NCBI GenBank assembly: GCA_030697175.1
Contig: JAUYQR010000003.1
Location: forward strand, 1 to 64,000
Direction of reading: 5' to 3'
DNA length: 64,000 bases
DNA from: Paracoccaceae bacterium
Lineage (GTDB): Bacteria; Pseudomonadota; Alphaproteobacteria; Rhodobacterales; Rhodobacteraceae
Below are positions 1 through 64,000 of the stretch, piece by piece. Position numbers and translations under genes: made by a program. The notes beneath the pieces were generated by a model. That model was not told the origin of the DNA and searched no databases. It worked only from the letters and a program-made list of their open reading frames with translations. The stretch's first letter is position 1, and every line of letters starts with the position of its first letter.

Positions 1-351
1 AATCCTTCTGGTGCGCGAAACGCGACAACCGTATCCTTCGTCATGTGGCATATCCTTTTCTCTGCGAGAACTGCGGCGCGTCAACAACGCCTTGATATGC
101 CACCCAATCCCCCCGTCACCAACTTTCAGCTATAGCTCTCCCAATTATGCGCATGATCCGTCTCCCATATCCGATGCAGGTTCAGATGGTTTGCACAAGT
201 GGCCGCGCAGGGACTTGCGCCAGATCAATTTGATAATTTTCGGGTGGCTGGTCTCCGTCCAAACCCGACGGATCCATGACCGTTCCGTCCCGCATGGCTG
301 CCCCGGGAGCAGACGCGCGGGGTAGGGCATTCGCGAGCAAGTGCCGCCAGT
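1..351. other. Non-coding stretch at window edge with a long-range inverted repeat
   Basis: I find no convincing gene here. The open frames have no ribosome binding site and no recognisable product. The one structure visible is a perfect 10-bp inverted repeat, GTGGCATATC at 45-54 and GATATGCCAC at 94-103, which could fold into a stem with a 39-nt loop. The stretch may be the end of a transcript entering from the left or a regulatory leader; it cannot be resolved without the sequence before position 1. Confidence 0.4.
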
Positions 352-801
352 TCAGAACAACAGCTTGTAGACGTTCCCGTTCGTGTCGGTCGCGGTGCCG
401 GTGCCGCTGGAGGTGCCCGAGCCGATGATGAAGGTGCCTTGCACGCGGGTGCCGTCGTCGCAGACGGCGTAGATCTCGCCGTTGTTGACGCCTGCGACGG
501 TTGCGACCTCGGAGCCGACCTCGCCGCCGGTCTTGCGCCAGGTCAGCGACATGCCGCGCGAGCTGGAGACGGTGCGCGGGGTCAGCGACGACCATGTGCC
601 CTGGCAATCTACGCGTTCCGGAAGTTGGAAAGACAGCGAGCCGGAGGTGCCGCTGGCGTTCCTTGCCGTCGCCTCGATCACGAGGGTCGGATCGGTTTCG
701 GCGATGCTGCCCTTCAACGGGTAAAGCTGCATGCTGGCCGTGTTGCTGACGCAGCCGCCGAGAGCCACAAGTCCAGCGAGGGCGATTAGGCAGGTGCGCA
801 C
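352..801 (-). CDS. Putative lipoprotein of unknown function
   Basis: The 149-residue product starts with a short lipoprotein signal ending in a lipobox, LGGC, with the acylated cysteine at residue 17. It should therefore be anchored in the outer or inner membrane, facing the periplasm. The mature part is Ser/Thr/Gly-rich with a few cysteines and predicted beta character, and I recognise no family. Translation appears to start at a GTG preceded by an AAGGGTAA-like site. It is transcribed away from the tRNA-Gln gene on the same strand. The lipobox is clear; the function is unknown. Confidence 0.65.
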   Translation of the reverse strand: MRTCLIALAGLVALGGCVSNTASMQLYPLKGSIAETDPTLVIEATARNASGTSGSLSFQLPERVDCQGTWSSLTPRTVSSSRGMSLTWRKTGGEVGSEVATVAGVNNGEIYAVCDDGTRVQGTFIIGSGTSSGTGTATDTNGNVYKLLF

Positions 802-841
802 GTCGGATTACCCTTGGTTCAACATCGAAGGAAAGGGAGGT

Positions 842-916
<75 letters not shown>

Positions 917-1019
917 ACCGTGCCGGGGTGTTTAGCGGCTGCCCCATGAGGGTGCAAGGGGGTCGGGTGCGATTTTATGCGTCGCTTGCCGGGACGGAGC
1001 GGGGCGGCTAGACGGACGC

Positions 1020-2195
1020 ATGGACTGGGACGTGATCATCCTTGGGGCGGGTGCGGCGGGCATGATGGCCGCGATCGAGGCCGGGCGGCGCGGACGCCGG
1101 GTGCTGGTCATCGACCATGCCAAGGCGCCAGGCGAAAAGATCCGCATCTCGGGTGGGGGGCGGTGCAATTTCACCAACCTCGGCATCGCGCCGGAGCGGT
1201 TCCTGTCGAAGAATCCGCGCTTTGCGCTGTCGGCGCTGAAGCGGTTCACGCAATGGGATTTCATCGCGCGGATGGATGCGGCGGGGATTGCGTGGCACGA
1301 AAAAGCGCTGGGGCAGCTATTCTGCGACGGGTCGGCCACGCAGGTCGTGTCGATGCTGGTGCGCGACATGGAACGGGCCGGGGTGACGCTGTGGCTGGGC
1401 TGCGGGGTTGCAGGGGTCAGCCGGGCAGACAAGGGCTTTCGGGTAGACACGGCGCGGGGCGGGCAGGTGGCCGCGTCGGTGGTGGTGGCGACGGGCGGCA
1501 AGTCGATCCCGAAGATGGGGGCGACGGGGTTCGGCTATCAGGTTGCGGAACGCTTCGGACTGCCGCTTGTCGAAACGCGGCCGGGGTTGGTTCCGCTGAC
1601 ATTTGCCGAGCAGGAACTTTCGTGGATGCAGCCCTTGGCCGGGGTGGCGGTCGACGCGCGGGTGGTGTGCGGGCGGCAGGGGTTCGACGAGGCGGTGTTG
1701 TTCACACACCGGGGGCTGTCGGGGCCGGCGGTGCTGCAAATCTCGAGCTACTGGCGTGAGGGCGAGGCGATTTCGGTGAACCTCGCGCCAGGACGGGACA
1801 TGGCGGCGGAGTTGCGGGCGGCGAAGGCGGCGGCGGGGCGGGAGGTATTGCGCACCGCGCTGGGGCGGGTGGTGCCGGAGCGGTTGGCGCGGCATCTGGA
1901 GGAGGTGTCGGGAGTGACCGGGCCGTTGGCGGAGGTGCCGGGGGCGAGCCTTGAGCGGGTCGCCGCGCTGGTCAGCGACTGGCGGTTGATGCCGGTCGGG
2001 TCGGAGGGCTACCGGACGGCGGAGGTGACGCTGGGCGGGGTGGATACCGACGCGCTGGATGGGCGGACGATGGCGGCGAAGGCGGTGCCGGGGCTTTACT
2101 TCGTGGGCGAGGTGGTGGACGTGACCGGCTGGCTCGGAGGCTACAACTTCCAGTGGGCGTGGTCGTCGGGCTGGGCCGCGGGACAGGTGGTGTGA
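1020..2195 (+). CDS. BaiN/HI0933-family FAD-dependent oxidoreductase
   Basis: This 391-residue flavoprotein opens with a Rossmann dinucleotide motif, ILGAGAAG (about residues 6-13). It then has the family signature around GEKIRISGGGRCNFTN (about residues 38-53) and a C-terminal FAD-contacting segment, FVGEVVDVTGWLGGYNFQWAW. These match the YhiN/BaiN group of cytoplasmic NAD(P)/FAD-dependent oxidoreductases, whose physiological substrates are mostly unknown. The length is normal for the family. It appears monocistronic. A perfect 17-bp palindrome begins 4 nt after its stop codon and may act in termination or regulation. Confidence 0.85.
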   Translation: MDWDVIILGAGAAGMMAAIEAGRRGRRVLVIDHAKAPGEKIRISGGGRCNFTNLGIAPERFLSKNPRFALSALKRFTQWDFIARMDAAGIAWHEKALGQLFCDGSATQVVSMLVRDMERAGVTLWLGCGVAGVSRADKGFRVDTARGGQVAASVVVATGGKSIPKMGATGFGYQVAERFGLPLVETRPGLVPLTFAEQELSWMQPLAGVAVDARVVCGRQGFDEAVLFTHRGLSGPAVLQISSYWREGEAISVNLAPGRDMAAELRAAKAAAGREVLRTALGRVVPERLARHLEEVSGVTGPLAEVPGASLERVAALVSDWRLMPVGSEGYRTAEVTLGGVDTDALDGRTMAAKAVPGLYFVGEVVDVTGWLGGYNFQWAWSSGWAAGQVV

Positions 2196-2199
2196 CGTT

Positions 2200-2216
2200 T
2201 GTCCCACGGTGGGACA
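2200..2216. repeat. Palindrome TGTCCCA-CGG-TGGGACA, copy 1
   Basis: This is a perfect inverted repeat with 7-bp arms and a 3-nt centre, starting 4 nt after the flavoprotein stop codon. The same arms, with CGA at the centre, occur at 36227-36243, also 4 nt after a stop codon. No T-tract follows, so it is not a standard intrinsic terminator. It could be a protein-binding site or a short dispersed palindromic repeat. Confidence 0.6.
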
Positions 2217-2267
2217 TGTTGTCGTGTCAATTATATCAATGGCTTCTGCAGCCTGATTCAAGAAGCC

Positions 2268-2747
2268 TTAACCCTTGCGGGCCGCGTCGATGGCGGCGAC
2301 GTCGATCTTTTGCATGGTCATCATCGCCGCGAACGCGCGTTTCGCCTCGTCTCCTCCGGCGGCGAGGGCGTCGGTCAGGGTGCGCGGCGTGATCTGCCAC
2401 GACAGGCCCCAGCGATCCTTGCACCAGCCGCAATCGCTTTCGCGCCCGCCGTTGCTGACGATGGCGTTCCAGAGGCGGTCGGTTTCGGCCTGATCGTCAG
2501 TGGCGATCTGGACCGAAAACGCCTCGGTCTGCGGAAACACCGGGCCGCCATTCAGGCCGAGACAGGGAATGCCCGCAACGGTGAATTCGACGGTCAGCAC
2601 ATCGCCCGCCTTGCCGGAGGGATAGTCACCCGGCGCGCGGTGGACGGCGTGGACCGCACTGTCGGGGAAGGTTTCGGCGTAAAAGCGGGCGGCGGCCTCG
2701 GCTTCGGTGTCGAACCAGAGGCAAATGGTGGCTTTTGGAGCGGGCAT
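2268..2747 (-). CDS. VOC/PhnB-family protein (3-demethylubiquinone methyltransferase-like fold)
   Basis: The 159-residue product has the PhnB-type glyoxalase/VOC fold: FDTEAEAAARFYAETFPDS near the N-terminus, GIPCLGLNGGP in the middle and a DCGWCKDRWGLSWQI segment typical of 3-demethylubiquinone-9 3-methyltransferase-like VOC proteins. That historical name is doubtful, and the biochemical activity of these proteins is generally unassigned. I chose the start at 2747 because it follows a strong GGAGGT site; an upstream in-frame start would overlap kdsA. It lies 55 nt downstream of kdsA and may be cotranscribed. The role is uncertain. Confidence 0.75.
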   Translation of the reverse strand: MPAPKATICLWFDTEAEAAARFYAETFPDSAVHAVHRAPGDYPSGKAGDVLTVEFTVAGIPCLGLNGGPVFPQTEAFSVQIATDDQAETDRLWNAIVSNGGRESDCGWCKDRWGLSWQITPRTLTDALAAGGDEAKRAFAAMMTMQKIDVAAIDAARKG

Positions 2748-2802
2748 CACGACCTCCGTTTGCGGCGCGTGGAAACAACGGCGCGGGTGGGCAGCGGTTC
2801 CC

Positions 2803-3633
2803 TCAGACGCGCAGGGGATCGGCCTTGGCAAGCCGGTCGAAGGCCATCAGGCTGACCACCAGCGCCGGCATCTGGTCGAGCGGGATCATGTTCGGGCCGT
2901 CGGAAGGTGCGGTGTCGGGCGCTTCGTGGGTTTCGATGAACACGCCGGCGATCCCGACCGACACGGCGCAGCGCGCCATGACGGGGGCAAACTCGCGCTG
3001 TCCGCCCGAGCTTGAGCCCTGCCCGCCGGGTTGCTGCACGGAATGGGTGGCATCCATGATCACAGGGTAGCCGGTCCGCGCCATGATCGGCAGCGAGCGC
3101 ATGTCGGCTACAAGGGTGTTGTAGCCGAAACTGGCGCCGCGCTCGGTGAGCAGGATGCGGCTATTGCCGGTGGAGGCGACCTTTTCAGCGACGTTGGCCA
3201 TATCCCACGGCGCGAGGAACTGGCCTTTCTTGATGTTGACCACCGCGCCGGTTTCGCCTGCGGTCAGCAGAAGATCGGTCTGGCGGCACAGGAAGGCGGG
3301 GATCTGGATCACGTCGACGACGGTGGCCGCCTCGCGCGCCTGGGCGGCATCGTGGATGTCGGTCAGCACCGGCATCCCCATTGCGCGGATCGCGGCGAGA
3401 ACCTTGAGCCCCGCCTCCATCCCGAGGCCGCGGCGGCCCTTCAGCGATGTGCGGTTCGCCTTGTCATAGCTGGCCTTGAACACGAACTGCGCGCCCGCAG
3501 CCTTGCACGCCTCGGCCATCCGGCCCGCGATCATCTGGGCGTGGTCGAGGCTTTCAAGCTGGCATGGCCCGGCAATCACCAGAAGCGGACGGTCGTTGCC
3601 GACCGTCAGCGCGCCGATCTTTACATCAGTCAT
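2803..3633 (-). CDS. kdsA: 2-dehydro-3-deoxyphosphooctonate aldolase (KDO-8-phosphate synthase)
   Basis: KdsA condenses phosphoenolpyruvate with arabinose-5-phosphate to give KDO-8-phosphate. This is the committed step to KDO for lipopolysaccharide inner core and for capsule linkers. The 276-residue length is typical. Family motifs include AGPCQLESLDHA near residue 21, FKASYDKANRTS, and the DATHSVQQPGG active-site segment. It starts 7 nt after kpsE stops, so it is almost certainly the third gene of the kpsT-kpsE-kdsA operon. That placement suggests supply of KDO for a poly-KDO capsule linker as well as for LPS. Confidence 0.93.
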   Translation of the reverse strand: MTDVKIGALTVGNDRPLLVIAGPCQLESLDHAQMIAGRMAEACKAAGAQFVFKASYDKANRTSLKGRRGLGMEAGLKVLAAIRAMGMPVLTDIHDAAQAREAATVVDVIQIPAFLCRQTDLLLTAGETGAVVNIKKGQFLAPWDMANVAEKVASTGNSRILLTERGASFGYNTLVADMRSLPIMARTGYPVIMDATHSVQQPGGQGSSSGGQREFAPVMARCAVSVGIAGVFIETHEAPDTAPSDGPNMIPLDQMPALVVSLMAFDRLAKADPLRV

Positions 3634-3640
3634 GGTGTCC

Positions 3641-5350
3641 TCAAGCAGAGACCTGTTCCCGCAGGATCGCGGCGGTCATCGAGACCATGAGGTAAATGCC
3701 AAGCATGATCAACATCGTGACCAGCGTATTCTCGAAGGCGCGGGGATAGGCCGGTTCGTCGGTGACGGTGGGGCTGACCGACAGCGACAGATAGCGCACC
3801 TGCCGGTTGGCCTCGGTGCGCGACACCTCCATCGCGGTCAGCGACTGGGCGAGGATCATCTGGCGGGTCTTGACGTCCGCTTCGGCCACCAGAAGTTCAC
3901 CCTGCACGCGGGCGAGGCTTTCGGTTTCGGCGCTGCCTTCGGTCATCTGGGCGCGCAGATCGGCGATCTGCGCCTCGAGCGTGGTGACGCGGCGTTTCAC
4001 CGGGTCCATCCGCGCCTGATTGGGCGAGGCGTTGGATTCCATCTGCGCCAGCGCAAGGCGGTCTTGCATGAGCTGGCCTTCTAGCGTGCTGATCTGGCCG
4101 GTGATCATCGCCACTTCAGTGGCCGAGGACAGCATCTTGAATTTTTCCTGCAACGCGATGAGGTTCATCTGCGACTGCTGCAGTTCCTGTTCCGCCGTCC
4201 CGTAGCTTTTGAGCGCGTCGCGCATCTGGTCTTCGCGCAGGCGTTGGGTCAGGTGGTCGACCTGTTCTTCGGCATAGGAAATGAGCTGGCTGGACCACGC
4301 GGCCGCAAGCGCCGGATCGGCGGCGACCACCTCCATCTTGATGATGCCTTCGGTCGGGTCGTAGGCGATCTTGACGAATTTCTTGTAGACCTTGTAGGCG
4401 GCCTCGGTCGTGGCGTCGGCGGCGAGGCGTTGCAGCGGGTCGATCGCGGGGGATTTGAAATGATCCTTGAAGCCCACGTCGGAATCGAGCCGCAGCATCG
4501 CGTCGCGCGATTGCAGATAGCCCTGCACGGCGATGCTGTCCTGCGAGGTGGCAAGGGCGGTGCCGGAAAACAGGCTGCTGAACCCGGCGGCGGCGGCGGG
4601 ACCGGCCTGCTGGATCACGAATTCCGACTTGGTGGCGTAAAGCGGCGTGGCGACGCGGTAGTAATACCAGCCGGCGACGATGGTGGGCAACAGCACGAAG
4701 ACGAACATCCGCGCGCAAAGCAGCGCCAGTTTGCGGCGGCGGCGGCGGGCGATATCCTGCTGCATGCGCAGGATTTCGGCGGCCTGGTTGACCTCGGCCC
4801 GCTGGTCGGGGGTGGGCAGGCGGATCGGCTGCACGTTCTGCGGCAGGCGCACGCCGTCACCGGGCAGGGCGGTCAGCGCACGGCTGCCGGCGGGGTTTGG
4901 GGCGGTGTCGTTGGCGGTGTCGTTGGCGGCGGGCGGAGGCGGCGTGGCGGCCTTCGGCTTGATCATGTCCAGCATCGAGGCGCGTTTGAACGGGTCGATC
5001 CCGGCGGCGCGCAACAGGCGGACAGCATCAAGATCGGACATCGGCTGCAGGTTCTGGCTTTGCGCCATGCGCCGGGCGGTGCGCAACTGCCGCCCGGTCA
5101 ACCCCTCGGCGGCGATGGCGGCAAGCGTGGCCTCGACCTCCGGATCGACGCGGGGCACCTTGGTCACCGACACGGTGCCGGTCTGGGCGGCGGGAACCGC
5201 GCGCGGGGTGGCGGTCGGGAACACGGTGTCGCCAAAGCCGTCCTGGTGGTTGTCAAACAGCATCTCGCCCGTCACCTGCGGCGCGCGCGGCGGCGGCACC
5301 GGATCGGTGCGGCGGATGTGAAAGCGGCTGGCCTTAGGTTTGGTAGTCAT
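3641..5350 (-). CDS. kpsE: Capsule polysaccharide export inner-membrane protein, KpsE/BexC/CtrB type
   Basis: This 569-residue polysaccharide co-polymerase-like protein has a first membrane helix at about 209-229, a large periplasmic region with coiled-coil segments (about 370-500) and a last helix near the C-terminus (about 540-562). That is the layout of KpsE/CtrB/BexC, which bridge the capsule ABC transporter to the outer-membrane exporter. It is longer than usual because of a roughly 200-residue cytoplasmic N-terminal extension, rich in Pro/Ala and containing an alpha-helical patch at about 75-130. It overlaps kpsT by 17 nt and is followed directly by kdsA. The family call is firm; the role of the extension is unknown. 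Confidence 0.85.
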   Translation of the reverse strand: MTTKPKASRFHIRRTDPVPPPRAPQVTGEMLFDNHQDGFGDTVFPTATPRAVPAAQTGTVSVTKVPRVDPEVEATLAAIAAEGLTGRQLRTARRMAQSQNLQPMSDLDAVRLLRAAGIDPFKRASMLDMIKPKAATPPPPAANDTANDTAPNPAGSRALTALPGDGVRLPQNVQPIRLPTPDQRAEVNQAAEILRMQQDIARRRRRKLALLCARMFVFVLLPTIVAGWYYYRVATPLYATKSEFVIQQAGPAAAAGFSSLFSGTALATSQDSIAVQGYLQSRDAMLRLDSDVGFKDHFKSPAIDPLQRLAADATTEAAYKVYKKFVKIAYDPTEGIIKMEVVAADPALAAAWSSQLISYAEEQVDHLTQRLREDQMRDALKSYGTAEQELQQSQMNLIALQEKFKMLSSATEVAMITGQISTLEGQLMQDRLALAQMESNASPNQARMDPVKRRVTTLEAQIADLRAQMTEGSAETESLARVQGELLVAEADVKTRQMILAQSLTAMEVSRTEANRQVRYLSLSVSPTVTDEPAYPRAFENTLVTMLIMLGIYLMVSMTAAILREQVSA

Positions 5351-5987
5351 AGAGGCGCTTCGCTTCTTCTAGGGTTTCGAACTGGTGCAGGCGGCCGTTC
5401 TTCAGGACGGCGGCGGTGCGGCAGAATTTCTCGAGCGTCTGGGCCTGGTGCGAGACGATGACGACGGTGGCGTTTTGCAACCGCTCCTTCAGGATGTTGC
5501 CGGCCTTGCGGTTGAATTCGGCATCCGAGGAGGCGGGCATGCCTTCGTCGATCAGGTAGATGTCGAATTCTATCGAGAGGAGGAGCGCGAAGGAAAACCG
5601 CGCCCGCATTCCGGAGGAATAGGTGGCGAGCGGCATTTCGAAGTATTCGCCAAGGCCGCAGACCCAGCGGCAGAAACTTTCGACATAGTCGGGGTCGAGG
5701 CCGTAAAGCCGCGCGATGTAGCGGCAGTTTTCATGCGCGGTGTGCTTGCCGTTGACGCCGCCCATGAAGCCGAGCGGGAACGACACGCGCGAGGTCTTGA
5801 GGATGCGGCCTTCGTCGGGTTTTTCGAGCCCCGCCATCATGTTGATCAGCGTGGTCTTGCCCGCGCCGTTCGGGGCAAGGATGCCGAGCGAATTGCCAAG
5901 CTCAACCCGAAAGGACGCGCGATCAAGGATCACCTTGCGCTGCGTTCCGGTCCAGAAGGATTTTGACACACCCTGAAACTCGATCAT
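5334..5987 (-). CDS. kpsT: Capsule polysaccharide ABC transporter ATP-binding protein
   Basis: KpsT energises export of capsular polysaccharide across the inner membrane with the permease KpsM. The 217-residue protein has a Walker A motif APNGAGKTT, a degenerate-looking ABC signature YSSGMRARF, Walker B IYLIDEGMPASSD and a switch histidine in VVIVSHQAQ, all typical of the KpsT subfamily. I placed the start at MIEFQGVSK because an AAGGGAC site precedes it and the length then equals that of known KpsT proteins. No kpsM lies next to it; the upstream gene is an NhaA-like antiporter. Confidence 0.88.
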   Translation of the reverse strand: MIEFQGVSKSFWTGTQRKVILDRASFRVELGNSLGILAPNGAGKTTLINMMAGLEKPDEGRILKTSRVSFPLGFMGGVNGKHTAHENCRYIARLYGLDPDYVESFCRWVCGLGEYFEMPLATYSSGMRARFSFALLLSIEFDIYLIDEGMPASSDAEFNRKAGNILKERLQNATVVIVSHQAQTLEKFCRTAAVLKNGRLHQFETLEEAKRLYDYQT

Positions 5988-6100
5988 GTCTGTCCCTTGC
6001 GGCACCGCGACAGGTGATGCCCCGACCCGGTGCTAATGCCATATCGTTAACATCCCGTCTCTGATCTTGGAAGCGATGCGAGCGGGATGGGGCGTTTGGA

Positions 6101-7336
6101 TCACCCCGGTGGCATCCGCGCATCGGTGGGGCGCAGGCGGCGGGCGAGAACAATCGCGGCCGGGCCGGCAAGAAGGCTGATGGCAAGGCCAAGGCGGGCT
6201 GCTTCCTGCATCGCGCCACCGGGAAGAGCCAGATCGAGCGTCAGGATCGGCACGGTGAAGCCCATGCCCATGATGACCGCGATGACGATCAGATCGCGCA
6301 AGCCCACCCCATCGGGCAGACGCAGGCGCAGCACAAAGGCCAGACCCACGCCACCGATCAGCATGCCCAGCGGACGACCGATCCAGACCGAGGCGAGGAG
6401 TGTCACGGTGGTTGGCGCGAAGGCGTGCAGGTCGACGCCGCCGCGGGTGAGCCCGAAAGCGAAGAGGACGACGGTCATCGGGCGCACCAAGCCCTGCGCG
6501 AGCCGGTTCAGCGGATCACGGAGGTAGGCCTCGGCCTCGGCGAAGAGGCCGAAGGTGCGGTCGGCATGGGCGACGGCGGGGATCACCGGCAGGAGGCCAA
6601 GCGCGGGCGGCAGGCCGGAGGCGGCAACCCCGATCCAGGACACAAGCCCCGCAAGCGCGTAGGGCCACAGCAGGAGCGTGGCGCGGCGGCGGCGTTCGCC
6701 CGCGTCAGGTGGCGGGTGGCGACCGTAGAGCGCCCAGACGCCGACCGAGGCGGCCACGGGCAGCGCCAGCCAGAAAAGGCGTGGCGTGAGGTCGGGCAGG
6801 GTGAGCCCGACGAGGACGAGGGCCGCGATGTCGGCGGCGATGGTCAGAAGCAGGAGGAGATGCAGCGCCGGGTGACCCGGCCCGAACGCCCGCCGCCCGA
6901 TCAGGTAGGCAAGCGTGACATCGCCGGCGAGGGGAACGGTCCAGCCGGTGCCGAAGCTGGCTTCCTCGGCCGTCTCGATCAGGGTTCCGACGGCGAGCCA
7001 CATCAGGGCAGCCCCCGCCAGCCCCCCGAGGCTGAGACCGAGGGGCAGGAGCGATTGCCCCGCGCGCAGGGCGCCGCGTTCGAGGACCAGCGCCTCCCAC
7101 AGCTCTTTGCCGATGAAGGCGAGAAACAGCGGCATCAGCACATGCGAGACCAGAAGGAACGGCGTCAGGCTGACCGGCAGCGCGGCCATCCAGTGCGGCA
7201 GGTCGATGTCGAGCAGCCGGAACTCGATCGCGTCATAATAGCTGGCCGGAGCGAGATTGACCCAGACCGTGGCGATCAGCGCGCCGCCAAGAAGCGCGGT
7301 GGCGAAGGTGCTGACGAAGGGCGAGACGCGGTACAT
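6101..7336 (-). CDS. Divergent NhaA-family Na+/H+ antiporter
   Basis: This 411-residue, multi-helix protein aligns by eye with NhaA along its length: GWTVPLAGDVTLAYLIG for helix IV, a TIAADIAAL segment for helix V, WIGRPLGM for helix X and VIMGMGFTVPI for helix XI. The helix IV aspartate (D139) and the second helix V aspartate (D169) are kept. The first helix V aspartate (Escherichia coli D163) is alanine 168 and the helix X lysine (K300) is arginine 321. NhaA proteins exchange Na+ or Li+ for protons at the inner membrane. The changed charge pair makes ion specificity and stoichiometry uncertain. It sits 113 nt upstream of kpsT on the same strand. Confidence 0.8.
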   Translation of the reverse strand: MYRVSPFVSTFATALLGGALIATVWVNLAPASYYDAIEFRLLDIDLPHWMAALPVSLTPFLLVSHVLMPLFLAFIGKELWEALVLERGALRAGQSLLPLGLSLGGLAGAALMWLAVGTLIETAEEASFGTGWTVPLAGDVTLAYLIGRRAFGPGHPALHLLLLLTIAADIAALVLVGLTLPDLTPRLFWLALPVAASVGVWALYGRHPPPDAGERRRRATLLLWPYALAGLVSWIGVAASGLPPALGLLPVIPAVAHADRTFGLFAEAEAYLRDPLNRLAQGLVRPMTVVLFAFGLTRGGVDLHAFAPTTVTLLASVWIGRPLGMLIGGVGLAFVLRLRLPDGVGLRDLIVIAVIMGMGFTVPILTLDLALPGGAMQEAARLGLAISLLAGPAAIVLARRLRPTDARMPPG

Positions 7337-7378
7337 GGGTGGGGTCCGTCGGTTGGCGTCGAGCGTGGGGCAGGCGGC

Positions 7379-7431
7379 CGGAGGGTTTCACACCCTCCGG
7401 ACCTCCCGTGGGATATTTGGCGAAGGGGAAG
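7379..7431. repeat. Dispersed intergenic element (hairpin plus GGATATTTGG), copy 1
   Basis: A hairpin with arms CGGAGGGT and ACCCTCCG is followed by CCCGTGGGATATTTGGCGAAG. The same arrangement occurs at 24362-24412 and 46334-46385, with a weaker copy at 43475-43527, always in this orientation. It lies between the divergent antiporter and glycosylase genes. Confidence 0.65.
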
Positions 7432-7666
7432 TCATGCGCGGCATTAGACCCTATTGCGCGCTTGTCGCAATGGGTGGGGTTGCGGTGGTGTGCGGGGGCA
7501 ACGATGCTTTGGGGATGGAGATTGTGGACCAAATCCGGGCGTGCCGTCTGTGCGCGGCGCGGTTCGCGGCGACCGTGACTGCGCATGAGCCAAGGCCAGT
7601 GGCGTGGTATCGGCGCGGTTTCGGCGAGGTTTCGGCAGGTGATCGCGGGGCAGGCGCCGGGTCTGC

Positions 7667-7736
7667 GGGTGCATGACGGCGGGTGCATGACGGCGGGTGC
7701 ATGGCGGCGGGTGCATGACGGCGGGTGCATGACGGC
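7667..7736. repeat. Five tandem copies of a 14-bp unit inside the glycosylase pseudogene
   Basis: The unit is GGGTGCATGACGGC. Copies one, two, four and five are identical; the third has one A-to-G change. One copy encodes the expected RVHDGG segment. The four extra copies add 56 nt and shift the frame by two. Confidence 0.95.
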
Positions 7737-8105
7737 GGGCGACCCTTTACCGACCGGTCGGGCGAGCGGTTGCGCGACTGGATCGGGGGGGGCGAGGCCG
7801 ATCTTCATGACCGAGGCCGCGTGGCGGTGGTGCCGATGGCGTTCTGCTTTCCCGGCCATGATGCAAAAGGGGCGGACCTGCCGCCGCCGCCCGTTTGCGC
7901 CGCGAGGTGGCGGGGGCGGGTGATGGCGGGCCTGCCCGAGGTGCGCCTGATGCTGGCGGTGGGCGGTGCCGCGATCCGGTGGCCTCCGGGCGCGCGCGAT
8001 GTGGCGGAAACCGTGGCGGATTGGCGCGGGTTTGCAGCGCGCGGCGTGTTTCCCTTGCCGCATCCGTCGTGGCGCAATACCGGGTGGCTGAAGCGGCACC
8101 CGTGG

Positions 8106-8133
8106 TTCGAGGCGGAGCTTTCGAGGCGGAGCT
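8106..8133. repeat. Perfect 14-bp tandem duplication inside the glycosylase pseudogene
   Basis: The unit TTCGAGGCGGAGCT occurs twice in a row. With one copy the reading frame runs from the PWFEAEL segment into VPELRLAVREV. With two it shifts and loses the normal C-terminus. Confidence 0.95.
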
Positions 8134-8171
8134 GGTGCCGGAATTGCGCCTGGCGGTGCGGGAGGTGATGG

Positions 8172-8960
8172 ATGGCTGATGTTGTGACCCTGCTGGACGC
8201 GGCCCATGCCGCTGTGTCCGCCGATCCCGAAAACGACGCGCTGCGGCTGCGGTTCTACGAGCGGTTGGCGGATGGCGAGATGATCCTGTTGCTGGAGCGG
8301 GAGGTTTCGGGCGGGCAGGTGGAACCGCGGGTGTTCGATCTGGAAGGCGGGCCGGTGGTGCTGGTCTTTGACCGCGAGGAGCGGTTGGCAAGTTTTACCG
8401 GCGGGATCGCGCCCTATGCAGCGCTGCCGGGGCGGGTGATTGCGGGGATGCTGAAGGGGCAGGGCATCGGGCTGGGGGTGAACCTTGGCGTGGCGCCGTC
8501 GTCGATGCTGCTGTCCGCCGAGGCGCTGGACTGGCTGGCGATGGCGCTGGAGACGGGGCCCGAAGCGGCGGAGGGGAAACCGGAGACGTTTCATGCGCCA
8601 AAGGGGTTGCCGGAGGCGTTGTTGACGGGCCTTGACGCGAAGCTGGCCAAGGCGGCGGGGCTGGCGTCTGGTGCTGTGCTGGCGGGCGTGAGTTATGCGG
8701 GCGGGCGGCGCGGCCATCTGCTGGCGTTTCTGGACGCCGCACCGGGGGCGGAGGAGGCGCTGGCGCGGGCGGTCGGCGAGGCGCTGGTGTTTTCAGGCGT
8801 GGAGGCAGGCGAGCTGGACGTGGCGTTCCTGCGCACGGGCGAGCCGGGAGTGGCCGCGATGTCGCGGGTGGGCCTGCGGTTCGACCTGCCGGAGCCGGAG
8901 CTGCCGGAGGCGCCCGCAGCGCCGGGGATGCGGCCCGATCAGCCGCCGAAACTGCGCTGA
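8172..8960 (+). CDS. SseB-family protein
   Basis: The 262-residue soluble protein has an SseB N-terminal domain (about residues 5-125): DALRLRFYERLADGEMILLLE, then FDLEGGPVVLVFDREERLASFTG, with a longer C-terminal portion like the SseB C-terminal domain. SseB takes its name from enhanced serine sensitivity in Escherichia coli, and its molecular role is poorly defined. The start overlaps the end of the broken glycosylase gene by 8 nt, so the two were probably translated together before that gene decayed. Family assignment is reasonable; function is not established. Confidence 0.75.
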   Translation: MADVVTLLDAAHAAVSADPENDALRLRFYERLADGEMILLLEREVSGGQVEPRVFDLEGGPVVLVFDREERLASFTGGIAPYAALPGRVIAGMLKGQGIGLGVNLGVAPSSMLLSAEALDWLAMALETGPEAAEGKPETFHAPKGLPEALLTGLDAKLAKAAGLASGAVLAGVSYAGGRRGHLLAFLDAAPGAEEALARAVGEALVFSGVEAGELDVAFLRTGEPGVAAMSRVGLRFDLPEPELPEAPAAPGMRPDQPPKLR

Positions 8961-9029
8961 CGCTTGGGGTAAAAAGATACCGTTCGTGCAAGCCATTGTG
9001 TTTGTGTGATTTTATGTGGATTTGCGGCC

Positions 9030-9058
9030 TTGACCTGTGGGGCGGTTTCGCGGATAAG
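9030..9058 (+). promoter_or_regulatory. Sigma-70-type promoter for rplM-rpsI
   Basis: A TTGACC -35 element and a GATAAG -10 element are separated by 17 bp and lie about 54 nt before the rplM start codon. A small GGGGC-GCGT-GCCCC hairpin at 9075-9088 lies in the leader. The assignment rests on sequence only. Confidence 0.5.
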
Positions 9059-9111
9059 CCGTCATCCGAGTTTTGGGGCGCGTGCCCCGTCATCCTCATG
9101 GGACACTCCGC

Positions 9112-9576
9112 ATGAAAACGTTTACGGCTACTCCGGCCGACATCGAGAAGAAGTGGATCCTGATCGACGCCGAAGGCATCGTTCTGGGCCGCCTCGCCAC
9201 GATCGTCGCCAACATCCTGCGCGGCAAGAACAAGCCGACCTTCACCCCGCACATGGACATGGGTGACAATGTCATCGTCATCAACGCCGACAAGGTGCAG
9301 ATGACCGGCAACAAGCGCAACGACAAGATCTACTACTGGCACACCGGCCACCCGGGCGGCATCAAGCAGCGCACCGCGCGGCAGGTGCTGGAAGGCAACC
9401 ACCCCGAGCGTGTGGTGGAAAAGGCCGTCGAGCGGATGATCACCCGCAACCGTCTGGGCCGCGTGCAGATGACCAACCTGCGTGTCTACGCCGGTGCGGC
9501 GCATCCGCATGAAGCGCAGCAGCCGACCGTCCTGGACGTCGCGGCGCTGAACCCGAAGAACACCCGGAGCGCATGA
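9112..9576 (+). CDS. rplM: 50S ribosomal protein L13
   Basis: This 154-residue protein has standard L13 motifs: [18 protein letters not shown] near the N-terminus, the [18 protein letters not shown] core, and [13 protein letters not shown] followed by NRLGR. I start it at [15 protein letters not shown] because an upstream in-frame ATG would add 13 uncharacteristic residues. It forms the universal rplM-rpsI pair, with the rpsI start region overlapping its stop. Confidence 0.96.
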
Positions 9577-9578
9577 CC

Positions 9579-10061
9579 ATGGCCGATATCAAGACCCTCG
9601 ACGACCTGAAATCGGCCGTTGGCACCCCGGCTCCGGCCGTGGCAGCGGCACCCCGTGTGGCCGTGCGTGACAAGCTGGGCCGGTCCTATGCGACGGGCAA
9701 GCGCAAGAACGCGGTCGCCCGCGTCTGGATCAAGCCGGGCTCCGGCAAGGTCGTTGTGAATGGCAAGGAAATGGCGGCTTACTTCGCCCGTCCGGTGCTG
9801 CAGATGATCCTGCGCCAGCCGTTCACCATTGCCAACGTGGAAGGCCAGTTCGACGTGATGGCCACCGTGGCTGGCGGCGGGCTTTCGGGCCAGGCCGGTG
9901 CTGTGAAGCACGGGATTTCCAAGGCGCTGCAACTCTATGAGCCCGCGCTGCGCGGTGCGCTGAAAGCGGCAGGCTTCCTGACCCGCGACAGCCGCGTCGT
10001 GGAACGGAAGAAATACGGCAAGGCCAAGGCCCGCAAGTCGTTCCAGTTCTCGAAGCGCTGA
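9579..10061 (+). CDS. rpsI: 30S ribosomal protein S9
   Basis: The C-terminal part is classical S9: [40 protein letters not shown] and the basic tail ending in SKR that reaches the ribosomal P site. The first roughly 35 residues are an Ala/Pro-rich extension common in Rhodobacterales. Two in-frame ATGs exist. I prefer 9579 because the GGAG at 9566 is 9 nt before it but only 3 nt before the one at 9573. It is cotranscribed with rplM and followed by an intrinsic terminator. Confidence 0.95.
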
Positions 10062-10080
10062 GTTTCGATCGCTTCATGGG

Positions 10081-10106
10081 AAAGGCCCGCTTCGGCGGGC
10101 CTTTTT
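10081..10106 (+). terminator. Intrinsic terminator of rplM-rpsI
   Basis: Stem GGCCCGC/GCGGGCC with a TTCG tetraloop, followed by five T residues, beginning about 20 nt after the rpsI stop codon. Confidence 0.9.
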
Positions 10107-10127
10107 CGTTCTGCGTGGACGCAGGGC

Positions 10128-10154
10128 AAAAAAATAGGGCCGGTTGCCCGGCCC
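10128..10154 (-). terminator. Intrinsic terminator of the DUF1127 gene
   Basis: Read on the minus strand: stem GGGCCGG/CCGGCCC, then TA and a run of seven T residues. It lies just past the stop of the DUF1127 gene and faces the rpsI terminator. Confidence 0.85.
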
Positions 10155-10176
10155 AGTCAGGGGAATTCGGGGGGTG

Positions 10177-10380
10177 TCAGGCGCGCCAACCGGGCTTGCT
10201 GCATTCCTCGGCCACACCTTCGGCATCGAGGCCGATGTCGCGCAGGAGGTGTGCGTCCAGACGGGCCAGCATCGCGCGTTCGCGGCGGCGGACAGACCAC
10301 GTGACCAGCGCATCGCGGAGCGTGCGGAGCAGGCCGGGAGTGGTGGTCGTGGCGCGGGCGAGGGTGGTTGCGCGGGACAT
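10177..10380 (-). CDS. DUF1127 (YjiS-like) small protein
   Basis: The 67-residue basic protein ends in the DUF1127 signature: an RRERAMLARLDAHLLRDIGL stretch, then a short acidic and aromatic tail. DUF1127 proteins are small, Arg-rich and stress-associated; a Rhodobacter sphaeroides member, CcaF1, is described as an RNA-binding protein. I took the MSRATTL start rather than an ATG 33 nt upstream. It diverges from a MocR regulator, with GATAC boxes between them, so it is a plausible target of that regulator. It has its own terminator. Confidence 0.8.
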   Translation of the reverse strand: MSRATTLARATTTTPGLLRTLRDALVTWSVRRRERAMLARLDAHLLRDIGLDAEGVAEECSKPGWRA

Positions 10381-10400
10381 CGGTACGTCTTTCTTTTGTG

Positions 10401-10440
10401 TTGATACAATCACGGATAATCTTTAGATACCTTGTATCAA
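10401..10440. promoter_or_regulatory. Putative MocR operator (GATAC repeats)
   Basis: A perfect inverted repeat GATAC-CTT-GTATC (10426-10438) is preceded by a direct GATAC at 10403-10407 within TTGATACAA. A further CTGATACAA lies at 10475-10483, just inside the regulator gene. Direct and inverted repeats of this size in a divergent region are typical of MocR/GabR/PdxR binding sites. Confidence 0.6.
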
Positions 10441-10470
10441 TTCCGGACAGGCAAGCGCCAGAGGTTTATT

Positions 10471-11874
10471 GTGACTGATACAAATTGGGCGCCGGATCTG
10501 AGTCAATTTCCCGGACCGAAGTATCTGAGCCTGAGCCGCGCCTTGCGTGAGGCGATCCGGACCGGCGATCTGCCGCCCAACGCGCAACTGCCGACGGTCA
10601 GGGATCTGGCGTGGCGCTTGCATCTGACGCCGGGGACGGTGGCGCGGGCCTACCAGCTTGCGACGCAGGAGGGGCTGCTGGCGGCAACCGTGGGGCGCGG
10701 CACCTTTGTGGCGGCGCAGGCGCCGCGTCTGGGGCCGACGCAGGCGCTTTATACCGAGCGGTTGACGGGCGGGACCACCGGCCTTGTCGACCTGCGCCCG
10801 CCGCAGGTGGCCGAGGTGGGCCAGCGCGAGGCGTTCCGGGCCGCACTTCTGGCGATGGCCGAGACCACCGGCCAGGGCTGGCTGGATTATACCAGCCAGG
10901 GTGGCGAGGCGGAGTTGCGCGCCGAGATCGTCGGCTGGATGGGCGACCGACTTCTTGGGCCGATCGGGCCGCAGGACGTGGCGCTGACGCATGGCGGGCA
11001 GAACGCGATTCACCTGATCCTTGATTGCTGCCTGCGCGGTGAGCGGCCCGTCGTCTTGATCGAGGAACTGGCCTATCCCGGCTTTCGCTATGCGGCGCGG
11101 GCGGCGCGGGCCGAGGTTGTGCCGGTGGAGATCGACGAACAGGGCATTGTGCCCGAGGCGCTGGAGGCGGCCTGCCGACGGCATGGCGCGCAGGTCTTGT
11201 GCCTGACATCGGAGGCGCAGAACCCGACAACCGGGCGGATGCCGGTGGAACGGCGCCAGCAGATCGCGGAAATCGCGCGGCGCTATGACCTGCAGGTGCT
11301 GGAGGACGATTGCTATTCGGTCGCGGAAAGCGACATCCCGAGCTTGCGCGCGCTGGCGCCTGAGCGGGTCTGGCTGGTGGGCAGCCTGTCCAAGACGATT
11401 TCGGCGGCCTTGCGGTTTGGCTATGTGATCTGCCCGGCGGGGATGGGCGAGGCGGGGCGGCTGACGGCGCAGCACGGGTTTTTCGCGCTGTCGCGCCCGG
11501 TGGCGGACCTGTGCCTGCATCTGTTCCGGTCAGGAGACGCCGCCGCGATCAAGCGCAAGGTGCAGGCGGAGTTTGCCGAGCGGTTGCAGATTCTGGTGAA
11601 CCACATCGGGGCGTTCGACCTTGATTGGCAACCGGGGGTGCCGTTCGTCTGGCTGCGCCTGCCGATGGGGTGGCGGGCATCGACCTTTACCCGCATGGCC
11701 GAGGCGCGGGGCGTTCTGGTGCGATCGGCGGACGAATACGCGCTGGTGAACGGGCGCGCGCCAAGCGCGGTGCGGATCGCGATCTCCGGCAGCCTGCCGC
11801 GCGAGGCGTTCGAGCGGGCGCTGCGGACGCTGGCCGATCTGCTGGCGAACCCGCCATCCGACCTTTCGGTGTGA
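10471..11874 (+). CDS. MocR-type transcriptional regulator with aminotransferase domain
   Basis: The N-terminal GntR winged helix (about residues 15-75) contains LPPNAQLPTVRDLAWRLHLT and PGTVARAYQLA. A linker then leads to a class I/II aminotransferase-fold domain with the PLP-binding lysine in a GSLSKTISAALRFG segment. MocR proteins use PLP as effector cofactor and often control genes next to them. The GTG start follows an AGAGG site with 6-nt spacing; the length of about 467 residues is typical. It diverges from the DUF1127 gene across repeated GATAC boxes, which suggests autoregulation and control of that gene. Confidence 0.88.
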   Translation: MTDTNWAPDLSQFPGPKYLSLSRALREAIRTGDLPPNAQLPTVRDLAWRLHLTPGTVARAYQLATQEGLLAATVGRGTFVAAQAPRLGPTQALYTERLTGGTTGLVDLRPPQVAEVGQREAFRAALLAMAETTGQGWLDYTSQGGEAELRAEIVGWMGDRLLGPIGPQDVALTHGGQNAIHLILDCCLRGERPVVLIEELAYPGFRYAARAARAEVVPVEIDEQGIVPEALEAACRRHGAQVLCLTSEAQNPTTGRMPVERRQQIAEIARRYDLQVLEDDCYSVAESDIPSLRALAPERVWLVGSLSKTISAALRFGYVICPAGMGEAGRLTAQHGFFALSRPVADLCLHLFRSGDAAAIKRKVQAEFAERLQILVNHIGAFDLDWQPGVPFVWLRLPMGWRASTFTRMAEARGVLVRSADEYALVNGRAPSAVRIAISGSLPREAFERALRTLADLLANPPSDLSV

Positions 11875-12001
11875 CAGGCGGGATTCCTGACTGTGGCAGA
11901 TAGGACTCGGTTGAAGGAAATTTCCGGCCCGGATGGTTGACCGAAGGGCCGGCGATGGCTCAAGTTTCGCTCAGAGCAGAAAAACAAAGAGAGCCCGAAA
12001 A

Positions 12002-12262
12002 ATGGGACACCAGTCGACCTTTCACGCGCCGCATGGCGGCGCGGACTTTCTTGGTTGGCGCAAGACGCGCGCAGGCGGAACCGAGATCGTGTATGATGAT
12101 GGCGTGACGCGGCGCATGGTGTGGCGCGTGGCCAGCGATGCCCCGTCGGAGGCCCGGATTTCGGATGCGCTGCGGGTGGCCGTTGGCAGCCTGCGGGTGG
12201 TGCCGACGCTTTATGACGAGCTGAAAAAGCGGGCAATCGCGATCGAGCGCGTTGCCGGCTGA
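12002..12262 (+). CDS. Conserved-looking hypothetical protein
   Basis: This 86-residue soluble protein begins MGHQSTFHAPHGGADFLGW and ends with a helical stretch containing LYDELKKRAIAIERV. A GAGAG-type site precedes the ATG. I recognise no domain. It lies between the MocR gene and a polyamine-type ABC operon but is separated from both by more than 120 nt, so the context does not assign it. Its codon use matches the neighbours, which favours a real gene. Confidence 0.55.
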   Translation: MGHQSTFHAPHGGADFLGWRKTRAGGTEIVYDDGVTRRMVWRVASDAPSEARISDALRVAVGSLRVVPTLYDELKKRAIAIERVAG

Positions 12263-12427
12263 GGCTTTTCGCGGGCAGGGTCCGGCTTGCGGTGGCGGCA
12301 TCGGCGGCTGCCGCTGATTTTCGTTTGATTTCGCAGGCCCGCTCGCGCCCCCTTGCCTTGAAGCGAGCAACCGCGCTAGATTTGATCAAATGGTGCGCGT
12401 CAAGCTGCACGGGCGACAGGGGACGAC

Positions 12428-13297
12428 ATGGCAAGTTCTCAGGGGAAAGAGGCCCGGACCGGCTGGCTTCTGATTTCACCACCGGCGATTTATGCGCTTT
12501 TGCTTCTGGCCGCGCCGCTGGCGACGGTGCTGATCTATTCGGTGCTGACTGGCGGGCGGGGCGAGATTGGCCTGCCTTTTACTCTGTCGAACTTTGCCGA
12601 GCTGTTTCAAAAGCCGATCTACCAGTCGGTGATGCTGCGGTCGCTGTATGTGTCGCTGGCGGTGACGTTCGTAACCGTGGTGCTGGCCTACCCGATTGCC
12701 TATTTCGTAAGCTTTCACGTCTCGCCTTCGAAAAAGGCGCTGTGGCTGTTCCTGATCACCATCCCGTTCTGGACCAGCTATGTGATCCGCGTGGCGCTGT
12801 GGCGCACGATCCTTGGCTATGAAGGCATCGTCGACAGCGCGCTGATCAACATCGGGGTGATCAACGAGCCCTTGAACATCCTGTCCAACGGCATGCTGTC
12901 GATGATCATCACGCTGAGCCACGCTTACGCGCCGTTTGCGGTGCTGCCGATCTTTGTCAGCCTTGAAAAGGTGGACCGGTCGCTGCTGGAGGCGGGGCAG
13001 GATCTGGGCGAGAGCCGGTTGATGACCTTCATCCGGGTGACGCTGCCGCTGACCATGCCGGGGGTGATTGCGGCGGTGCTGATCGTGTTCATCCCGACGG
13101 TGGGCGATTATGTGACGCCCGAGTTGATCGGGGGCGGCAAGGTGCCGTTGATCGCCAACCTCATTGAAAGCCAGATGCTGAAGATCCGTGATCAGGCCCA
13201 GGGGTCGGCGATTGCGGTGGCGGCGATGTTCGTGGTGGGGATGGTGAGCCTTGTCTTCGTGCTGTTGAACCGGCGATTCCTTGGGGGGCAGAAATGA
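12428..13297 (+). CDS. ABC transporter permease, spermidine/putrescine (PotB) type
   Basis: The 289-residue protein has six predicted membrane helices and an EAA loop, EAGQDLGESRLMTFIRVTLPLTMPG (about residues 195-219), which docks on the ATPase. The sequence pattern, including TIPFWTSYVIRVALWRTILG, is that of PotB/PotH-like permeases for spermidine, putrescine or related cationic or organic solutes. Its stop overlaps the start of the second permease by 4 nt. No periplasmic binding protein is encoded beside it, so the substrate cannot be inferred further. Confidence 0.85.
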   Translation: MASSQGKEARTGWLLISPPAIYALLLLAAPLATVLIYSVLTGGRGEIGLPFTLSNFAELFQKPIYQSVMLRSLYVSLAVTFVTVVLAYPIAYFVSFHVSPSKKALWLFLITIPFWTSYVIRVALWRTILGYEGIVDSALINIGVINEPLNILSNGMLSMIITLSHAYAPFAVLPIFVSLEKVDRSLLEAGQDLGESRLMTFIRVTLPLTMPGVIAAVLIVFIPTVGDYVTPELIGGGKVPLIANLIESQMLKIRDQAQGSAIAVAAMFVVGMVSLVFVLLNRRFLGGQK

Positions 13298-14103
13298 AGA
13301 AGGCGCCCTTCCTTGGCGGTTATGCGATCCTGTATCTGCTGTTTCTGTATGGCCCGATCATCATCCTGCCGCTCTTTGCGTTCAACGATGGCCGGATCGT
13401 CGCGTTTCCGCTGAACGGGTTCACGACGCGCTGGTTCACCGAGATGTTCGCCGATGCGCAGTTGAAGAAGGCGTTGCTGAACAGCCTGACCATCGCGCTG
13501 TCGAGCGCCACGCTGGCGACGGTGTTGGGCGTCTTTGCCGCACGCGCGACGGTGCGCTATCGCTGGCCGGGCAAGCCTGCCGCACTTGGGCTGATCATGG
13601 TGCCGCTGGTGCTGCCCGAGATGATCGTCGCGATGGCGCTGTTGGTGGTGCTGCTGTCGATCGGGATTCCGCTGTCGATCTTTACCATCATCCTCGGTCA
13701 TGTGCTGATCTGCATGCCGTTTGCAGTGGCGATCCTGACCTCGGCGTTTCAGTCGCTGGACCGGTCGCTGGAGGAGGCGTCGCTGGATCTGGGCGAGACG
13801 CAGTGGAGCACGTTCCGGCTGATCGTGCTGCCACTGGTCATGCCGGGGATACTGTCGTCGTTCCTGATTACCTTCACCATCTCGATCGACGAATTCATCA
13901 TCTCGAACTTCCTTGGATCGGGGCAGCCAATCCTGTCGGTCTATATCTTCGGCCAGTTCCGTTTCCCTGCGAAGGTGCCGTCGATGCTGGCGCTGGGGAC
14001 GCTGCTGGTGCTGTTCTCGATCTGCATGCTGGCCATTGCTGAATATTTCCGCCGTCGCGGCATCGCGAAGACCGGTGGCAAGGATACCGGAGGCTTCCTG
14101 TGA
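13294..14103 (+). CDS. ABC transporter permease, spermidine/putrescine (PotC) type
   Basis: This is the second permease of the system, 269 residues with six helices and an EAA loop, EASLDLGETQWSTFRLIVLPLVMPG. The segments FNDGRIVAFPLNGFTTRWFTEMF and SIDEFIISNFL are typical of PotC/PotI. It overlaps the upstream permease and the downstream ATPase by 4 nt each, so the three are translationally coupled and probably form one complex. Confidence 0.85.
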   Translation: MKKAPFLGGYAILYLLFLYGPIIILPLFAFNDGRIVAFPLNGFTTRWFTEMFADAQLKKALLNSLTIALSSATLATVLGVFAARATVRYRWPGKPAALGLIMVPLVLPEMIVAMALLVVLLSIGIPLSIFTIILGHVLICMPFAVAILTSAFQSLDRSLEEASLDLGETQWSTFRLIVLPLVMPGILSSFLITFTISIDEFIISNFLGSGQPILSVYIFGQFRFPAKVPSMLALGTLLVLFSICMLAIAEYFRRRGIAKTGGKDTGGFL

Positions 14104-15194
14104 CGATTACCGAAAAGACGATGATCGAGTTCCGCGACGTGCATAAGTATTATGGCGATTACCATGCGCTGAGGGGGATCAACGGCACGATCCGGGCGGG
14201 CGAGTTCTTTTCGCTGCTGGGGCCGTCGGGCTGTGGCAAGACCACGCTGTTGCGCACCATCGCGGGGTTCGAGGACATCTCGTCTGGCGTGATCATGATC
14301 GACGGCAAGGACATGGCCGATGTCGCGCCGAACGCGCGGCCGACGAACATGGTGTTCCAGTCTTATGCGATCTTTCCGCATATGTCGGTGGCCGAAAACG
14401 TGGGCTTCGGCCTGCGCCGCGACCCGAGGTCGAAGGCCGACAAGGCGCGTGCGGTGGAAGAGGCGCTGGACATGGTCGGCCTGCGCGGCTTTGGCGCGCG
14501 GGCGGCGCATGCGCTGTCGGGCGGGCAGCGGCAGCGGGTGGCCCTGGCGCGGGCGCTGATCCTGAAGCCGAAGGTGCTGCTGCTGGACGAACCCCTGTCG
14601 GCGCTGGACAAGAAGATGCGCGAACACATGCAGGTGGAACTGATCAAGCTGCAACGGCAGGTCGGCATCACCTTCATTCTGGTCACCCATGACCAGGAAG
14701 AGGCGCTGGTCATGTCGGACCGGGTGGCGGTGATGTTCGAAGGCGAGATCGCGCAACTGGCGGACCCCGAGACGCTGTATCGCCGGCCCAATTCGAAGCA
14801 GGTTGCGGATTTCATCGGCACGATGAACTTCATCCCGGTGACGGTGCTTTCGGAAGCTGGCGACACGGTCGAGATCGAGGCCAAGGGTCTGGGCCGCGTA
14901 TCGCTGGACGCCTCGCTCGCGCCACCCGTCCGGGGCGAAAGCCCGGTGGTTGGGATGCGTCCCGAGACGCTGACGCTGCTGTATGATGACCAGAAGGCGG
15001 CGGAACGGGAAACGGAAGGGGTGATCGACGAGGTGATCTACTTCGGCGACATGACCTATTACGACGTTTATCTGGGCGGCACGGATGTGGAAGTGCGCCT
15101 GTCGATGCGCAACGTGCCGGGGCGGCCTGTGCTGGAGGTTGGCACCAAGGTGCGCGTGGCGTGGAGCCCGTCGGCGCTGGTGTTGTTCCGCTAA
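14100..15194 (+). CDS. ABC transporter ATP-binding protein, PotA type
   Basis: The 364-residue ATPase has Walker A GPSGCGKTT, Q-loop FQSYAIFPHM, signature LSGGQRQRVALARAL, Walker B VLLLDEPLSALD and switch histidine VTHDQEEAL. A C-terminal TOBE domain (about 275-364) is typical of PotA-like importer ATPases. It energises the two permeases encoded immediately upstream. It ends convergently with the tetR gene, overlapping it by 4 nt. The set has no binding protein in the window, so either a distant one serves it or the operon is incomplete. Confidence 0.87.
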   Translation: MTITEKTMIEFRDVHKYYGDYHALRGINGTIRAGEFFSLLGPSGCGKTTLLRTIAGFEDISSGVIMIDGKDMADVAPNARPTNMVFQSYAIFPHMSVAENVGFGLRRDPRSKADKARAVEEALDMVGLRGFGARAAHALSGGQRQRVALARALILKPKVLLLDEPLSALDKKMREHMQVELIKLQRQVGITFILVTHDQEEALVMSDRVAVMFEGEIAQLADPETLYRRPNSKQVADFIGTMNFIPVTVLSEAGDTVEIEAKGLGRVSLDASLAPPVRGESPVVGMRPETLTLLYDDQKAAERETEGVIDEVIYFGDMTYYDVYLGGTDVEVRLSMRNVPGRPVLEVGTKVRVAWSPSALVLFR

Positions 15195-15802
15195 CGGTCG
15201 GCGGGCAAAAGCCCCAGCCCGCGGAGGTAGATGCCTATTCCCGCTTCGAGCAGGTCTTCGGGCGGGAAGGGCGCGTTCTGGCGGTCGCCGCGCATGAACA
15301 GCTCCACGACGCCGTGGCTGAGCGCCCAGATGTGCGACGAGAACATGATCGCAGGCGGGCGCTTGTCGGCGGGCATGTGCTGCGACAGGCTTTCGGCGGC
15401 GCGTTCCAGCACCTGCCGCGCCTTGGCGGCGACCTGCGCAAGATCGGGGTGGTCGGCGGGGCTGAGGCCGCTTTCGAACATCGCCTGATAGTGGCCGGGA
15501 TACTTGCGGGCAAAGGCCAGATAGGCCCGGCCCGTCGCCTCGAACGCGGCAAGGGCAGTGGGCTGGCCGTTGTTGTAGGCGAACTCCATCAGGGCTGCAA
15601 AGATGTCGTAGCCTTGGCGCGCGACCTCGGCCAGAAGATCGTCGCGCCCGGCGAAGTGGCGGTAGACGGCGGCGGGGGTCACATCGGCGGCCTTCGCAGC
15701 CTCGGACAGGGTGAAGCCCTGCGGGCCTTTTTCGGCAATCAGCGCCAGCGCCGCCTCGACCAGAGCCTGGCGGAGGTTGCCGTGGTGGTAGCCGCGCTTC
15801 AT
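15191..15802 (-). CDS. TetR/AcrR-family transcriptional regulator
   Basis: The N-terminal 55 residues form a TetR helix-turn-helix: [51 protein letters not shown]. The rest is a helical ligand and dimerisation domain of the WHG-like type. At 203 residues it is a normal TetR length. Its start overlaps the ppk2 stop by 4 nt, so it is probably the last gene of the P-loop ATPase-metA-hydrolase-ppk2-tetR transcript. Its ligand and targets are not evident. Confidence 0.85.
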
Positions 15803-16674
15803 CCCTCGTGCGACCGGATCTCGGGGCCGCCGCAGATGGCGCTGTCGATCGTGCCGATCACGTCCTTGTCCTTGCCGACGTAGTCGATCTGGTGCAGCAG
15901 GGTCTGGATCGCGGCGATGCGGGCGCGCTTTTTGTCATCGGACAGGATCACGGTCCAGGGCGCGGTCTTGAAGTGGGATTTCTTCATCGTCTCGTCGATG
16001 GCAGCGGAGTAGGCGTCCCATTTCGGCAAGCCGTCGACATCAATCGACGACAGTTTCCATTGTTTCAGGGGGTCAGCTTCGCGGGCGAGGAAGCGGCGCA
16101 ACTGTTCGGCGCGTCCGACCTCGAGCCAGAACTTGGTGACGACGATGCCCTCGTCGACAAGCATGTTCTCAAAATCAGGCAGTTGGCGGAAGAACTTCGC
16201 GCGTTCGTCGGGTTTGCAAAAGCCGAACACATGCTCGATCATCGCGCGGTTGTACCAGGAGCGGTCGAACAGCGCCATTTCGCCCTTGGCCGGAAGCCAG
16301 TCGACGTAGCGCTGGAAATACCATTGCGCGGCCTCGCGGTCGGAGGGTTTGGAAAGGGCCACGATGGCGGCGACGCGGGGGTTCATGTTGGCGCGCATCG
16401 CTTCGATGGTGCCGCCCTTGCCGGCGGCGTCGCGGCCTTCGAATACCATCACGATGCGTTTGCCGGTGGCCTTTACGTCGGCTTGCAGGCGGGCCAGCTG
16501 GATTTGCAGGCCTTCCATGTGGAGGTCGTACTCTTTGCCCTTCATTTCTTCCCGGTAGGGATAGGACTTGGTCAGTATGTCATCCTTGCCGGCCTTTTCG
16601 ATGGCCTTGCGGATGGCGGCGGGCGCGCTTTCGCGGAAGTAGCGGCTGATGGCGCCGTCGAAGGGCAGATCCAT
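15799..16674 (-). CDS. ppk2: Polyphosphate kinase 2
   Basis: PPK2 transfers phosphate between polyphosphate and nucleotides. The 291-residue protein has Walker [10 protein letters not shown], the lid residues around [29 protein letters not shown], and Walker B with [12 protein letters not shown]. The C-terminal part has [20 protein letters not shown], a family signature. The single-domain length fits class I PPK2 enzymes, which make GTP or ATP from polyphosphate. It starts 41 nt after the hydrolase gene and overlaps the tetR start, consistent with an operon. Confidence 0.92.
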
Positions 16675-16715
16675 GGGGTCCTCCGGGTTTTCGGCCAGTA
16701 TGGCGATTGGGCGCG

Positions 16716-17648
16716 TCAGCGCAATGCGGCCCGCGCGATGGCTGCGATGACCATATCGGCGCGAACGTGGTGCGGCATGTGGCCGGCGCCGGAGATGGTG
16801 GTGAGGTGGGCGTTCCGAAGCCGCGCGGCGAGAGGGCCGGAGTGGATGGCAAGCGGCACGATGGTGTCTTCGGTGCCGTGGATCAGCTCGATCGGAAGCG
16901 TGAGCGAGGCGTAACGCTGTTCCATCGCCACCAGCTCGTCGCGAAGCGCGTTCACCTGGGCCGCGTTGGTGGCAAGCGAGGCGCGGCGGAGCGTGAGTTC
17001 AGTGCCAAGCCAGGCGTCGTAGCCGGAGGGCACCGGGTCGGGGGTAAAGACGGCGTTGACTGCGTTCGTGACGTAGGACTGCGGCACGAAGGCCGAGGCG
17101 AGGGGGATGAGGACCGTCTGGCCGGGAAGGCTGGCGGTCGCGCGATACCAGATGTCGAGGGCGCCGGGCCAGGGCAGGCTTGGGGCGCTGACGAGGACCA
17201 GCGCCTGTGGCCCGCCGGACAGCGCCCAGGCAAGCGCGACCGCGCCACCGTAGGATTGGCCAAGGACGATGGGACGCGGCGCGCCAAGCGCGGCTGCGGC
17301 GGCTTTCAGGACACGGGCCTGGGCGGCGAGGCTGGTATCCGGGATCGGGTCGGAGTGACCAAGGCCGGGGCGGTCGAAGGCGATGACGCGGTAATCTTGC
17401 GCCAGACGGTCAACGAGGGCGAAGGTGAAGTCGCGCAGCGAACCGCTGGCGCCGTGGATCAGCACAAGGTCGGGGCCGCTGCCGCGCATGACATAGTGGA
17501 TGCGGTGGCCTTCGATCGTGACGAACTGGCCGTCGGGCGGAAATTCGGCGTTGGCCGTGGCTTCGCGTGCGCTGGCGCGCCAATGCGTCACCGCCGCAAT
17601 CACGACAAGGATCAGAAGGGCGCTAGCGGCCAATTTCGGCAGGGTCAT
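16716..17648 (-). CDS. Membrane-anchored alpha/beta hydrolase
   Basis: The 310-residue protein begins with a membrane helix (about residues 4-20) and continues as an alpha/beta hydrolase. It has an HGASGS oxyanion segment, nucleophile elbow GQSYGG, acid in HGTEDTIVP and histidine in GAGHMPHH. The substrate is unknown; esterase or lactonase-like activity is possible. The start I chose lies 26 nt inside the end of metA, implying translational coupling; an upstream in-frame ATG would add 13 residues. It belongs to a five-gene minus-strand run with metA and ppk2. Confidence 0.8.
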
Positions 17649-18540
17649 AGGGCGTGGACTGGTAAATCTCGTTGATCCAGTTGCCATATAGAAGGTGGGC
17701 GTGACTTCTCCACCGGTTCAGGGGCGGCATCGCGGGGTTGTCATCGGGATAGTAGTTCAAGGGCACGTTGATCGGCGTGCCGTTGGCGATGTCGCGGTCG
17801 TATTCCTGTTTCAGCGTCTCGCTGTCGTATTCGAAGTGGTTGAAGATGTAGAGCGCGCGGTGGGCGGCATCTTCGACCAGACAGGGGCCAACCTCGTCGG
17901 AGCCGAGCAGGGTCTTCAACCCGGGGGCGGCGTCGATTTCGGTCTGGCGCATCTCGGTCCAGCGCGAGACGGGAATCACGAAATCGTCGGAGAACCCGCG
18001 CAGGTAGGGCGAGGTCGGGCAGAGGTTGCGGTGGCGGAAGCAGCCGAACGCCTTGGCCGGCAGCATGTGTTTCTGCACGCCGTGGAAGTGGTTGATCATC
18101 GCCATCCCGCCCCAGCAGACGCCGAAGGTGGATTGGACGTTGGTCTGGGTCCAGTCCATCACCTCGCACAGCTCGTCCCAATAGGTCACCTCTTCGAACG
18201 GCAGATGTTCGATGGGCGCGCCGGTGATGATGAGACCGTCAAACTTCTCGCGCTTCACCTTCTGGAACGGGCGGTAGAAGGTTGCCATGTGTTCGGCGGC
18301 GGTATTGCGCGTCTGGTGTTCTGACATGCGGATCAGATGCAGGTCGATCTGCAAGGGCGTGGCGCCGATCAGACGGGCGAACTGGTTTTCCGTCTGGATC
18401 TTCTTTGGCATCAGGTTCAGGAGGCCGATCTTCAGCGGCCGGATATCCTGCCGCGCCGCCCGTTCGGGCGACATGACCATGACGCCCTCGTTCCGCAGAA
18501 CGTCATAGGCGGGCAGGGTCTCGGGCAGGGTGATCGGCAT
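17623..18540 (-). CDS. metA: Homoserine O-acyltransferase, predicted acetyl-CoA-specific
   Basis: MetA acylates homoserine in the first dedicated step of methionine synthesis. The 305-residue protein has catalytic Cys142 (in VCWGG), His235 and Glu237 (NHFEYDSE). Residue 111 is Glu, in TGAPIEH. In this family Glu111 is reported to select acetyl-CoA and Gly111 succinyl-CoA, so I predict an O-acetyltransferase despite the MetA fold. The start at MPITLPET follows an AAGGAAG site. It lies 26 nt downstream of the P-loop ATPase gene and overlaps the hydrolase gene. Confidence 0.92.
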
Positions 18541-18566
18541 GTCAGGGGCTTCCTTTCCGGCGGCAG

Positions 18567-19439
18567 TCAGCGGGCGGCGTCGATGGCGGTGGCCAGCATC
18601 GCGTCGAACCCGGCGGGGTCTTTCACCGCGGCCACCTGTTCGGCGGTGACCGTCACGCCCCATGTGGCCATCGCTGCGTAGCGCGGCTGGCGGTGCGCGA
18701 GAGCGCGGGCGTAGGTCCAGCGCACGAAGGCATCAGGATCACAGGTTTCTTCGGTAACAGAATGGGTTGCGCGGTATTCTTCCCACGCCGCATGAAGAAA
18801 CGCCGGCTGATAATACATCGGTTTCGGGGCGCGGTCGAAGCGGCGGACCAGTTCAGCCGTGTGATCCTCGGACCCCTTGATCCAGACGAGGAGCAAGGTG
18901 TCGGACAGTTGCCGCATCACCGGATTGGCGGGATCGGCAGGATCGACCACCTCGCAGATCGAGCCGGACGTGTCACAGACGAAGTTCTGGTAGCCATAGA
19001 TCTCATGCGCGCGGTCGATGAAGCGCGCGGTGTCGAGCATGGCGGCCACCTCGGCCTGACGGTGCTGTTCCTGGCGGTTCATGTATTCGGCAAATGGCAC
19101 GCCGCCCTTGGCCGGATCGCCGGGCTTGCCAAGGTAGGTCGAGAGCGGCGCAAGGTTGTTGAAGGTGATGTTCGACGCGATGTAGACCGAGTCCGTCATC
19201 AGCAGTTCACGCAGGAGCGGAACCTTCATCGCCTCGCGCTTGAAGTTGTCGGCGATGTATTCGTTCATGTACCGCGTGCCGATGCGGTAATCGACCGAGT
19301 AGTGGAACCAGCCTTTGCCGGCCGGACCCTGATCGCGCAGCATGTTGGCAAGATACGTCTTGCCAAGGCCCGACATGCCGAAAAGAAGCACGCGCTTGCG
19401 CGGTGCGGACAGGTAATCCTTGCCGGACTGGTAGATCAT
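18567..19439 (-). CDS. P-loop ATPase/kinase-like protein of unknown function
   Basis: The 290-residue protein carries a clear Walker A motif, [11 protein letters not shown] (about residues 19-29), followed by a kinase-like layout with [18 protein letters not shown] and a later [11 protein letters not shown] segment. It resembles uncharacterised ATPases or small-molecule kinases annotated in Rhodobacterales; I cannot name a substrate. It is the first gene of the operon that continues with metA, which hints at a metabolic role without defining it. Confidence 0.7.
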
Positions 19440-19491
19440 CGCGTCACCCCTTCGGCACCCCTGTTACCTTTGGGGCAGCGGAAGGACAACG

Positions 19492-19520
19492 AAAAACCCC
19501 GCCCGGATCAGGGGCGGGGT
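19492..19520 (-). terminator. Intrinsic terminator of the outer-membrane porin gene
   Basis: On the minus strand, stem ACCCCGCCC/GGGCGGGGT with a 7-nt loop is followed by a run of T residues, just after the porin gene stop codon. Confidence 0.85.
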
Positions 19521-19532
19521 CTGGCGGGCAGG

Positions 19533-20588
19533 TCAGAACGTGTAGCCGACCTTGACGCCCAAGCCGACGCCGGAATTGTCGGTGAAGTTGCCGCCGAGGA
19601 TGTTTGTGGTGGTATCGCCAACATCGACATAGCGAACGCCGCCGGTGATCTTCATGTTGGCGAGCGAATAGGTCGCGGCGAGGCCGATGCTCTTGTAGCC
19701 GTCGGTCGGGCCAAGGTTGCCGCTCAGTTCGCCATCCGACGGCTCATACCCAACGAGCACTGCGCCCGACCAGGTTTCGTTGAAGCGCCGGCCAATGCCG
19801 AGGTTGTAGGTCACGCGGTCTTTCGGATAGGCAACCAGCGGCCCGCTGCCCGGCGGGGAAGTATAGATCGGCGGGGAAATGTCGAACACCGACCAGTCCA
19901 CCCAACGGATCGAGCCGAACAGCAGCGTATCCTTGGCGATGCCGGTCTGGAACTCCAGGTTCACCGATTGCGGAACTTCGGTGTCGAAGGTGGTTTCGAT
20001 GGCGCCAAGTTCCAGCGCTTCGAGCGAATGGGTGATCGACGAGTTGTAGGTCAGGGCGACGCGGGCCGCTATTTCCGGTTTTTCCCACGCGACACCAACC
20101 ACATAGCCCAGTTCTCTGTCATTGTTGGTCGACAGTGTGTAGCCCGGCAACGCCACCACGCCCTTGACGGTTTCATAGCGCAGGCCGCCGATCGCCGAGA
20201 TGTTGCCGCCAAACTGGTAGCGCAACAGGGCGGTAATCGCGCTTGACGTGAGTTTTGCGGTCGACCCGGCCAGCGGATAGAATGTGCCTGCGGGGTAGTC
20301 GACATCCGCCCCGATCGGCTGGTCGATGACCAAGGCAAAGTCCATCCTGTCGCCCACGTCCATCTTGTAGCCAAGGCTGTAGGACGTGAAGCTGGGCGCC
20401 ATGTCGCCCGATGATGCGCCAAAGGCCGTGCCGCTGATGTCAGGCGAAAACGAACCGAAGCTGAGTTCTGTGTAGCGGCCTTCTTCGAACAGGATCGCGA
20501 CCGACTGGGACGATCGCTCGACCCCGCCGGCATGCGCCCCGCTGGCTGCGGCGGCCAGAGCGGCTGCCGTGGTGAGTATGCGTTTCAT
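19533..20588 (-). CDS. OmpP1/FadL/TodX-family outer-membrane transport protein
   Basis: A signal peptide (MKRILTTAAALAAAASGAHA) precedes a beta-barrel protein of about 330 residues that ends in VKVGYTF, a terminal aromatic typical of outer-membrane barrels. The pattern matches the OmpP1/FadL/TodX family, which takes up hydrophobic substrates such as long-chain fatty acids or aromatics. It is shorter than Escherichia coli FadL. I chose the second of two close ATGs because it gives the better signal peptide. It is monocistronic with its own terminator. Confidence 0.8.
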   Translation of the reverse strand: MKRILTTAAALAAAASGAHAGGVERSSQSVAILFEEGRYTELSFGSFSPDISGTAFGASSGDMAPSFTSYSLGYKMDVGDRMDFALVIDQPIGADVDYPAGTFYPLAGSTAKLTSSAITALLRYQFGGNISAIGGLRYETVKGVVALPGYTLSTNNDRELGYVVGVAWEKPEIAARVALTYNSSITHSLEALELGAIETTFDTEVPQSVNLEFQTGIAKDTLLFGSIRWVDWSVFDISPPIYTSPPGSGPLVAYPKDRVTYNLGIGRRFNETWSGAVLVGYEPSDGELSGNLGPTDGYKSIGLAATYSLANMKITGGVRYVDVGDTTTNILGGNFTDNSGVGLGVKVGYTF

Positions 20589-20683
20589 GTGTCTCATCCC
20601 GAAATTGAGATATCCCCACCATAGAGGCTAGGCTTTGCCCCAATACCGGTCAATCAATGACGCGGCGTCGCGGTTTCGTGAAG

Positions 20684-21565
20684 TCACGCCTGTGGCGGAG
20701 TTGCCCGTGTCGCCGCGCGCAGGTTGATCCAGTTGCCAAGAAAGATCAGCGCGGCACCGATGAAAAGCGTGGCCTGCACCGGTTCGGCGTAGAAGGCGGC
20801 ACCGATGGCGGCGATCAGCGGCAGGCGGACAAAATCGATCGGCACGACAAAGCTGGCCGGCGCCAGCGACAGGGCCGAGGTCAGGCACAGGTGCGCGGTG
20901 ACGCCCGCGATGGCGATGAGGATCAGCCAGGGCAGGGTTTGCAGCGTGGGAAGCGTATAGGCCCCTTCGGCCAGCATGGCCACGGTGCCGAACACCGTTT
21001 GCATCAGGGTCAGCCAGAAGAGGATGGTGACGATCGCCTCGCCACGGGTGAGGGCCTTGGTCATCAGTGTGGTGGCGGCGAAGAAGACGGCGGCACCGAT
21101 GGCGGCGGCCACGCCAAGGTCAAGGTGGCCGAAATCGGGCCGCGCGACGATCAGGATACCAAGAAAGCCAAGGCCGGCGGCGATCAGGCGGGGGCGGGTG
21201 AGACGTTCGCGAAGCACCAGCGGCGACAGCAGGATCACCCAGATCGGCGAGGTGAACTCCAGCGCGAAGACCTGGGCGAGCGGGATCATCGTGATCGCCC
21301 AGAACCACAGCGACTGGCCGGTGAAGTGGAACACGTTGCGCAGGACGTGGCTGGGCAGCCGGTCGGTGCCGACGCGGGTCAGGTGGCCCATCGCGGCGGC
21401 GACGGTGCAGACGATGACGAAGCCGATTGCAGACCGGAAGGCGAGGATTTCGAACGTGTCGTGGATGTGCTTGATCTCGCGCGTGGCGACGGCCATCGCG
21501 GTGAAAGCGGCGATGGCACCGGACATCCAGGACACGGCGGCGAGGGGGCGGAACACGGCTGGCAT
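20684..21565 (-). CDS. EamA/DMT-family transporter
   Basis: The 293-residue protein has ten predicted membrane helices arranged as two EamA repeats (about residues 10-145 and 155-285). The segments FTSPIWVILLSPLVLRERLTRPR and FGTVAMLAEG are typical drug/metabolite transporter sequences. It is an inner-membrane exporter or permease of unknown substrate. It follows the alcohol dehydrogenase gene by 36 nt and is probably cotranscribed with it. Confidence 0.85.
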   Translation of the reverse strand: MPAVFRPLAAVSWMSGAIAAFTAMAVATREIKHIHDTFEILAFRSAIGFVIVCTVAAAMGHLTRVGTDRLPSHVLRNVFHFTGQSLWFWAITMIPLAQVFALEFTSPIWVILLSPLVLRERLTRPRLIAAGLGFLGILIVARPDFGHLDLGVAAAIGAAVFFAATTLMTKALTRGEAIVTILFWLTLMQTVFGTVAMLAEGAYTLPTLQTLPWLILIAIAGVTAHLCLTSALSLAPASFVVPIDFVRLPLIAAIGAAFYAEPVQATLFIGAALIFLGNWINLRAATRATPPQA

Positions 21566-21601
21566 GGCGCTACCCTTGCCGGGCGACGGCGGATTGTCCA
21601 G

Positions 21602-22591
21602 TCAGCCGGGGATGACAAGCACCTTCACCTCGCCCGGACGGGCCGGGTTGGCGATGGCGTGGGCGGCTTCGGACAGGCGGATCACGCGGGACACAAGCGG
21701 GGCCACGCCGATCTGCCCGTCGCGCAGAAGCTGGATAGCGCGGGATTGGGTGAAGGGGTTGATGAAGCTGTGGATCAGGCTGATTTCCCGAAAGAGCAGG
21801 TCAAAGGGTTCGATGCGGACCTGTTCCCCTTTCGGCAGGACGCCCAGAACCACAACCCGGCCGCCCGCACGGGCAAGACGGGGGGCCATTTCGACCGTTT
21901 CCGGCACGCCGGCACATTCGACCACAAGGTCGGCACCGGGGCCGAGCAGCGCGCGCACTTCGCCCTCGGTGCCGGCGGTCTGGCTGGCGCCGATGCGCTG
22001 CGCGAGGGTGCGCTTGCCGGGGTCGCGGGTCAGCAGCGTGACGTTGGCACCGGCGCCGGCGGCAAGCTGCACGGCCAGCATCCCGATCACCCCGCCGCCG
22101 ATCACCAGCACCCGTTCGCCGGGGCGCGGCGCGCCGAGGTCGAGGCCGTGGAGCGTGCAGGCCAGGGGTTCGGCAAAGGCGGCATGGTGGGGGTCAAGAT
22201 CGCCAACCGGCAGGGCGCGGTGGGCAGGGATCACGGCGTAGTCGGCAAAGCCGCCGTCGCGGTGGATGCCGATGGCGACGTTGCGGGCGCAAAGGTTGAC
22301 GCGGCCACGCAGGCAGGCATCGCAGGTGCCGCAGGCGATGTTCGGATCGCAGGCCATGCGGGTGCCGAGGGCAAGGGTGACGCCGTCACCGGTGGCGGCA
22401 ACCTCGCCGGAAAATTCGTGGCCGAGGGTGACGGGCGGCGCACAGGGAAACTCTCCCTTGAAAAGGTGGCGGTCGGTGCCGCAGATGCCGGCGGCAAGGA
22501 CGCGCACCAGAACCTCGCCGGGTCCGGGGGTGGGAACGGGGACGTTGACGGTGCGGACGTCGCCGGTGGCGAGAAGGCGTGTGGCGTGCAT
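21602..22591 (-). CDS. Zinc-dependent alcohol dehydrogenase (MDR family)
   Basis: The 329-residue protein has the catalytic zinc ligands of medium-chain dehydrogenases: the cysteine in AAGICGTDRHL, His-Glu in LGHEFSGEV, and a structural-zinc cluster, CGTCDACLRGRVNLC. A Rossmann motif, VLVIGGGVIGMLAVQLA, follows at about residue 160. It is most like polyol or threonine dehydrogenases, but the substrate cannot be read from sequence. The start at MHATRLL follows a GGGGGGAA site. It probably forms an operon with the EamA exporter downstream. Confidence 0.87.
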   Translation of the reverse strand: MHATRLLATGDVRTVNVPVPTPGPGEVLVRVLAAGICGTDRHLFKGEFPCAPPVTLGHEFSGEVAATGDGVTLALGTRMACDPNIACGTCDACLRGRVNLCARNVAIGIHRDGGFADYAVIPAHRALPVGDLDPHHAAFAEPLACTLHGLDLGAPRPGERVLVIGGGVIGMLAVQLAAGAGANVTLLTRDPGKRTLAQRIGASQTAGTEGEVRALLGPGADLVVECAGVPETVEMAPRLARAGGRVVVLGVLPKGEQVRIEPFDLLFREISLIHSFINPFTQSRAIQLLRDGQIGVAPLVSRVIRLSEAAHAIANPARPGEVKVLVIPG

Positions 22592-22737
22592 CGTGCGGTT
22601 CCCCCCGGTGCCATACCCGGTGCCATACAGGCGGCGCAGGCGTGTCGCGTCAATCCCGCAAATCGACGGCAGCCGAAGTCGAACGGGGCGCACGGACCCG
22701 GACTGCCGACTCCGCCCCTGGTCAGGCCGAGGCGGCG

Positions 22738-24309
22738 TTATTCCAGTTCGATCGTTCCGGGCGGTTTCGACGTGCAGTCATAGAACACGCGGTTGATGCC
22801 GGGGACTTCCTGAATGATCCGGGTTGCGGTTTCGCCAAGGAAGTCATGAGTGAAGGGGTAGTAGTCTGCCGTCATGCCATCGACGGACGTGACGGCACGC
22901 AGGGCCAAGGCGTAGTCGTAGGTGCGCCCGTCGCCCATCACGCCCACCGTCTTCATCGGCAGGATGGCGGCAAAGGCTTGCCAGATTTCGTCGTAAAGCC
23001 CGTGCTTGCGGATCTGGTCGATGTAGACCGCATCGGCGCGACGCAGGATTTCCAGTTTCTCGGTGGTTATTTCGCCGGGGCAGCGGATCGCGAGGCCGGG
23101 GCCGGGGAAGGGGTGGCGCTTGACGAAGGGTTCGGGCAGGCCAAGTTCGCGGCCGAGCGCGCGGACCTCGTCCTTGAAAAGCTCGCGCAGGGGTTCGACG
23201 AGCTTGAGGCCCATCTTTTCCGGCAACCCGCCGACATTGTGGTGCGATTTGATGGTGACGGACGGCCCGCCCGAGAAGCTGACGCTTTCGATCACGTCGG
23301 GGTAGAGCGTGCCTTGCGCAAGGAAGGTGGCACCGCCGACCTCGTGCGCGTGTTTCTGGAATACGTCGATGAAGAGGCGGCCGATGGTCTTGCGCTTTAC
23401 CTCCGGGTCCGAGACGCCTTCCAGCGCGCCGAGGAACAGGGCAGATTCGTCGGCGTGGATCAGCGGGATGTTGTAGGTGTCGCGGAACATGGTGACGACC
23501 TGTTCGGCTTCACCAAGGCGCAGAAGGCCGTGGTCGACGAACACGCAGGTGAGCTGGTCGCCGATCGCTTCGTGGATCAGGACGGCGGCGACGGAGCTGT
23601 CGACGCCGCCGGAAAGGCCGCAGATCACCTTGGCGTCGCCCACTTGTTGCCTGATCTTGGCGATGGCTTCCTCGCGGTAGGCGCCCATCGTCCAGTCACC
23701 CTTGAAGCCGGCGAGACGCACGAAGTTTTCGTAAAGCTGCGCGCCCTTCGGGGTGTGGTGCACCTCGGGGTGGAACTGCACGGCGTAGAAGTGGCGCGAG
23801 GGGTCGGCGGTGATGGCGAACGGCGCGTTCGGAGAGGTGCCATAGACCGAGAAACCCGGAGCGATTTCAGAGACATGGTCGCCGTGGCTCATCCAGACCT
23901 GTTCGCGGGCGAGGGGGCCGTCTTCGGGTGGGAACCAACCGGAGAGGATGGGATGGGTGAGTGCCGTCGGGGTGACATAGGCACGGCCGAACTCGGCTGT
24001 GCCGTGGCCGCGTTCCACCTTGCCGCCGAGGCAGTGCATCATCACCTGCTGGCCGTAGCAGATGCCGAGGATCGGCACGGCGGCGGTGAAGGCCGAGGCC
24101 GGTGGCATCGGCGCGCCCTCGGCGAAGACCGAGGCCGGGCCACCCGAGAAGATGATCGCCTTTGGCGCGAAGGCCGTGAGGAAGGCGTCGTCGACGCGGT
24201 TGTAGGGGTGGATTTCGCAGTAGACGTTCAATTCGCGCAGGCGGCGCGCGATGAGTTGCGTCACCTGCGAGCCGAAGTCGATGATGAGGAGGCGGTCGTG
24301 ATGTGTCAT
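22738..24309 (-). CDS. guaA: GMP synthase (glutamine-hydrolysing)
   Basis: GuaA converts XMP to GMP with glutamine and ATP. The 523-residue protein has the class I amidotransferase domain (catalytic Cys in GICYGQQ, His in QFHPEVHH), the ATP pyrophosphatase P-loop [16 protein letters not shown] and the dimerisation domain ending in PPGTIELE. The start at [15 protein letters not shown] matches the family; the frame upstream is unrelated. It stands alone, with a dispersed hairpin element upstream. Confidence 0.96.
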
Positions 24310-24361
24310 GGCCTCGCGTAGCCTTTGAGACGGCGTTTCGCAAGAGGCCGACCGGTGCGAA

Positions 24362-24412
24362 GCGGGGGTTTCACACCCCCGCACCCCCGTGGGATATTTG
24401 CCGAAGGGGAAA
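24362..24412. repeat. Dispersed intergenic element (hairpin plus GGATATTTG), copy 2
   Basis: Arms GCGGGGGT and ACCCCCGC around TTTCAC are followed by CCCGTGGGATATTTGCCGAAG. This is nearly identical to copy 1, with compensating changes in the stem. It lies between divergent guaA and the MttB-family gene. Confidence 0.65.
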
Positions 24413-24526
24413 CCCGGTGTCGTTTATTGCGGGCCATCGTGTCGGTTTTGGAGAGCAAGCGGCGGTTTCAAGTCGGGGCAGCGACCGGTTTGGCGGCATA
24501 AGGACGCAAAAGCGTTGGAGGCGATG

Positions 24527-26068
24527 ATGAACGAAGTGGCAGGGCGCAGGGCACGCGGCGGTGGTGGTTCGGCGCGGCGGGCAGAGCGGACGGCGGTGTC
24601 GCTGGAGACGGCGCGGTTTATCACGCGCAACATCCCGAACTTCGAGATCCTGAACGAAGAGGCGCTGCAGATCATCGAGTGGAACGCGGAAACCGTTCTG
24701 GAAGAGATCGGCGTGAATTTCGTGGAGAATCCGGGCGCGCTGGATCTGTGGCGCGCGGCGGGGGCGGATGTGAAGGGCGAGCGGGTGCATATTCCGCGCG
24801 GTCTGGCGCGAAAGCTGTGTGCGACCGCACCGTCGTCTTTCACCCAGCACGCCCGCAACCCTGAGCGCAAGGTCGAGGTTGGCGGGCGCAATCTGGTGCT
24901 GGCACCGGTCTACGGGCCGCCCTTCGTGCGCGACGTCGAAGGCGGGCGGCGCTATGCCACGATCGCCGATTTCCAGAACTTCGTGAAGCTGGGCTACATG
25001 TCGAAGTGGCTGCACCATTCCGGCGGCACGGTCTGCGAGCCGACCGATGTGCCGGTGAACAAGCGCCATCTGGACATGCTCTTGGCGCATATGGTGCTGT
25101 CGGACAAACCCTACATGGGGTCGGTCACCGAGCCGAGCCGGGCCGAGGATTCAGTGGCGATGTCGAAGATCCTGTTCGGCAATGATTTCGTCGATCAGAA
25201 CACGGTGATGACCAGCCTGATCAACATCAACTCGCCGTTGACGTTTGATGGCATCATGATGGGCGCGCTGGAGGTGTATGCCAAGGCCAATCAGGCAGCG
25301 ATCATCAGCCCGTTCATCGTGGGCGGCGCAATGGCGCCGGTGACGGTGGCGGGGACGCTGACGCAGGTTCTGGCCGAGGTTCTGGCGGGAGTGGCCTACA
25401 GCCAGTTGGTGCGCCCCGGTGCGCCGGTGATCTTTGGCGCCTTCGTGACCTCGATCGACATGAACTCGGGCGCGCCGACGTTTGGCACGCCGGAGGCCGC
25501 CCACATCACTTATGGCGCGGGGCAGTTGGCGCGGCGGTTGAACCTGCCTTACCGGTCGGGTGGGTCGTTCTGCGGGTCGAAATTGCCCGATGCGCAGGCA
25601 GCCTACGAGACGGCGAACAGCCTGAACATGGCGCTGCTGGCGGGCGTGAACTTCATGCTGCACGCCTGCGGCTGGCTGGAGGGCGGGCTTGTCAGTTCCT
25701 ACGAGAAGTTCGTGATGGATGCCGACCAGCTTGGCACGCTGCACCATCTGGCCCAAGGCGTGATGATGGACACCAACGGGCAGGCGATGGACGCGCTGCG
25801 CGAAGTGGGGCCGGGCGGGCATTTCCTGGGTTGCGAGCATACGCAGGCGAACTTCAAGTCGGCGTTCTGGCGGTCGGACCTGTTCGATTACAAGCCGTTC
25901 GAGACCTGGGCCGAGGAAGGTGCGCGCGATACGCAGGCGCTGGCGGCGGAGCGGGTGAAAAAGCAGTTGGGCGATTACCAGCAACCGGCGCTGGATGAGG
26001 GCATTCACGAAGCGCTGGACGCCTATGTGGCCAAGCGCAAGGCCGAAATGCCGGACGCATTTGTCTGA
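24527..26068 (+). CDS. Trimethylamine methyltransferase (MttB) superfamily protein, non-pyrrolysine
   Basis: The 513-residue protein belongs to the COG5598/MttB superfamily (FITRNIPNFEILNEEALQII, then AGADVKGERVHIPRGL, a TDVPVNKRHLDM core and a C-terminal EGIHEALDAYVAKRKAEMPD). Archaeal MttB uses pyrrolysine at an in-frame TAG; this frame has none, as in bacterial MtgB-like members that demethylate glycine betaine or other quaternary amines to a corrinoid protein. No corrinoid protein or corrinoid reductase is adjacent. The second of two adjacent ATGs has better spacing from GGAG. The substrate is uncertain. Confidence 0.85.
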   Translation: MNEVAGRRARGGGGSARRAERTAVSLETARFITRNIPNFEILNEEALQIIEWNAETVLEEIGVNFVENPGALDLWRAAGADVKGERVHIPRGLARKLCATAPSSFTQHARNPERKVEVGGRNLVLAPVYGPPFVRDVEGGRRYATIADFQNFVKLGYMSKWLHHSGGTVCEPTDVPVNKRHLDMLLAHMVLSDKPYMGSVTEPSRAEDSVAMSKILFGNDFVDQNTVMTSLININSPLTFDGIMMGALEVYAKANQAAIISPFIVGGAMAPVTVAGTLTQVLAEVLAGVAYSQLVRPGAPVIFGAFVTSIDMNSGAPTFGTPEAAHITYGAGQLARRLNLPYRSGGSFCGSKLPDAQAAYETANSLNMALLAGVNFMLHACGWLEGGLVSSYEKFVMDADQLGTLHHLAQGVMMDTNGQAMDALREVGPGGHFLGCEHTQANFKSAFWRSDLFDYKPFETWAEEGARDTQALAAERVKKQLGDYQQPALDEGIHEALDAYVAKRKAEMPDAFV

Positions 26069-26095
26069 GCCTGTCTGGCAAGGATAAAGGAAAAC

Positions 26096-26119
26096 AAGGG
26101 GCGGGCGACCGCCCCTTTT
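26096..26119. terminator. Bidirectional intrinsic terminator
   Basis: Stem GGGGCGG/CCGCCCC with a GCGA tetraloop and a TTTT run lies between the convergent MttB-family and DUF6477 genes. Confidence 0.85.
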
Positions 26120-26129
26120 CGTTTGAGCG

Positions 26130-26414
26130 TCAGGCGCCGGTGGCGCGGCGCAGAAGCTGTGCCTCGGCCAGCAGGGCGATCAGCACGTCGATGTGACGCG
26201 CTACAGAATAGCCCAGATCACCACGCAGGCGGGTTTGTTCGAGGCGCTCTTCCTCGACCAGAAGGGTCGGGACGGTCTGTTCGGGCGAGTGGTCGCACTT
26301 GACCAGCCGGCGCAGGTCACGCTCTCGGCTGTAGTCGCCAAGCCCGAAGCGGGCCGCCCGCATCAACAGCCGCGGGCGGCGCAGGTTGGCGAGGATGGTG
26401 CGGAAATCAGACAT
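26130..26414 (-). CDS. DUF6477-family protein
   Basis: The 94-residue product begins MSDFRTILANLRRPRLLMRAARFGLGDY and has the compact helical pattern of the Rhodobacterales DUF6477 family, whose function is unknown. The start at 26414 is preceded by GGAGTG; an ATG nine codons upstream is less likely. It converges on the MttB-family gene and diverges from the GafA-like gene, whose putative CtrA box lies in the shared upstream region. Confidence 0.75.
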   Translation of the reverse strand: MSDFRTILANLRRPRLLMRAARFGLGDYSRERDLRRLVKCDHSPEQTVPTLLVEEERLEQTRLRGDLGYSVARHIDVLIALLAEAQLLRRATGA

Positions 26415-26534
26415 TGGGACACTCCGTTCTTTGATCGACACCTACCATGCACGCATTCAACCCTGCGTTGCGCAAACCTCATTTCGAGCGCGCGGAGGTT
26501 ACCAAACTCTTTAGGAATTCCCGCGAATTATTAA

Positions 26535-26564
26535 TAACGATCAGAAAGTTAACGATCAGGTAAC
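26535..26564. promoter_or_regulatory. CtrA-like box and direct repeat upstream of the DUF6456 gene
   Basis: TAACGATCAG occurs twice, 15 bp apart. The second copy sits in TTAA-N7-GTAAC (26549-26564), one mismatch from the CtrA consensus TTAA-N7-TTAAC. The region is AT-rich relative to its surroundings and about 80 nt before the TTG start. Confidence 0.5.
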
Positions 26565-26641
26565 CAATTCGACCCAAGGTTGCCCCTGTCCTTGGCTGGA
26601 CAGTGCGGCAAGCAGGTGAACTGAAGAACGGATAGAGTGCA

Positions 26642-27754
26642 TTGCCTGACCTTACGCATCCGCGCCTGCCCGACTGGCTTCCGCCGGCGGTGCGGCTTTA
26701 CCTTGACCACACCGAAGACGGATGCTCGTTCCGGGCGCTGGCAAAACGGGAGGGGCGGCACGCCTCGACCATCATGCGCCAGGTCCGCCGCTATGAGAAC
26801 CGTCGCGATGACCCGCTTCTGGACGAGGCGTTGAACGCCTTTTCCCGGATGTTCGAAGCAACGAAAGCCGACCCAGCCAAAAAGGACACCCCGCCCATGT
26901 CAGCCCTGATGCGCCACACCGAAACCACCGTCGATGAACAGGCCCTTGACCGCGAGGGGCGCCGGATCCTGCGCCGCCTGGCAGAGCCGGGGGCGGTGAT
27001 GGCGATTGCGCCCGAGATGGAGAAGGCGGTGGTGCTGCGCGAGTTTCCCGATGGGCGCAACATGCGCACCGGGGTATTGGACCGTGCGGTGGCGCAGGCC
27101 TTCACGTTGAAGGACTGGATTGCCTGCCGCAAGGCCGGCCGGGTGTCGACCTACGAGATCACCGCGAGCGGGCGCGCGGCGCTGAAGCGGATGATCGACG
27201 ACGAGGATCGGCGCCGGCACGGTATGGCCGAGGCGTCGGCGAGCTTTGCCGACCAGCATCGCACCTGGGGCGAGCGGAGCATCGTCGAGGAGGGGGTCCG
27301 GCGGCGGGTGCGCTACAATCTGGCGGAAAGTCCGATCGGGGTGTTGGGGCGGCGGCGCGACAAGGACGGCAAGCCGTTCCTGGAGGCGGAGCTGGTCGAG
27401 GCGGGCGAGCGGCTGCGCGAGGATTTCGAACTGGCGCAGATGGGGCCGCGTGTGGCGCAGAACTGGGACCGCTTCCTGACCGGCGCGGATCGGGGCGGGT
27501 TTCAGGCCGACAGCGGCTTGGCGGAAGGGCCGTCGCAGGCGCGCGCGCGGGTGGCTGGGGCGTTGCGCGACCTTGGGCCGGGACTGGGCGATGTGGCGCT
27601 GCGCTGCTGCTGTTTTCTGGAAGGGCTGGAGATCGCGGAAAAGCGGTTGGGCTGGGCGGCGCGGTCGGGCAAGATCGTGCTGCGCATCGCGTTGCAGCGG
27701 TTGCGCCGGCATTATGACGAAACCTATGGCCGGTCGGGGCCGCTGATCGGCTGA
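26642..27754 (+). CDS. HTH and DUF6456 protein, candidate GafA-type gene transfer agent activator
   Basis: This 370-residue protein has an N-terminal helix-turn-helix (about residues 12-50, with GCSFRALAKREGRHASTIMRQVRRYE) and a C-terminal DUF6456 region (about 220-360) ending in a helical DNA-binding-like segment, SGKIVLRIALQRLRRHY. This architecture and length resemble, from memory, GafA, the direct activator of gene transfer agent genes in Rhodobacter capsulatus, whose two halves correspond to GafY and GafZ in Caulobacter. The first possible start is TTG, since an in-frame stop lies 9 nt upstream. A CtrA-like box precedes it. The GafA assignment is a hypothesis. Confidence 0.7.
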   Translation: MPDLTHPRLPDWLPPAVRLYLDHTEDGCSFRALAKREGRHASTIMRQVRRYENRRDDPLLDEALNAFSRMFEATKADPAKKDTPPMSALMRHTETTVDEQALDREGRRILRRLAEPGAVMAIAPEMEKAVVLREFPDGRNMRTGVLDRAVAQAFTLKDWIACRKAGRVSTYEITASGRAALKRMIDDEDRRRHGMAEASASFADQHRTWGERSIVEEGVRRRVRYNLAESPIGVLGRRRDKDGKPFLEAELVEAGERLREDFELAQMGPRVAQNWDRFLTGADRGGFQADSGLAEGPSQARARVAGALRDLGPGLGDVALRCCCFLEGLEIAEKRLGWAARSGKIVLRIALQRLRRHYDETYGRSGPLIG

Positions 27755-27756
27755 GG

Positions 27757-28317
27757 TCAGGCGGAAAGGCCGCGCAGCATCAGGGTGGCCGCGACGACGG
27801 CAAGCCAGACCGCGGCCACCCGCCGCAGCACCAAAAGCCAACCGGACTGTCCTTTGGCCAGAACCGCGCCGGCGGCGGCCCAGCCGGCGGCGACGACGGC
27901 CACCTCGACCGCGAAAACCGCGAGGGTCGCGGGTGCGGCCGGACCAGGCAGCAGGACAAGGCCGAAGATCAGCGCCTTGGGGTTCAGGAGGGTGGTCAGA
28001 AACACCAGCCGCCCGCTGACCACGGCATCCGCAAGAGTGGCCTTTGACGGGCGGATCAGGCGAACTGCAAGGATCGCGACCCAGATTGCGGCAAGGATGG
28101 TGATTGCCGGCTCCAGTGCCGGAAAGCGGGCCAGAAGCCCGGTCCCGACCAGCATCAGCGGGATCACCGCGGTCAGATAGCCTGCCAGTTCGGCCGGGAT
28201 CAGGCGCAGGCTGCGGCCCCAGCCACGCTCGGTTCCGGCGAGAAACAGAAGCGTGTTGGTCGGTCCGGGTGCGACCAGCAGGACGAGGATGGCAAGCGCA
28301 GTTTCGCCAAGCGACAT
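27757..28317 (-). CDS. LysE/RhtB-family exporter
   Basis: The 186-residue inner-membrane protein has about six helices and the family N-terminus, LLVAPGPTNTLLFLAGTERGWGRS, followed by the LLNPKALIFGL motif. LysE/RhtB proteins export amino acids such as lysine, homoserine or threonine. I place the start at 28317, 8 nt after AAGGAG, rather than at an upstream TTG that would be too close to that site. It converges on the GafA-like gene with a 2-nt gap. Confidence 0.82.
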   Translation of the reverse strand: MSLGETALAILVLLVAPGPTNTLLFLAGTERGWGRSLRLIPAELAGYLTAVIPLMLVGTGLLARFPALEPAITILAAIWVAILAVRLIRPSKATLADAVVSGRLVFLTTLLNPKALIFGLVLLPGPAAPATLAVFAVEVAVVAAGWAAAGAVLAKGQSGWLLVLRRVAAVWLAVVAATLMLRGLSA

Positions 28318-28424
28318 CAGCAAAGCTCCTTGAGTGCCGCTTTGTCTTTAGGGTCGGCACCGTGCGATAACCCTGATCTGCATCAAGCGGGATGCGGCAT
28401 GGCGCGCGCGCCGCTTGCGCTTGC

Positions 28425-28871
28425 TCAATCGGCGTGGGTCTCGCCGGCGCGGTGTGCGGCACCTGCCAAGTGGCCACCCAGCAAGGGGGCCGCGCGCTTG
28501 TTCCCCCAGATCGCCGGGTCCATAGCCGTTTGCGCCAAGGCCGGTGGTAGCCGGCGTCTGGCCCGCGGTGCCCGACGCGATGAGACAAGCACCCCGGCCC
28601 CGACGATTGCGCCTGCCACCTGTGCCGCGCCGTAGCCCGCGAACTCGGCCACCGACATGCGGCCTGCGGTAACCATGCCCGGCGACGCCGCCGGGTTGAG
28701 CTGTGCGCCCGAGATGGCGCCACTGCCGCAAGTGGCTGCGACGACGGCAAGGCCGAAGGCGAGGCTGATCCCAGGCATCCCGACCTCCGAGCCCGTCAAT
28801 ACTGCGGTGCCGCACCCGGAAAGGACCGGGATCGCTGTTCCCGGCGCCTCGGCCAGCAATCTCTTCTGCAA
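28425..28871 (-). pseudogene. Degenerate aquaporin (AqpZ) remnant
   Basis: The N-terminal half of an aquaporin is readable: [32 protein letters not shown] and an [12 protein letters not shown] segment containing the first NPA-type motif. The frame then shifts: a middle piece (LIASGTAGQTPATTGLGANGYG) lies in a neighbouring frame. The original frame resumes with an aquaporin-like C-terminus, APLLGGHLAGAAHRAG. The second half, including the second NPA motif, is deleted. The likely original start is a TTG near 28871. No functional channel can be made. Confidence 0.75.
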
Positions 28872-28971
28872 GTTCCTTCCTGTGCCGTGGCGCGCGCGCT
28901 CTTCCGCCGGTTGCCTTCGCCGCACGGGGAACTTACAGTGCGACGAGGTCGGCGTTAGGGGGAATTTTCCG

Positions 28972-29922
28972 GTGCGAGATCTGAAACTGCCCGAAGGACG
29001 CCACCCGGAAAAAGCGCACCGGGCGGACAATGCCCAGCCGAAAAAGCCCGAATGGATCCGCGTTCGCGCGCCAACATCGGAAGGCTACAAGCGCACCCGC
29101 GACATCCTGCGCGAGAAAAAGCTGGTGACCGTGTGCGAAGAGGCCGGCTGTCCGAACGTCGGCGAGTGCTGGAGCCAGGGCCACGCCACCATGATGATCA
29201 TGGGCGAGATCTGCACGCGCGGCTGCACCTTCTGCAACGTGGCGACCGGCAAGCCGCAGACGCTGGATGCGTTCGAGCCGGGTCGCGTGGCCCATGCGGT
29301 GGCGGAACTCGGGCTGAACCACGTGGTTGTCACCAGCGTTGACCGTGATGATCTGGCCGACGGCGGGGCAGACCATTTCGCCCAGACAATCCGCGCGATC
29401 CGGCACCGCAGACCCGAAACCACGATCGAGGTGCTGATCCCCGATTTTCTGAAATGCGGGCCGGACGCTTTGGAGGCGGTGGTGGCCGCCCGCCCGGACG
29501 TCTTGAACCACAACCTGGAAACCGTGCCGGGGCTTTATCCGGAAGTGCGCCCAGGGGCACGGTATTTCCACAGCCTGCGGCTGTTGCAGCGGGTGAAGGA
29601 ACTGGACCCGACGATGTTCACCAAGTCCGGCATCATGGTGGGTCTGGGTGAGGACCGCCAGTCCGTGCTGCAGGTGATGGACGACATGCGGGCGGCGGAC
29701 GTCGATTTCCTGACCATCGGGCAGTATCTGCAACCGACCCCAAAGCACCACCGGGTCGACCGGTTTGTCACCCCCGATGAATTCAAGGGCTATGAGACGG
29801 CGGCCTACGGCAAGGGGTTCCTGATGGTCTCGGCCACGCCGCTTACCCGGTCAAGCTATCATGCGGGTGACGATTTTGCGCAACTGCGGGCCGCCCGGCT
29901 GGAACGGCTGGGTCGGGTCTGA
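28972..29922 (+). CDS. lipA: Lipoyl synthase
   Basis: LipA is a radical-SAM enzyme that inserts two sulfurs into protein-bound octanoyl groups. The 316-residue protein has the auxiliary cluster motif [12 protein letters not shown] and the radical-SAM motif CTRGCTFC, plus the C-terminal [10 protein letters not shown] serine motif. The GTG start at 28972 follows AGGGGGA with 8-nt spacing and gives the usual Rhodobacteraceae N-terminus, [16 protein letters not shown]. It diverges from the aquaporin remnant and ends at a strong terminator. Confidence 0.95.
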
Positions 29923-29931
29923 CAAGGGTTT

Positions 29932-29957
29932 GCCCCGCCCGACGGGTCGGGCGGGGC
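29932..29957. terminator. Strong hairpin after lipA
   Basis: Stem GCCCCGCCCGA/TCGGGCGGGGC with a CGGG loop begins 10 nt after the lipA stop and lies between convergent lipA and the cytochrome gene. The T-tract is weak (GTTTGG), but the 11-bp GC stem should terminate or pause transcription. Confidence 0.75.
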
Positions 29958-29964
29958 GTTTGGC

Positions 29965-30429
29965 TTAGTCTTCGGGCTGGCGATATGCCTTGTGGCAGGC
30001 GCTGCACGCGGCGCCGACCTGACCCATCCCGGCTTTCAGGCCTTCGACATCGGTCGCGGATGCAACTTTCAGGGCTGCGGCGGCAGTGTTGAGATCGGTG
30101 ATCTTTGCCATGAAGTCGTCTGGCGTGGCCCAGATCGCCGGCAGCGCAAAGCTGTCGGCCGCAGCCTTGTATTCGGACCCGGCCGGGAACTGGTCCATGC
30201 TGAGGACCGATGCGATCGCCGCGACATTCTCGGCCGACCGGCTGGCAATGGCGGCGTCGTAGACCGCTTCGCCCTTGGCCATGCTGCCAAGTTTGCCCAT
30301 GTCCGTCGCCATTTGCAGCATCAGGCCGTGGCGCATTTCGACAGCGTCGGCAAACGGGTCTTCCGCTTGCGCAACCGCGCCGAACGCGAGGGCCGATAGC
30401 GCGGCGGCCAGAAGGATGGTGTGTCTCAT
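29965..30429 (-). CDS. Periplasmic class II c-type cytochrome (cytochrome c'/c-556 family)
   Basis: The 154-residue precursor has a signal peptide (MRHTILLAAALSALAFGAVAQA) and a four-helix cytochrome c'-like domain, with the single heme motif CSACH close to the C-terminus (about residue 143), which is diagnostic of class II cytochromes c. The product is exported, and heme is attached covalently in the periplasm. The start follows a GGAGA site. Its stop is 125 nt downstream of the diheme cytochrome gene on the same strand. The electron-transfer partner is unknown. Confidence 0.88.
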   Translation of the reverse strand: MRHTILLAAALSALAFGAVAQAEDPFADAVEMRHGLMLQMATDMGKLGSMAKGEAVYDAAIASRSAENVAAIASVLSMDQFPAGSEYKAAADSFALPAIWATPDDFMAKITDLNTAAAALKVASATDVEGLKAGMGQVGAACSACHKAYRQPED

Positions 30430-30554
30430 CAGCGGTCTCCTTCGGAGAATTCCGGGTTTCAGTCCAGCCACTCCACCCGAAGGCGAGGGGCGCGGCCATA
30501 GCATTGGCGTAGTATGAGCGAGCCTTATGCCTAAGGTTTATGACCGTTTCGGCG

Positions 30555-31442
30555 TCATTCCGCCGCTGGCACCGCTTTCAGATATTCCGCCACCGCCTGC
30601 CGGTCGCTTTCGGGCAGGCGAGCCATGTTTTCCACCACATGCGCCATGTGGCCGCCGACGGAATCGTATTCCGGGGTAAATCCGGTGGTCAGATATTGCA
30701 CGATGTCCGCTGCCGACCAGGTCAGTTTGGCCGGGGTGATGTTGGGGATCTTTCCGTCGCCGGACGGGTTCGGGGCACCGGCCAGCCAGCGTGCCGTGTC
30801 AAGCGCGCCAAGCGCGTTGCGCGGCGTGTGGCACTCGCCGCAATGGGCAAGCGCCTCGGCAATATAGCGGCCACGATCGGCGGTTGGCGTAAGGTTGCCC
30901 GGCAGCGCCCAGTCGGTGTTGACGAACATCAGCTTCCACACCCCGACTGCGGCCCGTTGCGAAAACGGAAAACCGATCTCGTGGGGCTGGCTGGGGGTCG
31001 GATCGGCGGGCAGGGTCTGCATGAAGGCGTAAAGATCGACCACGTCCTGCATCTGCATCTTGGCATAGGACGCATAGGGCAGGGCGGGATAAAGGTGCTC
31101 GCCTTCCGGGCTGACGCCGCGGGTGATGGCGTTGGCCAGATCAAGCGCCGACCAGGTGCCGATGCCGTGTTCGGCGTCCTGACTGATGTTCGGTGCCAGG
31201 AAGGTGCCGAATTCCGACGCAAAGCGCTGGCCCCCCTTCAGCACCAGTTCGGCGTCGCCTTCGGCCTTTTCGGCCATATGGCAACTGGCGCAGCCGGCGG
31301 CCCAGAACACCGCCTCGCCGCGCGTGATATCGCCCGAAAGCCCTTCGACCGCGCTGGCGGCAAGCGGCGCAGGGCGGGCCAGAACCCACAAGCCTCCGGC
31401 ACCGATCACGCCCACAGCAACAAGCCAACGCAAGATCCGCAT
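30555..31442 (-). CDS. Diheme c-type cytochrome
   Basis: The 295-residue protein has an N-terminal membrane anchor or signal (about residues 5-25) and two heme-binding motifs, CASCH near residue 51 and CGECH near residue 200, in two cytochrome c folds. It resembles the c-type subunits of membrane dehydrogenases such as alcohol or aldehyde dehydrogenases, but no dehydrogenase is adjacent. The start follows GGAGG with 8-nt spacing. The upstream neighbours are a small membrane-protein gene and hpt. Confidence 0.85.
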   Translation of the reverse strand: MRILRWLVAVGVIGAGGLWVLARPAPLAASAVEGLSGDITRGEAVFWAAGCASCHMAEKAEGDAELVLKGGQRFASEFGTFLAPNISQDAEHGIGTWSALDLANAITRGVSPEGEHLYPALPYASYAKMQMQDVVDLYAFMQTLPADPTPSQPHEIGFPFSQRAAVGVWKLMFVNTDWALPGNLTPTADRGRYIAEALAHCGECHTPRNALGALDTARWLAGAPNPSGDGKIPNITPAKLTWSAADIVQYLTTGFTPEYDSVGGHMAHVVENMARLPESDRQAVAEYLKAVPAAE

Positions 31443-31501
31443 CTGAAAGCCTCCGGGCACAACCTTTGCGCGACCCTAGCCTTCGCGCCCGCGCTGTCCA
31501 G

Positions 31502-31678
31502 TCACGGTTTCGCGGTCATGCGGTTGACCGCCAACCAGTCGGGCCAGCCAAAGGCCCATTCGTAGCCCACGACAAGAAGGCAAAGGGCCACCACGACGAA
31601 CACCAGTTTCACCCGGTCTTCCGACGGCGGGTTCTGCGCCCAGCGTTTGGCGCGCACCAGCCACGGGATGATGTTCAT
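31502..31678 (-). CDS. Small single-helix membrane protein
   Basis: A 58-codon frame starts with ATG overlapping the hpt stop (TCAT on the plus strand). It encodes [18 protein letters not shown], then a hydrophobic helix ([23 protein letters not shown]) and a short tail. The 4-nt overlap with hpt, matching codon use and a clear membrane helix support a real gene. I do not recognise the family. It lies between hpt and the diheme cytochrome gene. Confidence 0.65.
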
Positions 31679-32238
31679 TCCGCCGCCTCGTCCTTGGCGC
31701 TGTCCACGAAGCGGACCTTGCCGATGTAGGGCAGGTTGCGGTTGCGTTGGGCAAAGTCGATGCCGTAGCCGACGACGAATTCATCGGGAATCTCGAAGCC
31801 GGTCCAGGTGGCCTTGATCGGCACCTCGCGGCGCGACGGTTTGTCCAGAAGCGCGCACACCTCCAGCCGCTTCGGTTCGCGCGAGAGAAGGAGGCGCTTG
31901 ACGTGATGCAGCGTGAAGCCGGTGTCGACGATGTCTTCCACCACCAGCACGTCGCGGCCCGCAATCTCGCCGCGCAGGTCTTTCAGGATCCGCACCTCGC
32001 GGCTGGAATGCATCGCGTCGCCGTAGCTGGACGCTTCGAGGAAGTCGACCTCCACCGGCAGGTCGATCTCGCGGACAAGGTCTGCGATGAACACGAACGA
32101 CCCGCGCAACAGGCCGACGACGATCAGCTTGTCGGTACCGGCGTAATGCGCGGTGATTTCGCGCGCCAGCGTTTCAACCCGCGCGGCGATCGACTTGGCG
32201 CTGATCATCTGGTCGATCACATAGGGCCGGTCGGGCAT
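31675..32238 (-). CDS. hpt: Hypoxanthine phosphoribosyltransferase
   Basis: The 187-residue enzyme salvages hypoxanthine, and often guanine, with PRPP. The PRPP-binding motif [14 protein letters not shown] (about residue 97) and the flexible-loop region [17 protein letters not shown] are characteristic. The start at [12 protein letters not shown] follows AGGGGAAAG; longer upstream versions are spurious. Its stop overlaps the start of a small membrane-protein gene. Confidence 0.92.
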
Positions 32239-32406
32239 CTGGCTTTCCCCTGCTTGGTTCCACAGTCCTAACGACATTCGGCCCGCGTTTCGAGAGGGCG
32301 CCTTCGATTTACCCCGATGCGGCGGAAAAGGGTGACATCTCGGCGCAGGGTGCTTGACCCTTGGGGCCCGACGGGCGACATGGGGGAAAACCCCTGTGCC
32401 GTGCCG

Positions 32407-32862
32407 ATGCCCACCCACCACGAAACCAAACGCCTGCCCTATACCGCCCAGCAGATGTACGATCTGGTGGCCGACGTCGGCAGCTATCCCAAATTCCTGC
32501 CGTGGAATTCGGCGGCGCGCATCCGTTCACGCACCCCGGTCGAGGGCGGCGAGGTGATGGAGGCGGATCTGGTGATCAGCTTCAAGGTGTTTCGCGAACG
32601 CTTTGGCAGCCGCGTGACCTTGCGACCGGGGGTGCGGACGATCGACACCGAGTATCTGGAAGGTCCGTTCCGCCACATGAAATCCACCTGGGCCTTCCGC
32701 GAGATCGAGGGCGGCTGCGAGGTGGATTTCTACGTCGACTTCGAGTTTCGCAATGCGATCCTGCAAGGGATAATCGGCGTCGTGTTCAACGATGCGATGC
32801 AGCGCGTCGTGCGCGCCTTCGAACGCCGCGCAGCCGAGCTTTACGGGCCGCCTCCGATGTGA
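32407..32862 (+). CDS. RatA/Coq10-family START-like protein
   Basis: The 151-residue protein has the polyketide cyclase/START-like fold of RatA and Coq10: [33 protein letters not shown], a central [19 protein letters not shown] stretch and a C-terminal helix. Coq10 homologues bind ubiquinone and assist its function. In Escherichia coli, RatA was reported to affect ribosome subunit association. In alphaproteobacteria a quinone-related role is more likely. I start it at 32407; the upstream extension is unlike the family. Confidence 0.85.
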
Positions 32863-32917
32863 CGCGACGGAACCCGCTGCCGTCGCCGTAAGAGGTGAAG
32901 GGCAGCGGAGGTGCGTG

Positions 32918-33787
32918 ATGATTCGATTTCTTCTGGCTCTTGTCCTGATGTCCGGCCCCGCTTTGGCGGAAACTGCCAGAGTGGACGTGGGCGACAGGCA
33001 TTACGTCATTGTCCTGCCCGATGACGTGGCGTCGCCACCGATGATCGTGGCACTGCACGGCGGGGGTGGCGACCCCGACCAGTTTGCCCGCGCCTCGGGT
33101 CTTGGGCGCGATGCGGTGCGGGCGGGCTATGCCGTGGTCTTTCCGGCTGGCACCGGGCGGCGGGGCGACCGGCTGCTTACCTGGAACGGCGGCTATTGCT
33201 GCGGCTGGGCGGCGCGCAAGGGTGTCGACGATCTTGGGTTCCTGCAAGCGGTGATCGCGGACGCGGGCCGCCGGTTCAGGGTTGATACCGGCCGGGTGTA
33301 TCTGACCGGCATGTCGAACGGGTCGATCATGGCCGAGACATTTGCCGCGACTTTTCCCCGCAGTGTCAAAGCGGTGGCGGGCGTGGCGGGGACGATGGAT
33401 GTGGCGCGCCGGGAACCTGCCGGGCCGGTGCCGCTTCTTATCATCCACGGCACGGCAGACCCGATGGTGCCCTATGCGGGCGGCAAGGGTGACCAGAGCC
33501 TGACACGCACTGATTTCGCCTCGGTCGATGCGGTGGCGCAGGCGTTTGTGGCACGTTGGCCGGGGCCTCTGGTCCAGACCAGCCGGCGGATCGACCGGCG
33601 TGATGACGGAACGGCGGTCAGGGTCGACGACTACGCCGCGCAAGGCAGGGTGGTTCTGCGGGTCGAAACGGTGGAAGGCGGGGCGCATCACTGGCCCGGC
33701 GGTCGCAAGGCGCGCTTGTCAAACGGCAAGACCGAGGAAATCAGCGCCAACGCCGAGATCCTGCGGTTTTTCGCCCTGCATCCCTGA
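32918..33787 (+). CDS. Secreted polyhydroxybutyrate depolymerase/feruloyl esterase-like hydrolase
   Basis: The 289-residue protein has a signal peptide (MIRFLLALVLMSGPALA) and an esterase domain with LHGGGGDPDQF, the cysteine-rich WNGGYCCGWAA motif, nucleophile elbow GMSNGS, aspartate in IHGTADPMVPY and histidine in GGAHHWPGG. This is the LpqC/PHB depolymerase-like family of exported esterases. Likely substrates are polyester or aromatic esters, but none is proven. GCGGAGGTG precedes the ATG. Confidence 0.85.
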   Translation: MIRFLLALVLMSGPALAETARVDVGDRHYVIVLPDDVASPPMIVALHGGGGDPDQFARASGLGRDAVRAGYAVVFPAGTGRRGDRLLTWNGGYCCGWAARKGVDDLGFLQAVIADAGRRFRVDTGRVYLTGMSNGSIMAETFAATFPRSVKAVAGVAGTMDVARREPAGPVPLLIIHGTADPMVPYAGGKGDQSLTRTDFASVDAVAQAFVARWPGPLVQTSRRIDRRDDGTAVRVDDYAAQGRVVLRVETVEGGAHHWPGGRKARLSNGKTEEISANAEILRFFALHP

Positions 33788-33789
33788 CC

Positions 33790-34077
33790 TCAGCGGCCGG
33801 ACAGTGGCAACGGATTCACCCCGGCGGCGATGCTGGCATGGATGTAGGCGCGCCGTGCCGCTTCGGCAGCGGCTTCGGCCGTGGTTGGCGGTGGCAGGGT
33901 CAGGTGCCGTTCGGTGTCAGACAGAGTTTCGGCCTGACGCAAGGCGGTGCGATGCTGCGGTTGCGATACGGGTTCCGGCACGGCCACACCGGGGCCGCGA
34001 AAATCAGCGGTTGGTTGCGGCTGTGGCAATGCGCCCGAAGTCATCAGATGTGACCGCAGCGATGTGAGTGGTGACAT
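33790..34077 (-). CDS. Small hypothetical protein
   Basis: The 95-residue product is Pro/Ala/Thr-rich in the middle, with a helical C-terminus, EAAAEAARRAYIHASIAAGVNPLPLSG. An AAGGGG site precedes the ATG. It has no signal peptide, membrane helix or domain that I recognise. It converges on the esterase gene with a 2-nt gap. The compact spacing favours a real gene. Confidence 0.5.
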   Translation of the reverse strand: MSPLTSLRSHLMTSGALPQPQPTADFRGPGVAVPEPVSQPQHRTALRQAETLSDTERHLTLPPPTTAEAAAEAARRAYIHASIAAGVNPLPLSGR

Positions 34078-34160
34078 GACTTGCGCCCCTTGTCGACGAC
34101 GCCCCCAACCCTGACCTTACGCGAAACGAGAACCTCACGCAGCACCGAAACGCCTAAAAT

Positions 34161-34781
34161 TCAATCGGTTGGAGCGAGGAGCTTGCGAAACAGCGTGTCG
34201 AGATAATCCTGTGCTTCGGCAAAGGGATCGTGCGCGCTGCCAAGGACGGCGCGCACCTGCACCTCGAAATCCGCGTAATGCTGGGTCAGCGCCCAGATCG
34301 AGAAGATCAGATGCACCGGGTTCACGCGCGCAATGCGGCCTTCGTCCATCCACCGGGTCAGGACAACGGCCTTTTCATCGACGAGGTGTTTCAGGTCGCC
34401 CTCGATGGCGTCTCGCATCCGGGGCGCGCCTTGCAGGATTTCCCCCGCGAAAAGCCGGCTTTCGCGGGGAAAGTCACGGGCAAGGTCCAGCTTGCGGCGA
34501 ACGTAGCCGAGGATTTCCGCGACCGGATCGCCGCCTGGGTTCATCTTGCGCAACGGGTCAAGCCAGGTGTCCAGAAGCCCGGTCAGAAGCGCCTGATGCA
34601 CTGCTTCCTTCGAGGGAAAGTAGTAAAGCAGGTTCGGCTTTGACAGCCCTGCGACCTCGGCGATCTGGTCAAGGGTCGCGCCGCGAAAGCCGTGGATCGA
34701 AAACACCTCCAGCGCCGCATCCAGAATCGTGTCGCGGTTCTTTTGCTGAATGCGGGTGCGGGGGCGGGCGGTCGGGGACAT
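34161..34781 (-). CDS. TetR-family regulator, RutR-like
   Basis: The N-terminal TetR domain (IQQKNRDTILDAALEVFSIHGFRGATLDQIAEVAGLSKPNLLYYFPSKEAVHQALL) is followed by a RutR/YcdC-type C-terminal domain with ALTQHYADFEVQ near the end. RutR senses uracil in Escherichia coli. The 206-residue length fits. It diverges from the omega-amino acid aminotransferase gene, whose product acts late in pyrimidine or beta-alanine breakdown, so it likely controls that gene. A weak TTGGCC-N3-GTCCAA element at 34842-34856 may be its site. Confidence 0.82.
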   Translation of the reverse strand: MSPTARPRTRIQQKNRDTILDAALEVFSIHGFRGATLDQIAEVAGLSKPNLLYYFPSKEAVHQALLTGLLDTWLDPLRKMNPGGDPVAEILGYVRRKLDLARDFPRESRLFAGEILQGAPRMRDAIEGDLKHLVDEKAVVLTRWMDEGRIARVNPVHLIFSIWALTQHYADFEVQVRAVLGSAHDPFAEAQDYLDTLFRKLLAPTD

Positions 34782-34893
34782 CGGGCTTGACGCACCTTTT
34801 GCGAAGGGAGAAGGCTTGGCGCCAGGGACCTCATGGATAGCTTGGCCGCCGTCCAAAGGTCAAATCATTCGCCGCATGAAGGACCGTAAACCC

Positions 34894-36222
34894 ATGGCGC
34901 TCGATCGCAAACCCACCCCGAACGACCTTAACGCCTTCTGGATGCCGTTCACCGCGAACCGGCAGTTCAAGAAGAACCCGCGCATGTTCGTGGCGGCGAA
35001 GGACATGCACTACACCACCAGTGACGGGCGGCAGGTGCTGGACGGCACGGCGGGGCTGTGGTGCTGCAACGCGGGCCATTGCCGGCCAAAGATCGTCGAG
35101 GCGATCCAGAAACAGGCGGCGGAACTGGACTATGCCCCGGCGTTCCAGATGGGGCATCCTGTGGCGTTCGAGCTGGCGAACCGGATCATCGACATCGCGC
35201 CGAAGGGGATCGAGCATGTGTTCTACACCAATTCCGGTTCGGAAAGTGTGGAGACAGCGCTGAAGCTGGCCATCGCCTATCACCGGGCGCGGGGCGAAGG
35301 CACGCGGACCCGGCTGATCGGGCGCGAGCGGGGCTATCACGGAGTGAACTTCGGCGGAATTTCGGTTGGTGGCATCGTCAACAACCGCAAGTTCTTTGGC
35401 ACGCTGCTGGCGGGCGTCGACCATCTGCCGCACACCCACCTGCCGCACCTCAACGCCTTCACCAAGGGTCAGCCGGAACATGGCGCGACCCTGGCCGATG
35501 ATCTGGAGCGGATCGTGGCGCTGCACGGGGCCGAGACGATTGCCGCGGTGATCGTGGAGCCGATGGCGGGGTCGACGGGCGTTCTGATGCCGCCGAAGGG
35601 ATATCTGGAGAAGCTGCGCGCCATTACCAGGAAGCACGGCATCCTTCTGATCTTCGATGAGGTCATCACCGGGTTCGGGCGGCTTGGGTCGGCGTTTGCT
35701 GCCCAGCATTTCGATGTGCTGCCGGACATGATGACGACGGCGAAGGGTCTGACCAACGGGGTGATCCCGATGGGCGCGGTTCTGACCACGGCCGAGGTGC
35801 ACGACGCCTTCATGCAGGGGCCGGAGCATATGATCGAGCTGTTTCACGGCTACACCTATTCCGGCAATCCGATCGCGGCGGCCTGCGGGATCGCGACGCT
35901 GGAGGTCTACAAGGAAGAGGGGCTGTTTGAGCGGGCGCGGGAGCTGGAGGGGTATTGGCAGGAGGCGATCCATTCGCTGCGGGGGCTGCCGCATGTGATA
36001 GATATCCGCAACATGGGATTGATCGGGGCAGTGGAGCTGGAGGGCATTCCGGGGGAGCCGACGAAGCGGGCTTTCAGTGCCTTTCTGAAGGCCTATGAGA
36101 AGGGCATCCTGATCCGCACGACCGGGGATATCATCGCGATGAGCCCGCCTTTGATCATCTCGAAAGGGGAGATCGACCAGTTGATCGGGACGCTTGGCGA
36201 TGTGCTGAAAACGCTGGAATGA
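34894..36222 (+). CDS. Omega-amino acid--pyruvate aminotransferase (beta-alanine:pyruvate type)
   Basis: This class III PLP aminotransferase of about 442 residues has LNAFWMPFTANRQFKKNPRM at the N-terminus, YTNSGSESVETALKLA for phosphate binding, FDEVITGFGRLG and the PLP lysine in TTAKGLTNG. These match beta-alanine--pyruvate transaminases, which make malonate semialdehyde from beta-alanine, the end product of reductive pyrimidine degradation. The start at MALDRKPT follows GAAGGA; an ATG 18 nt upstream is possible. Divergent from a RutR-like gene. Confidence 0.88.
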   Translation: MALDRKPTPNDLNAFWMPFTANRQFKKNPRMFVAAKDMHYTTSDGRQVLDGTAGLWCCNAGHCRPKIVEAIQKQAAELDYAPAFQMGHPVAFELANRIIDIAPKGIEHVFYTNSGSESVETALKLAIAYHRARGEGTRTRLIGRERGYHGVNFGGISVGGIVNNRKFFGTLLAGVDHLPHTHLPHLNAFTKGQPEHGATLADDLERIVALHGAETIAAVIVEPMAGSTGVLMPPKGYLEKLRAITRKHGILLIFDEVITGFGRLGSAFAAQHFDVLPDMMTTAKGLTNGVIPMGAVLTTAEVHDAFMQGPEHMIELFHGYTYSGNPIAAACGIATLEVYKEEGLFERARELEGYWQEAIHSLRGLPHVIDIRNMGLIGAVELEGIPGEPTKRAFSAFLKAYEKGILIRTTGDIIAMSPPLIISKGEIDQLIGTLGDVLKTLE

Positions 36223-36226
36223 GGCG

Positions 36227-36243
36227 TGTCCCACGATGGGACA
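36227..36243. repeat. Palindrome TGTCCCA-CGA-TGGGACA, copy 2
   Basis: The arms are identical to those at 2200-2216 and it again begins 4 nt after a stop codon (the aminotransferase). No T-tract follows. The position relative to the stop is the same in both copies. Confidence 0.6.
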
Positions 36244-36316
36244 GTCCGGTAACACTCTGATAATGCTATGTTTTGCATATGAGTTCAGCAAATATTAACG
36301 GTTGGGGGCTTTTGGA

Positions 36317-36601
36317 ATGCGACAGACCTGCACGGCGTCGGTACTGGTTGACGACGACCGGGTGCGTGTCACCCGGTTCGACTTTGCGCCGGGGGCCGAG
36401 ACGGGGTGGCATCGGCACGGGCATGACTATGTGATCGTCGCGGTGACCGATTGCCCGATGCTGCTGGAAGAACCGGGCGGTGCCGAGCGGCGGGTCATGG
36501 TGCCAGCGGGCACGGCGTATCGCCGCTCCGAGGGGGTGGAGCACAACGTGGTCAATGACGGCGCAGGCGTGATGAGCTTTGTCGAGATGGAGATGAAGTG
36601 A
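36317..36601 (+). CDS. Small cupin-domain protein
   Basis: The 94-residue product is a single cupin barrel with the metal-binding pattern GAETGWHRHGHDYVIVAV and a second motif near RSEGVEHNVVNDG. Small cupins of this type bind a metal and act as isomerases, lyases or ligand sensors; the role cannot be specified. It follows the aminotransferase gene on the same strand by 94 nt, with a TGTCCCA palindrome between them. A GGGGG stretch 8 nt upstream may serve as the ribosome site. Confidence 0.75.
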   Translation: MRQTCTASVLVDDDRVRVTRFDFAPGAETGWHRHGHDYVIVAVTDCPMLLEEPGGAERRVMVPAGTAYRRSEGVEHNVVNDGAGVMSFVEMEMK

Positions 36602-36734
36602 TGCCGGTCGCGCGGCGCGGAACCGACGGCCTTGGATCGGGACGTTTGGTCCAGCGGGCAATCTGTGGCACACTGACAACCGAACCCGCTGGATAGGGTT
36701 GATTTAAGCGCGCGGGTCGTCGGAGGACAAGGCC

Positions 36735-37241
36735 ATGCAAGTTGCAAGACATCGGACACGGGCGCTGATTGCAGCGTTGGTGGCGTTGCTGCTGCCAACC
36801 CTCGCGGCCGAGGCGCAGACTGTCGTGAAGGTCGCGCTGTGGGACAAGGGTCCGGAGGCCATGGAGATGCCGGACGGAATGTTGCCGATGGGCATGGCCA
36901 TGCCGGGTGCGATGATCGACATGGCGACGATGGGGATCACCGTCGACAAGGCGGAGGTTCCGGCGGGAGAGGTCACCTTTCAGGTCCTCAACGATACGCA
37001 GGAGTTCTACCACAGCCTCGGGATCGCCCCGGTCGCCGATCCGGCGAAGGAACTGCCGTATCTGGCTGACAGGATGATGATCGACGAGGCAGCCGCCGGG
37101 CGGGTGGCTTTTGTCAAGGAGCTGCGTCCGCACGATGCCGGGGCGGTCACCGTCAAGCTGCTGCCGGGCACCTACATCCTGTATTGCAATATCGCCGGGC
37201 ATTACGCGATGGGCATGTGGACGCTGATCACTGTGATCTGA
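36735..37241 (+). CDS. Periplasmic cupredoxin-domain protein
   Basis: The 168-residue precursor has a signal peptide (about residues 1-27, ending in AEAQ) and a Met-rich stretch, MEMPDGMLPMGMAMPGAMIDMA. A plastocyanin-like fold follows, with putative copper ligands His in QEFYHSLGI and Cys, His and Met in YCNIAGHYAMGMW. It probably binds copper in the periplasm; electron transfer or metal handling are options. GGAGGAC precedes the ATG. No copper oxidase is adjacent, and its position in the pyrimidine region is unexplained. Confidence 0.85.
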   Translation: MQVARHRTRALIAALVALLLPTLAAEAQTVVKVALWDKGPEAMEMPDGMLPMGMAMPGAMIDMATMGITVDKAEVPAGEVTFQVLNDTQEFYHSLGIAPVADPAKELPYLADRMMIDEAAAGRVAFVKELRPHDAGAVTVKLLPGTYILYCNIAGHYAMGMWTLITVI

Positions 37242-37374
37242 CCACCGTCTGGCGCGATTGTCTTTCAGTTATCTGATCTGACGCGCAAGACCGCGACCGG
37301 AACGGCCAGCGCCAAAAGCAGAGCGCAGGGTCTGCGCAGCCAGCCGATGCCCATGCCCATGCAGAGCTTGGTCT

Positions 37375-37833
37375 TCAGCCGCCGAGCATTGCCAGGATGG
37401 CGCGCACCACAAGCTGGTGATCTTCAACCTGAGGCAGGCCGGATACGGTGACCACCGCCACGACGCCGGCACCCTTGACCCGGATCGGCACCGCCCCGCC
37501 ATTGTCGGCATGGTCGGACGGTGACAGGCCGTGCCGGTCCAGAGCTTCGCCCTTGGCGCGGTTTCGGGTGCCGACCAGAAGCGAGGGTTCTTGAAACTTC
37601 AGCGCGGTATTCGACTTTCGCAGCGCCCAGAGGTCGTTCAACGGCGCCGAGCCGGGCAGGCTGGCGTGAAAGAGCGTGCGGTTCGGAGTGCGGATGTCGA
37701 TCACCACGGGCAACTTGTCGGCACGCGCCAGTTCGACGAGCATCAGCCCGAGGCGCAAGGCGGTGTCTTCGGTGAACCGGGGGAACACAAGGCGGGCGGC
37801 CTCGGCCTCCAGATAGGCGACATCGGGGGTCAT
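37375..37833 (-). CDS. UPF0303-family (heme-degrading-domain-like) protein
   Basis: The 152-residue protein matches UPF0303/YBR137W: LEAEAARLVFPRFTEDTALRLGLMLVE, a central PLNDLWALRKSNTALKF and C-terminal HQLVVRAILAMLGG. The GlcG/HbpS-like fold of this group may bind small ligands or heme, but function is unsettled. The start follows AAGGAG. It lies 115 nt downstream of the RutR-like gene on the same strand and may be cotranscribed with it. Confidence 0.8.
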   Translation of the reverse strand: MTPDVAYLEAEAARLVFPRFTEDTALRLGLMLVELARADKLPVVIDIRTPNRTLFHASLPGSAPLNDLWALRKSNTALKFQEPSLLVGTRNRAKGEALDRHGLSPSDHADNGGAVPIRVKGAGVVAVVTVSGLPQVEDHQLVVRAILAMLGG

Positions 37834-37948
37834 CGGGTAGGCTCCTTGCGGAACGGGCGCGAGGGCGTCATTCAAAATACCGGCTCCAGATAATGTGGCG
37901 TCAGCATAGCGCCTTGCCGGGCCGCCGCAAGATCGGCGCGCCCGCGCA

Positions 37949-38596
37949 TCAGATCGCGCCGATGCCGCGCAGGATCATCGCCTTGAGGCTGGCCTTTGCC
38001 TCGGCCCACTGCCGGTCGCTGAGCGGCTGGCCGTTGTTCAGGGTTTCGATCTGGTGGCCGAAATCGGCGTAGTGCTGGGTCGAAGCCCAGAGCATGTAGA
38101 GCAGGTGACGCGGGTCGATCGGCGCCATGCGGCCTTCGTCGATCCAGGTCTGGATCACCGCGATGCGGCCGTTGGTCCAGTCGCGCAGCGTGGTTTCAAG
38201 GTAATCCTGGATCACCGGGGCGCCGTGCATCACCTCGGACGCCCAGACCTTCGATCCATGCGGGTGGCGGCGCGAGATGTCCATCTTGGCGTCGATATAG
38301 GCGCCGATGCCGGTGGCCGGGTCGGGCGCGTTGTCGAACGAGGCGGCGGCATCGAGCCAGATCTCGAAGATCTGGCTGACGACGCGGCGGTAGAGATCTT
38401 CCTTGGTGGCGAAGTAGTAGTGCAGGTTGGCCTTTGGCAGGCCCGCCATGTCGGCGATAAGCTGCATCGTGGCACCACCGAAACCCGCCTCGGCGAACAC
38501 GCGTTCGGCGGCGTCGAGGATCAGGCGCTCGTTTTCGCGCCGGATATCCGTGCGACGGCCCGGCTTGATGCGTGAAATCTGGGCGTCTGGTGGCAT
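37949..38596 (-). CDS. RutR-like TetR-family regulator of pyrimidine catabolism
   Basis: The 215-residue protein has a TetR helix-turn-helix (ENERLILDAAERVFAEAGFGGATMQLIADMAGLPKANLHYYFATKEDLYRRV) and a RutR-type C-terminal domain including WASTQHYADFGHQIE. In Escherichia coli RutR binds TTGACCA-N2-TGGTCAA and is released by uracil. Here two TTGACC-N4-GGTCAG palindromes lie between this gene and the divergent amidohydrolase gene. I infer that it regulates itself and the downstream pyrimidine operon. Confidence 0.87.
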   Translation of the reverse strand: MPPDAQISRIKPGRRTDIRRENERLILDAAERVFAEAGFGGATMQLIADMAGLPKANLHYYFATKEDLYRRVVSQIFEIWLDAAASFDNAPDPATGIGAYIDAKMDISRRHPHGSKVWASEVMHGAPVIQDYLETTLRDWTNGRIAVIQTWIDEGRMAPIDPRHLLYMLWASTQHYADFGHQIETLNNGQPLSDRQWAEAKASLKAMILRGIGAI

Positions 38597-38616
38597 CCGC
38601 TCCCGTCACATTTTCG

Positions 38617-38632
38617 TTGACCGGTTGGTCAG
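38617..38632. promoter_or_regulatory. RutR-type operator 1
   Basis: TTGACC-GGTT-GGTCAG matches the RutR half-sites TTGACC/GGTCAA with one terminal mismatch. It lies 21 nt from the start of the rutR-like gene. Confidence 0.75.
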
Positions 38633-38650
38633 GTTGTGGTGCGCTTCCCC

Positions 38651-38666
38651 TTGACCATACGGTCAG
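38651..38666. promoter_or_regulatory. RutR-type operator 2
   Basis: TTGACC-ATAC-GGTCAG, the same half-sites as operator 1, with a centre-to-centre distance of 34 bp. It is on the amidohydrolase side of the divergent region. Confidence 0.75.
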
Positions 38667-38718
38667 GAAACGAGTCGCGGCAAGAGGCAGGATGGCCTCG
38701 CGTGACAGGGAGCGTCAG

Positions 38719-39981
38719 ATGCCAGCCACCGCCAACAGTTTGGGGGACAACCTCAGGATCAATTCGCAGCGGCTGTGGGACAGCCTTGGGGAAATGGCGC
38801 TGATCGGGCCGGGCGTGGCGGGGGGGTGCAACCGCCAGACGCTGACCGATGCCGACAGCGAGGGGCGGCATCTGTTCCAGCGCTGGTGCGAGGCGGCGGG
38901 AATGACGCTGGGCGTCGACACGATGGGCAACATGTTCGCCACCCGTCCGGGGACCGATGCGGCGGCGTTGCCGGTGTATATGGGCAGCCATCTGGACACG
39001 CAGCCAACCGGCGGGCGCTATGACGGGGTGCTTGGTGTGCTGGGTGCGCTGGAGGTGGTGCGGACGCTGAACGATCTCGGTGTGAAGACGAAGCATCCGA
39101 TCGTGGTGACGAACTGGACCAACGAGGAAGGCGCGCGGTTTGCCCCGGCGATGCTGTCGTCGGGCGTGTTCGCGGGCATCCACAGCGAGGCCTATGCCAA
39201 AAGCCGCCGCGACCCCGAAGGCAAGGCGTTCGGGGATGAACTGGCGCGGATCGGCTGGGTGGGCGACGAAAAGGTCGGCGCGCGCAAGATGCACGCGATG
39301 CTGGAGTTGCATATCGAGCAGGGGCCGATCCTGGAGGCCGAGGGCAAGGAGATCGGCGTTGTCACGCATGGGCAGGGGCTGTGGTGGCTGGAGATCACGC
39401 TGACCGGCAAGGATGCGCACACCGGATCGACGCCGATGCACCTGCGGGTGAATGCGGGCCTGGGCATGGCGCGGATCACCGAGCGGGTGCATCAGATCGC
39501 GATGGCGCATCAGCCGAACGCGGTGGGGGCGGTGGGGCAGGTGTTCGTCCACCCGAACTCGCGCAATGTGATTCCGGGGAAGGTGGTGTTCACCGTCGAT
39601 ATCCGGTCGCCCGAACAGGGCAAGCTGGATGCGATGAAGGGCGAGGTGATGCGGGCGGCTGAGGCGGTGGCGAAGGAGTTGGGGTTGGGCTGCCAGATCG
39701 AGGAGGTCGGGCATTTTGACCCGGTGACCTTCGATCCGGGGTTGGTGAAGATCGTTAGGGCGGCGGCAGAGAAGCTGGGCTATTCGCACATGGATATCGT
39801 GTCCGGGGCCGGGCATGACGCCTGCTGGATCAACCGCGTCGCGCCGACGGTGATGGTGATGTGCCCGTGTGTGGGGGGGCTTTCCCACAACGAGGCCGAG
39901 GAGATCAGCCCGGAATGGGCGGCGGCGGGGACGGATGTGCTGCTGCATGCGGTGCTGGAAGTGGCGGAGGTGGTGGGGTGA
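38719..39981 (+). CDS. Zn-dependent amidohydrolase, N-carbamoyl-beta-alanine/N-carbamoyl amino acid amidase type
   Basis: The 420-residue M20-family protein has metal ligands in GSHLDTQPTGGRYDG, the Glu pair in NEEGARF, HIEQG and the C-terminal AGHDA histidine. Its size and the NVIPGKVVFTVDIRSP dimerisation segment match beta-ureidopropionase and N-carbamoyl-L-amino acid hydrolases. With dihydropyrimidinase nearby, hydrolysis of N-carbamoyl-beta-alanine to beta-alanine is the likely reaction. GGGAG precedes the chosen ATG by 6 nt. It is probably the first gene of the RutR-controlled operon. Confidence 0.88.
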   Translation: MPATANSLGDNLRINSQRLWDSLGEMALIGPGVAGGCNRQTLTDADSEGRHLFQRWCEAAGMTLGVDTMGNMFATRPGTDAAALPVYMGSHLDTQPTGGRYDGVLGVLGALEVVRTLNDLGVKTKHPIVVTNWTNEEGARFAPAMLSSGVFAGIHSEAYAKSRRDPEGKAFGDELARIGWVGDEKVGARKMHAMLELHIEQGPILEAEGKEIGVVTHGQGLWWLEITLTGKDAHTGSTPMHLRVNAGLGMARITERVHQIAMAHQPNAVGAVGQVFVHPNSRNVIPGKVVFTVDIRSPEQGKLDAMKGEVMRAAEAVAKELGLGCQIEEVGHFDPVTFDPGLVKIVRAAAEKLGYSHMDIVSGAGHDACWINRVAPTVMVMCPCVGGLSHNEAEEISPEWAAAGTDVLLHAVLEVAEVVG

Positions 39982-40078
39982 GCCACCGACCTCGCAAATC
40001 TAGCGTCGTACCGGTGGATCGTGCCTTACTAGAGGTACCGAAGGTGCTGGCGGCGGAGGGGGCGGAGGAGTCTGCCCT

Positions 40079-40603
40079 GTGGTTTCAGTCATGACAGAAA
40101 GTCCCATCTACAACAGGTATATCGAGCAATATAGTGAAGTCGATGCGTTGGCGGAAGTACTTCGTCAGACTGAGCGCCATCTCGAAGAGCAGCATCAGTT
40201 GACAACAGCAGCAGACCAAAGAGCCGTAGCGTTTGCGTCGGTTCTAATGGTTGTAATCGGTATCCTGCTTAGCAACGATGGAGCAGAAAGTGTTGATGCG
40301 TCTAAACCGTTTGTAATCATAGGTTTCTTGGTCGCAATTGGCTTGGCCTTCTATTCGGCAAAGCCCACGAGAATCTTTGGGAGCGGTGCCAACAGCGCAT
40401 CGCTCAATAACCATGTCGGGGAGCGCCGAGAAGGTTATCTCGTGGCGACACTGATCGAGAGAAACGACCGCAACATCGCACACAATGATAAGGTGCTGAA
40501 GACGTCCGCGTTGCTCTTTCGGCTCGCCCTTGGAGCAGGACTTGCGTCAACGTTAGTTCTTTTTCTCGACTGGGTCGATGTAATCTCGCAAATCCGGAAA
40601 TGA
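40079..40603 (+). CDS. Uncharacterised three-helix membrane protein, low GC
   Basis: The product of about 174 residues has an amphipathic N-terminal helix (about 20-42, VDALAEVLRQTERHLEEQHQ) and membrane helices at about 46-64, 77-93 and 144-164. A hydrophilic loop of roughly 50 residues lies between the last two. Base composition is near 50% GC against about 65% for its neighbours, which suggests recent acquisition. A GTG at 40079 is 8 nt after GGAGGAG; an in-frame ATG at 40091 is the alternative. It separates the amidohydrolase and dihydropyrimidinase genes. The layout resembles small membrane effector families, but I recognise no motif. Confidence 0.7.
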   Translation: MVSVMTESPIYNRYIEQYSEVDALAEVLRQTERHLEEQHQLTTAADQRAVAFASVLMVVIGILLSNDGAESVDASKPFVIIGFLVAIGLAFYSAKPTRIFGSGANSASLNNHVGERREGYLVATLIERNDRNIAHNDKVLKTSALLFRLALGAGLASTLVLFLDWVDVISQIRK

Positions 40604-40611
40604 GGCTCACC

Positions 40612-42063
40612 ATGACCACCATCATCAAGAACGGCACCGTCGTCACTGCCGACCTCACCTACAAGGCCGATGTGCGGGTTGAAAACGGGATGATCACCGA
40701 GATCGGGCAGGGCCTCAAGGGCGGGACGGAGCTGGACGCGACCGGCTGCTATGTGATGCCGGGCGGGATTGATCCGCATACGCATCTGGAGATGCCCTTC
40801 ATGGGCACCTATTCGGCGGATGATTTCGAGAGCGGCACGCGGGCGGCGCTGAGTGGCGGGACCACGATGGTTGTCGATTTCGTGCTGCCGGGGCAGGGGC
40901 AGGGGCTGATGGATGCAGCCCAGATGTGGCACAACAAGTCGGGGCGGGCGACCTGCGATTATTCCTACCACATGGCGGTGACGTGGTGGGGGCAGAAGGT
41001 CTGGGACGACATGGCCGACAGCGTCAAGGCCGGGATGACCTCGTTCAAGCACTTCATGGCCTACAAGGGCGCGTTGATGGTGAACGACGACGAGATGTTC
41101 CAGTCGTTCCGCCGGGTGGGCGATCTGGGTGGCCTTGCGATGGTGCATGCCGAGAACGGCGACGTGGTGGCGGAACTGACGGCGAAACTGCTGGCGGAGG
41201 GCAATACCGGGCCGGAAGCGCATGCCTATAGCCGCCCGCCCCAGGTTGAGGGCGAGGCGACCAACCGCGCAATCATGATTGCCGACATGGCGGGGGTGCC
41301 GCTTTATGTGGTGCATACCTCTTGCGAGGAGAGCCACGAGGCGATCCGGCGGGCGCGGATGCAGGGCAAGCGGGTCTGGGGCGAGCCGCTGATTCAGCAC
41401 CTGACCCTGGACGAGAGCGAGTATTTCCACCCCGATTGGGACCATGCCGCGCGGCGCGTGATGTCGCCGCCGTTCCGGTCGAAAGCGCATCAGGACAGCC
41501 TGTGGGCGGGGTTGCAGTCAGGCTCGTTGAGCGTGGTGGCGACGGATCACTGCGCCTTCACGACCGAGCAGAAGCGGTTCGGCGTGGGCAATTTTGCCAA
41601 GATCCCGAATGGCACTGGGGGGCTTGAGGACCGGATGCCGATGCTCTGGACCCACGGGGTGCGAACGGGGCGGTTGACGATGAACGAATTTGTTGCGGTT
41701 ACGTCAACAAACATCGCCAAAATCCTGAACTGTTACCCGAAGAAGGGTGCGGTGCTGGTGGGCGCGGACGCCGATCTGGTGGTGTGGGACCCGGAGAAAT
41801 CGAAGACGATCACGGCGTCAAAGCAGCAATCGTCGATTGATTACAACGTGTTCGAGGGCAAGGAGGTCACCGGGCTGCCGCGCTTTACGTTGACGCGGGG
41901 GCAGGTGGCGATCCATGACGGCGAGGTGCGGACGCAGGAAGGCCACGGGACGTTCATTGCGCGCGAGGCGCGGCCGGCGGTGAACCGGGCGCTGAGCGCG
42001 TGGAAGGAACTGACCGCGCCGCGCCCGGTGCAGCGGACGGGCGTTCCCGCGACGGGAGTTTAA
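40612..42063 (+). CDS. hydA: Dihydropyrimidinase
   Basis: The 483-residue amidohydrolase opens dihydrouracil or dihydrothymine (and often hydantoins). It has the binuclear metal site: GGIDPHTHLEMPF, the carbamylated lysine region SFKHFMAYKG, histidines in MVHAENGD and VVHTSCEE, and aspartate in VATDHCAF. The ATG at 40612 follows GAGG with 6-nt spacing; another in-frame ATG lies 12 nt upstream. With the neighbouring amidohydrolase and aminotransferase it makes three consecutive steps of reductive pyrimidine catabolism. Confidence 0.93.
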   Translation: MTTIIKNGTVVTADLTYKADVRVENGMITEIGQGLKGGTELDATGCYVMPGGIDPHTHLEMPFMGTYSADDFESGTRAALSGGTTMVVDFVLPGQGQGLMDAAQMWHNKSGRATCDYSYHMAVTWWGQKVWDDMADSVKAGMTSFKHFMAYKGALMVNDDEMFQSFRRVGDLGGLAMVHAENGDVVAELTAKLLAEGNTGPEAHAYSRPPQVEGEATNRAIMIADMAGVPLYVVHTSCEESHEAIRRARMQGKRVWGEPLIQHLTLDESEYFHPDWDHAARRVMSPPFRSKAHQDSLWAGLQSGSLSVVATDHCAFTTEQKRFGVGNFAKIPNGTGGLEDRMPMLWTHGVRTGRLTMNEFVAVTSTNIAKILNCYPKKGAVLVGADADLVVWDPEKSKTITASKQQSSIDYNVFEGKEVTGLPRFTLTRGQVAIHDGEVRTQEGHGTFIAREARPAVNRALSAWKELTAPRPVQRTGVPATGV

Positions 42064-42081
42064 CGAGGGTTTGACGGGGGG

Positions 42082-42207
42082 TCAGGGTTCGCCCTGTTCG
42101 GCCTCTTCGTCCTCGCTTTGCGGCGCGGCGAGGGTGATGATGGGGATGTCGAAGTAGACCTCGTCGAGGTCGTCGGGCGTGGGGGCGTAAGCGAGGGTCG
42201 TCTGCAT
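42082..42207 (-). CDS. Short acidic protein
   Basis: A 41-codon frame encodes MQTTLAYAPTPDDLDEVYFD followed by an Ile-rich patch and an Asp/Glu-rich tail (SEDEEAEQGEP). AGGA lies 5 nt before the ATG. It is antisense to the flanking operon, in the gap between dihydropyrimidinase and the transporter ATPase. Coding bias and an acidic, non-repetitive sequence support it modestly; no family is recognised. Confidence 0.4.
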   Translation of the reverse strand: MQTTLAYAPTPDDLDEVYFDIPIITLAAPQSEDEEAEQGEP

Positions 42208-42304
42208 GGCGGTCCTGCGGTTTTGTGGGTTAGGACGTGGGAAGGTCGGGGCGGCCGTTCAAGGCTGCCTGACGCGAGCAACGGATTTGTGAAGGGGCGG
42301 CCTT

Positions 42305-43108
42305 GTGAAGGATACGACCAACCTCGGGGGCGATCAGGCGGTGATCGAGGCGAAGGGGCTGAACCTTGTGTTCCAGACGGCGGATGGCCCGGTTCATGCG
42401 CTGAAGGACGTGAACCTGACGGTGAACCGGGGCGAATTCGTCAGCTTCATCGGGCCGTCGGGATGTGGCAAGACCACGTTCCTGCGGGCGATCGCGGCGT
42501 TGGAAACCCCGACGGGCGGCACGCTGACGGTGAACGGGATGACGCCCGATGCCGCACGGCAGGCGCGGGCTTACGGCTATGTCTTTCAGGCGGCGGGGCT
42601 GTATCCGTGGCGCACGATTGCAGGCAACATCAAGCTGCCGCTGGAGATCATGGGATTTTCAAGGGACGAGCAGGACAGCCGGGTGGCGCGGGTGCTGGAT
42701 CTGGTGGAACTGGCGGGATTCGGGAAGAAATATCCCTGGCAACTGTCGGGCGGGATGCAGCAGCGCGCCAGCATCGCGCGGGCCTTGGCGTTTGATGCCG
42801 ATATCCTGCTGATGGACGAGCCCTTCGGCGCGCTGGACGAGATCGTGCGCGACCGGCTGAACGAGGAAGTGCTGAAGCTGTGGGCGCGGACCGGCAAGAC
42901 CATCGGCTTCGTGACCCATTCGATCCCCGAGGCGGTGTATCTGTCGACCAAGATCGTGGTGATGAGCCCGCGACCGGGGCGGATCACCGATGTGATCGAC
43001 AGCCCTTTGCCGAAGGAGCGCCCCTTGGACATTCGCGACAGCCGGGCGTTCATCGAGATTGCGCACCGGGTGCGGGAAGGCTTGCGGGCGGGGCATTCGG
43101 ATGAGTGA
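42305..43108 (+). CDS. ABC transporter ATP-binding protein, nitrate/sulfonate/pyrimidine importer type
   Basis: The 267-residue ATPase has Walker A GPSGCGKTT, Q-loop VFQAAGLYPWR, signature LSGGMQQRASIARAL, Walker B ILLMDEPFGALD and VTHSIPEAVYL, which are hallmarks of the SsuB/TauB/ThiZ group. Translation starts at GTG. With the two permeases and the NMT1/THI5 binding protein downstream it forms one importer. The setting beside dihydropyrimidinase suggests uptake of a pyrimidine or dihydropyrimidine. Confidence 0.88.
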   Translation: MKDTTNLGGDQAVIEAKGLNLVFQTADGPVHALKDVNLTVNRGEFVSFIGPSGCGKTTFLRAIAALETPTGGTLTVNGMTPDAARQARAYGYVFQAAGLYPWRTIAGNIKLPLEIMGFSRDEQDSRVARVLDLVELAGFGKKYPWQLSGGMQQRASIARALAFDADILLMDEPFGALDEIVRDRLNEEVLKLWARTGKTIGFVTHSIPEAVYLSTKIVVMSPRPGRITDVIDSPLPKERPLDIRDSRAFIEIAHRVREGLRAGHSDE

Positions 43109-43132
43109 GGCCCCGATGAAGGAGTGTGGGCT

Positions 43133-43468
43133 GTGAGCGGCTTGAGTTTCGTCTGGCTCGGCGCGGCGACGGCGGTGTTCGTGGCGGCCAACGCGGTGTT
43201 GAAGACCTATGCCGTGAAGGGCGGGGTGCCGGTTCTGCTGGCGGCGCTGGCGCTGTTCTGCCTTGGCAACTGGCTGATGGTGCAGGTGATGCGGCTGAAC
43301 GGGTTGGGGCTGGCGATTGCGCTGTCGGCGATTTTCCAGTTGGTCGCGATCACGGTGATGGCGATCTTCGTCTTTGGCGAGCGGCCGACCGGATTGCAGC
43401 TTGCCGGGATGGCGCTTGGCTGTGTGGCGGTGGCGATGATCGCCTGGCCGGCGGGAGCGAAGGCTTGA
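43133..43468 (+). CDS. Small four-helix SMR/EamA-like membrane protein
   Basis: The 111-residue protein has four hydrophobic helices and the general size and GLGLAIALSAIFQLVAITVMAIFVFGERPTGLQ pattern of small multidrug resistance or half-EamA proteins. The GTG at 43133 follows AAGGAG with 8-nt spacing, better than the GTG 9 nt upstream. It is inserted between the ATPase and permease genes of the importer, an unusual place, and is followed by a dispersed repeat. Substrate and role are unknown. Confidence 0.75.
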   Translation: MSGLSFVWLGAATAVFVAANAVLKTYAVKGGVPVLLAALALFCLGNWLMVQVMRLNGLGLAIALSAIFQLVAITVMAIFVFGERPTGLQLAGMALGCVAVAMIAWPAGAKA

Positions 43469-43474
43469 GCGGCG

Positions 43475-43527
43475 TGTGGGGTGCGGGCGTGGGAGCCTCC
43501 GGCGGGGATATTTGGGGACAGATGGAA
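43475..43527. repeat. Dispersed intergenic element, divergent copy 4
   Basis: GGGAGCCTCCGGCGGGGATATTTGGGGACAG shares the GGATATTTGG core and GC-rich lead with the copies at 7379, 24362 and 46334, but lacks their symmetric hairpin. It lies within the importer operon before the first permease gene. Confidence 0.45.
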
Positions 43528-43544
43528 TCGCGGGCGGTGGCGGC

Positions 43545-44411
43545 ATGAGCCGGGTTCTGCCGGTTCTGACGGTGCTCGCCGGGATCGTGGTGGTCTGGTA
43601 TCTGGGCGCGGTGTGGCTGAATTCGACCTGGGTTTATGACCAGGCGGAGCGGGCCGGCACGACGGTGACGCTGGCCGAGGTCATTCCGCAGACGATGGCG
43701 CAGGAGCGGCCCTTGCTGCCACCGCCGCATCAGGTGGCGGCGGAGTTGTGGAAGGGTGTGGCCGGGCAGGCGGTGACGTCGAAGCGCAGCCTCGTCTATC
43801 ACGGGTTCGTCACGTTCAAGGGCACGATGATGGGCTTTGCCCTTGGGATCGTGCTGGGCGTGGCGCTGGCGATGTCGATCGTGCGGTTCCGGGTCATGGA
43901 CATGAGCGTGATGCCCTGGGCGATCATCAGCCAGACCATTCCCATCGTGGCACTGGCGCCGATGATCCTGGTGGTGGCGAACCAGGTGGGCGTGCAGGAC
44001 CGCGATGTGCCAAAGGCGATCATCGCGGCCTATCTGAGCTTCTTTCCGGTATTGGTAAGCATGGTCAAGGGGTTGCGCAGCCCGGACCAGATGCAACTGG
44101 ATCTTTTGCGCACCTATGGAGCGAATGAGGTGCAGACGTTTGTGAAGCTGCGGCTGCCCGCGTCGATGCCGTATTTCTTTGCCAGCCTGAAGGTGGCCAT
44201 CGCAGCAAGCCTGATCGGCACCATCGTTGGCGAATTGCCGACCGGGGCCATCGAGGGCCTGGGGGCGCGGATGCTGATCGGGTCGCAGTTCGGCGAACCC
44301 CTGATCATGTGGGCGGCGCTGTTCGCGGCGGCGATACTGGCGGGGATGCTGATCCTGGCGGTGGGCGCGGTGGAGCGGTTCGCGCGGGCGCGGATGGGGG
44401 TGCCGGCATGA
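43545..44411 (+). CDS. ABC transporter permease 1 (NMT1/SsuC-type importer)
   Basis: The 288-residue permease has about six helices and a cytoplasmic EAA-like loop, DLLRTYGANEVQTFVKLRLPASMPY. A roughly 60-residue periplasmic insert follows the first helix. It resembles BPD-type permeases of the nitrate/sulfonate/thiamine-precursor importers. Its stop overlaps the start of the second permease (ATGA), indicating coupling and a heterodimeric channel. Confidence 0.87.
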   Translation: MSRVLPVLTVLAGIVVVWYLGAVWLNSTWVYDQAERAGTTVTLAEVIPQTMAQERPLLPPPHQVAAELWKGVAGQAVTSKRSLVYHGFVTFKGTMMGFALGIVLGVALAMSIVRFRVMDMSVMPWAIISQTIPIVALAPMILVVANQVGVQDRDVPKAIIAAYLSFFPVLVSMVKGLRSPDQMQLDLLRTYGANEVQTFVKLRLPASMPYFFASLKVAIAASLIGTIVGELPTGAIEGLGARMLIGSQFGEPLIMWAALFAAAILAGMLILAVGAVERFARARMGVPA

Positions 44412-45253
44412 GCTGGATTGCGGGCACGGTGGTGATCTGGCTGGCCGCCTGGGCGCTGAATGTACGGGTGGCGGCGACAGGATGGGCCAGAACCGGGGCG
44501 GGGCGGCTGTTCGTGCCGCTGCTGTTTGGCGCGACCATCCTTGTGGTCTGGGAAGGGCTGGTGCGGGGATTGGGCGTGGCGCCGGTGATCCTGCCCGCGC
44601 CAAGTGCCATCGCGGCCAAGGTGGCGACATCGCTGCCGGTGCTGTGGGTGGATTTCGCGCAGACCTTCCTGAAGGGCGCGCTGCCGGGGTTCGTGATCGG
44701 CTGCGGGGCGGCTGTGCTGACCGCGATCGCGATCGACCGGTCGCCCTTTCTGCAGCGCGGTTTGCTGCCGGTGGGCAATTTTGTCGCGGCGCTGCCGATC
44801 GTCGGCCTGGCGCCGATTCTGGTGATGTGGTTCGGGTTCGACTGGCAGTCGAAGGCGGCGGTGGTCGTGGTGATGGTGTTCTTTCCGGTGCTGGTGAACA
44901 TGGTGGCGGGATTGCAGGCCTCGGAGCGGATGCAGCGCGACCTGATGGCGACATGGGGGGCGAGTTACTGGCAGGCGCTGGTCAAGCTGCGGCTGCCGGC
45001 GGCGATGCCCTTCCTGTTCAACGGGCTTAAAATTGCATCGACTCTGGCCCTGATCGGCGCGATTGTTGCCGAGTTCTTCGGCAGTCCGGTCTATGGCATG
45101 GGGTTTCGCATCTCGACCGAGGTGGGGCGGCTTGGCCTTGACATGGTCTGGGCCGAGATTGCGGTGGCGGCATTGGCGGGGTCGGCCTTTTATGGCCTGA
45201 TCGCGCTGATCGAACGGTGGGTGACCTTCTGGCACCCGTCGCAAAGGCATTAA
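44408..45253 (+). CDS. ABC transporter permease 2 (NMT1/SsuC-type importer)
   Basis: The 281-residue permease has six helices and an EAA loop, DLMATWGASYWQALVKLRLPAAMPF. It pairs with permease 1, whose gene it overlaps by 4 nt. The segment VAALPIVGLAPILVMWFGFDWQSK is typical of the SsuC/RibX/ThiX family. A small hairpin lies between this gene and the binding protein. Confidence 0.88.
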   Translation: MSWIAGTVVIWLAAWALNVRVAATGWARTGAGRLFVPLLFGATILVVWEGLVRGLGVAPVILPAPSAIAAKVATSLPVLWVDFAQTFLKGALPGFVIGCGAAVLTAIAIDRSPFLQRGLLPVGNFVAALPIVGLAPILVMWFGFDWQSKAAVVVVMVFFPVLVNMVAGLQASERMQRDLMATWGASYWQALVKLRLPAAMPFLFNGLKIASTLALIGAIVAEFFGSPVYGMGFRISTEVGRLGLDMVWAEIAVAALAGSAFYGLIALIERWVTFWHPSQRH

Positions 45254-45257
45254 CCAA

Positions 45258-45275
45258 AGGCCCGCAAAAGGGCCT
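45258..45275 (+). other. Intercistronic hairpin before the binding-protein gene
   Basis: AGGCCC-GCAAAA-GGGCCT forms a 6-bp stem between the permease stop and the binding-protein ribosome site. Such hairpins often protect the 3' part of importer mRNAs, raising binding-protein yield. No T-tract follows, so it is unlikely to be a terminator. Confidence 0.5.
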
Positions 45276-45292
45276 CAACACGGGAGACGTTG

Positions 45293-46273
45293 ATGAAAAA
45301 GCTACTGACAGGCGCATTCCTTGCCGCACTGGCGACAAGCGCGCAGGCCGAGGACGTGACGCTGCAACTGAAGTGGGTCACGCAGGCCCAGTTCGCGGGC
45401 TATTACGTGGCGCAGGCCAAGGGGTTCTATGAGGAAGAGGGGCTGAACGTCACCATCCTTCCGGGTGGCCCTGACATCGCGCCGACCCAGGTGATCGCGG
45501 GCGGCGGTGCCGATGTGGTGGTGGACTGGATGCCCTCGGCGCTGGCGGCCCGCGAAAAGGGCCTGCCGCTGGTCAACATCGCGCAGCCCTTCGCGTCGTC
45601 GGGCATGATGCTGACCTGCCTGGCCGAGACCGGCATCAAGGAGCCGAAGGACTTCGCCGACAAGACACTGGGCGTCTGGTTCTTCGGCAACGAATATCCG
45701 TTCCTGTCATGGATGAGCCAGCTTGGTCTTGCGACCGACGGCAGCCCTGGTGGCGTGACGGTGCTGAAGCAGGGCTTCAACGTCGATCCCTTGCTGCAAA
45801 AGCAGGCGGCCTGCATTTCGACCATGACCTACAACGAATACTGGCAGGTGATCGACGCCGGCATCAAGCCGGAGGAGCTGGTGACCTTCAAGTATCAGGA
45901 CATGGGCGTGGCGACGCTGGAGGACGGGCTTTACGTTCTGGAAGACAAGCTGGCCGACCCTGCCTTTGAAGAAAAGATGGTCAAGTTCGTGCGCGCCAGC
46001 ATGAAAGGCTGGAAATATGCCGAGGCGAACCCCGATGAGGCAGCGATGATCGTGCTGGAGAACGACCAGACCGGCGCACAGACCGAACAGCATCAGAAGC
46101 GGATGATGGGCGAAGTTGCCAAGCTGACGGCGGGCTCGAACGGCGCGCTGGACGTGGCGGCGGCGGAAAAGACCGTGGCGACGCTGCTTGCTGGCGGGTC
46201 TGACCCGGTGATCACCGCGGCTCCGACGGGCGCCTGGACCAGCGCCATCACCGACAAGGCACTGGCGAACTGA
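45293..46273 (+). CDS. NMT1/THI5-type substrate-binding protein
   Basis: The 326-residue precursor has a signal peptide (MKKLLTGAFLAALATSAQA) and the NMT1/THI5 fold: LQLKWVTQAQFAGYYVAQAKGFYEEEGLNV, then GGGADVVVDWMPSALAAREKG. Homologues bind pyrimidine-like compounds such as thiamine precursors or riboflavin. Next to dihydropyrimidinase, a pyrimidine ligand is the best guess. CGGGAG precedes the ATG. It ends at a terminator-like hairpin. Confidence 0.88.
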   Translation: MKKLLTGAFLAALATSAQAEDVTLQLKWVTQAQFAGYYVAQAKGFYEEEGLNVTILPGGPDIAPTQVIAGGGADVVVDWMPSALAAREKGLPLVNIAQPFASSGMMLTCLAETGIKEPKDFADKTLGVWFFGNEYPFLSWMSQLGLATDGSPGGVTVLKQGFNVDPLLQKQAACISTMTYNEYWQVIDAGIKPEELVTFKYQDMGVATLEDGLYVLEDKLADPAFEEKMVKFVRASMKGWKYAEANPDEAAMIVLENDQTGAQTEQHQKRMMGEVAKLTAGSNGALDVAAAEKTVATLLAGGSDPVITAAPTGAWTSAITDKALAN

Positions 46274-46292
46274 TCGTCTGACCAGACGGCGG

Positions 46293-46323
46293 CGCGCCCG
46301 GGGGAAACCTCGGGCGCGTCTTG
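46293..46323 (+). terminator. Terminator-like hairpin after the importer operon
   Basis: Stem CGCGCCCG/CGGGCGCG with a 10-nt loop, then TCTTGC. It lies 20 nt after the binding-protein stop. The stem is strong and the T-tract weak. Confidence 0.65.
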
Positions 46324-46333
46324 CATTGAAGGC

Positions 46334-46385
46334 GGCGGGGGTTTTCCACCCCCACACCCCCGGAGGATATTTGGCGAAGGGGAAG
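46334..46385. repeat. Dispersed intergenic element (hairpin plus GGATATTTGG), copy 3
   Basis: GCGGGGGT-TTTCC-ACCCCCAC, then CCCCGGAGGATATTTGGCGAAG. The last 18 nt almost match copy 1. It lies between the importer operon and the ScfR-type gene. Confidence 0.65.
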
Positions 46386-46420
46386 CCGATCCGGGCTTTC
46401 AGACTTGGTAGAGCCGCAGC

Positions 46421-46460
46421 TTTGTAAATTGGCTTTGTAAATTGTGGGGCGGGCTGTAAA
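46421..46460. promoter_or_regulatory. TTTGTAAA direct repeats upstream of the ScfR-type gene
   Basis: TTTGTAAATTG occurs at 46421-46431 and 46434-46444, a 13-bp period, and CTGTAAA follows at 46454-46460. Known ScfR-family regulators bind related paired TTTGCAAA-type boxes, so this is probably an autoregulatory site. Confidence 0.65.
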
Positions 46461-46486
46461 TCGGTGAGCGTTGACTGGAGGTCGCG

Positions 46487-47764
46487 ATGCCGCTGTCTGC
46501 CCTTACCGGAACGAGGTTGCGCGAGCGGCGGCTGGCGGCTGGCCTGCGGCAAGCCGATGTCGCGGCGACGGTGGGCATCTCGGCCTCCTACCTCAACCTG
46601 ATCGAGCATAACCGGCGGCGGGTGTCAGGGCAGATGCTGGACCGGTTGGGGGCGGCACTGGGGTTGGAGCGGACGGCGTTTTCCGCAGGCCGGGAGGCCG
46701 CGCTTCTGGACGATCTGCGCGCGGCCGCGGCGGCGTCGGAGGGGGCGGGGGCCGAGGTCGAGCGGCTGGAGGAGTTTGTTGGCCGCTATCCGGGCTGGGC
46801 GGTTCTGGTGGCCGGGCAGCATGGCCGCGTGATGCGCCTGGAGCGGGCGCTTGCGGCGTTGAACGACCGCGTGACGCATGATCCGCATCTGAGCCACGCG
46901 CTGCATGAGGTGCTGTCTGCACTGTCCTCGGTCCGCTCCACGGCGGCGATCCTTGCGGAGACCGAAGATCTGGAGCCCGACTGGCGCGAGCGGTTCCACC
47001 GCAACCTGCATCAGGACAGCGAGCGGATGGCGGGGGGCGCCGAGGCGCTGGTGGCCTATCTTGATGCCGGATCGGGGGCGGCGGACGAGGGCTTTCTGGC
47101 ACCGCAGGAGGAGATGGAAAGCTGGCTTCGGTCGCGCGACTGGCAGTTCGGCGACGAGGAGTTGCGCCACGGCGTGGCAGGTGAGGTGGCGGGCCTGGCC
47201 TCCAGCGCCGCGCGGGTGCTGGCGGCGGGGCATGTGGCACGGGCGGCACTTGATGCGCGCGCCATGCCGAGGGCAGCGTTCGTTGCGGCGTGGCAGGCGA
47301 CGGGACCGGACCCGCTGGCCCTGGCGGAGCGGTTGGGTGTCGGGGTGGCGGCGGTGATGCGGCGGCTGGCGGCGCTGGCTGAGGCGAAGCTCGGGCTGGT
47401 GGTGTGCGATGCGTCAGGCACGCTGACGTTTCGCAAGCCCTCGCCGGGGTTCCAGCTTCCACGCTTTGGGGCGGCCTGTCCGTTGTGGCCGCTTTATGCA
47501 GCGCTTGGGCGACCGATGCAGCCGATCGAGGCGGTGGTGGAGATGGCCGGGCAGACCGGCGCGCGGCACCGGGTGATCGCGTATTGCGAGACGCGCCACC
47601 CCGCGGGCCTGCGCGGGCCGGAACTGCGCGAGGCGTCGATGCTGATCCTGCCCCTCGCCGGGCGCGAGGGGGCGGCGCTGCGGGTTGGGTCGACCTGCCG
47701 GATCTGCCCACAGGCCGATTGCCCGGCACGGCGCGAACCGTCGATCTTGACCGAGGCGGTATGA
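46487..47764 (+). CDS. ScfR-family (short-chain fatty acyl) XRE-type transcriptional regulator
   Basis: The 425-residue protein has an N-terminal XRE helix-turn-helix (GTRLRERRLAAGLRQADVAATVGISASYLNLIEHNRRRV) and the long ScfR ligand-binding portion. It ends in a cysteine-containing motif, GSTCRICPQADCPARREPS. ScfR proteins such as PccR, MccR and RamB sense short-chain acyl-CoA intermediates and control acetate, propionate or methylmalonyl pathways. TTTGTAAA repeats precede it. Its stop overlaps the frame of the next gene, a receiver, linking it to a symporter-type kinase. Confidence 0.87.
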   Translation: MPLSALTGTRLRERRLAAGLRQADVAATVGISASYLNLIEHNRRRVSGQMLDRLGAALGLERTAFSAGREAALLDDLRAAAAASEGAGAEVERLEEFVGRYPGWAVLVAGQHGRVMRLERALAALNDRVTHDPHLSHALHEVLSALSSVRSTAAILAETEDLEPDWRERFHRNLHQDSERMAGGAEALVAYLDAGSGAADEGFLAPQEEMESWLRSRDWQFGDEELRHGVAGEVAGLASSAARVLAAGHVARAALDARAMPRAAFVAAWQATGPDPLALAERLGVGVAAVMRRLAALAEAKLGLVVCDASGTLTFRKPSPGFQLPRFGAACPLWPLYAALGRPMQPIEAVVEMAGQTGARHRVIAYCETRHPAGLRGPELREASMLILPLAGREGAALRVGSTCRICPQADCPARREPSILTEAV

Positions 47765-47850
47765 GCCGGGCCGGCCTCGTTCGCGGCTTTGACAGGGCGC
47801 GCAGTTCGGTTGATAGTGGGACAGGCCGGGGGTGGCCGGGGGGAACGGAA

Positions 47851-48219
47851 GTGGCGCAGCACGTGCTCCTTGTCGAGGACGAGCCGAACATTGCCGAGGC
47901 GATCCGCTTCATCCTGACGCGCGATGGGTGGCGGGTGACGCATGTGGCTGATGGGCTGGCGGCGTTGGCGCGGGTGGCCGAGACGCGGCCCGATCTGATC
48001 ATCCTCGACCACATGCTGCCGGGGCTGTCGGGGCTTGAGGTGCTGGCCGCGCTGCGCGCCGATCCGGCGACGGCGGCGACCAAGGTCTTGATGCTGACCG
48101 CGCGCGGGCAGGAGCGCGACCGCGAGGCCGCAAGCCTGGCGGGGGCGGACGGGTTCATGGCCAAGCCGTTTTCCAACGCCGAGATCCTGGCCGAGGTTCG
48201 CGCCATGGTGGCGCGCTGA
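47851..48219 (+). CDS. Stand-alone CheY-like response regulator receiver
   Basis: The 122-residue protein is a single receiver domain: VLLVEDEPNI (acidic pocket), phospho-acceptor aspartate in LIILDHMLPG, then MLTARGQ and the conserved lysine in FMAKPFSNAEIL. It has no output domain. The GTG start follows GGGGGGAA; an ATG at 47761 in the same frame would add 30 residues and overlap the ScfR stop. It overlaps the next gene by 1 nt and is encoded just before a histidine kinase, its likely partner. Confidence 0.85.
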   Translation: MAQHVLLVEDEPNIAEAIRFILTRDGWRVTHVADGLAALARVAETRPDLIILDHMLPGLSGLEVLAALRADPATAATKVLMLTARGQERDREAASLAGADGFMAKPFSNAEILAEVRAMVAR

Positions 48220-48482
48220 TGCGGCGGCTGAAGCGCCCGATGTTTCTGGCCCGCGCACCTTACCGGCGACGCCGGTTGCGGGATGCGGCGCGGCTGTTGC
48301 CGGTGTTCGGCGCGGCGCTTCTGATCCTGCCGCTCTTGTGGGCCGATGAGGGGGCGGAGCGGCGGCTGTCATCAAGCGATGTGATCTATTTCTTTGCGCT
48401 CTGGTGCCTTTTGATCGTGGTGGCGGCGCTCTTTGCCCCCGGCCTTCGGTCGGGCGAGGCCGCTGGCGACGAGACCGACTGA
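48219..48482 (+). CDS. Small two-helix membrane protein
   Basis: The 87-residue protein has an Arg-rich cytoplasmic N-terminus and two helices (about 26-42 and 54-73), with SSSDVIYFFALWCLLIVVAALF in the second. Its start codon overlaps the receiver stop and the kinase starts directly after it, so the three are coupled. It could be an accessory subunit of the symporter-type sensor, as small subunits are known for some sodium:solute symporters, but I see no clear DUF4212 signature. Confidence 0.75.
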   Translation: MRRLKRPMFLARAPYRRRRLRDAARLLPVFGAALLILPLLWADEGAERRLSSSDVIYFFALWCLLIVVAALFAPGLRSGEAAGDETD

Positions 48483-48483
48483 G

Positions 48484-51168
48484 ATGCCGTTCCACATTCT
48501 TGTCGCGGCCTGCCTGGCCTATGTGATCGTCCTCTTTCTGGTGGCGTTTCTGGCCGAGCGGCGCGCGCGCCGCGGGCGCCTGGGGTTTCTGCAATCGCCG
48601 CTGATCTACACGCTGTCGCTGTCGATCTATTGCACCGCCTGGACGTTCTATGGCGCGGTTGGCTATGCGGCGCGGTCGGGGCTGGAGTTCCTGACGATCT
48701 ACTTTGGCCCGACACTGGTGTTCATCGGTTGGTGGTGGCTGCTGCGCAAGCTGGTCAGGATCGGCCGGCAATACCGGGTAACGTCGATTGCCGATCTGAT
48801 TTCTGCCCGGTTCGGCAAGTCGAACTTGCTGGGGGTCATCGTCACCGTGATGGTGGTGATCGCGACGACGCCCTACATTGCGCTGCAACTGCAATCGGTG
48901 GTGCTGTCGTTCGGCGTCTTTGCCAGCGAGACGCCGGATGGCGTTCTGCCGCCCGATGCCGAGCAGACGGCGGTCTGGGTGGCGGTCGGGCTGGCGCTGT
49001 TCACCATCCTGTTCGGCACCCGAAACCTTGATGCCAACGAGCAGCACCACGGCATCGTCACGGCGATTGCGGTGGAGGCGGTGGTCAAGCTGGTGGCGCT
49101 GCTGGCGGTCGGGGCCTTTGTCGTCTGGGGTGTTGCCGGCGGGATCGGCGAAACCATCGCAAAGATCGACGCGGCGAACCTGTCGGCCTGGCAGATGGAG
49201 CCGGGGCGCTGGACGGGACTGATCTTTCTGTCCGCGGCGGCCGTGATCTGCCTGCCACGGATGTTTCAGGTGATGGTGGTCGAGAACGCGAACGAAGGCC
49301 ATCTGGCGCGGGCAAGCTGGGCGTTTCCGCTGTATCTGATGCTGATGAGCCTGTTCATCGTGCCGATTGCGGTGATCGGGCTGGAGCGGCTGCCCGTAGG
49401 GTCAAACCCCGACATGTTCGTGCTGACGCTGCCTTTGGCCGAAGGGCAGGGCGGGTTGGCGATGCTGGCGTTTCTGGGCGGGTTTTCCTCGGCCACGTCG
49501 ATGGTGATTGTCGAGGCGATTGCGCTGGCGACGATGGTTTCGAACCATCTGGTGATGCCCTTGTGGCTGCGGTTCAGCCGGGCCGGGGCGCGGGGCGACG
49601 ATCTGCGCGGCGTGGTCTTGATGGCGCGGCGCGTCGGCATCGTCGGCGTGCTTGGGCTGGGCTATGCCTATTACCATTTCTCTGGCGGGTCGGCGGCACT
49701 GGCGGCGATCGGACTGATTGCGTTCCTGGGCGTGGCACAGGTGCTGCCGGTGCTGATCGGCGGCATATTCTGGCGCGGTGCCACGCGGGTGGGTGCGGTG
49801 GCGGGGCTTCTTACCGGGTTCGTGATCTGGGGCTATACGTCGTTTCTGCCCTCGTTCGGGCCGGGGGCGGTTCTGTCCACCTCGGTCTTCAGCGAGGGCG
49901 CCTTCGGGCTGGCGTGGCTGCGCCCGCATGCGCTGTTTGGCACGGTGGGCCTTGATCCGATGATCCACGCGCTGTTCTGGTCGATGGCGCTGAATGCGAC
50001 GGCGTTCTTTCTTGGCTCGGTGCTGACCTTCCCCGGCCCGGTGGAGCGGTTGCAGGGCGCGGCCTTCGTCAACGTCTTTGAAGGCCAGATCGGGCCGCGA
50101 CGCTGGGCGCATGGCCAGGCCGAACCCGAGGAACTCCTGGTCATGTCGCAGCGTATTCTGGGCGAGGACGCGGCGCTGGCGCTGTTTCAGGCGGCGGCAA
50201 AGGCGCAGGGCAAGGCCGGCTTTCTGCCCGACACGACGCCGGAATTCCTTGGCGCGCTGGAAGCTCGGCTGTCCGGCTCGGTCGGCGCAGCGACCGCCCA
50301 TGCGATGCTGAGCCAGCTTGTCGGGCGCGCCACCGTGACGGTCGAGGAACTGATGGCCGTGGCCAGCGAAAGCGCGCAGATCATGGAGTATTCGGCGCAA
50401 CTGGAAAGCAAGCAGGAGGAGTTGACCCGCACCGCAGGCGCGCTGCGCGAGGCCAATGACAAGCTGATGCAACTGTCGATCCAGAAGGATGCGTTCCTGA
50501 GCCAGATCAGCCACGAGCTGCGCACGCCGATGACCTCGATCCGGGCGTTTTCGGAAATCCTGACCGAAGGCGGGCTGGACCCCGAAACCGTGGTGAAATA
50601 TGGCGGTATCATCCATGATGAGGCCAAGCGGCTGACGCGGCTTCTGGATGATCTGCTGGATCTGAGCGTGCTGGAAAACGGCACGGTTCAACTGAATCTG
50701 ACGCTGACCAACCTGCACGAGATGATCGACAAGGCCTTGATCGCGGCGCGCCAGACCCGGCCAGAGCGCAGCTTTGAGATCGACCGCGACCCGGTGGCCG
50801 AAAACGTATACCTGCTTACCGATGCCGACCGGCTGACGCAGGTCTTCATCAACCTGATTGCCAATGCGCGGAAGTATTGTTGCTCGGACCACCCGCAGCT
50901 TCGCATCGCCGTGCGCCTGCGCGGTGGCCGGGTGATCGTGGACTTTGTCGACAACGGTCTTGGGATTCCCAAGGACGCGCAGGCACTGATCTTCGAGAAA
51001 TTCGCGCGGCTGACCGATGGCAACCGGGCGGGCGGTGCCGGCCTTGGTCTGGCGATCTGCCGCGAGATCATGGCGAACCTTGGTGGCACGATTTCCTATC
51101 TGCCGGGGCAGGGTGGCGCTGCGTTCCGGGTGACGGTGCCGATCCGTCTGGAGAAGCAGGCAGCTTAA
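48484..51168 (+). CDS. Histidine kinase with sodium:solute symporter sensor domain
   Basis: The N-terminal part, about 570 residues, is a complete SLC5/SSS-type membrane domain with about 13 helices (YTLSLSIYCTAWTFYGAVGYAA near the start). A helical linker (about 600-670) leads to HisKA with FLSQISHELRTPM and a HATPase domain with N-box FINLIANARKYC, G1 DNGLGIP and G2 GAGLGLAICREI. All kinase motifs are intact. The architecture is that of CbrA/CrbS-type sensors that monitor a transported nutrient such as histidine or acetate. There is no C-terminal receiver; the separate receiver upstream probably fills that role. Confidence 0.92.
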   Translation: MPFHILVAACLAYVIVLFLVAFLAERRARRGRLGFLQSPLIYTLSLSIYCTAWTFYGAVGYAARSGLEFLTIYFGPTLVFIGWWWLLRKLVRIGRQYRVTSIADLISARFGKSNLLGVIVTVMVVIATTPYIALQLQSVVLSFGVFASETPDGVLPPDAEQTAVWVAVGLALFTILFGTRNLDANEQHHGIVTAIAVEAVVKLVALLAVGAFVVWGVAGGIGETIAKIDAANLSAWQMEPGRWTGLIFLSAAAVICLPRMFQVMVVENANEGHLARASWAFPLYLMLMSLFIVPIAVIGLERLPVGSNPDMFVLTLPLAEGQGGLAMLAFLGGFSSATSMVIVEAIALATMVSNHLVMPLWLRFSRAGARGDDLRGVVLMARRVGIVGVLGLGYAYYHFSGGSAALAAIGLIAFLGVAQVLPVLIGGIFWRGATRVGAVAGLLTGFVIWGYTSFLPSFGPGAVLSTSVFSEGAFGLAWLRPHALFGTVGLDPMIHALFWSMALNATAFFLGSVLTFPGPVERLQGAAFVNVFEGQIGPRRWAHGQAEPEELLVMSQRILGEDAALALFQAAAKAQGKAGFLPDTTPEFLGALEARLSGSVGAATAHAMLSQLVGRATVTVEELMAVASESAQIMEYSAQLESKQEELTRTAGALREANDKLMQLSIQKDAFLSQISHELRTPMTSIRAFSEILTEGGLDPETVVKYGGIIHDEAKRLTRLLDDLLDLSVLENGTVQLNLTLTNLHEMIDKALIAARQTRPERSFEIDRDPVAENVYLLTDADRLTQVFINLIANARKYCCSDHPQLRIAVRLRGGRVIVDFVDNGLGIPKDAQALIFEKFARLTDGNRAGGAGLGLAICREIMANLGGTISYLPGQGGAAFRVTVPIRLEKQAA

Positions 51169-51219
51169 CCCTTTCATAAGGCTGATGCGCTTAGGCTTCA
51201 GGCGAAGCATGGGGTGGGC

Positions 51220-52185
51220 ATGAGCGACGTCATTCGCCGCAAGATCGACCGGGCCGAAGCGGCCCAGCAGGATGGTGCGCCGGGGGCGGACCGTGGCTGG
51301 CGGCTGGCGCTGGCGCGGGCGGCGCGCAACCGGCTTGGTCTTGACGTCGAATTTCGCCGCATGTCGGTGCGCCGTGCATCGCTGGCCGAAGTGCTGGAAC
51401 TCCCGCCCGACCGCGCCCTTCTGGCGCTGCTCGACGGGCCGGAGGCGGGCCTTGGCCTGTTGATGCTGTCGGCCCCGGTGCTGTCGGCCTTCATCGAGGT
51501 GCAGACGATCGGCCGCGTCTCGCCGCAGCCCGCGCCGGGGCGCAAGCCGACACGGACCGATGCCGCGATGGTGGCGGGCCTGATCGACGCGGCACTGGTG
51601 GAGATGGAGCATATCCTGGCCGAGGAGGCGGATCTGGTCTGGGCCGGCGGGTTTCGCTATGCGTCCCACCTTGAGGATGCGCGCCCGCTTGGCCTGCTGC
51701 TTGAAGATGACGCCTACCGCGTCCTGGTGGCCGAGGTGGCGCTTGCCGGCGGCGTGAAATCCGGCGAGGTGATTCTGGCGTTGCCCGCGCAGGGGCGCGG
51801 CAGGCGGCCGGCGGTGGACGCGAGCGCTGTGGCGGCTCTGGCCGGGCCGCAGTTCACCTCGGCCCTTGGCGCGCAGGTGATGCAGGTCGATTGCACGCTG
51901 CTTGCGGTGCTTGGCCGGGTGTCGCTGCCGCTGTCACGGGTGATGGCGCTGGCCGCAGGCGAGGTGCTGCCGCTGCCCGCCGCCGCGCTGGATGCGGTTT
52001 CGCTGGAAACGCTGGATGGGCGACGCCTGGCCGCCGGCAAGCTGGGGCAGAACCGCGGGATGCGCGCGGTCAAACTGGCGCAAGGGGCTGCGCAGATGGC
52101 ACCGCCGCAGCGCAAGCCCGATGCCGCAGCCCCTGCGCCGGCCGCCAACCCCGCCCAGCCGGAGGTTTGGCGCGCCGCCGTCTGA
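51220..52185 (+). CDS. FliM/FliN (SpoA)-family protein
   Basis: The 321-residue protein has a FliM-like middle part and a C-terminal SpoA domain (about 215-285): DCTLLAVLGRVSLPLSRVMALAAGEVLPLP, then VSLETLDGRRLAAGKLGQN, the beta-strand pattern of flagellar switch or type III C-ring proteins. A Pro/Ala-rich tail follows. Isolated from any flagellar cluster here, it may be a divergent FliM acting with distant flagellar genes or a signalling partner of the adjacent kinase module. It starts 51 nt after the kinase stop. Confidence 0.75.
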   Translation: MSDVIRRKIDRAEAAQQDGAPGADRGWRLALARAARNRLGLDVEFRRMSVRRASLAEVLELPPDRALLALLDGPEAGLGLLMLSAPVLSAFIEVQTIGRVSPQPAPGRKPTRTDAAMVAGLIDAALVEMEHILAEEADLVWAGGFRYASHLEDARPLGLLLEDDAYRVLVAEVALAGGVKSGEVILALPAQGRGRRPAVDASAVAALAGPQFTSALGAQVMQVDCTLLAVLGRVSLPLSRVMALAAGEVLPLPAAALDAVSLETLDGRRLAAGKLGQNRGMRAVKLAQGAAQMAPPQRKPDAAAPAPAANPAQPEVWRAAV

Positions 52186-52219
52186 GGGCTCGGGCGGTCG
52201 CGGCCGATGCGGCGCGGGA

Positions 52220-52651
52220 TCAGCCCTTGGCGGCCGCAAGCGCCTCGATCTGCGGCCGAAGATGGTCCAACTGGTAGCCGTGGCGCGCGGGAATGCCGAT
52301 CAGGTCATCGGCGGGCAGACGACCGGCATGCGCCAGCGCCCAGACCACTGACGAGCGGTTGCCAGACGCGCAATAGGCCAGAACAGGGCCGCTGGCCGCG
52401 TCGATCGCCGCCCTTTGGGCAGTGACATTGGCCATCGTCAGCGCGCCGCCGATCACCGGGTTGGCGACAAACTGCAGGCCCATCGCCTCGGCGGCCGTCT
52501 GCATCGCGGTGCCGTGCAGGTGCGGAGGGATTTCGCCATCGGGGCGGTTGTCGATGATCGTGGTAAAGCCTGCCGCCTTTATCACCGCAAGATCAGACGG
52601 TTCGATCTGCGGCGAAACGGCGTAGGCCGGCGTGAGCGGGCGGATATCCAT
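52220..52651 (-). CDS. DUF442/TIGR01244-type phosphatase-like (rhodanese-related) protein
   Basis: The 143-residue protein has the DUF442 fold found as the N-terminal part of Blh proteins: DIRPLTPAYAVSPQIEPSDLAVIKAAGFTTIIDNRPDGE, then an active-site loop, LAYCASGNRSS, with a catalytic cysteine. Such proteins are linked to sulfur transfer in sulfide detoxification. AAGGACG precedes the ATG. It is the last gene of a minus-strand run with two sulfur-transporter halves and a persulfide dioxygenase-like gene. Confidence 0.83.
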   Translation of the reverse strand: MDIRPLTPAYAVSPQIEPSDLAVIKAAGFTTIIDNRPDGEIPPHLHGTAMQTAAEAMGLQFVANPVIGGALTMANVTAQRAAIDAASGPVLAYCASGNRSSVVWALAHAGRLPADDLIGIPARHGYQLDHLRPQIEALAAAKG

Positions 52652-52689
52652 GCGGTGGCGTCCTTTTTTGAAACGGGCTTGAAGCAGGG

Positions 52690-53127
52690 TCAGGTTGGGG
52701 CGGCAGCGCGGCGCAATGCAGCCCGGAAGGGGGCCGCTGCCAGCATGCCGACCAGCATCGCGGCGAAGAATGCAAGGCCGCCCGTGCCGCCGAACGACAG
52801 CGAGGCGAGCGCCGGTCCTGGGCAAAGCCCGGCCAGGGCCCAGCCGGCACCGAACAGCACCGAACCCCAGATCAAGCCGGGATCAAGCCGCTGCGGGCCA
52901 AGTCGCGGCAGGGCCGTGCCCAGCACCGACACGCGCCGACGCGCCGCCACCCGCCAGGCCACCGCCATCGGCACGATCGCGCCGCCCATCACGAAGGCAA
53001 GCGTCGGGTCCCAGTCGCCGAACACGTCCAGCCAGCCCTGCACCTTGGTGGTGTCGGTCATGCCCGAAACCACAAGCCCCAGCCCGAACACCGCACCGGC
53101 GACCCCGGCAGATACCGCGCGCAGCAT
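52690..53127 (-). CDS. YeeE/YedE-family sulfur transporter subunit (DUF6691 type)
   Basis: The 145-residue membrane protein has about four helices with GAVFGLGLVVSGMTDTTKVQGWLDVFG and a second repeat, GAGWALAGLCPGPAL. The GLVVSGM and GLCPGPA elements are characteristic of YeeE/YedE or PmpB-like proteins, which move thiosulfate or other reduced sulfur across the inner membrane. Its ATG overlaps the stop of the partner gene upstream (TGATG). Confidence 0.85.
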   Translation of the reverse strand: MLRAVSAGVAGAVFGLGLVVSGMTDTTKVQGWLDVFGDWDPTLAFVMGGAIVPMAVAWRVAARRRVSVLGTALPRLGPQRLDPGLIWGSVLFGAGWALAGLCPGPALASLSFGGTGGLAFFAAMLVGMLAAAPFRAALRRAAAPT

Positions 53128-53552
53128 CAGATCACCCCCCACAGATGCCGCAGCAAGGCCATCACCACCCCGCCCGCGCCGATGTAGACCGCGGTTGCAA
53201 CGATGCCGCGCAACGACAGCCGCGAGATGCCGCAAACCCCGTGGCCCGAGGTGCAGCCATTGGCAAGGCGCGACCCGAACCCGACCATCAGCCCCGCAAC
53301 AAGGATCAGCGGCAGGCTGTCGGTCAGGTGCGTTTCGGTGGCGAAAACCGGCCGCAGCAGTGCGGGCGCAAGGATCAGGCCGCCAAGAAATGCCGCCGTC
53401 TCGCGCCACATCCCGCGGTCCGTGCCATCGACGATGCCGCCAACCAGCCCCGAGGCGCCCATCACCCGCCCGTTCATCAACAGAAAGATCGCGCCCGCGG
53501 TGCCGATCAGGGCACCCCCGGCAAGCCCCCAGAGCCAGTCAGTCTCGATCAT
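53127..53552 (-). CDS. YeeE/YedE-family sulfur transporter subunit (PmpA type)
   Basis: The 141-residue membrane protein has four helices. It carries GASGLVGGIVDG and the signature GSRLANGCTSGHGVCGISRLSLR, in which the cysteine-containing GCTSGHGVCG motif is diagnostic of the family. It pairs with the smaller subunit encoded directly downstream to form a complete two-half transporter for reduced sulfur compounds. It begins 24 nt after the metallo-hydrolase gene. Confidence 0.88.
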   Translation of the reverse strand: MIETDWLWGLAGGALIGTAGAIFLLMNGRVMGASGLVGGIVDGTDRGMWRETAAFLGGLILAPALLRPVFATETHLTDSLPLILVAGLMVGFGSRLANGCTSGHGVCGISRLSLRGIVATAVYIGAGGVVMALLRHLWGVI

Positions 53553-53575
53553 CGCCAGTGCCCCGGTGTCCTGCC

Positions 53576-54448
53576 CTACAAACCATTCAGCGGAACCTTC
53601 AGGTACGAGGTACCATTGTCTTCCGCTTCCGGCATATGACCTGCCCGCATGTTGATCTGCAAGGACGGGATGATCAGGCGCGGCATGGCCAAGGTCGCAT
53701 CGCGGGCCTGACGCAGGGCCACGAAATCTTCGCGCCGCCGCCCCGCACCGATATGCACATTGCGGGATTTCTGATCTCCGACAGTGCTTTCCCAGGCAAA
53801 GGTGTCACGGCCCGGTGCCTTGTAGTCATGCCCGACGAAGATCCGCGTGCTGTCGGGCAGGGCAAGAATCTTCTGCACGCTGTCAAACATCACCTCGGCC
53901 GATCCGCCGGGAAAATCGCAGCGCGCGGTGCCGAAATCCGGCATGAACAGCGTGTCGCCGACGAACGCCGCGTCACCGAACACATAGGTCAGGCAGGCTG
54001 GCGTGTGGCCGGGCGTGTGCAACACCTCGCCGCGCAACTGGCCGATCATCAGACTGTCGCCTTCGGCAAACAGCCGGTCGAACTGCGATCCGTCGCGGGC
54101 AAAGCGGGTGCCTTCGTTGAACACCTTGCCAAAGGTGTCCTGCACCACGGTGATCCGCTCGCCGATGCCGATCTTGCCGCCAAGCCGTTCCTGGATATAG
54201 GGCGCGGCCGACAGGTGGTCGGCATGGACGTGGGTTTCCAGAATCCATTGCAGATCAAGGTTCTGGTCGGTGATGGCCGCGATCACCGCATCCGCCGAGC
54301 GCGTGTCGGTCCGCCCCGAGGCATAGTCGAAATCGAGGACGGAATCGATCACCGCCGCGCCGCGGCCCTGCGGGTCCTGCACGAGGTAGGTGATGGTGTT
54401 CGTTGCCTCGTCAAAGAAGGCCTGAACCTTTGGGGCTGGCTGGACCAT
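53576..54448 (-). CDS. MBL-fold hydrolase, persulfide dioxygenase (ETHE1/Blh)-like
   Basis: The 290-residue metallo-beta-lactamase-fold protein has ETHVHADHLSAA (metal ligands), HTPGHTPACLTYVFGD, FVGDTLFMPDFGTARCDFPGG and FVGHDYKAPGRD, all matching the ETHE1-like domain of Blh proteins. Such enzymes oxidise glutathione persulfide to sulfite. AGAGGA precedes the ATG. In BigR-controlled systems this domain is fused to DUF442; here the DUF442 gene is separate, at the far end of the operon. A palindromic FNR-like box lies upstream. Confidence 0.88.
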   Translation of the reverse strand: MVQPAPKVQAFFDEATNTITYLVQDPQGRGAAVIDSVLDFDYASGRTDTRSADAVIAAITDQNLDLQWILETHVHADHLSAAPYIQERLGGKIGIGERITVVQDTFGKVFNEGTRFARDGSQFDRLFAEGDSLMIGQLRGEVLHTPGHTPACLTYVFGDAAFVGDTLFMPDFGTARCDFPGGSAEVMFDSVQKILALPDSTRIFVGHDYKAPGRDTFAWESTVGDQKSRNVHIGAGRRREDFVALRQARDATLAMPRLIIPSLQINMRAGHMPEAEDNGTSYLKVPLNGL

Positions 54449-54528
54449 GACATATCCTCTTTCGCGGTGCGCCGGTTTGCGAGCAAACGGATCAGATTGC
54501 AAGACTTGAATATGTAGCTCGGCAACGA

Positions 54529-54542
54529 TTGACCTGAGTCAA
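54529..54542. promoter_or_regulatory. FNR-like palindrome
   Basis: TTGAC-CTGA-GTCAA is a perfect inverted repeat matching the Crp/Fnr-family pattern TTGAY-N4-RTCAA. It lies between the persulfide dioxygenase-like gene and the divergent TraR/DksA-type gene, 53 nt before the latter's start codon. Confidence 0.6.
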
Positions 54543-54594
54543 GGAGCCATGCGCTATGTTGCGCTAGGGTAAGGATGAGGACAAGGAGTGCAGG

Positions 54595-54927
54595 ATGCAA
54601 GCCCAGATGAAACGACCCGTGGCCGAGCGCAAGCTGGCGCTGCAAGCGCAACTGGCGATCTTGAAAGCGCGGTTGCAGTCGATCGAGCGCGATCTGGAGG
54701 CGGAACCGGACCGCGACTGGGAAGACGCGGCGATCGAGCGCGAGGATGACGAGGTGCTGGAGGAAACCGGCCTTGTCAGCCAGCGCGAGCTGCGCCAGAT
54801 CGAAGCCGCGCTCAACCGCATCGAGGCGAACGACTACGGCATCTGCCTGCGCTGCGGCGCCGAAATCAGTGAAGCTCGGCTGGACATCCTGCCCCACACC
54901 GCGTTTTGCAAGGAGTGTGCGAAATGA
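54595..54927 (+). CDS. TraR/DksA-type zinc-finger protein
   Basis: The 110-residue protein has a long helical N-terminus (ERKLALQAQLAILKARLQSIERDLEAE) and a C-terminal zinc finger with CLRCG and CKEC. It is a small relative of DksA/TraR, which bind the RNA polymerase secondary channel and modulate transcription. The acidic tip typical of DksA is not obvious beyond EREDDEV. Its stop overlaps the next small gene. Divergence from the sulfide operon across an FNR-like box suggests a redox or stress context. Confidence 0.85.
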   Translation: MQAQMKRPVAERKLALQAQLAILKARLQSIERDLEAEPDRDWEDAAIEREDDEVLEETGLVSQRELRQIEAALNRIEANDYGICLRCGAEISEARLDILPHTAFCKECAK

Positions 54928-55118
54928 CGAAGCCCCCCGCGAAGGCCATTCCCGCGCAAGAACCCGGGGCGTTCGAGGCGGGGATGGCCGCAGAGGCCAT
55001 TGGTCTGGACATCCTTCTGGCCGAAATGCGGGCGCTTGCGGCCCTGATCCCCGGGCACGAGATCGCCCCGCGCAGCGACAGCGAAATCGAGGCGGATTTC
55101 GACAACATGCCGGTTTGA
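54924..55118 (+). CDS. Small hypothetical protein coupled to the TraR-like gene
   Basis: The 64-residue product starts at ATGA overlapping the TraR/DksA-like stop and encodes MTKPPAKAIPAQEPGAFEAG, then a helix (IGLDILLAEMRALAAL) and an acidic tail (RSDSEIEADFDNMPV). The overlap implies translational coupling. I do not recognise the family. Confidence 0.6.
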   Translation: MTKPPAKAIPAQEPGAFEAGMAAEAIGLDILLAEMRALAALIPGHEIAPRSDSEIEADFDNMPV

Positions 55119-55243
55119 CGGCAGGTCAGGCACTGGCCCTGCGGGTTCGCTGACGTGTTTCGGTGAAATTGAGTGCGGCCAATGGCTTGCCACGGCGGCC
55201 CCCTTGCGGCTTTAGTTGCCGCAGGTGGGCGCAGGGAGCGGGC

Positions 55244-57010
55244 ATGGCCGCGGACGACGTAAGATCCGAGATGCGCGATGGGGTGCTGGTGGTCACGCTG
55301 GATCATCCGCCGTCGAACGCGCTGACCCAAGCAATGCGGGCGGCGCTGCTGGCAGTGGTGCAGGCACCGGGCGCGGCCGAGGCAATCGTGCTCTGCGGGC
55401 AGGGCGCGGTTTTCTGCAGCGTGGTCGCGGGCGAGCGGGATCGGGCGGCACCCGACCTTGCGGCGCTGTGCCTTGGCGTGCAGGGCTGCGCGGTTCCGGT
55501 CGTGGTTGCGCTGCACGGATCGGCGATGGGTCCGGGGGCGGAGCTGGCGCTGGCGGCGCGGGCGCGGGTGGCGCGGGCAGGAACCCGGATCGCTTTTCCC
55601 GACATAGCACTTGGTCTGCCGCCCGAGGCCGGATCGACGCAGCGGCTGCCGCATCTGGTGGGTGCGGCCGAGGCATTGCGGATGCTTCTGACCGGGCGCG
55701 CAGTCTCGGCCGAGGAGGCGCTGAACAGCGGCCTGATCGACCAAATCGTGCCTGAAGGCGAAACCGAAGCCGCAATCGCCCTTGCGCGCCATCTGGCTGG
55801 CCGTCCGAAATCCGACCGGGGGCCGGGCGATCCGCTGGCCTATCAGGCGGCGGTGGCAGCGGCGCGACGCGACCAGCGGGGCGCGATGCCGGCGATCGGG
55901 CGGATGATCGACTGCGTCGAGGCGGCGCTGGTGCTGCCGCTGGAAAACGGCGTGGCGCTGGAAGCCGTGGCGCGCGAGGATATGGAAGCGTCCGACGATG
56001 CCCGCGCGCTTCGCTGGGCGGTGGAAGCGGAGCGGCGCTCGCTGGTGCGACTGGCCTCGGTGTCGGGCGGTTCGGGGGGCCACGTGCAGCATCTGGGCCT
56101 GCACGGAACCGGGCCGGGGATGGCGAGCCTTGCGTTGCTGGCTGTCACGCGCGGATTTGCGGTGACCTGGGTGGCCGAGGATGCGGCCGCGCTGGCACGC
56201 GGCATCGCGTGGGCCACCGAACGGATGCAGGCAGAGGAACGGGCAGGGCGGTTGTCGGCGGCCGGACATGCGGCTGCGCGGGCGCGGCTGAAGACCGGCG
56301 AAGGTCTGGAGGCTTTGGCCCCGGCGGGGGTGGTGGTGCATGTCCTGGCGCCCGGCGCGGCAGAGCGTTCCGCCCTTGCCGCCGACGCTGTGCATGTCGT
56401 GCTGGGCGGGGCGAGTGGCGATATCGGGCTGGCGCTGGCCCGGTCTGGCCGGATCAGCGAACTTGCGCTGCCCGCCGGTGTCGGGTCAATGACCGCAACC
56501 CTCATGACCGACGTGCTGCGCCGGCTGGGCGTGCCGCCCGTGCTGGTGGGCGAGCGCCCGGTCATGGGGCGGCGTCTGGCGGCGGCCGGGGCCACGGCGC
56601 TGGCCCGGCTGACCGGGCTTGGCGTGCCGAAACGGCTGGTCGCGGCGGCGCTGGACGGTTTTGGCGCGCGGCTGCCCGATGCAGCCCTGCCCGATCTTGG
56701 CGCCGATCTGCGTCCGATGCCCGAGGCCGAGGTTCTGAACCGCTGGCTTGGCGCGCTGGCGAATGCCGGCTTGCAGCTGCTGGAGGCGGGCATCGCGCTG
56801 CAGCCATCCGACATCGACCATTGCCTGATCGCCGGGCAGGGCTTTCCGCGCTGGCGCGGGGGCGCGATGTATCAGGCCGACCGTCGCGGCCTGATGGTGC
56901 TGCGCCGCGACCTGCGGCTTTGGGCCGAGGAAGACCCGGTCTGGGCGCCGTCGCCGTTTCTGGATGACCTGATCGCCAACGGCACACGCCTGTCGGCCCT
57001 GAACCGCTAG
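55244..57010 (+). CDS. Degenerate FadJ/FadB-like enoyl-CoA hydratase / 3-hydroxyacyl-CoA dehydrogenase fusion
   Basis: The first roughly 190 residues are an enoyl-CoA hydratase domain. Glu100 (GPGAE) corresponds to the first catalytic glutamate of FadB (E119), but the second (E139) is Asp120 (AFPDIALGL). The middle should be a 3-hydroxyacyl-CoA dehydrogenase but lacks a good nucleotide motif and the HFFNP active-site stretch. The C-terminal part (IALQPSDIDHCLIAGQGFPRWRGGAMYQAD) is clearly FadJ-like. At 588 residues it is about 100 shorter than typical fusions. It may be a hydratase-like or structural paralogue. GGGAG precedes the ATG. Confidence 0.8.
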   Translation: MAADDVRSEMRDGVLVVTLDHPPSNALTQAMRAALLAVVQAPGAAEAIVLCGQGAVFCSVVAGERDRAAPDLAALCLGVQGCAVPVVVALHGSAMGPGAELALAARARVARAGTRIAFPDIALGLPPEAGSTQRLPHLVGAAEALRMLLTGRAVSAEEALNSGLIDQIVPEGETEAAIALARHLAGRPKSDRGPGDPLAYQAAVAAARRDQRGAMPAIGRMIDCVEAALVLPLENGVALEAVAREDMEASDDARALRWAVEAERRSLVRLASVSGGSGGHVQHLGLHGTGPGMASLALLAVTRGFAVTWVAEDAAALARGIAWATERMQAEERAGRLSAAGHAAARARLKTGEGLEALAPAGVVVHVLAPGAAERSALAADAVHVVLGGASGDIGLALARSGRISELALPAGVGSMTATLMTDVLRRLGVPPVLVGERPVMGRRLAAAGATALARLTGLGVPKRLVAAALDGFGARLPDAALPDLGADLRPMPEAEVLNRWLGALANAGLQLLEAGIALQPSDIDHCLIAGQGFPRWRGGAMYQADRRGLMVLRRDLRLWAEEDPVWAPSPFLDDLIANGTRLSALNR

Positions 57011-57015
57011 GCGCG

Positions 57016-57231
57016 TCAGCCGAGCAGGATCCCCGTGACCACCAACATCAACCCCAGCGCCGACACGCCCAGCGCCGCCATGTTGATCACCACGACGCGC
57101 TGCAATTCGGCCCGCATCGCTTCGTCTGGCAACCCCGCGCCCCGCGCCTTCATGGCCCGCATGATGCAGTAGCCAAGCCCCGCAATCCCGACAAGCGAGA
57201 CGAATGCGCCGATCCAGATCAATGCCTGCAT
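57016..57231 (-). CDS. Small two-helix membrane protein
   Basis: The 71-residue protein has helices at about 4-24 and 47-69 joined by a charged loop (MRAMKARGAGLPDEAMRAELQRV). No family is recognised, though the layout resembles small conserved Rhodobacteraceae membrane proteins. It ends 6 nt from the convergent FadJ-like gene and diverges from gapR. Confidence 0.65.
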   Translation of the reverse strand: MQALIWIGAFVSLVGIAGLGYCIMRAMKARGAGLPDEAMRAELQRVVVINMAALGVSALGLMLVVTGILLG

Positions 57232-57396
57232 GTGGTGGTCGCTCTCCGGTTGGTTCCGTGTCAGGCGTTAGCCCTTCGCCTTGCCGCTGACAAGGTGGCG
57301 GTTGCCGGATCGGCGCTTGAAACCGGGGCGCGGCACGGGGTAGGAAGCGCGCGGCGGGGGGATGCCCTGACCCATGAAGCCCAGAACGAGGACCAG

Positions 57397-57651
57397 ATGG
57401 CCGACCCGACCGATGCCTACACCGTGACCGCCGACGAGCTGCGCCAGTTCATCGAACGCTACGAGCAACTGGAAAGCGAAAAGAAGGACGTGACCGAGCA
57501 GCAGAAAGAGCTGATGGCCGAAGCCAAGGGCCGCGGTTACGACACCAAGGTGATGCGCAAGGTCATCGCCCTGCGCAAGCGCAAGCCCGACGAGATTGCC
57601 GAAGAAGAAGCGATCATGGAAATGTACAAGACCGCGCTCGGGATGGCGTAA
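57397..57651 (+). CDS. gapR: GapR-family (DUF2312) nucleoid-associated protein
   Basis: The 84-residue protein matches GapR/DUF2312 closely: TADELRQFIERYEQLESEKKDVTEQQKELMAEAKGRGYDTKVMRKVIALRKRKPDEIAEEE. In Caulobacter GapR binds overtwisted AT-rich DNA ahead of replication and transcription and supports topoisomerases. I start it at MADPTDAYT, preceded by GAGG; the upstream frame is unrelated. It is monocistronic and faces a convergent gene 3 nt after its stop. Confidence 0.93.
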   Translation: MADPTDAYTVTADELRQFIERYEQLESEKKDVTEQQKELMAEAKGRGYDTKVMRKVIALRKRKPDEIAEEEAIMEMYKTALGMA

Positions 57652-57654
57652 CCT

Positions 57655-58527
57655 TTACGCCGAGAGGAAGCGCACGCCGGGCATGGTGCGGATCAACGCC
57701 ACGTCGGCGTGATAGCGGGCGGTCAGATCATCGACCAGATCCTGCGTCCAGCCGGGGGTATCAAGTTCCACCGTGATCTGGTCGTCGCGCTGGAAGCGTT
57801 CCAGAAACGCCGTCATCACCCGGCGGCGTTGCGACACTCCCGCTGGCGGGTGTGCCGCGACATAGGCGCGCATCCGGGTAAAGCCTTCGGGCGTCAGCAG
57901 GATGGACATCAGCTCGTCGGTATCGGTCAGGCTTACCTCGGCGCCGTGGCCCGACACAGCCTGCAAGACCTCGTTCCAGATCAGGGGCGTGTCCTCGTCA
58001 CACCAGACGGTCAGCGGCACGTTCGGGCAATGGTGCAGGATGCGACGCACCGTATCGGACCACAACAGCCCGCGCGGATCGAGGCCGGTCAGGATGTCTT
58101 CGGTGCTGCGGGTCGAGACCTTTTCCTGCAGCGCGGGCAGGAAGGTTGCGGGGTTGCGGATCGCCAGGTGAAACTCGGCGTCCAGAAACGGGAATATCTG
58201 CGTGAAGCTGAGCGCGCGTTCGCCACTGTAGCTGTAAAGCCCGTCGCGTGCCGCCCAGGTGGGAAAGCCCAGAAAGCTGTCCCAACTCAGCACCACCCGG
58301 TCCGCCGCCTGTTCCCCGACGATCTGTCCCAGGATCGACCCCTGCATCTCGGCCGAGGCGGCACCGCCCTTCAACTCGATCGAGGTGTCGCGGAGCAGCT
58401 TGCGGTAGCGTGTCGGTGCAGGGATCGCGATGCCCTGTTCGGCCAGCACGGCGCGGTTCTTCAGCAGGCACCGCACCAGCCGGTCTTCGTCAGTGCAATG
58501 TGCGCCAAGGTGATAGACGATGCGCAT
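57655..58527 (-). CDS. Conserved-looking hypothetical protein, possibly sulfotransferase-like
   Basis: The 290-residue soluble protein begins MRIVYHLGAHCTDEDRLVRCLLKNRAVLAEQGI, a pattern similar to uncharacterised Rhodobacteraceae proteins with a P-loop-like sulfotransferase fold (strand, LGAH loop, helix). It continues with SWDSFLGFPTW and FPFLDAEFHLAIRNPATFLPAL, where the RNP may correspond to a nucleotide-contact position. No classical PAPS loop is evident. The start follows AGGGCAAG. Function is unknown. Confidence 0.65.
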   Translation of the reverse strand: MRIVYHLGAHCTDEDRLVRCLLKNRAVLAEQGIAIPAPTRYRKLLRDTSIELKGGAASAEMQGSILGQIVGEQAADRVVLSWDSFLGFPTWAARDGLYSYSGERALSFTQIFPFLDAEFHLAIRNPATFLPALQEKVSTRSTEDILTGLDPRGLLWSDTVRRILHHCPNVPLTVWCDEDTPLIWNEVLQAVSGHGAEVSLTDTDELMSILLTPEGFTRMRAYVAAHPPAGVSQRRRVMTAFLERFQRDDQITVELDTPGWTQDLVDDLTARYHADVALIRTMPGVRFLSA

Positions 58528-58635
58528 CTTGCCCTGTATCTGCCTGTGCCTGCCCCGGGCCGCTGCGGGCCGTTGCGCGCAACTATACGGGGTTTTCTGG
58601 ACAGGGAAACCGCTTTCCTGTAGGCCCTGTCCGCG

Positions 58636-60294
58636 ATGGTTGATGAAAACACTCAAGTTCATGCCCCGGCGCGCCGCGCCGCGATGGGAGTGTGGTCGAC
58701 AGGGGCGGTCCTGATCGCGCTGATCGTGCTTGCGCCGCTTGCCTCGATCCTGTGGATCGCGTTTCACCCGACCGAAAACATCTGGCCGCACCTGATGGCG
58801 ACGGTGTTGCCGCGTTATCTGGCGACCACGCTCACCCTGATGCTGGGCGTGGCGGTGCTGACGGCTGCGGCGGGGACCGGGGCGGCTTGGCTGGTGACGA
58901 TGTACCGCTTTCCGGGGCGGGGCTGGCTGAGCCATGCGCTTTTGTTCCCGCTGGCGATTCCGGCCTATGTCGGGGCCTATGCGCTGGTTGATTTCCTCGA
59001 TTACGCCGGGCCGTTGCAGACCGCGCTGCGCAGCGGTTTTGGCTGGGCCTCGGCGCGGGACTACTGGTTTCCGCAGACACGCTCGCTCTGGGCCGCCGTG
59101 CTGGTGCTTTCGGCGGCGCTTTACCCTTACGTCTATCTTCTGGCGCGGGCGGCGTTCCGCGAACAGCCGGGCTGCACCTATCACGTCGCGCGGGCGCTTG
59201 GGGTCGGGCCGTGGGGCCTGTTCCTGCGCGTCGGCCTGCCAATGGCGCGCCCGGCCATCGCGGCAGGCGTGGCGCTGGCCTTGATGGAGACGGTGGCCGA
59301 TTACGGCACGGTCTACCACTTCGGCGTGCAGACGCTGACCACGGGGATCTTCTCCACCTGGCTGAACGGCAGCAATGCGGGCGGGGCGGCGCAGATTGCC
59401 GGGGTGGTGCTGGTCTTGATTTTCCTTCTGGTGATGCTGGAGCGGATCGGGCGGCGCAATGCGCGGTTTCACGCGATGAACCGCAGCGTGCGCCCGATCG
59501 AGCCGGCCGCTCTTGGCGGCGCGCGCGGCTGGCTGGCCTTTGCCGCCTGCATGGTGCCGTTCGGGATCGGCTTCGTGTTGCCGGTCATGGTGATGGCGGG
59601 CAATTCGCTGGCTGCACCCGAAGGCTGGCTGGCACCGGGGCTGGGCGCGGCGCTGGTCAACACGCTGGTGGTGGCGGGCGCGGCTTCGCTGGCCACGGTG
59701 GGGGCGGCGCTGTTTCTGGTTTACGGCGTGCGGATGGCCGGGCGCGGCATCGCGCGCGTTGTGCTGCCGGTGACGCTGCTTGGCTATGCCGCACCGGGGG
59801 CGGTGCTGGCGCTGGGGCTGCTGATCCCCTTGGCGGCGCTGGATCACCGGTTGGCCGACGCGATCGAGGCGCTGACTGGCCATGACCCCGGACTGCTGAT
59901 CACAGGCACCGCCTTTGCGCTGGGGCTGGCCTACCTCGTGCGGTTCTTCGGCATTGCACAGGGCGCGCTGGATGCGGCCTTCGGGCGCGTTTCGCCTTCG
60001 TTGCCGATGGCGGCGCGGTCGCTTGGCCGCACCGCAGGCGGGGCGCTGAGTTCGGTCTACCTGCCGCTGATGCGCGGATCGGTTGCAACGGCGTTGCTGG
60101 TGGTGTTCGTCGATTGCGTCAAGGAACTGCCCGCCACGCTGCTGCTGCGCCCGTTCAACTACAACACCCTGTCGACGCGGGTGTTCGAGCTTGCCAGCCT
60201 CGAGCGGCTGAGCGAGGCCGCCCCCGCCGCGCTTCTGGTGATGGCGGTGGGCCTTGCCGCAGTAGCACTTCTGGCACGCGCCAACCGGGATTGA
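58636..60294 (+). CDS. Iron(III)-type ABC transporter permease (FbpB/AfuB-like, fused two-domain)
   Basis: The 552-residue protein is a fused permease with about 12 helices and two BPD-type domains (about residues 60-275 and 320-545). Each has an EAA loop: YHVARALGVGPWGLFLRVGLPMARPA and MAARSLGRTAGGALSSVYLPLMRGS. The sequence pattern (PLAIPAYVGAYALVDFLDYAGPLQ, DCVKELPATLLLRPFNYNTL) is that of FbpB/SfuB ferric iron permeases. No ATPase or binding protein is adjacent, so its partners must be elsewhere. Confidence 0.9.
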   Translation: MVDENTQVHAPARRAAMGVWSTGAVLIALIVLAPLASILWIAFHPTENIWPHLMATVLPRYLATTLTLMLGVAVLTAAAGTGAAWLVTMYRFPGRGWLSHALLFPLAIPAYVGAYALVDFLDYAGPLQTALRSGFGWASARDYWFPQTRSLWAAVLVLSAALYPYVYLLARAAFREQPGCTYHVARALGVGPWGLFLRVGLPMARPAIAAGVALALMETVADYGTVYHFGVQTLTTGIFSTWLNGSNAGGAAQIAGVVLVLIFLLVMLERIGRRNARFHAMNRSVRPIEPAALGGARGWLAFAACMVPFGIGFVLPVMVMAGNSLAAPEGWLAPGLGAALVNTLVVAGAASLATVGAALFLVYGVRMAGRGIARVVLPVTLLGYAAPGAVLALGLLIPLAALDHRLADAIEALTGHDPGLLITGTAFALGLAYLVRFFGIAQGALDAAFGRVSPSLPMAARSLGRTAGGALSSVYLPLMRGSVATALLVVFVDCVKELPATLLLRPFNYNTLSTRVFELASLERLSEAAPAALLVMAVGLAAVALLARANRD

Positions 60295-60334
60295 GCCTTG
60301 CGATACGCCTGCCGGAACGTTATTTGAACGATGT

Positions 60335-60410
60335 GCCTCTATAGCTCAGCTGGTAGAGCACCTGATTTGTAATCAGGGGGTCGCGGGTTCAAGTCCTGCT
60401 GGGGGCACCA
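60335..60410 (+). tRNA. tRNA-Thr (anticodon TGT)
   Basis: A complete 76-nt cloverleaf: acceptor GCCTCTA with TGGGGGC, discriminator A, encoded CCA, D-arm GCTCAGCTGGTAGAGC and anticodon stem CCTGA/TCAGG around TTTGTAA, giving TGT. The T-loop is TTCAAGT. No integrase or direct-repeat attachment site is seen beside it. Confidence 0.95.
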
Positions 60411-60599
60411 TCATCCACATCGTTGACGCGTATCGTTGATGCCGGCAAGGCGCATGCGGGGGCAAGTGGCCACCGCCTTCCGACGGCTGCGACCCAATAA
60501 AAGAACTTGATCGGCCGCGAGACGCGGTCCAACCTGCAGATACTGCTGGTTTGCAGTCTATTGCCTTCGTGTAACGAGTTCATGTCAAAGGGACTGTTT

Positions 60600-61232
60600 A
60601 TGACTTTAGCGTTTTCTGCGGTCAGCAGGGGTATCCGGCTTTCGAACTCTGTCGCGGCAGGGGTCGTGGCCAGCATACTGTTCCTGCTTTTCGTCGCGAC
60701 CCTATTCCTGCTCGGTGATGCCGACGTTTCGGTGTATCTGCGCGATCCCGCCGTGGTCTTCGAATATTCGCCATTTGCCGGGATCATCTCTTACGTTGGC
60801 ATCCTTGCCACCTTCAGCGCGGCGGCGATCTGTCTGTTTGCATCGGCTCAAAGCCCGCAGGATGCGGCCCTTTTGCGTGCCATCGGCCTGTTCGGGCTGC
60901 TGATCGCGACGGATGATCTGCTGATGCTGCACGAAGAGGTCTTTCCCAAGATTGTCGGCCTTCCCGAACGCCTGGTGCTGATCAGCTACTTCGTCATCGC
61001 GGCCGGAATCGCGGTGCTGCACCGGGTGGCGATCTTGCGGGGACCGACGGCCGGCCTGATTCTGGCGATCCTGCTTTTGGGCGGGTCGGTCCTGGTGGAC
61101 ATCCTGGTCGAGTATTCACCGGCAGAGGTGGTTGTCGAGGATGGCCTGAAGTTCGTCGGGCTGATTGTCTGGTCGGTCTACTGGATCAACCGCGCCAGCG
61201 CTGCGGTTGCGGCACTTCGGTCGCCGGCATGA
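60600..61232 (+). CDS. Multi-helix membrane protein of unknown function
   Basis: The 210-residue protein has six or so predicted helices. An acidic/histidine cluster, IATDDLLMLHEEVFP, sits at the end of the third or fourth helix, and a second acidic patch (VDILVEYSPAEVVVEDGLK) lies later. The pattern of Asp-Asp and His-Glu-Glu could be a metal or catalytic site in the membrane, but I recognise no family. AAAGGGA precedes the ATG; earlier in-frame ATGs are possible. The DNA is slightly AT-richer near the start. Confidence 0.6.
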   Translation: MTLAFSAVSRGIRLSNSVAAGVVASILFLLFVATLFLLGDADVSVYLRDPAVVFEYSPFAGIISYVGILATFSAAAICLFASAQSPQDAALLRAIGLFGLLIATDDLLMLHEEVFPKIVGLPERLVLISYFVIAAGIAVLHRVAILRGPTAGLILAILLLGGSVLVDILVEYSPAEVVVEDGLKFVGLIVWSVYWINRASAAVAALRSPA

Positions 61233-61265
61233 AAGGCCCGCCGCGCGGCTGAACAGGCAAGCGTG

Positions 61266-61673
61266 TCAGTCGGACTCTTCCGGTCTGGGCGGAACGCGCC
61301 GCGTCGCCTGCGTGGCGGGCAGCTTTCCGTCCGCCTGCGGTCGCTCGACGACGCCGAAGAATTGCAACGCCTGCTCAAGGTCTGACCGGCCCTTCGCCTC
61401 GGTGCCGTTCAGCGAGGCGACAAGCGTGTCAAAGCGTTGGCGCAGGGCCTTCTTTTCGTCGCCCTTGCAGGCGTTCCACGAGCGGCCCTGCAGCCCCATG
61501 ACCAGCACGTAATAGCCGATGAAATGTGGCCGCGAGCCGGACAGCAAAAGCCGTCTGTAAGCCTCGTCCGGGCCAAGGGCGCGGATCTCGTCGGCTGACG
61601 TGATCCCGGCCTTTGCAAACGCCACTTCCGACGCGGGGCCAAGGTTGGGGATCGACGAGACCGGATCACTCAC
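61266..61673 (-). CDS. TfoX C-terminal-domain protein
   Basis: The 135-residue protein carries the TfoX/Sxy C-terminal domain (about residues 5-90): SIPNLGPASEVAFAKAGITSADEIRALGPDEAYRRLL, a helix-hairpin-helix-like fold, then GYYVLVMGLQGRSWNACKGDEKKALRQRFD. TfoX regulates competence in gammaproteobacteria. The N-terminal TfoX domain is missing here, and stand-alone C-terminal-domain proteins have no established role. Its Pro-rich tail is not conserved-looking. Confidence 0.82.
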   Translation of the reverse strand: MSDPVSSIPNLGPASEVAFAKAGITSADEIRALGPDEAYRRLLLSGSRPHFIGYYVLVMGLQGRSWNACKGDEKKALRQRFDTLVASLNGTEAKGRSDLEQALQFFGVVERPQADGKLPATQATRRVPPRPEESD

Positions 61674-61693
61674 GGGATTGCCTGCCTCGGATG

Positions 61694-61717
61694 ACGAAAG
61701 CCAGCCTGTTGGCTGGC
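61694..61717 (-). terminator. Hairpin after the Gln-rich small gene
   Basis: Minus-strand stem GCCAGCC/GGCTGGC with an AACA loop is followed by TTTCG. It lies between the small Gln-rich gene and the TfoX-domain gene. The T-tract is short. Confidence 0.5.
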
Positions 61718-61739
61718 CCGTTGGAGGGGGAGGCCGATA

Positions 61740-61868
61740 TCAGATCGCGGCCCAGTCCTTGAAGATCGTCTGGCTGCCCTGCTGCTGGCTGGAGCCCGTT
61801 TGCTGGGTCTGCTGCTGCGGCGGCGTCTGTGACCCGCCCTGTTGCTGAGGGGAAGGTTTCTTGGCCAT
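61740..61868 (-). CDS. Very short Gln-rich protein
   Basis: A 42-codon frame starts MAKKPSPQQQGGSQTPPQQQ, is rich in Gln, Ser, Thr and Pro and ends in an IFKDWAAI tail. It has no signal peptide or membrane helix. A hairpin with a short T run lies after its stop, consistent with an independent transcript. The low-complexity body with a distinct hydrophobic C-terminus suggests a short linear motif presented on a flexible arm. No family is recognised. Confidence 0.45.
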   Translation of the reverse strand: MAKKPSPQQQGGSQTPPQQQTQQTGSSQQQGSQTIFKDWAAI

Positions 61869-62032
61869 GTAACTGCTCCGTCTGCTGGCTCTTGCGCGTT
61901 GATTTCTTCATGTTGCCGGACGCCTGGGCGAAGGCAAGACGGCATCATGACGATTTTGCGACGCTTTCGCCGAACTGTGCGGCGCGCGCAACACTTCGGC
62001 GATCACGTCAGCGTGCGCCCGGTGGCGGCGGG

Positions 62033-62236
62033 TCAGTCGGCTGCAACCGTCGCCGGATAGCCCGCCGCATCAAGGGCTGCCAGAACGGCTGGCACCGGCG
62101 CAGGCCCGCTGGCCGTGACCTGACGCAAGGTCAGGTCAACCGTGACGGATCCCGCCCCCTCGACCCGCGCAAGGGCGGCTTCGACAGTCGCCTTGCAATG
62201 GCCGCAGGACATGTCAGGAACGAGGAACGTAGTCAT
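62033..62236 (-). CDS. CopZ-like heavy-metal-binding chaperone
   Basis: The 67-residue protein is a single HMA domain with metal-binding motif MSCGHC (about residues 9-14) in TTFLVPDMSCGHCKATVEAALARVEG. Such proteins carry Cu(I) to CopA-type ATPases or regulators. AAGGATG precedes the ATG at 62236; a longer upstream start is unlikely. No copper ATPase or CueR-like regulator is adjacent, so the partner must be distant. Confidence 0.88.
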   Translation of the reverse strand: MTTFLVPDMSCGHCKATVEAALARVEGAGSVTVDLTLRQVTASGPAPVPAVLAALDAAGYPATVAAD

Positions 62237-62357
62237 CGCATCATCCTTGTGCAAAAGCATGTGGCATGGAAGTGCCGCAGCGCGCCAAGGTCAAGGGCGA
62301 TCACGATCAGCGCCTGGTTTCCGTTTCGGCCCAATGGCTTGCACCTGCCCGATTTTC

Positions 62358-62450
62358 AAAGCGGTTTGGAAAGCGCAAATCGCTCAGAAAAAATGATAAA
62401 ACAGTTTGGAAACTGCGTGTGGTTGCGGTAACACAAAAGCGGTTTGGACA
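62358..62450. promoter_or_regulatory. Three GTTTGGA repeats upstream of glgP
   Basis: GCGGTTTGGAAAGCGC, ACAGTTTGGAAACTGC and GCGGTTTGGACA occur at 62361, 62401 and 62439. The GTTTGGA cores are 40 and 38 bp apart, close to four helical turns. The middle one is a symmetric CAGTTT-GG-AAACTG. The stretch is AT-rich. These look like operators for a sugar or glycogen regulator. Confidence 0.6.
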
Positions 62451-62535
62451 TTCTGCAAGGGTAATGCCGGCATTGTCTGCCAAGACCACTTGAAACCTGT
62501 CCGCCTTTGCCTAGGCTCAAACGAAGAGAACAGAT

Positions 62536-64000
62536 TTGCTGGACAAGCCCGTGACCGACCAGAGCCTTGCCCCGAATGTCCTGAAAGCCGACATCCTGCG
62601 GCACCTGACGTTCACCATCGGCAAGGACAGCCAGAACGCCAGCACCTACGATTGGCGGATGGCGCTGTCCTTCGCGATCCGCGACCGGATCGTGGAGCCG
62701 TGGTTCGCCTCTACGCGCCGGACCTGGGCCGAGGATCGCAAGCGGGTCTACTACCTGTCGATGGAATTCCTGATCGGCCGCATCCTTGAGGATGCGACGA
62801 TCAATCTGGGCCTGAATGACGCCGCCACCGCCGCGATGGCCGAGCTTGGTCAGGACATCGAAACCCTGATCGCCGATGAACCCGATGCGGCGCTCGGGAA
62901 TGGCGGGTTGGGGCGGCTGGCCGCCTGTTTCATGGAATCGATGGCGACGCTGGGCTGCCCCGCCTATGGCTACGGCATCCGCTACGAACACGGCCTCTTT
63001 CGCCAGCGGTTCGAGGGTGGGCGGCAGGTTGAAACCCCGGAAGACTGGCTGAAACAGGCCCATCCGTGGGAATTCGCACGCCCCGAATCCGCCTATACCA
63101 TCGGCTTCAAGGGTCATGTCGAAACGCGCGATGGCAAGGAGGTCTGGTTCCCCGGCGAAACCGTGTTTGCCGAGGCGCATGACACCCCGGTGATCGGCTG
63201 GAAAGGCAAATGGGCCAACACCCTGCGCCTGTGGGCCGCGAAACCCACCACGCAGTTCGATCTGGAGCGTTTCAACCGCGGTGATTACACCGCAGCGGCA
63301 GAGCCCGAAACACTGGCGCGCACCCTGGCGCGGGTGCTTTACCCCGATGACACCACCTATCAGGGCAAGGAACTGCGCCTGAAACAGGAATTCTTCCTGA
63401 CCTCTGCCGCCTTGCAAGACATCCTGCGCCGCTTTCTTGCCAGCCATTCCGATCTGAAACTGCTGCCGCAGTATGTGGCCATCCAGATGAACGATACCCA
63501 CCCCGCGATTGCAGGGCCGGAACTGATCCGCCTGCTGACCGACGTGCATGGGCTGACCTTCGACGAGGCGTTGACCAACGCCCGCGCCTGCCTTGGCTAC
63601 ACCAACCACACCCTGCTGCCCGAGGCGCTGGAGCGGTGGGCGACCTTTACCTTCGGCAACGTGTTGCCGCGCCACATGCAGATCGTCGAACGCATCGACA
63701 GCTGGCACCGCCGCGCCTACCCGAACCGGCCGCATTACGTGGGCATCGTCAAGCATCAGGAAGTGCGGATGGGCGAGTTGGCCTTCGTCATGTCGCACAA
63801 GGTGAACGGGGTTTCGGCGCTGCACTCCGATCTGGTGAAGACGAGCCTGTTTCCCGAACTCAATCGCCTGCATCCCGGCCGCATCATCAACCAGACCAAC
63901 GGTGTCACGCCGCGCCGCTGGCTGCGCATGTCGAACCGCCCGCTGTCGGGGCTGATCACCGACACCATCGGCGAGGGTTGGGAAGACAACCTTGACCGCC
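62536..64000 (+). CDS. glgP: Glycogen/starch phosphorylase, 5' part (runs off the window)
   Basis: About 488 residues of a glycogen phosphorylase are visible: LRHLTFTIGKD, RRTWAEDRKRVYYLSMEFLIGR, DEPDAALGNGGLGRLAACFMESMA and the MNDTHPAIAGPELIRLL substrate segment. The enzyme cleaves alpha-1,4-glucan to glucose-1-phosphate; the PLP site lies beyond the window end. In-frame stops exclude a start before TTG at 62536. GTG at 62551 is the alternative, and neither has a strong ribosome site. Three GTTTGGA repeats lie upstream. Confidence 0.93.
   Translation, partial: MLDKPVTDQSLAPNVLKADILRHLTFTIGKDSQNASTYDWRMALSFAIRDRIVEPWFASTRRTWAEDRKRVYYLSMEFLIGRILEDATINLGLNDAATAAMAELGQDIETLIADEPDAALGNGGLGRLAACFMESMATLGCPAYGYGIRYEHGLFRQRFEGGRQVETPEDWLKQAHPWEFARPESAYTIGFKGHVETRDGKEVWFPGETVFAEAHDTPVIGWKGKWANTLRLWAAKPTTQFDLERFNRGDYTAAAEPETLARTLARVLYPDDTTYQGKELRLKQEFFLTSAALQDILRRFLASHSDLKLLPQYVAIQMNDTHPAIAGPELIRLLTDVHGLTFDEALTNARACLGYTNHTLLPEALERWATFTFGNVLPRHMQIVERIDSWHRRAYPNRPHYVGIVKHQEVRMGELAFVMSHKVNGVSALHSDLVKTSLFPELNRLHPGRIINQTNGVTPRRWLRMSNRPLSGLITDTIGEGWEDNLDR

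Follow-up and report, generated by a model that had tools for sequence, protein, structure and literature searches.

The window analysed here is a stretch of 64,000 nucleotides from a nearly complete genome of 3.67 Mb in 24 contigs, whose relatives are Rhodobacteraceae (Tabrizicola, Rhodobacter and similar). Between a minus-strand gene, which we recognised by eye and take to encode an NhaA-type antiporter, and an intact gene with an SseB domain lies the remnant of a gene of the uracil-DNA glycosylase (UDG) superfamily (Table 1). To locate its parts, a profile was built from 105 relatives, and it matches the remnant as four pieces in three frames. The three frame changes coincide with an 11-bp near-repeat, a five-copy 14-bp array and a two-copy 14-bp array, respectively. 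This comparison with orthologues bears out the sequence-only reading, which had described a UDG-family gene with a change of frame at each of three repeats. The frame of piece A closes at a TGA at 7674, and its open reading frame covers 7257-7676.

Table 1. Features of the broken gene, its neighbours and further duplications (positions in the window unless a contig is named).
Feature	Position	Strand	Frame	Details
Presumed NhaA-type antiporter gene	6101-7336	-		Neighbour of the remnant
UDG-superfamily gene remnant (PF03167)	7515..8179	+	Three frame changes	Pfam UDG match and piecewise profile match
Piece A	~7518..7616	+	0	N-terminus with CxxC (CRLC); profile 3-35, E 2.5e-11
11-bp near-repeat	7601..7640	+	0 to 1	TRF period 11, 3.7 copies, 86% match
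Piece B	~7603..7683	+	1	GQAPG motif; profile 28-54, E 6.8e-6
14-bp array, five copies of CGGGTGCATGACGG	7666..7735	+	1 to 0	TRF 7665-7739 with partial copies, score 143
Piece C	7722..8120	+	0	Most of the glycosylase domain including HPSWRN; profile 49-184, 212 bits
14-bp exact duplication, two copies of TTCGAGGCGGAGCT	8106..8133	+	0 to 2	No microhomology
Piece D	~8108..8170	+	2	C-terminal tail; profile 176-196, E 0.002
SseB-domain gene	8172-8960			Intact; other flank of the remnant
12-bp exact in-frame duplication	4901..4929	-		Inside 569-aa gene 3641-5350
12-bp exact duplication	22604..22628			Inside a called gene
13-bp exact duplication GCTTTGTAAATTG	46419..46444	+		Intergenic; another product of the 10-17 bp duplication process
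Two-Ku NHEJ cluster	L287 and L286 (G000:C4:23690-27781)			ku, presumed ligD, second ku on the opposite strand; two Ku by family search

The region 7725-8167 matches the Pfam UDG domain (PF03167) with 41.4 bits at a cut-off of 24.3, and no single open frame in 7515-8179 spans the full domain, which is distributed over the four pieces in three frames. An intact relative (L003) scores 18.8 bits against the NCBIfam model for UDG family 4 (TIGR00758, cut-off 125.3) and 14.6 bits against the model for UdgX (TIGR03914, cut-off 189.95). Because these scores lie far under the cut-offs, the family is, judged by its sequences, a branch separate from family 4 and UdgX, and its members are putative glycosylases. 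The nearest solved sequence to an intact relative is an uncharacterised protein (3ikb_A, E 1e-35), and uracil-DNA glycosylase 1ui0 is also near (E 2e-7). The gene thus shares its domain with UDG families 4 and 5 and UdgX, but unlike in those families the domain gene is broken here.

The gene is shared by 251 of the 295 sampled genomes of the family, and among the matches listed the relatives' copies have no in-frame stops. In the largest piece, two of 44 otherwise invariant residues are altered, which is within the range of intact relatives. Such limited decay by substitution indicates that the loss of the gene is recent, and 7515-8179 is best read, as far as its sequence tells, as a pseudogene whose conserved UDG-superfamily protein was lost recently. 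That a DNA repair gene had been hit was regarded as notable in the sequence-only reading. However, a second UDG-superfamily gene is intact elsewhere in the genome and the duplications are spread over the sampled genome; therefore the target is probably incidental.

The repeats inside the gene differ in kind. The W and GQAPG are spaced 43 bp apart in this gene, as against 33 bp in relatives, so that the net gain at 7601-7640 is 10 bp and the near-repeat is not a simple 11-bp duplication; it is a degenerate repeat whose origin could differ. In the five-copy array all copies but the third are identical; copy 3 carries a single difference (7704 A>G) that converts TGA to TGG at 7702-7704, with stops remaining at 7674, 7688, 7716 and 7730. 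Both ends of this array carry GCGGG, a microhomology of 5 bp. The arrays add 56 bp and 14 bp, both 2 mod 3, which matches the observed frame changes. Thus, for both 14-bp arrays the arithmetic bears out the earlier claim that reduction to a single copy restores the local frame, while the near-repeat with its net 10 bp falls outside it, and the description of both arrays as exact applies to the two-copy array and not to copy 3 of the other. No exact tandem with a period of at least 12 appeared in 20 third-order Markov shuffles of the window, so that chance does not account for the arrays.

Similar duplications are found throughout the sampled genome. Beyond the window, 0.80 Mb of the same genome was sampled as arbitrary stretches (0.864 Mb in total, about 24% of the genome), and 1.386 Mb from ten related genera (40-200 kb each) served as comparison; coding and non-coding DNA were separated by a home-made gene caller trained on recognised genes, gene edges being counted as non-coding. 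In non-coding and edge DNA, 26 exact tandems of 10-17 bp were found in 0.085 Mb, versus eight in 0.153 Mb of the relatives (p 1.6e-6), which corresponds to 305 and 52 per Mb. Coding DNA contained 26 in 0.778 Mb, versus seven in 1.233 Mb (p 3e-6), or 33 and 5.7 per Mb. The density ratios are 5.8 for non-coding and 5.9 for coding DNA, and the excess persists once the window is left out; one stretch (L171-L172) is dense and holds six of the 26 non-coding arrays. The nearest sampled genus (G022, PolA 82% identical) has one such duplication in 0.186 Mb. The range of sizes is narrow: period 9 shows no excess (45 in 0.864 Mb and 61 in 1.386 Mb, p 0.22) and none of the 26 non-coding arrays in the sampled genome has a period above 17 bp. 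In the relatives, sizes of 10-15 bp occur as here at lower density. Therefore, the process looks general, and in this genome it either runs at a higher rate or leaves products that persist longer. Among the possibilities raised from the sequence alone, this roughly sixfold excess supports decay marked by a distinctive mutational process, and the process is genome-wide and not peculiar to 7515-8179. The literature searched contained no survey of such duplications (10-17 bp) in the Rhodobacteraceae, though one may exist.

Inside genes the duplications are strongly biased towards lengths that keep the frame: 25 of the 26 coding tandems of 10-17 bp are multiples of three, compared with 11 of 26 outside genes (Fisher p 4e-5), which indicates that selection has filtered real duplications. 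In 0.864 Mb, 8106-8133 is the only frame-shifting exact tandem that lies wholly within a called gene; a few others (L147, L153, L170) merely touch gene edges. When in-frame arrays were compared with orthologues, of which few were true orthologues, the 12-bp array L153:28-51 aligned without a gap, and some 12-bp coding tandems are thus chance repeats and not duplications.

Two explanations of the broken gene can largely be set aside on this evidence. The assembly is split into 24 contigs and the array lengths are known from it alone, so that the arrays might be imagined as artefacts of assembly or sequencing. Yet an artefact would not favour frame-preserving lengths within genes (25 of 26, against 11 of 26 in non-coding DNA), arrays of 28-75 bp are short enough to be spanned by ordinary reads, and point mutations are present in array copies; an artefact is therefore very improbable. 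Because coding duplications are nearly all multiples of three, assembly error is also unlikely as a general cause of the duplications, though in 7515-8179 alone it may have played a part. Phase variation, in which the five-copy array would toggle the gene on and off, had been suggested from the sequence as well, and each 14-bp copy does shift the reading frame. Only one base in the array is substituted, and with it the frame coming in from the GQAPG motif (frame 1) loses its one stop. The array may once have been readable, but this is no more than a hint, since by our count eight of the 225 possible single substitutions would have had this effect. Only a start at 7515 would include the CxxC motif, however, and from there the frame runs into the TGA at 7674 in copy 1 at any copy number, and two more frame changes fall outside the five-copy array. 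No copy number opens the gene, the array alone cannot be a switch, and phase variation is hardly to be credited. The status of a contingency gene was rejected on the same ground, as the full reading frame stays closed however many copies the array has. Contingency loci such as the tetranucleotide repeats of Haemophilus (PMC2651432) likewise have a frame-shifting tandem array inside a gene; the locus differs from them in that its copy number never opens the gene from its start.

The junctions point to how the duplications may form. Among 33 two-copy arrays, 61% have microhomology of at least 3 bp, versus 10% at random positions, and 39% have at least 5 bp, versus 2% expected; about a fifth, including 8106-8133, have none. 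This excess is the pattern expected of slippage or flap misligation. Most duplications would thus arise between short direct repeats (ABA to ABABA), either by strand slippage or because a displaced flap is misligated, and further copies would be added later by slippage within the existing units. In coding DNA they would persist only if in frame or once the gene no longer matters. The five-copy array, with GCGGG at both ends, fits ABA to ABABA, and 8106-8133 does not. Insertions of this form have been described for rad27-deleted yeast (PMC5677150), and the flap-type signature of that mutant, duplications bounded by short direct repeats, is seen here at 61% against the 10% expected. As in yeast deficient in Rad27/FEN1, the duplications are head-to-tail and spread over the genome; unlike there, the organism is a bacterium, the 10-17 bp range (none of the 26 non-coding arrays being longer) is narrower than the events of up to 100 bp in the yeast, and the 5'-nuclease of PolA, the counterpart of FEN1, is intact at the domain level. 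In bacteria, short duplications in penA of Burkholderia thailandensis are in part also bounded by direct repeats of 3-8 bp (PMC4169377). Those were selected events of 9-60 bp in a single gene, whereas the excess in this lineage is unselected and genome-wide. We consider it probable that the gene was inactivated by short tandem duplications from a genome-wide, lineage-specific process that makes head-to-tail copies of 10-17 bp, and that it is a recent pseudogene.

Formation might also be ordinary and only the removal slow, weaker collapse by deletion slippage allowing duplications to accumulate and grow. Arrays exceeding two copies, and reaching nearly ten, account for nearly half of the exact runs, while the runs in relatives mostly have two or three, and the 10-15 bp sizes occur in the relatives too, less densely. 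Slow removal should, however, raise neighbouring periods as well, and period 9 is not raised; we regard it as rather unlikely, slightly more so than end joining (NHEJ). The genome has two Ku genes flanking a gene that, recognised by eye from its sequence, is presumably LigD. With nicks 10-17 bp apart on opposite strands, fill-in by the LigD polymerase and joining by Ku and LigD would duplicate the protruding segment. When protruding ends are joined in mouse cells, the protruding segment is indeed tandemly duplicated (PMC5730883), and the narrow size range could have this origin. NHEJ would leave junctions free of microhomology, and the fifth or so of arrays without it, 8106-8133 among them, suit this expectation. 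Most two-copy arrays do not, since they have microhomology of at least 3 bp at six times the random expectation, and in the mouse study microhomology accompanied nearly every duplication that arose independently of Ku (PMC5730883). NHEJ is therefore an unlikely main source.

As for a genetic cause of slippage or flap misligation, several candidates were rejected. Loss of the PolA 5'-nuclease is not indicated, as the domain is present in an open frame of 1057 aa with no excess of odd residues. RecJ, XseA (the large subunit of ExoVII) and MutS are likewise all present and open; a split match to xseA proved to be one open gene of 528 aa with no strong tandem array within it. With all four in place, no genetic cause was identified. 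Downstream of xseA (L283:3527-3596), directly after the end of an open reading frame, there is a 13-bp array of 5.3 copies with 94% match.

Bacterial mutators mostly raise base changes or simple-repeat slippage. It is conceivable, though we hesitate to call it probable, that the lineage is by nature a mutator for one narrow class of change, the tandem duplication of 10-17 bp, through changed lagging-strand flap processing or end joining, which would give its proteins in-frame insertions of 4-5 residues and cost it dispensable genes by out-of-frame events. If so, a wild lineage with one raised class of duplication would serve as a natural experiment on the formation and control of short tandem duplications in bacteria, questions so far studied in detail chiefly in yeast and mammalian cells. 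Such a lineage would also provide a steady supply of in-frame insertions for protein evolution, and would caution against taking frameshifted genes for assembly errors.

Some further arrays were observed. The densest region seen is a stretch of 3.2 kb with about ten different short tandem arrays, of periods 11-18 and 38 (L171:14913-18107; G000:C14:194913-198107). At the edge of a called gene on another contig, a 12-bp array of CATCACGCGGGG with 6-10 copies (L181:16746-16873; G000:C24) contains the longest exact run found, 79 bp. In the window, the intergenic 13-bp duplication lies just upstream of a gene for a helix-turn-helix regulator (46487-47764); its unit holds the palindrome-like TTTGTAAA, and the duplication may have doubled an operator site.
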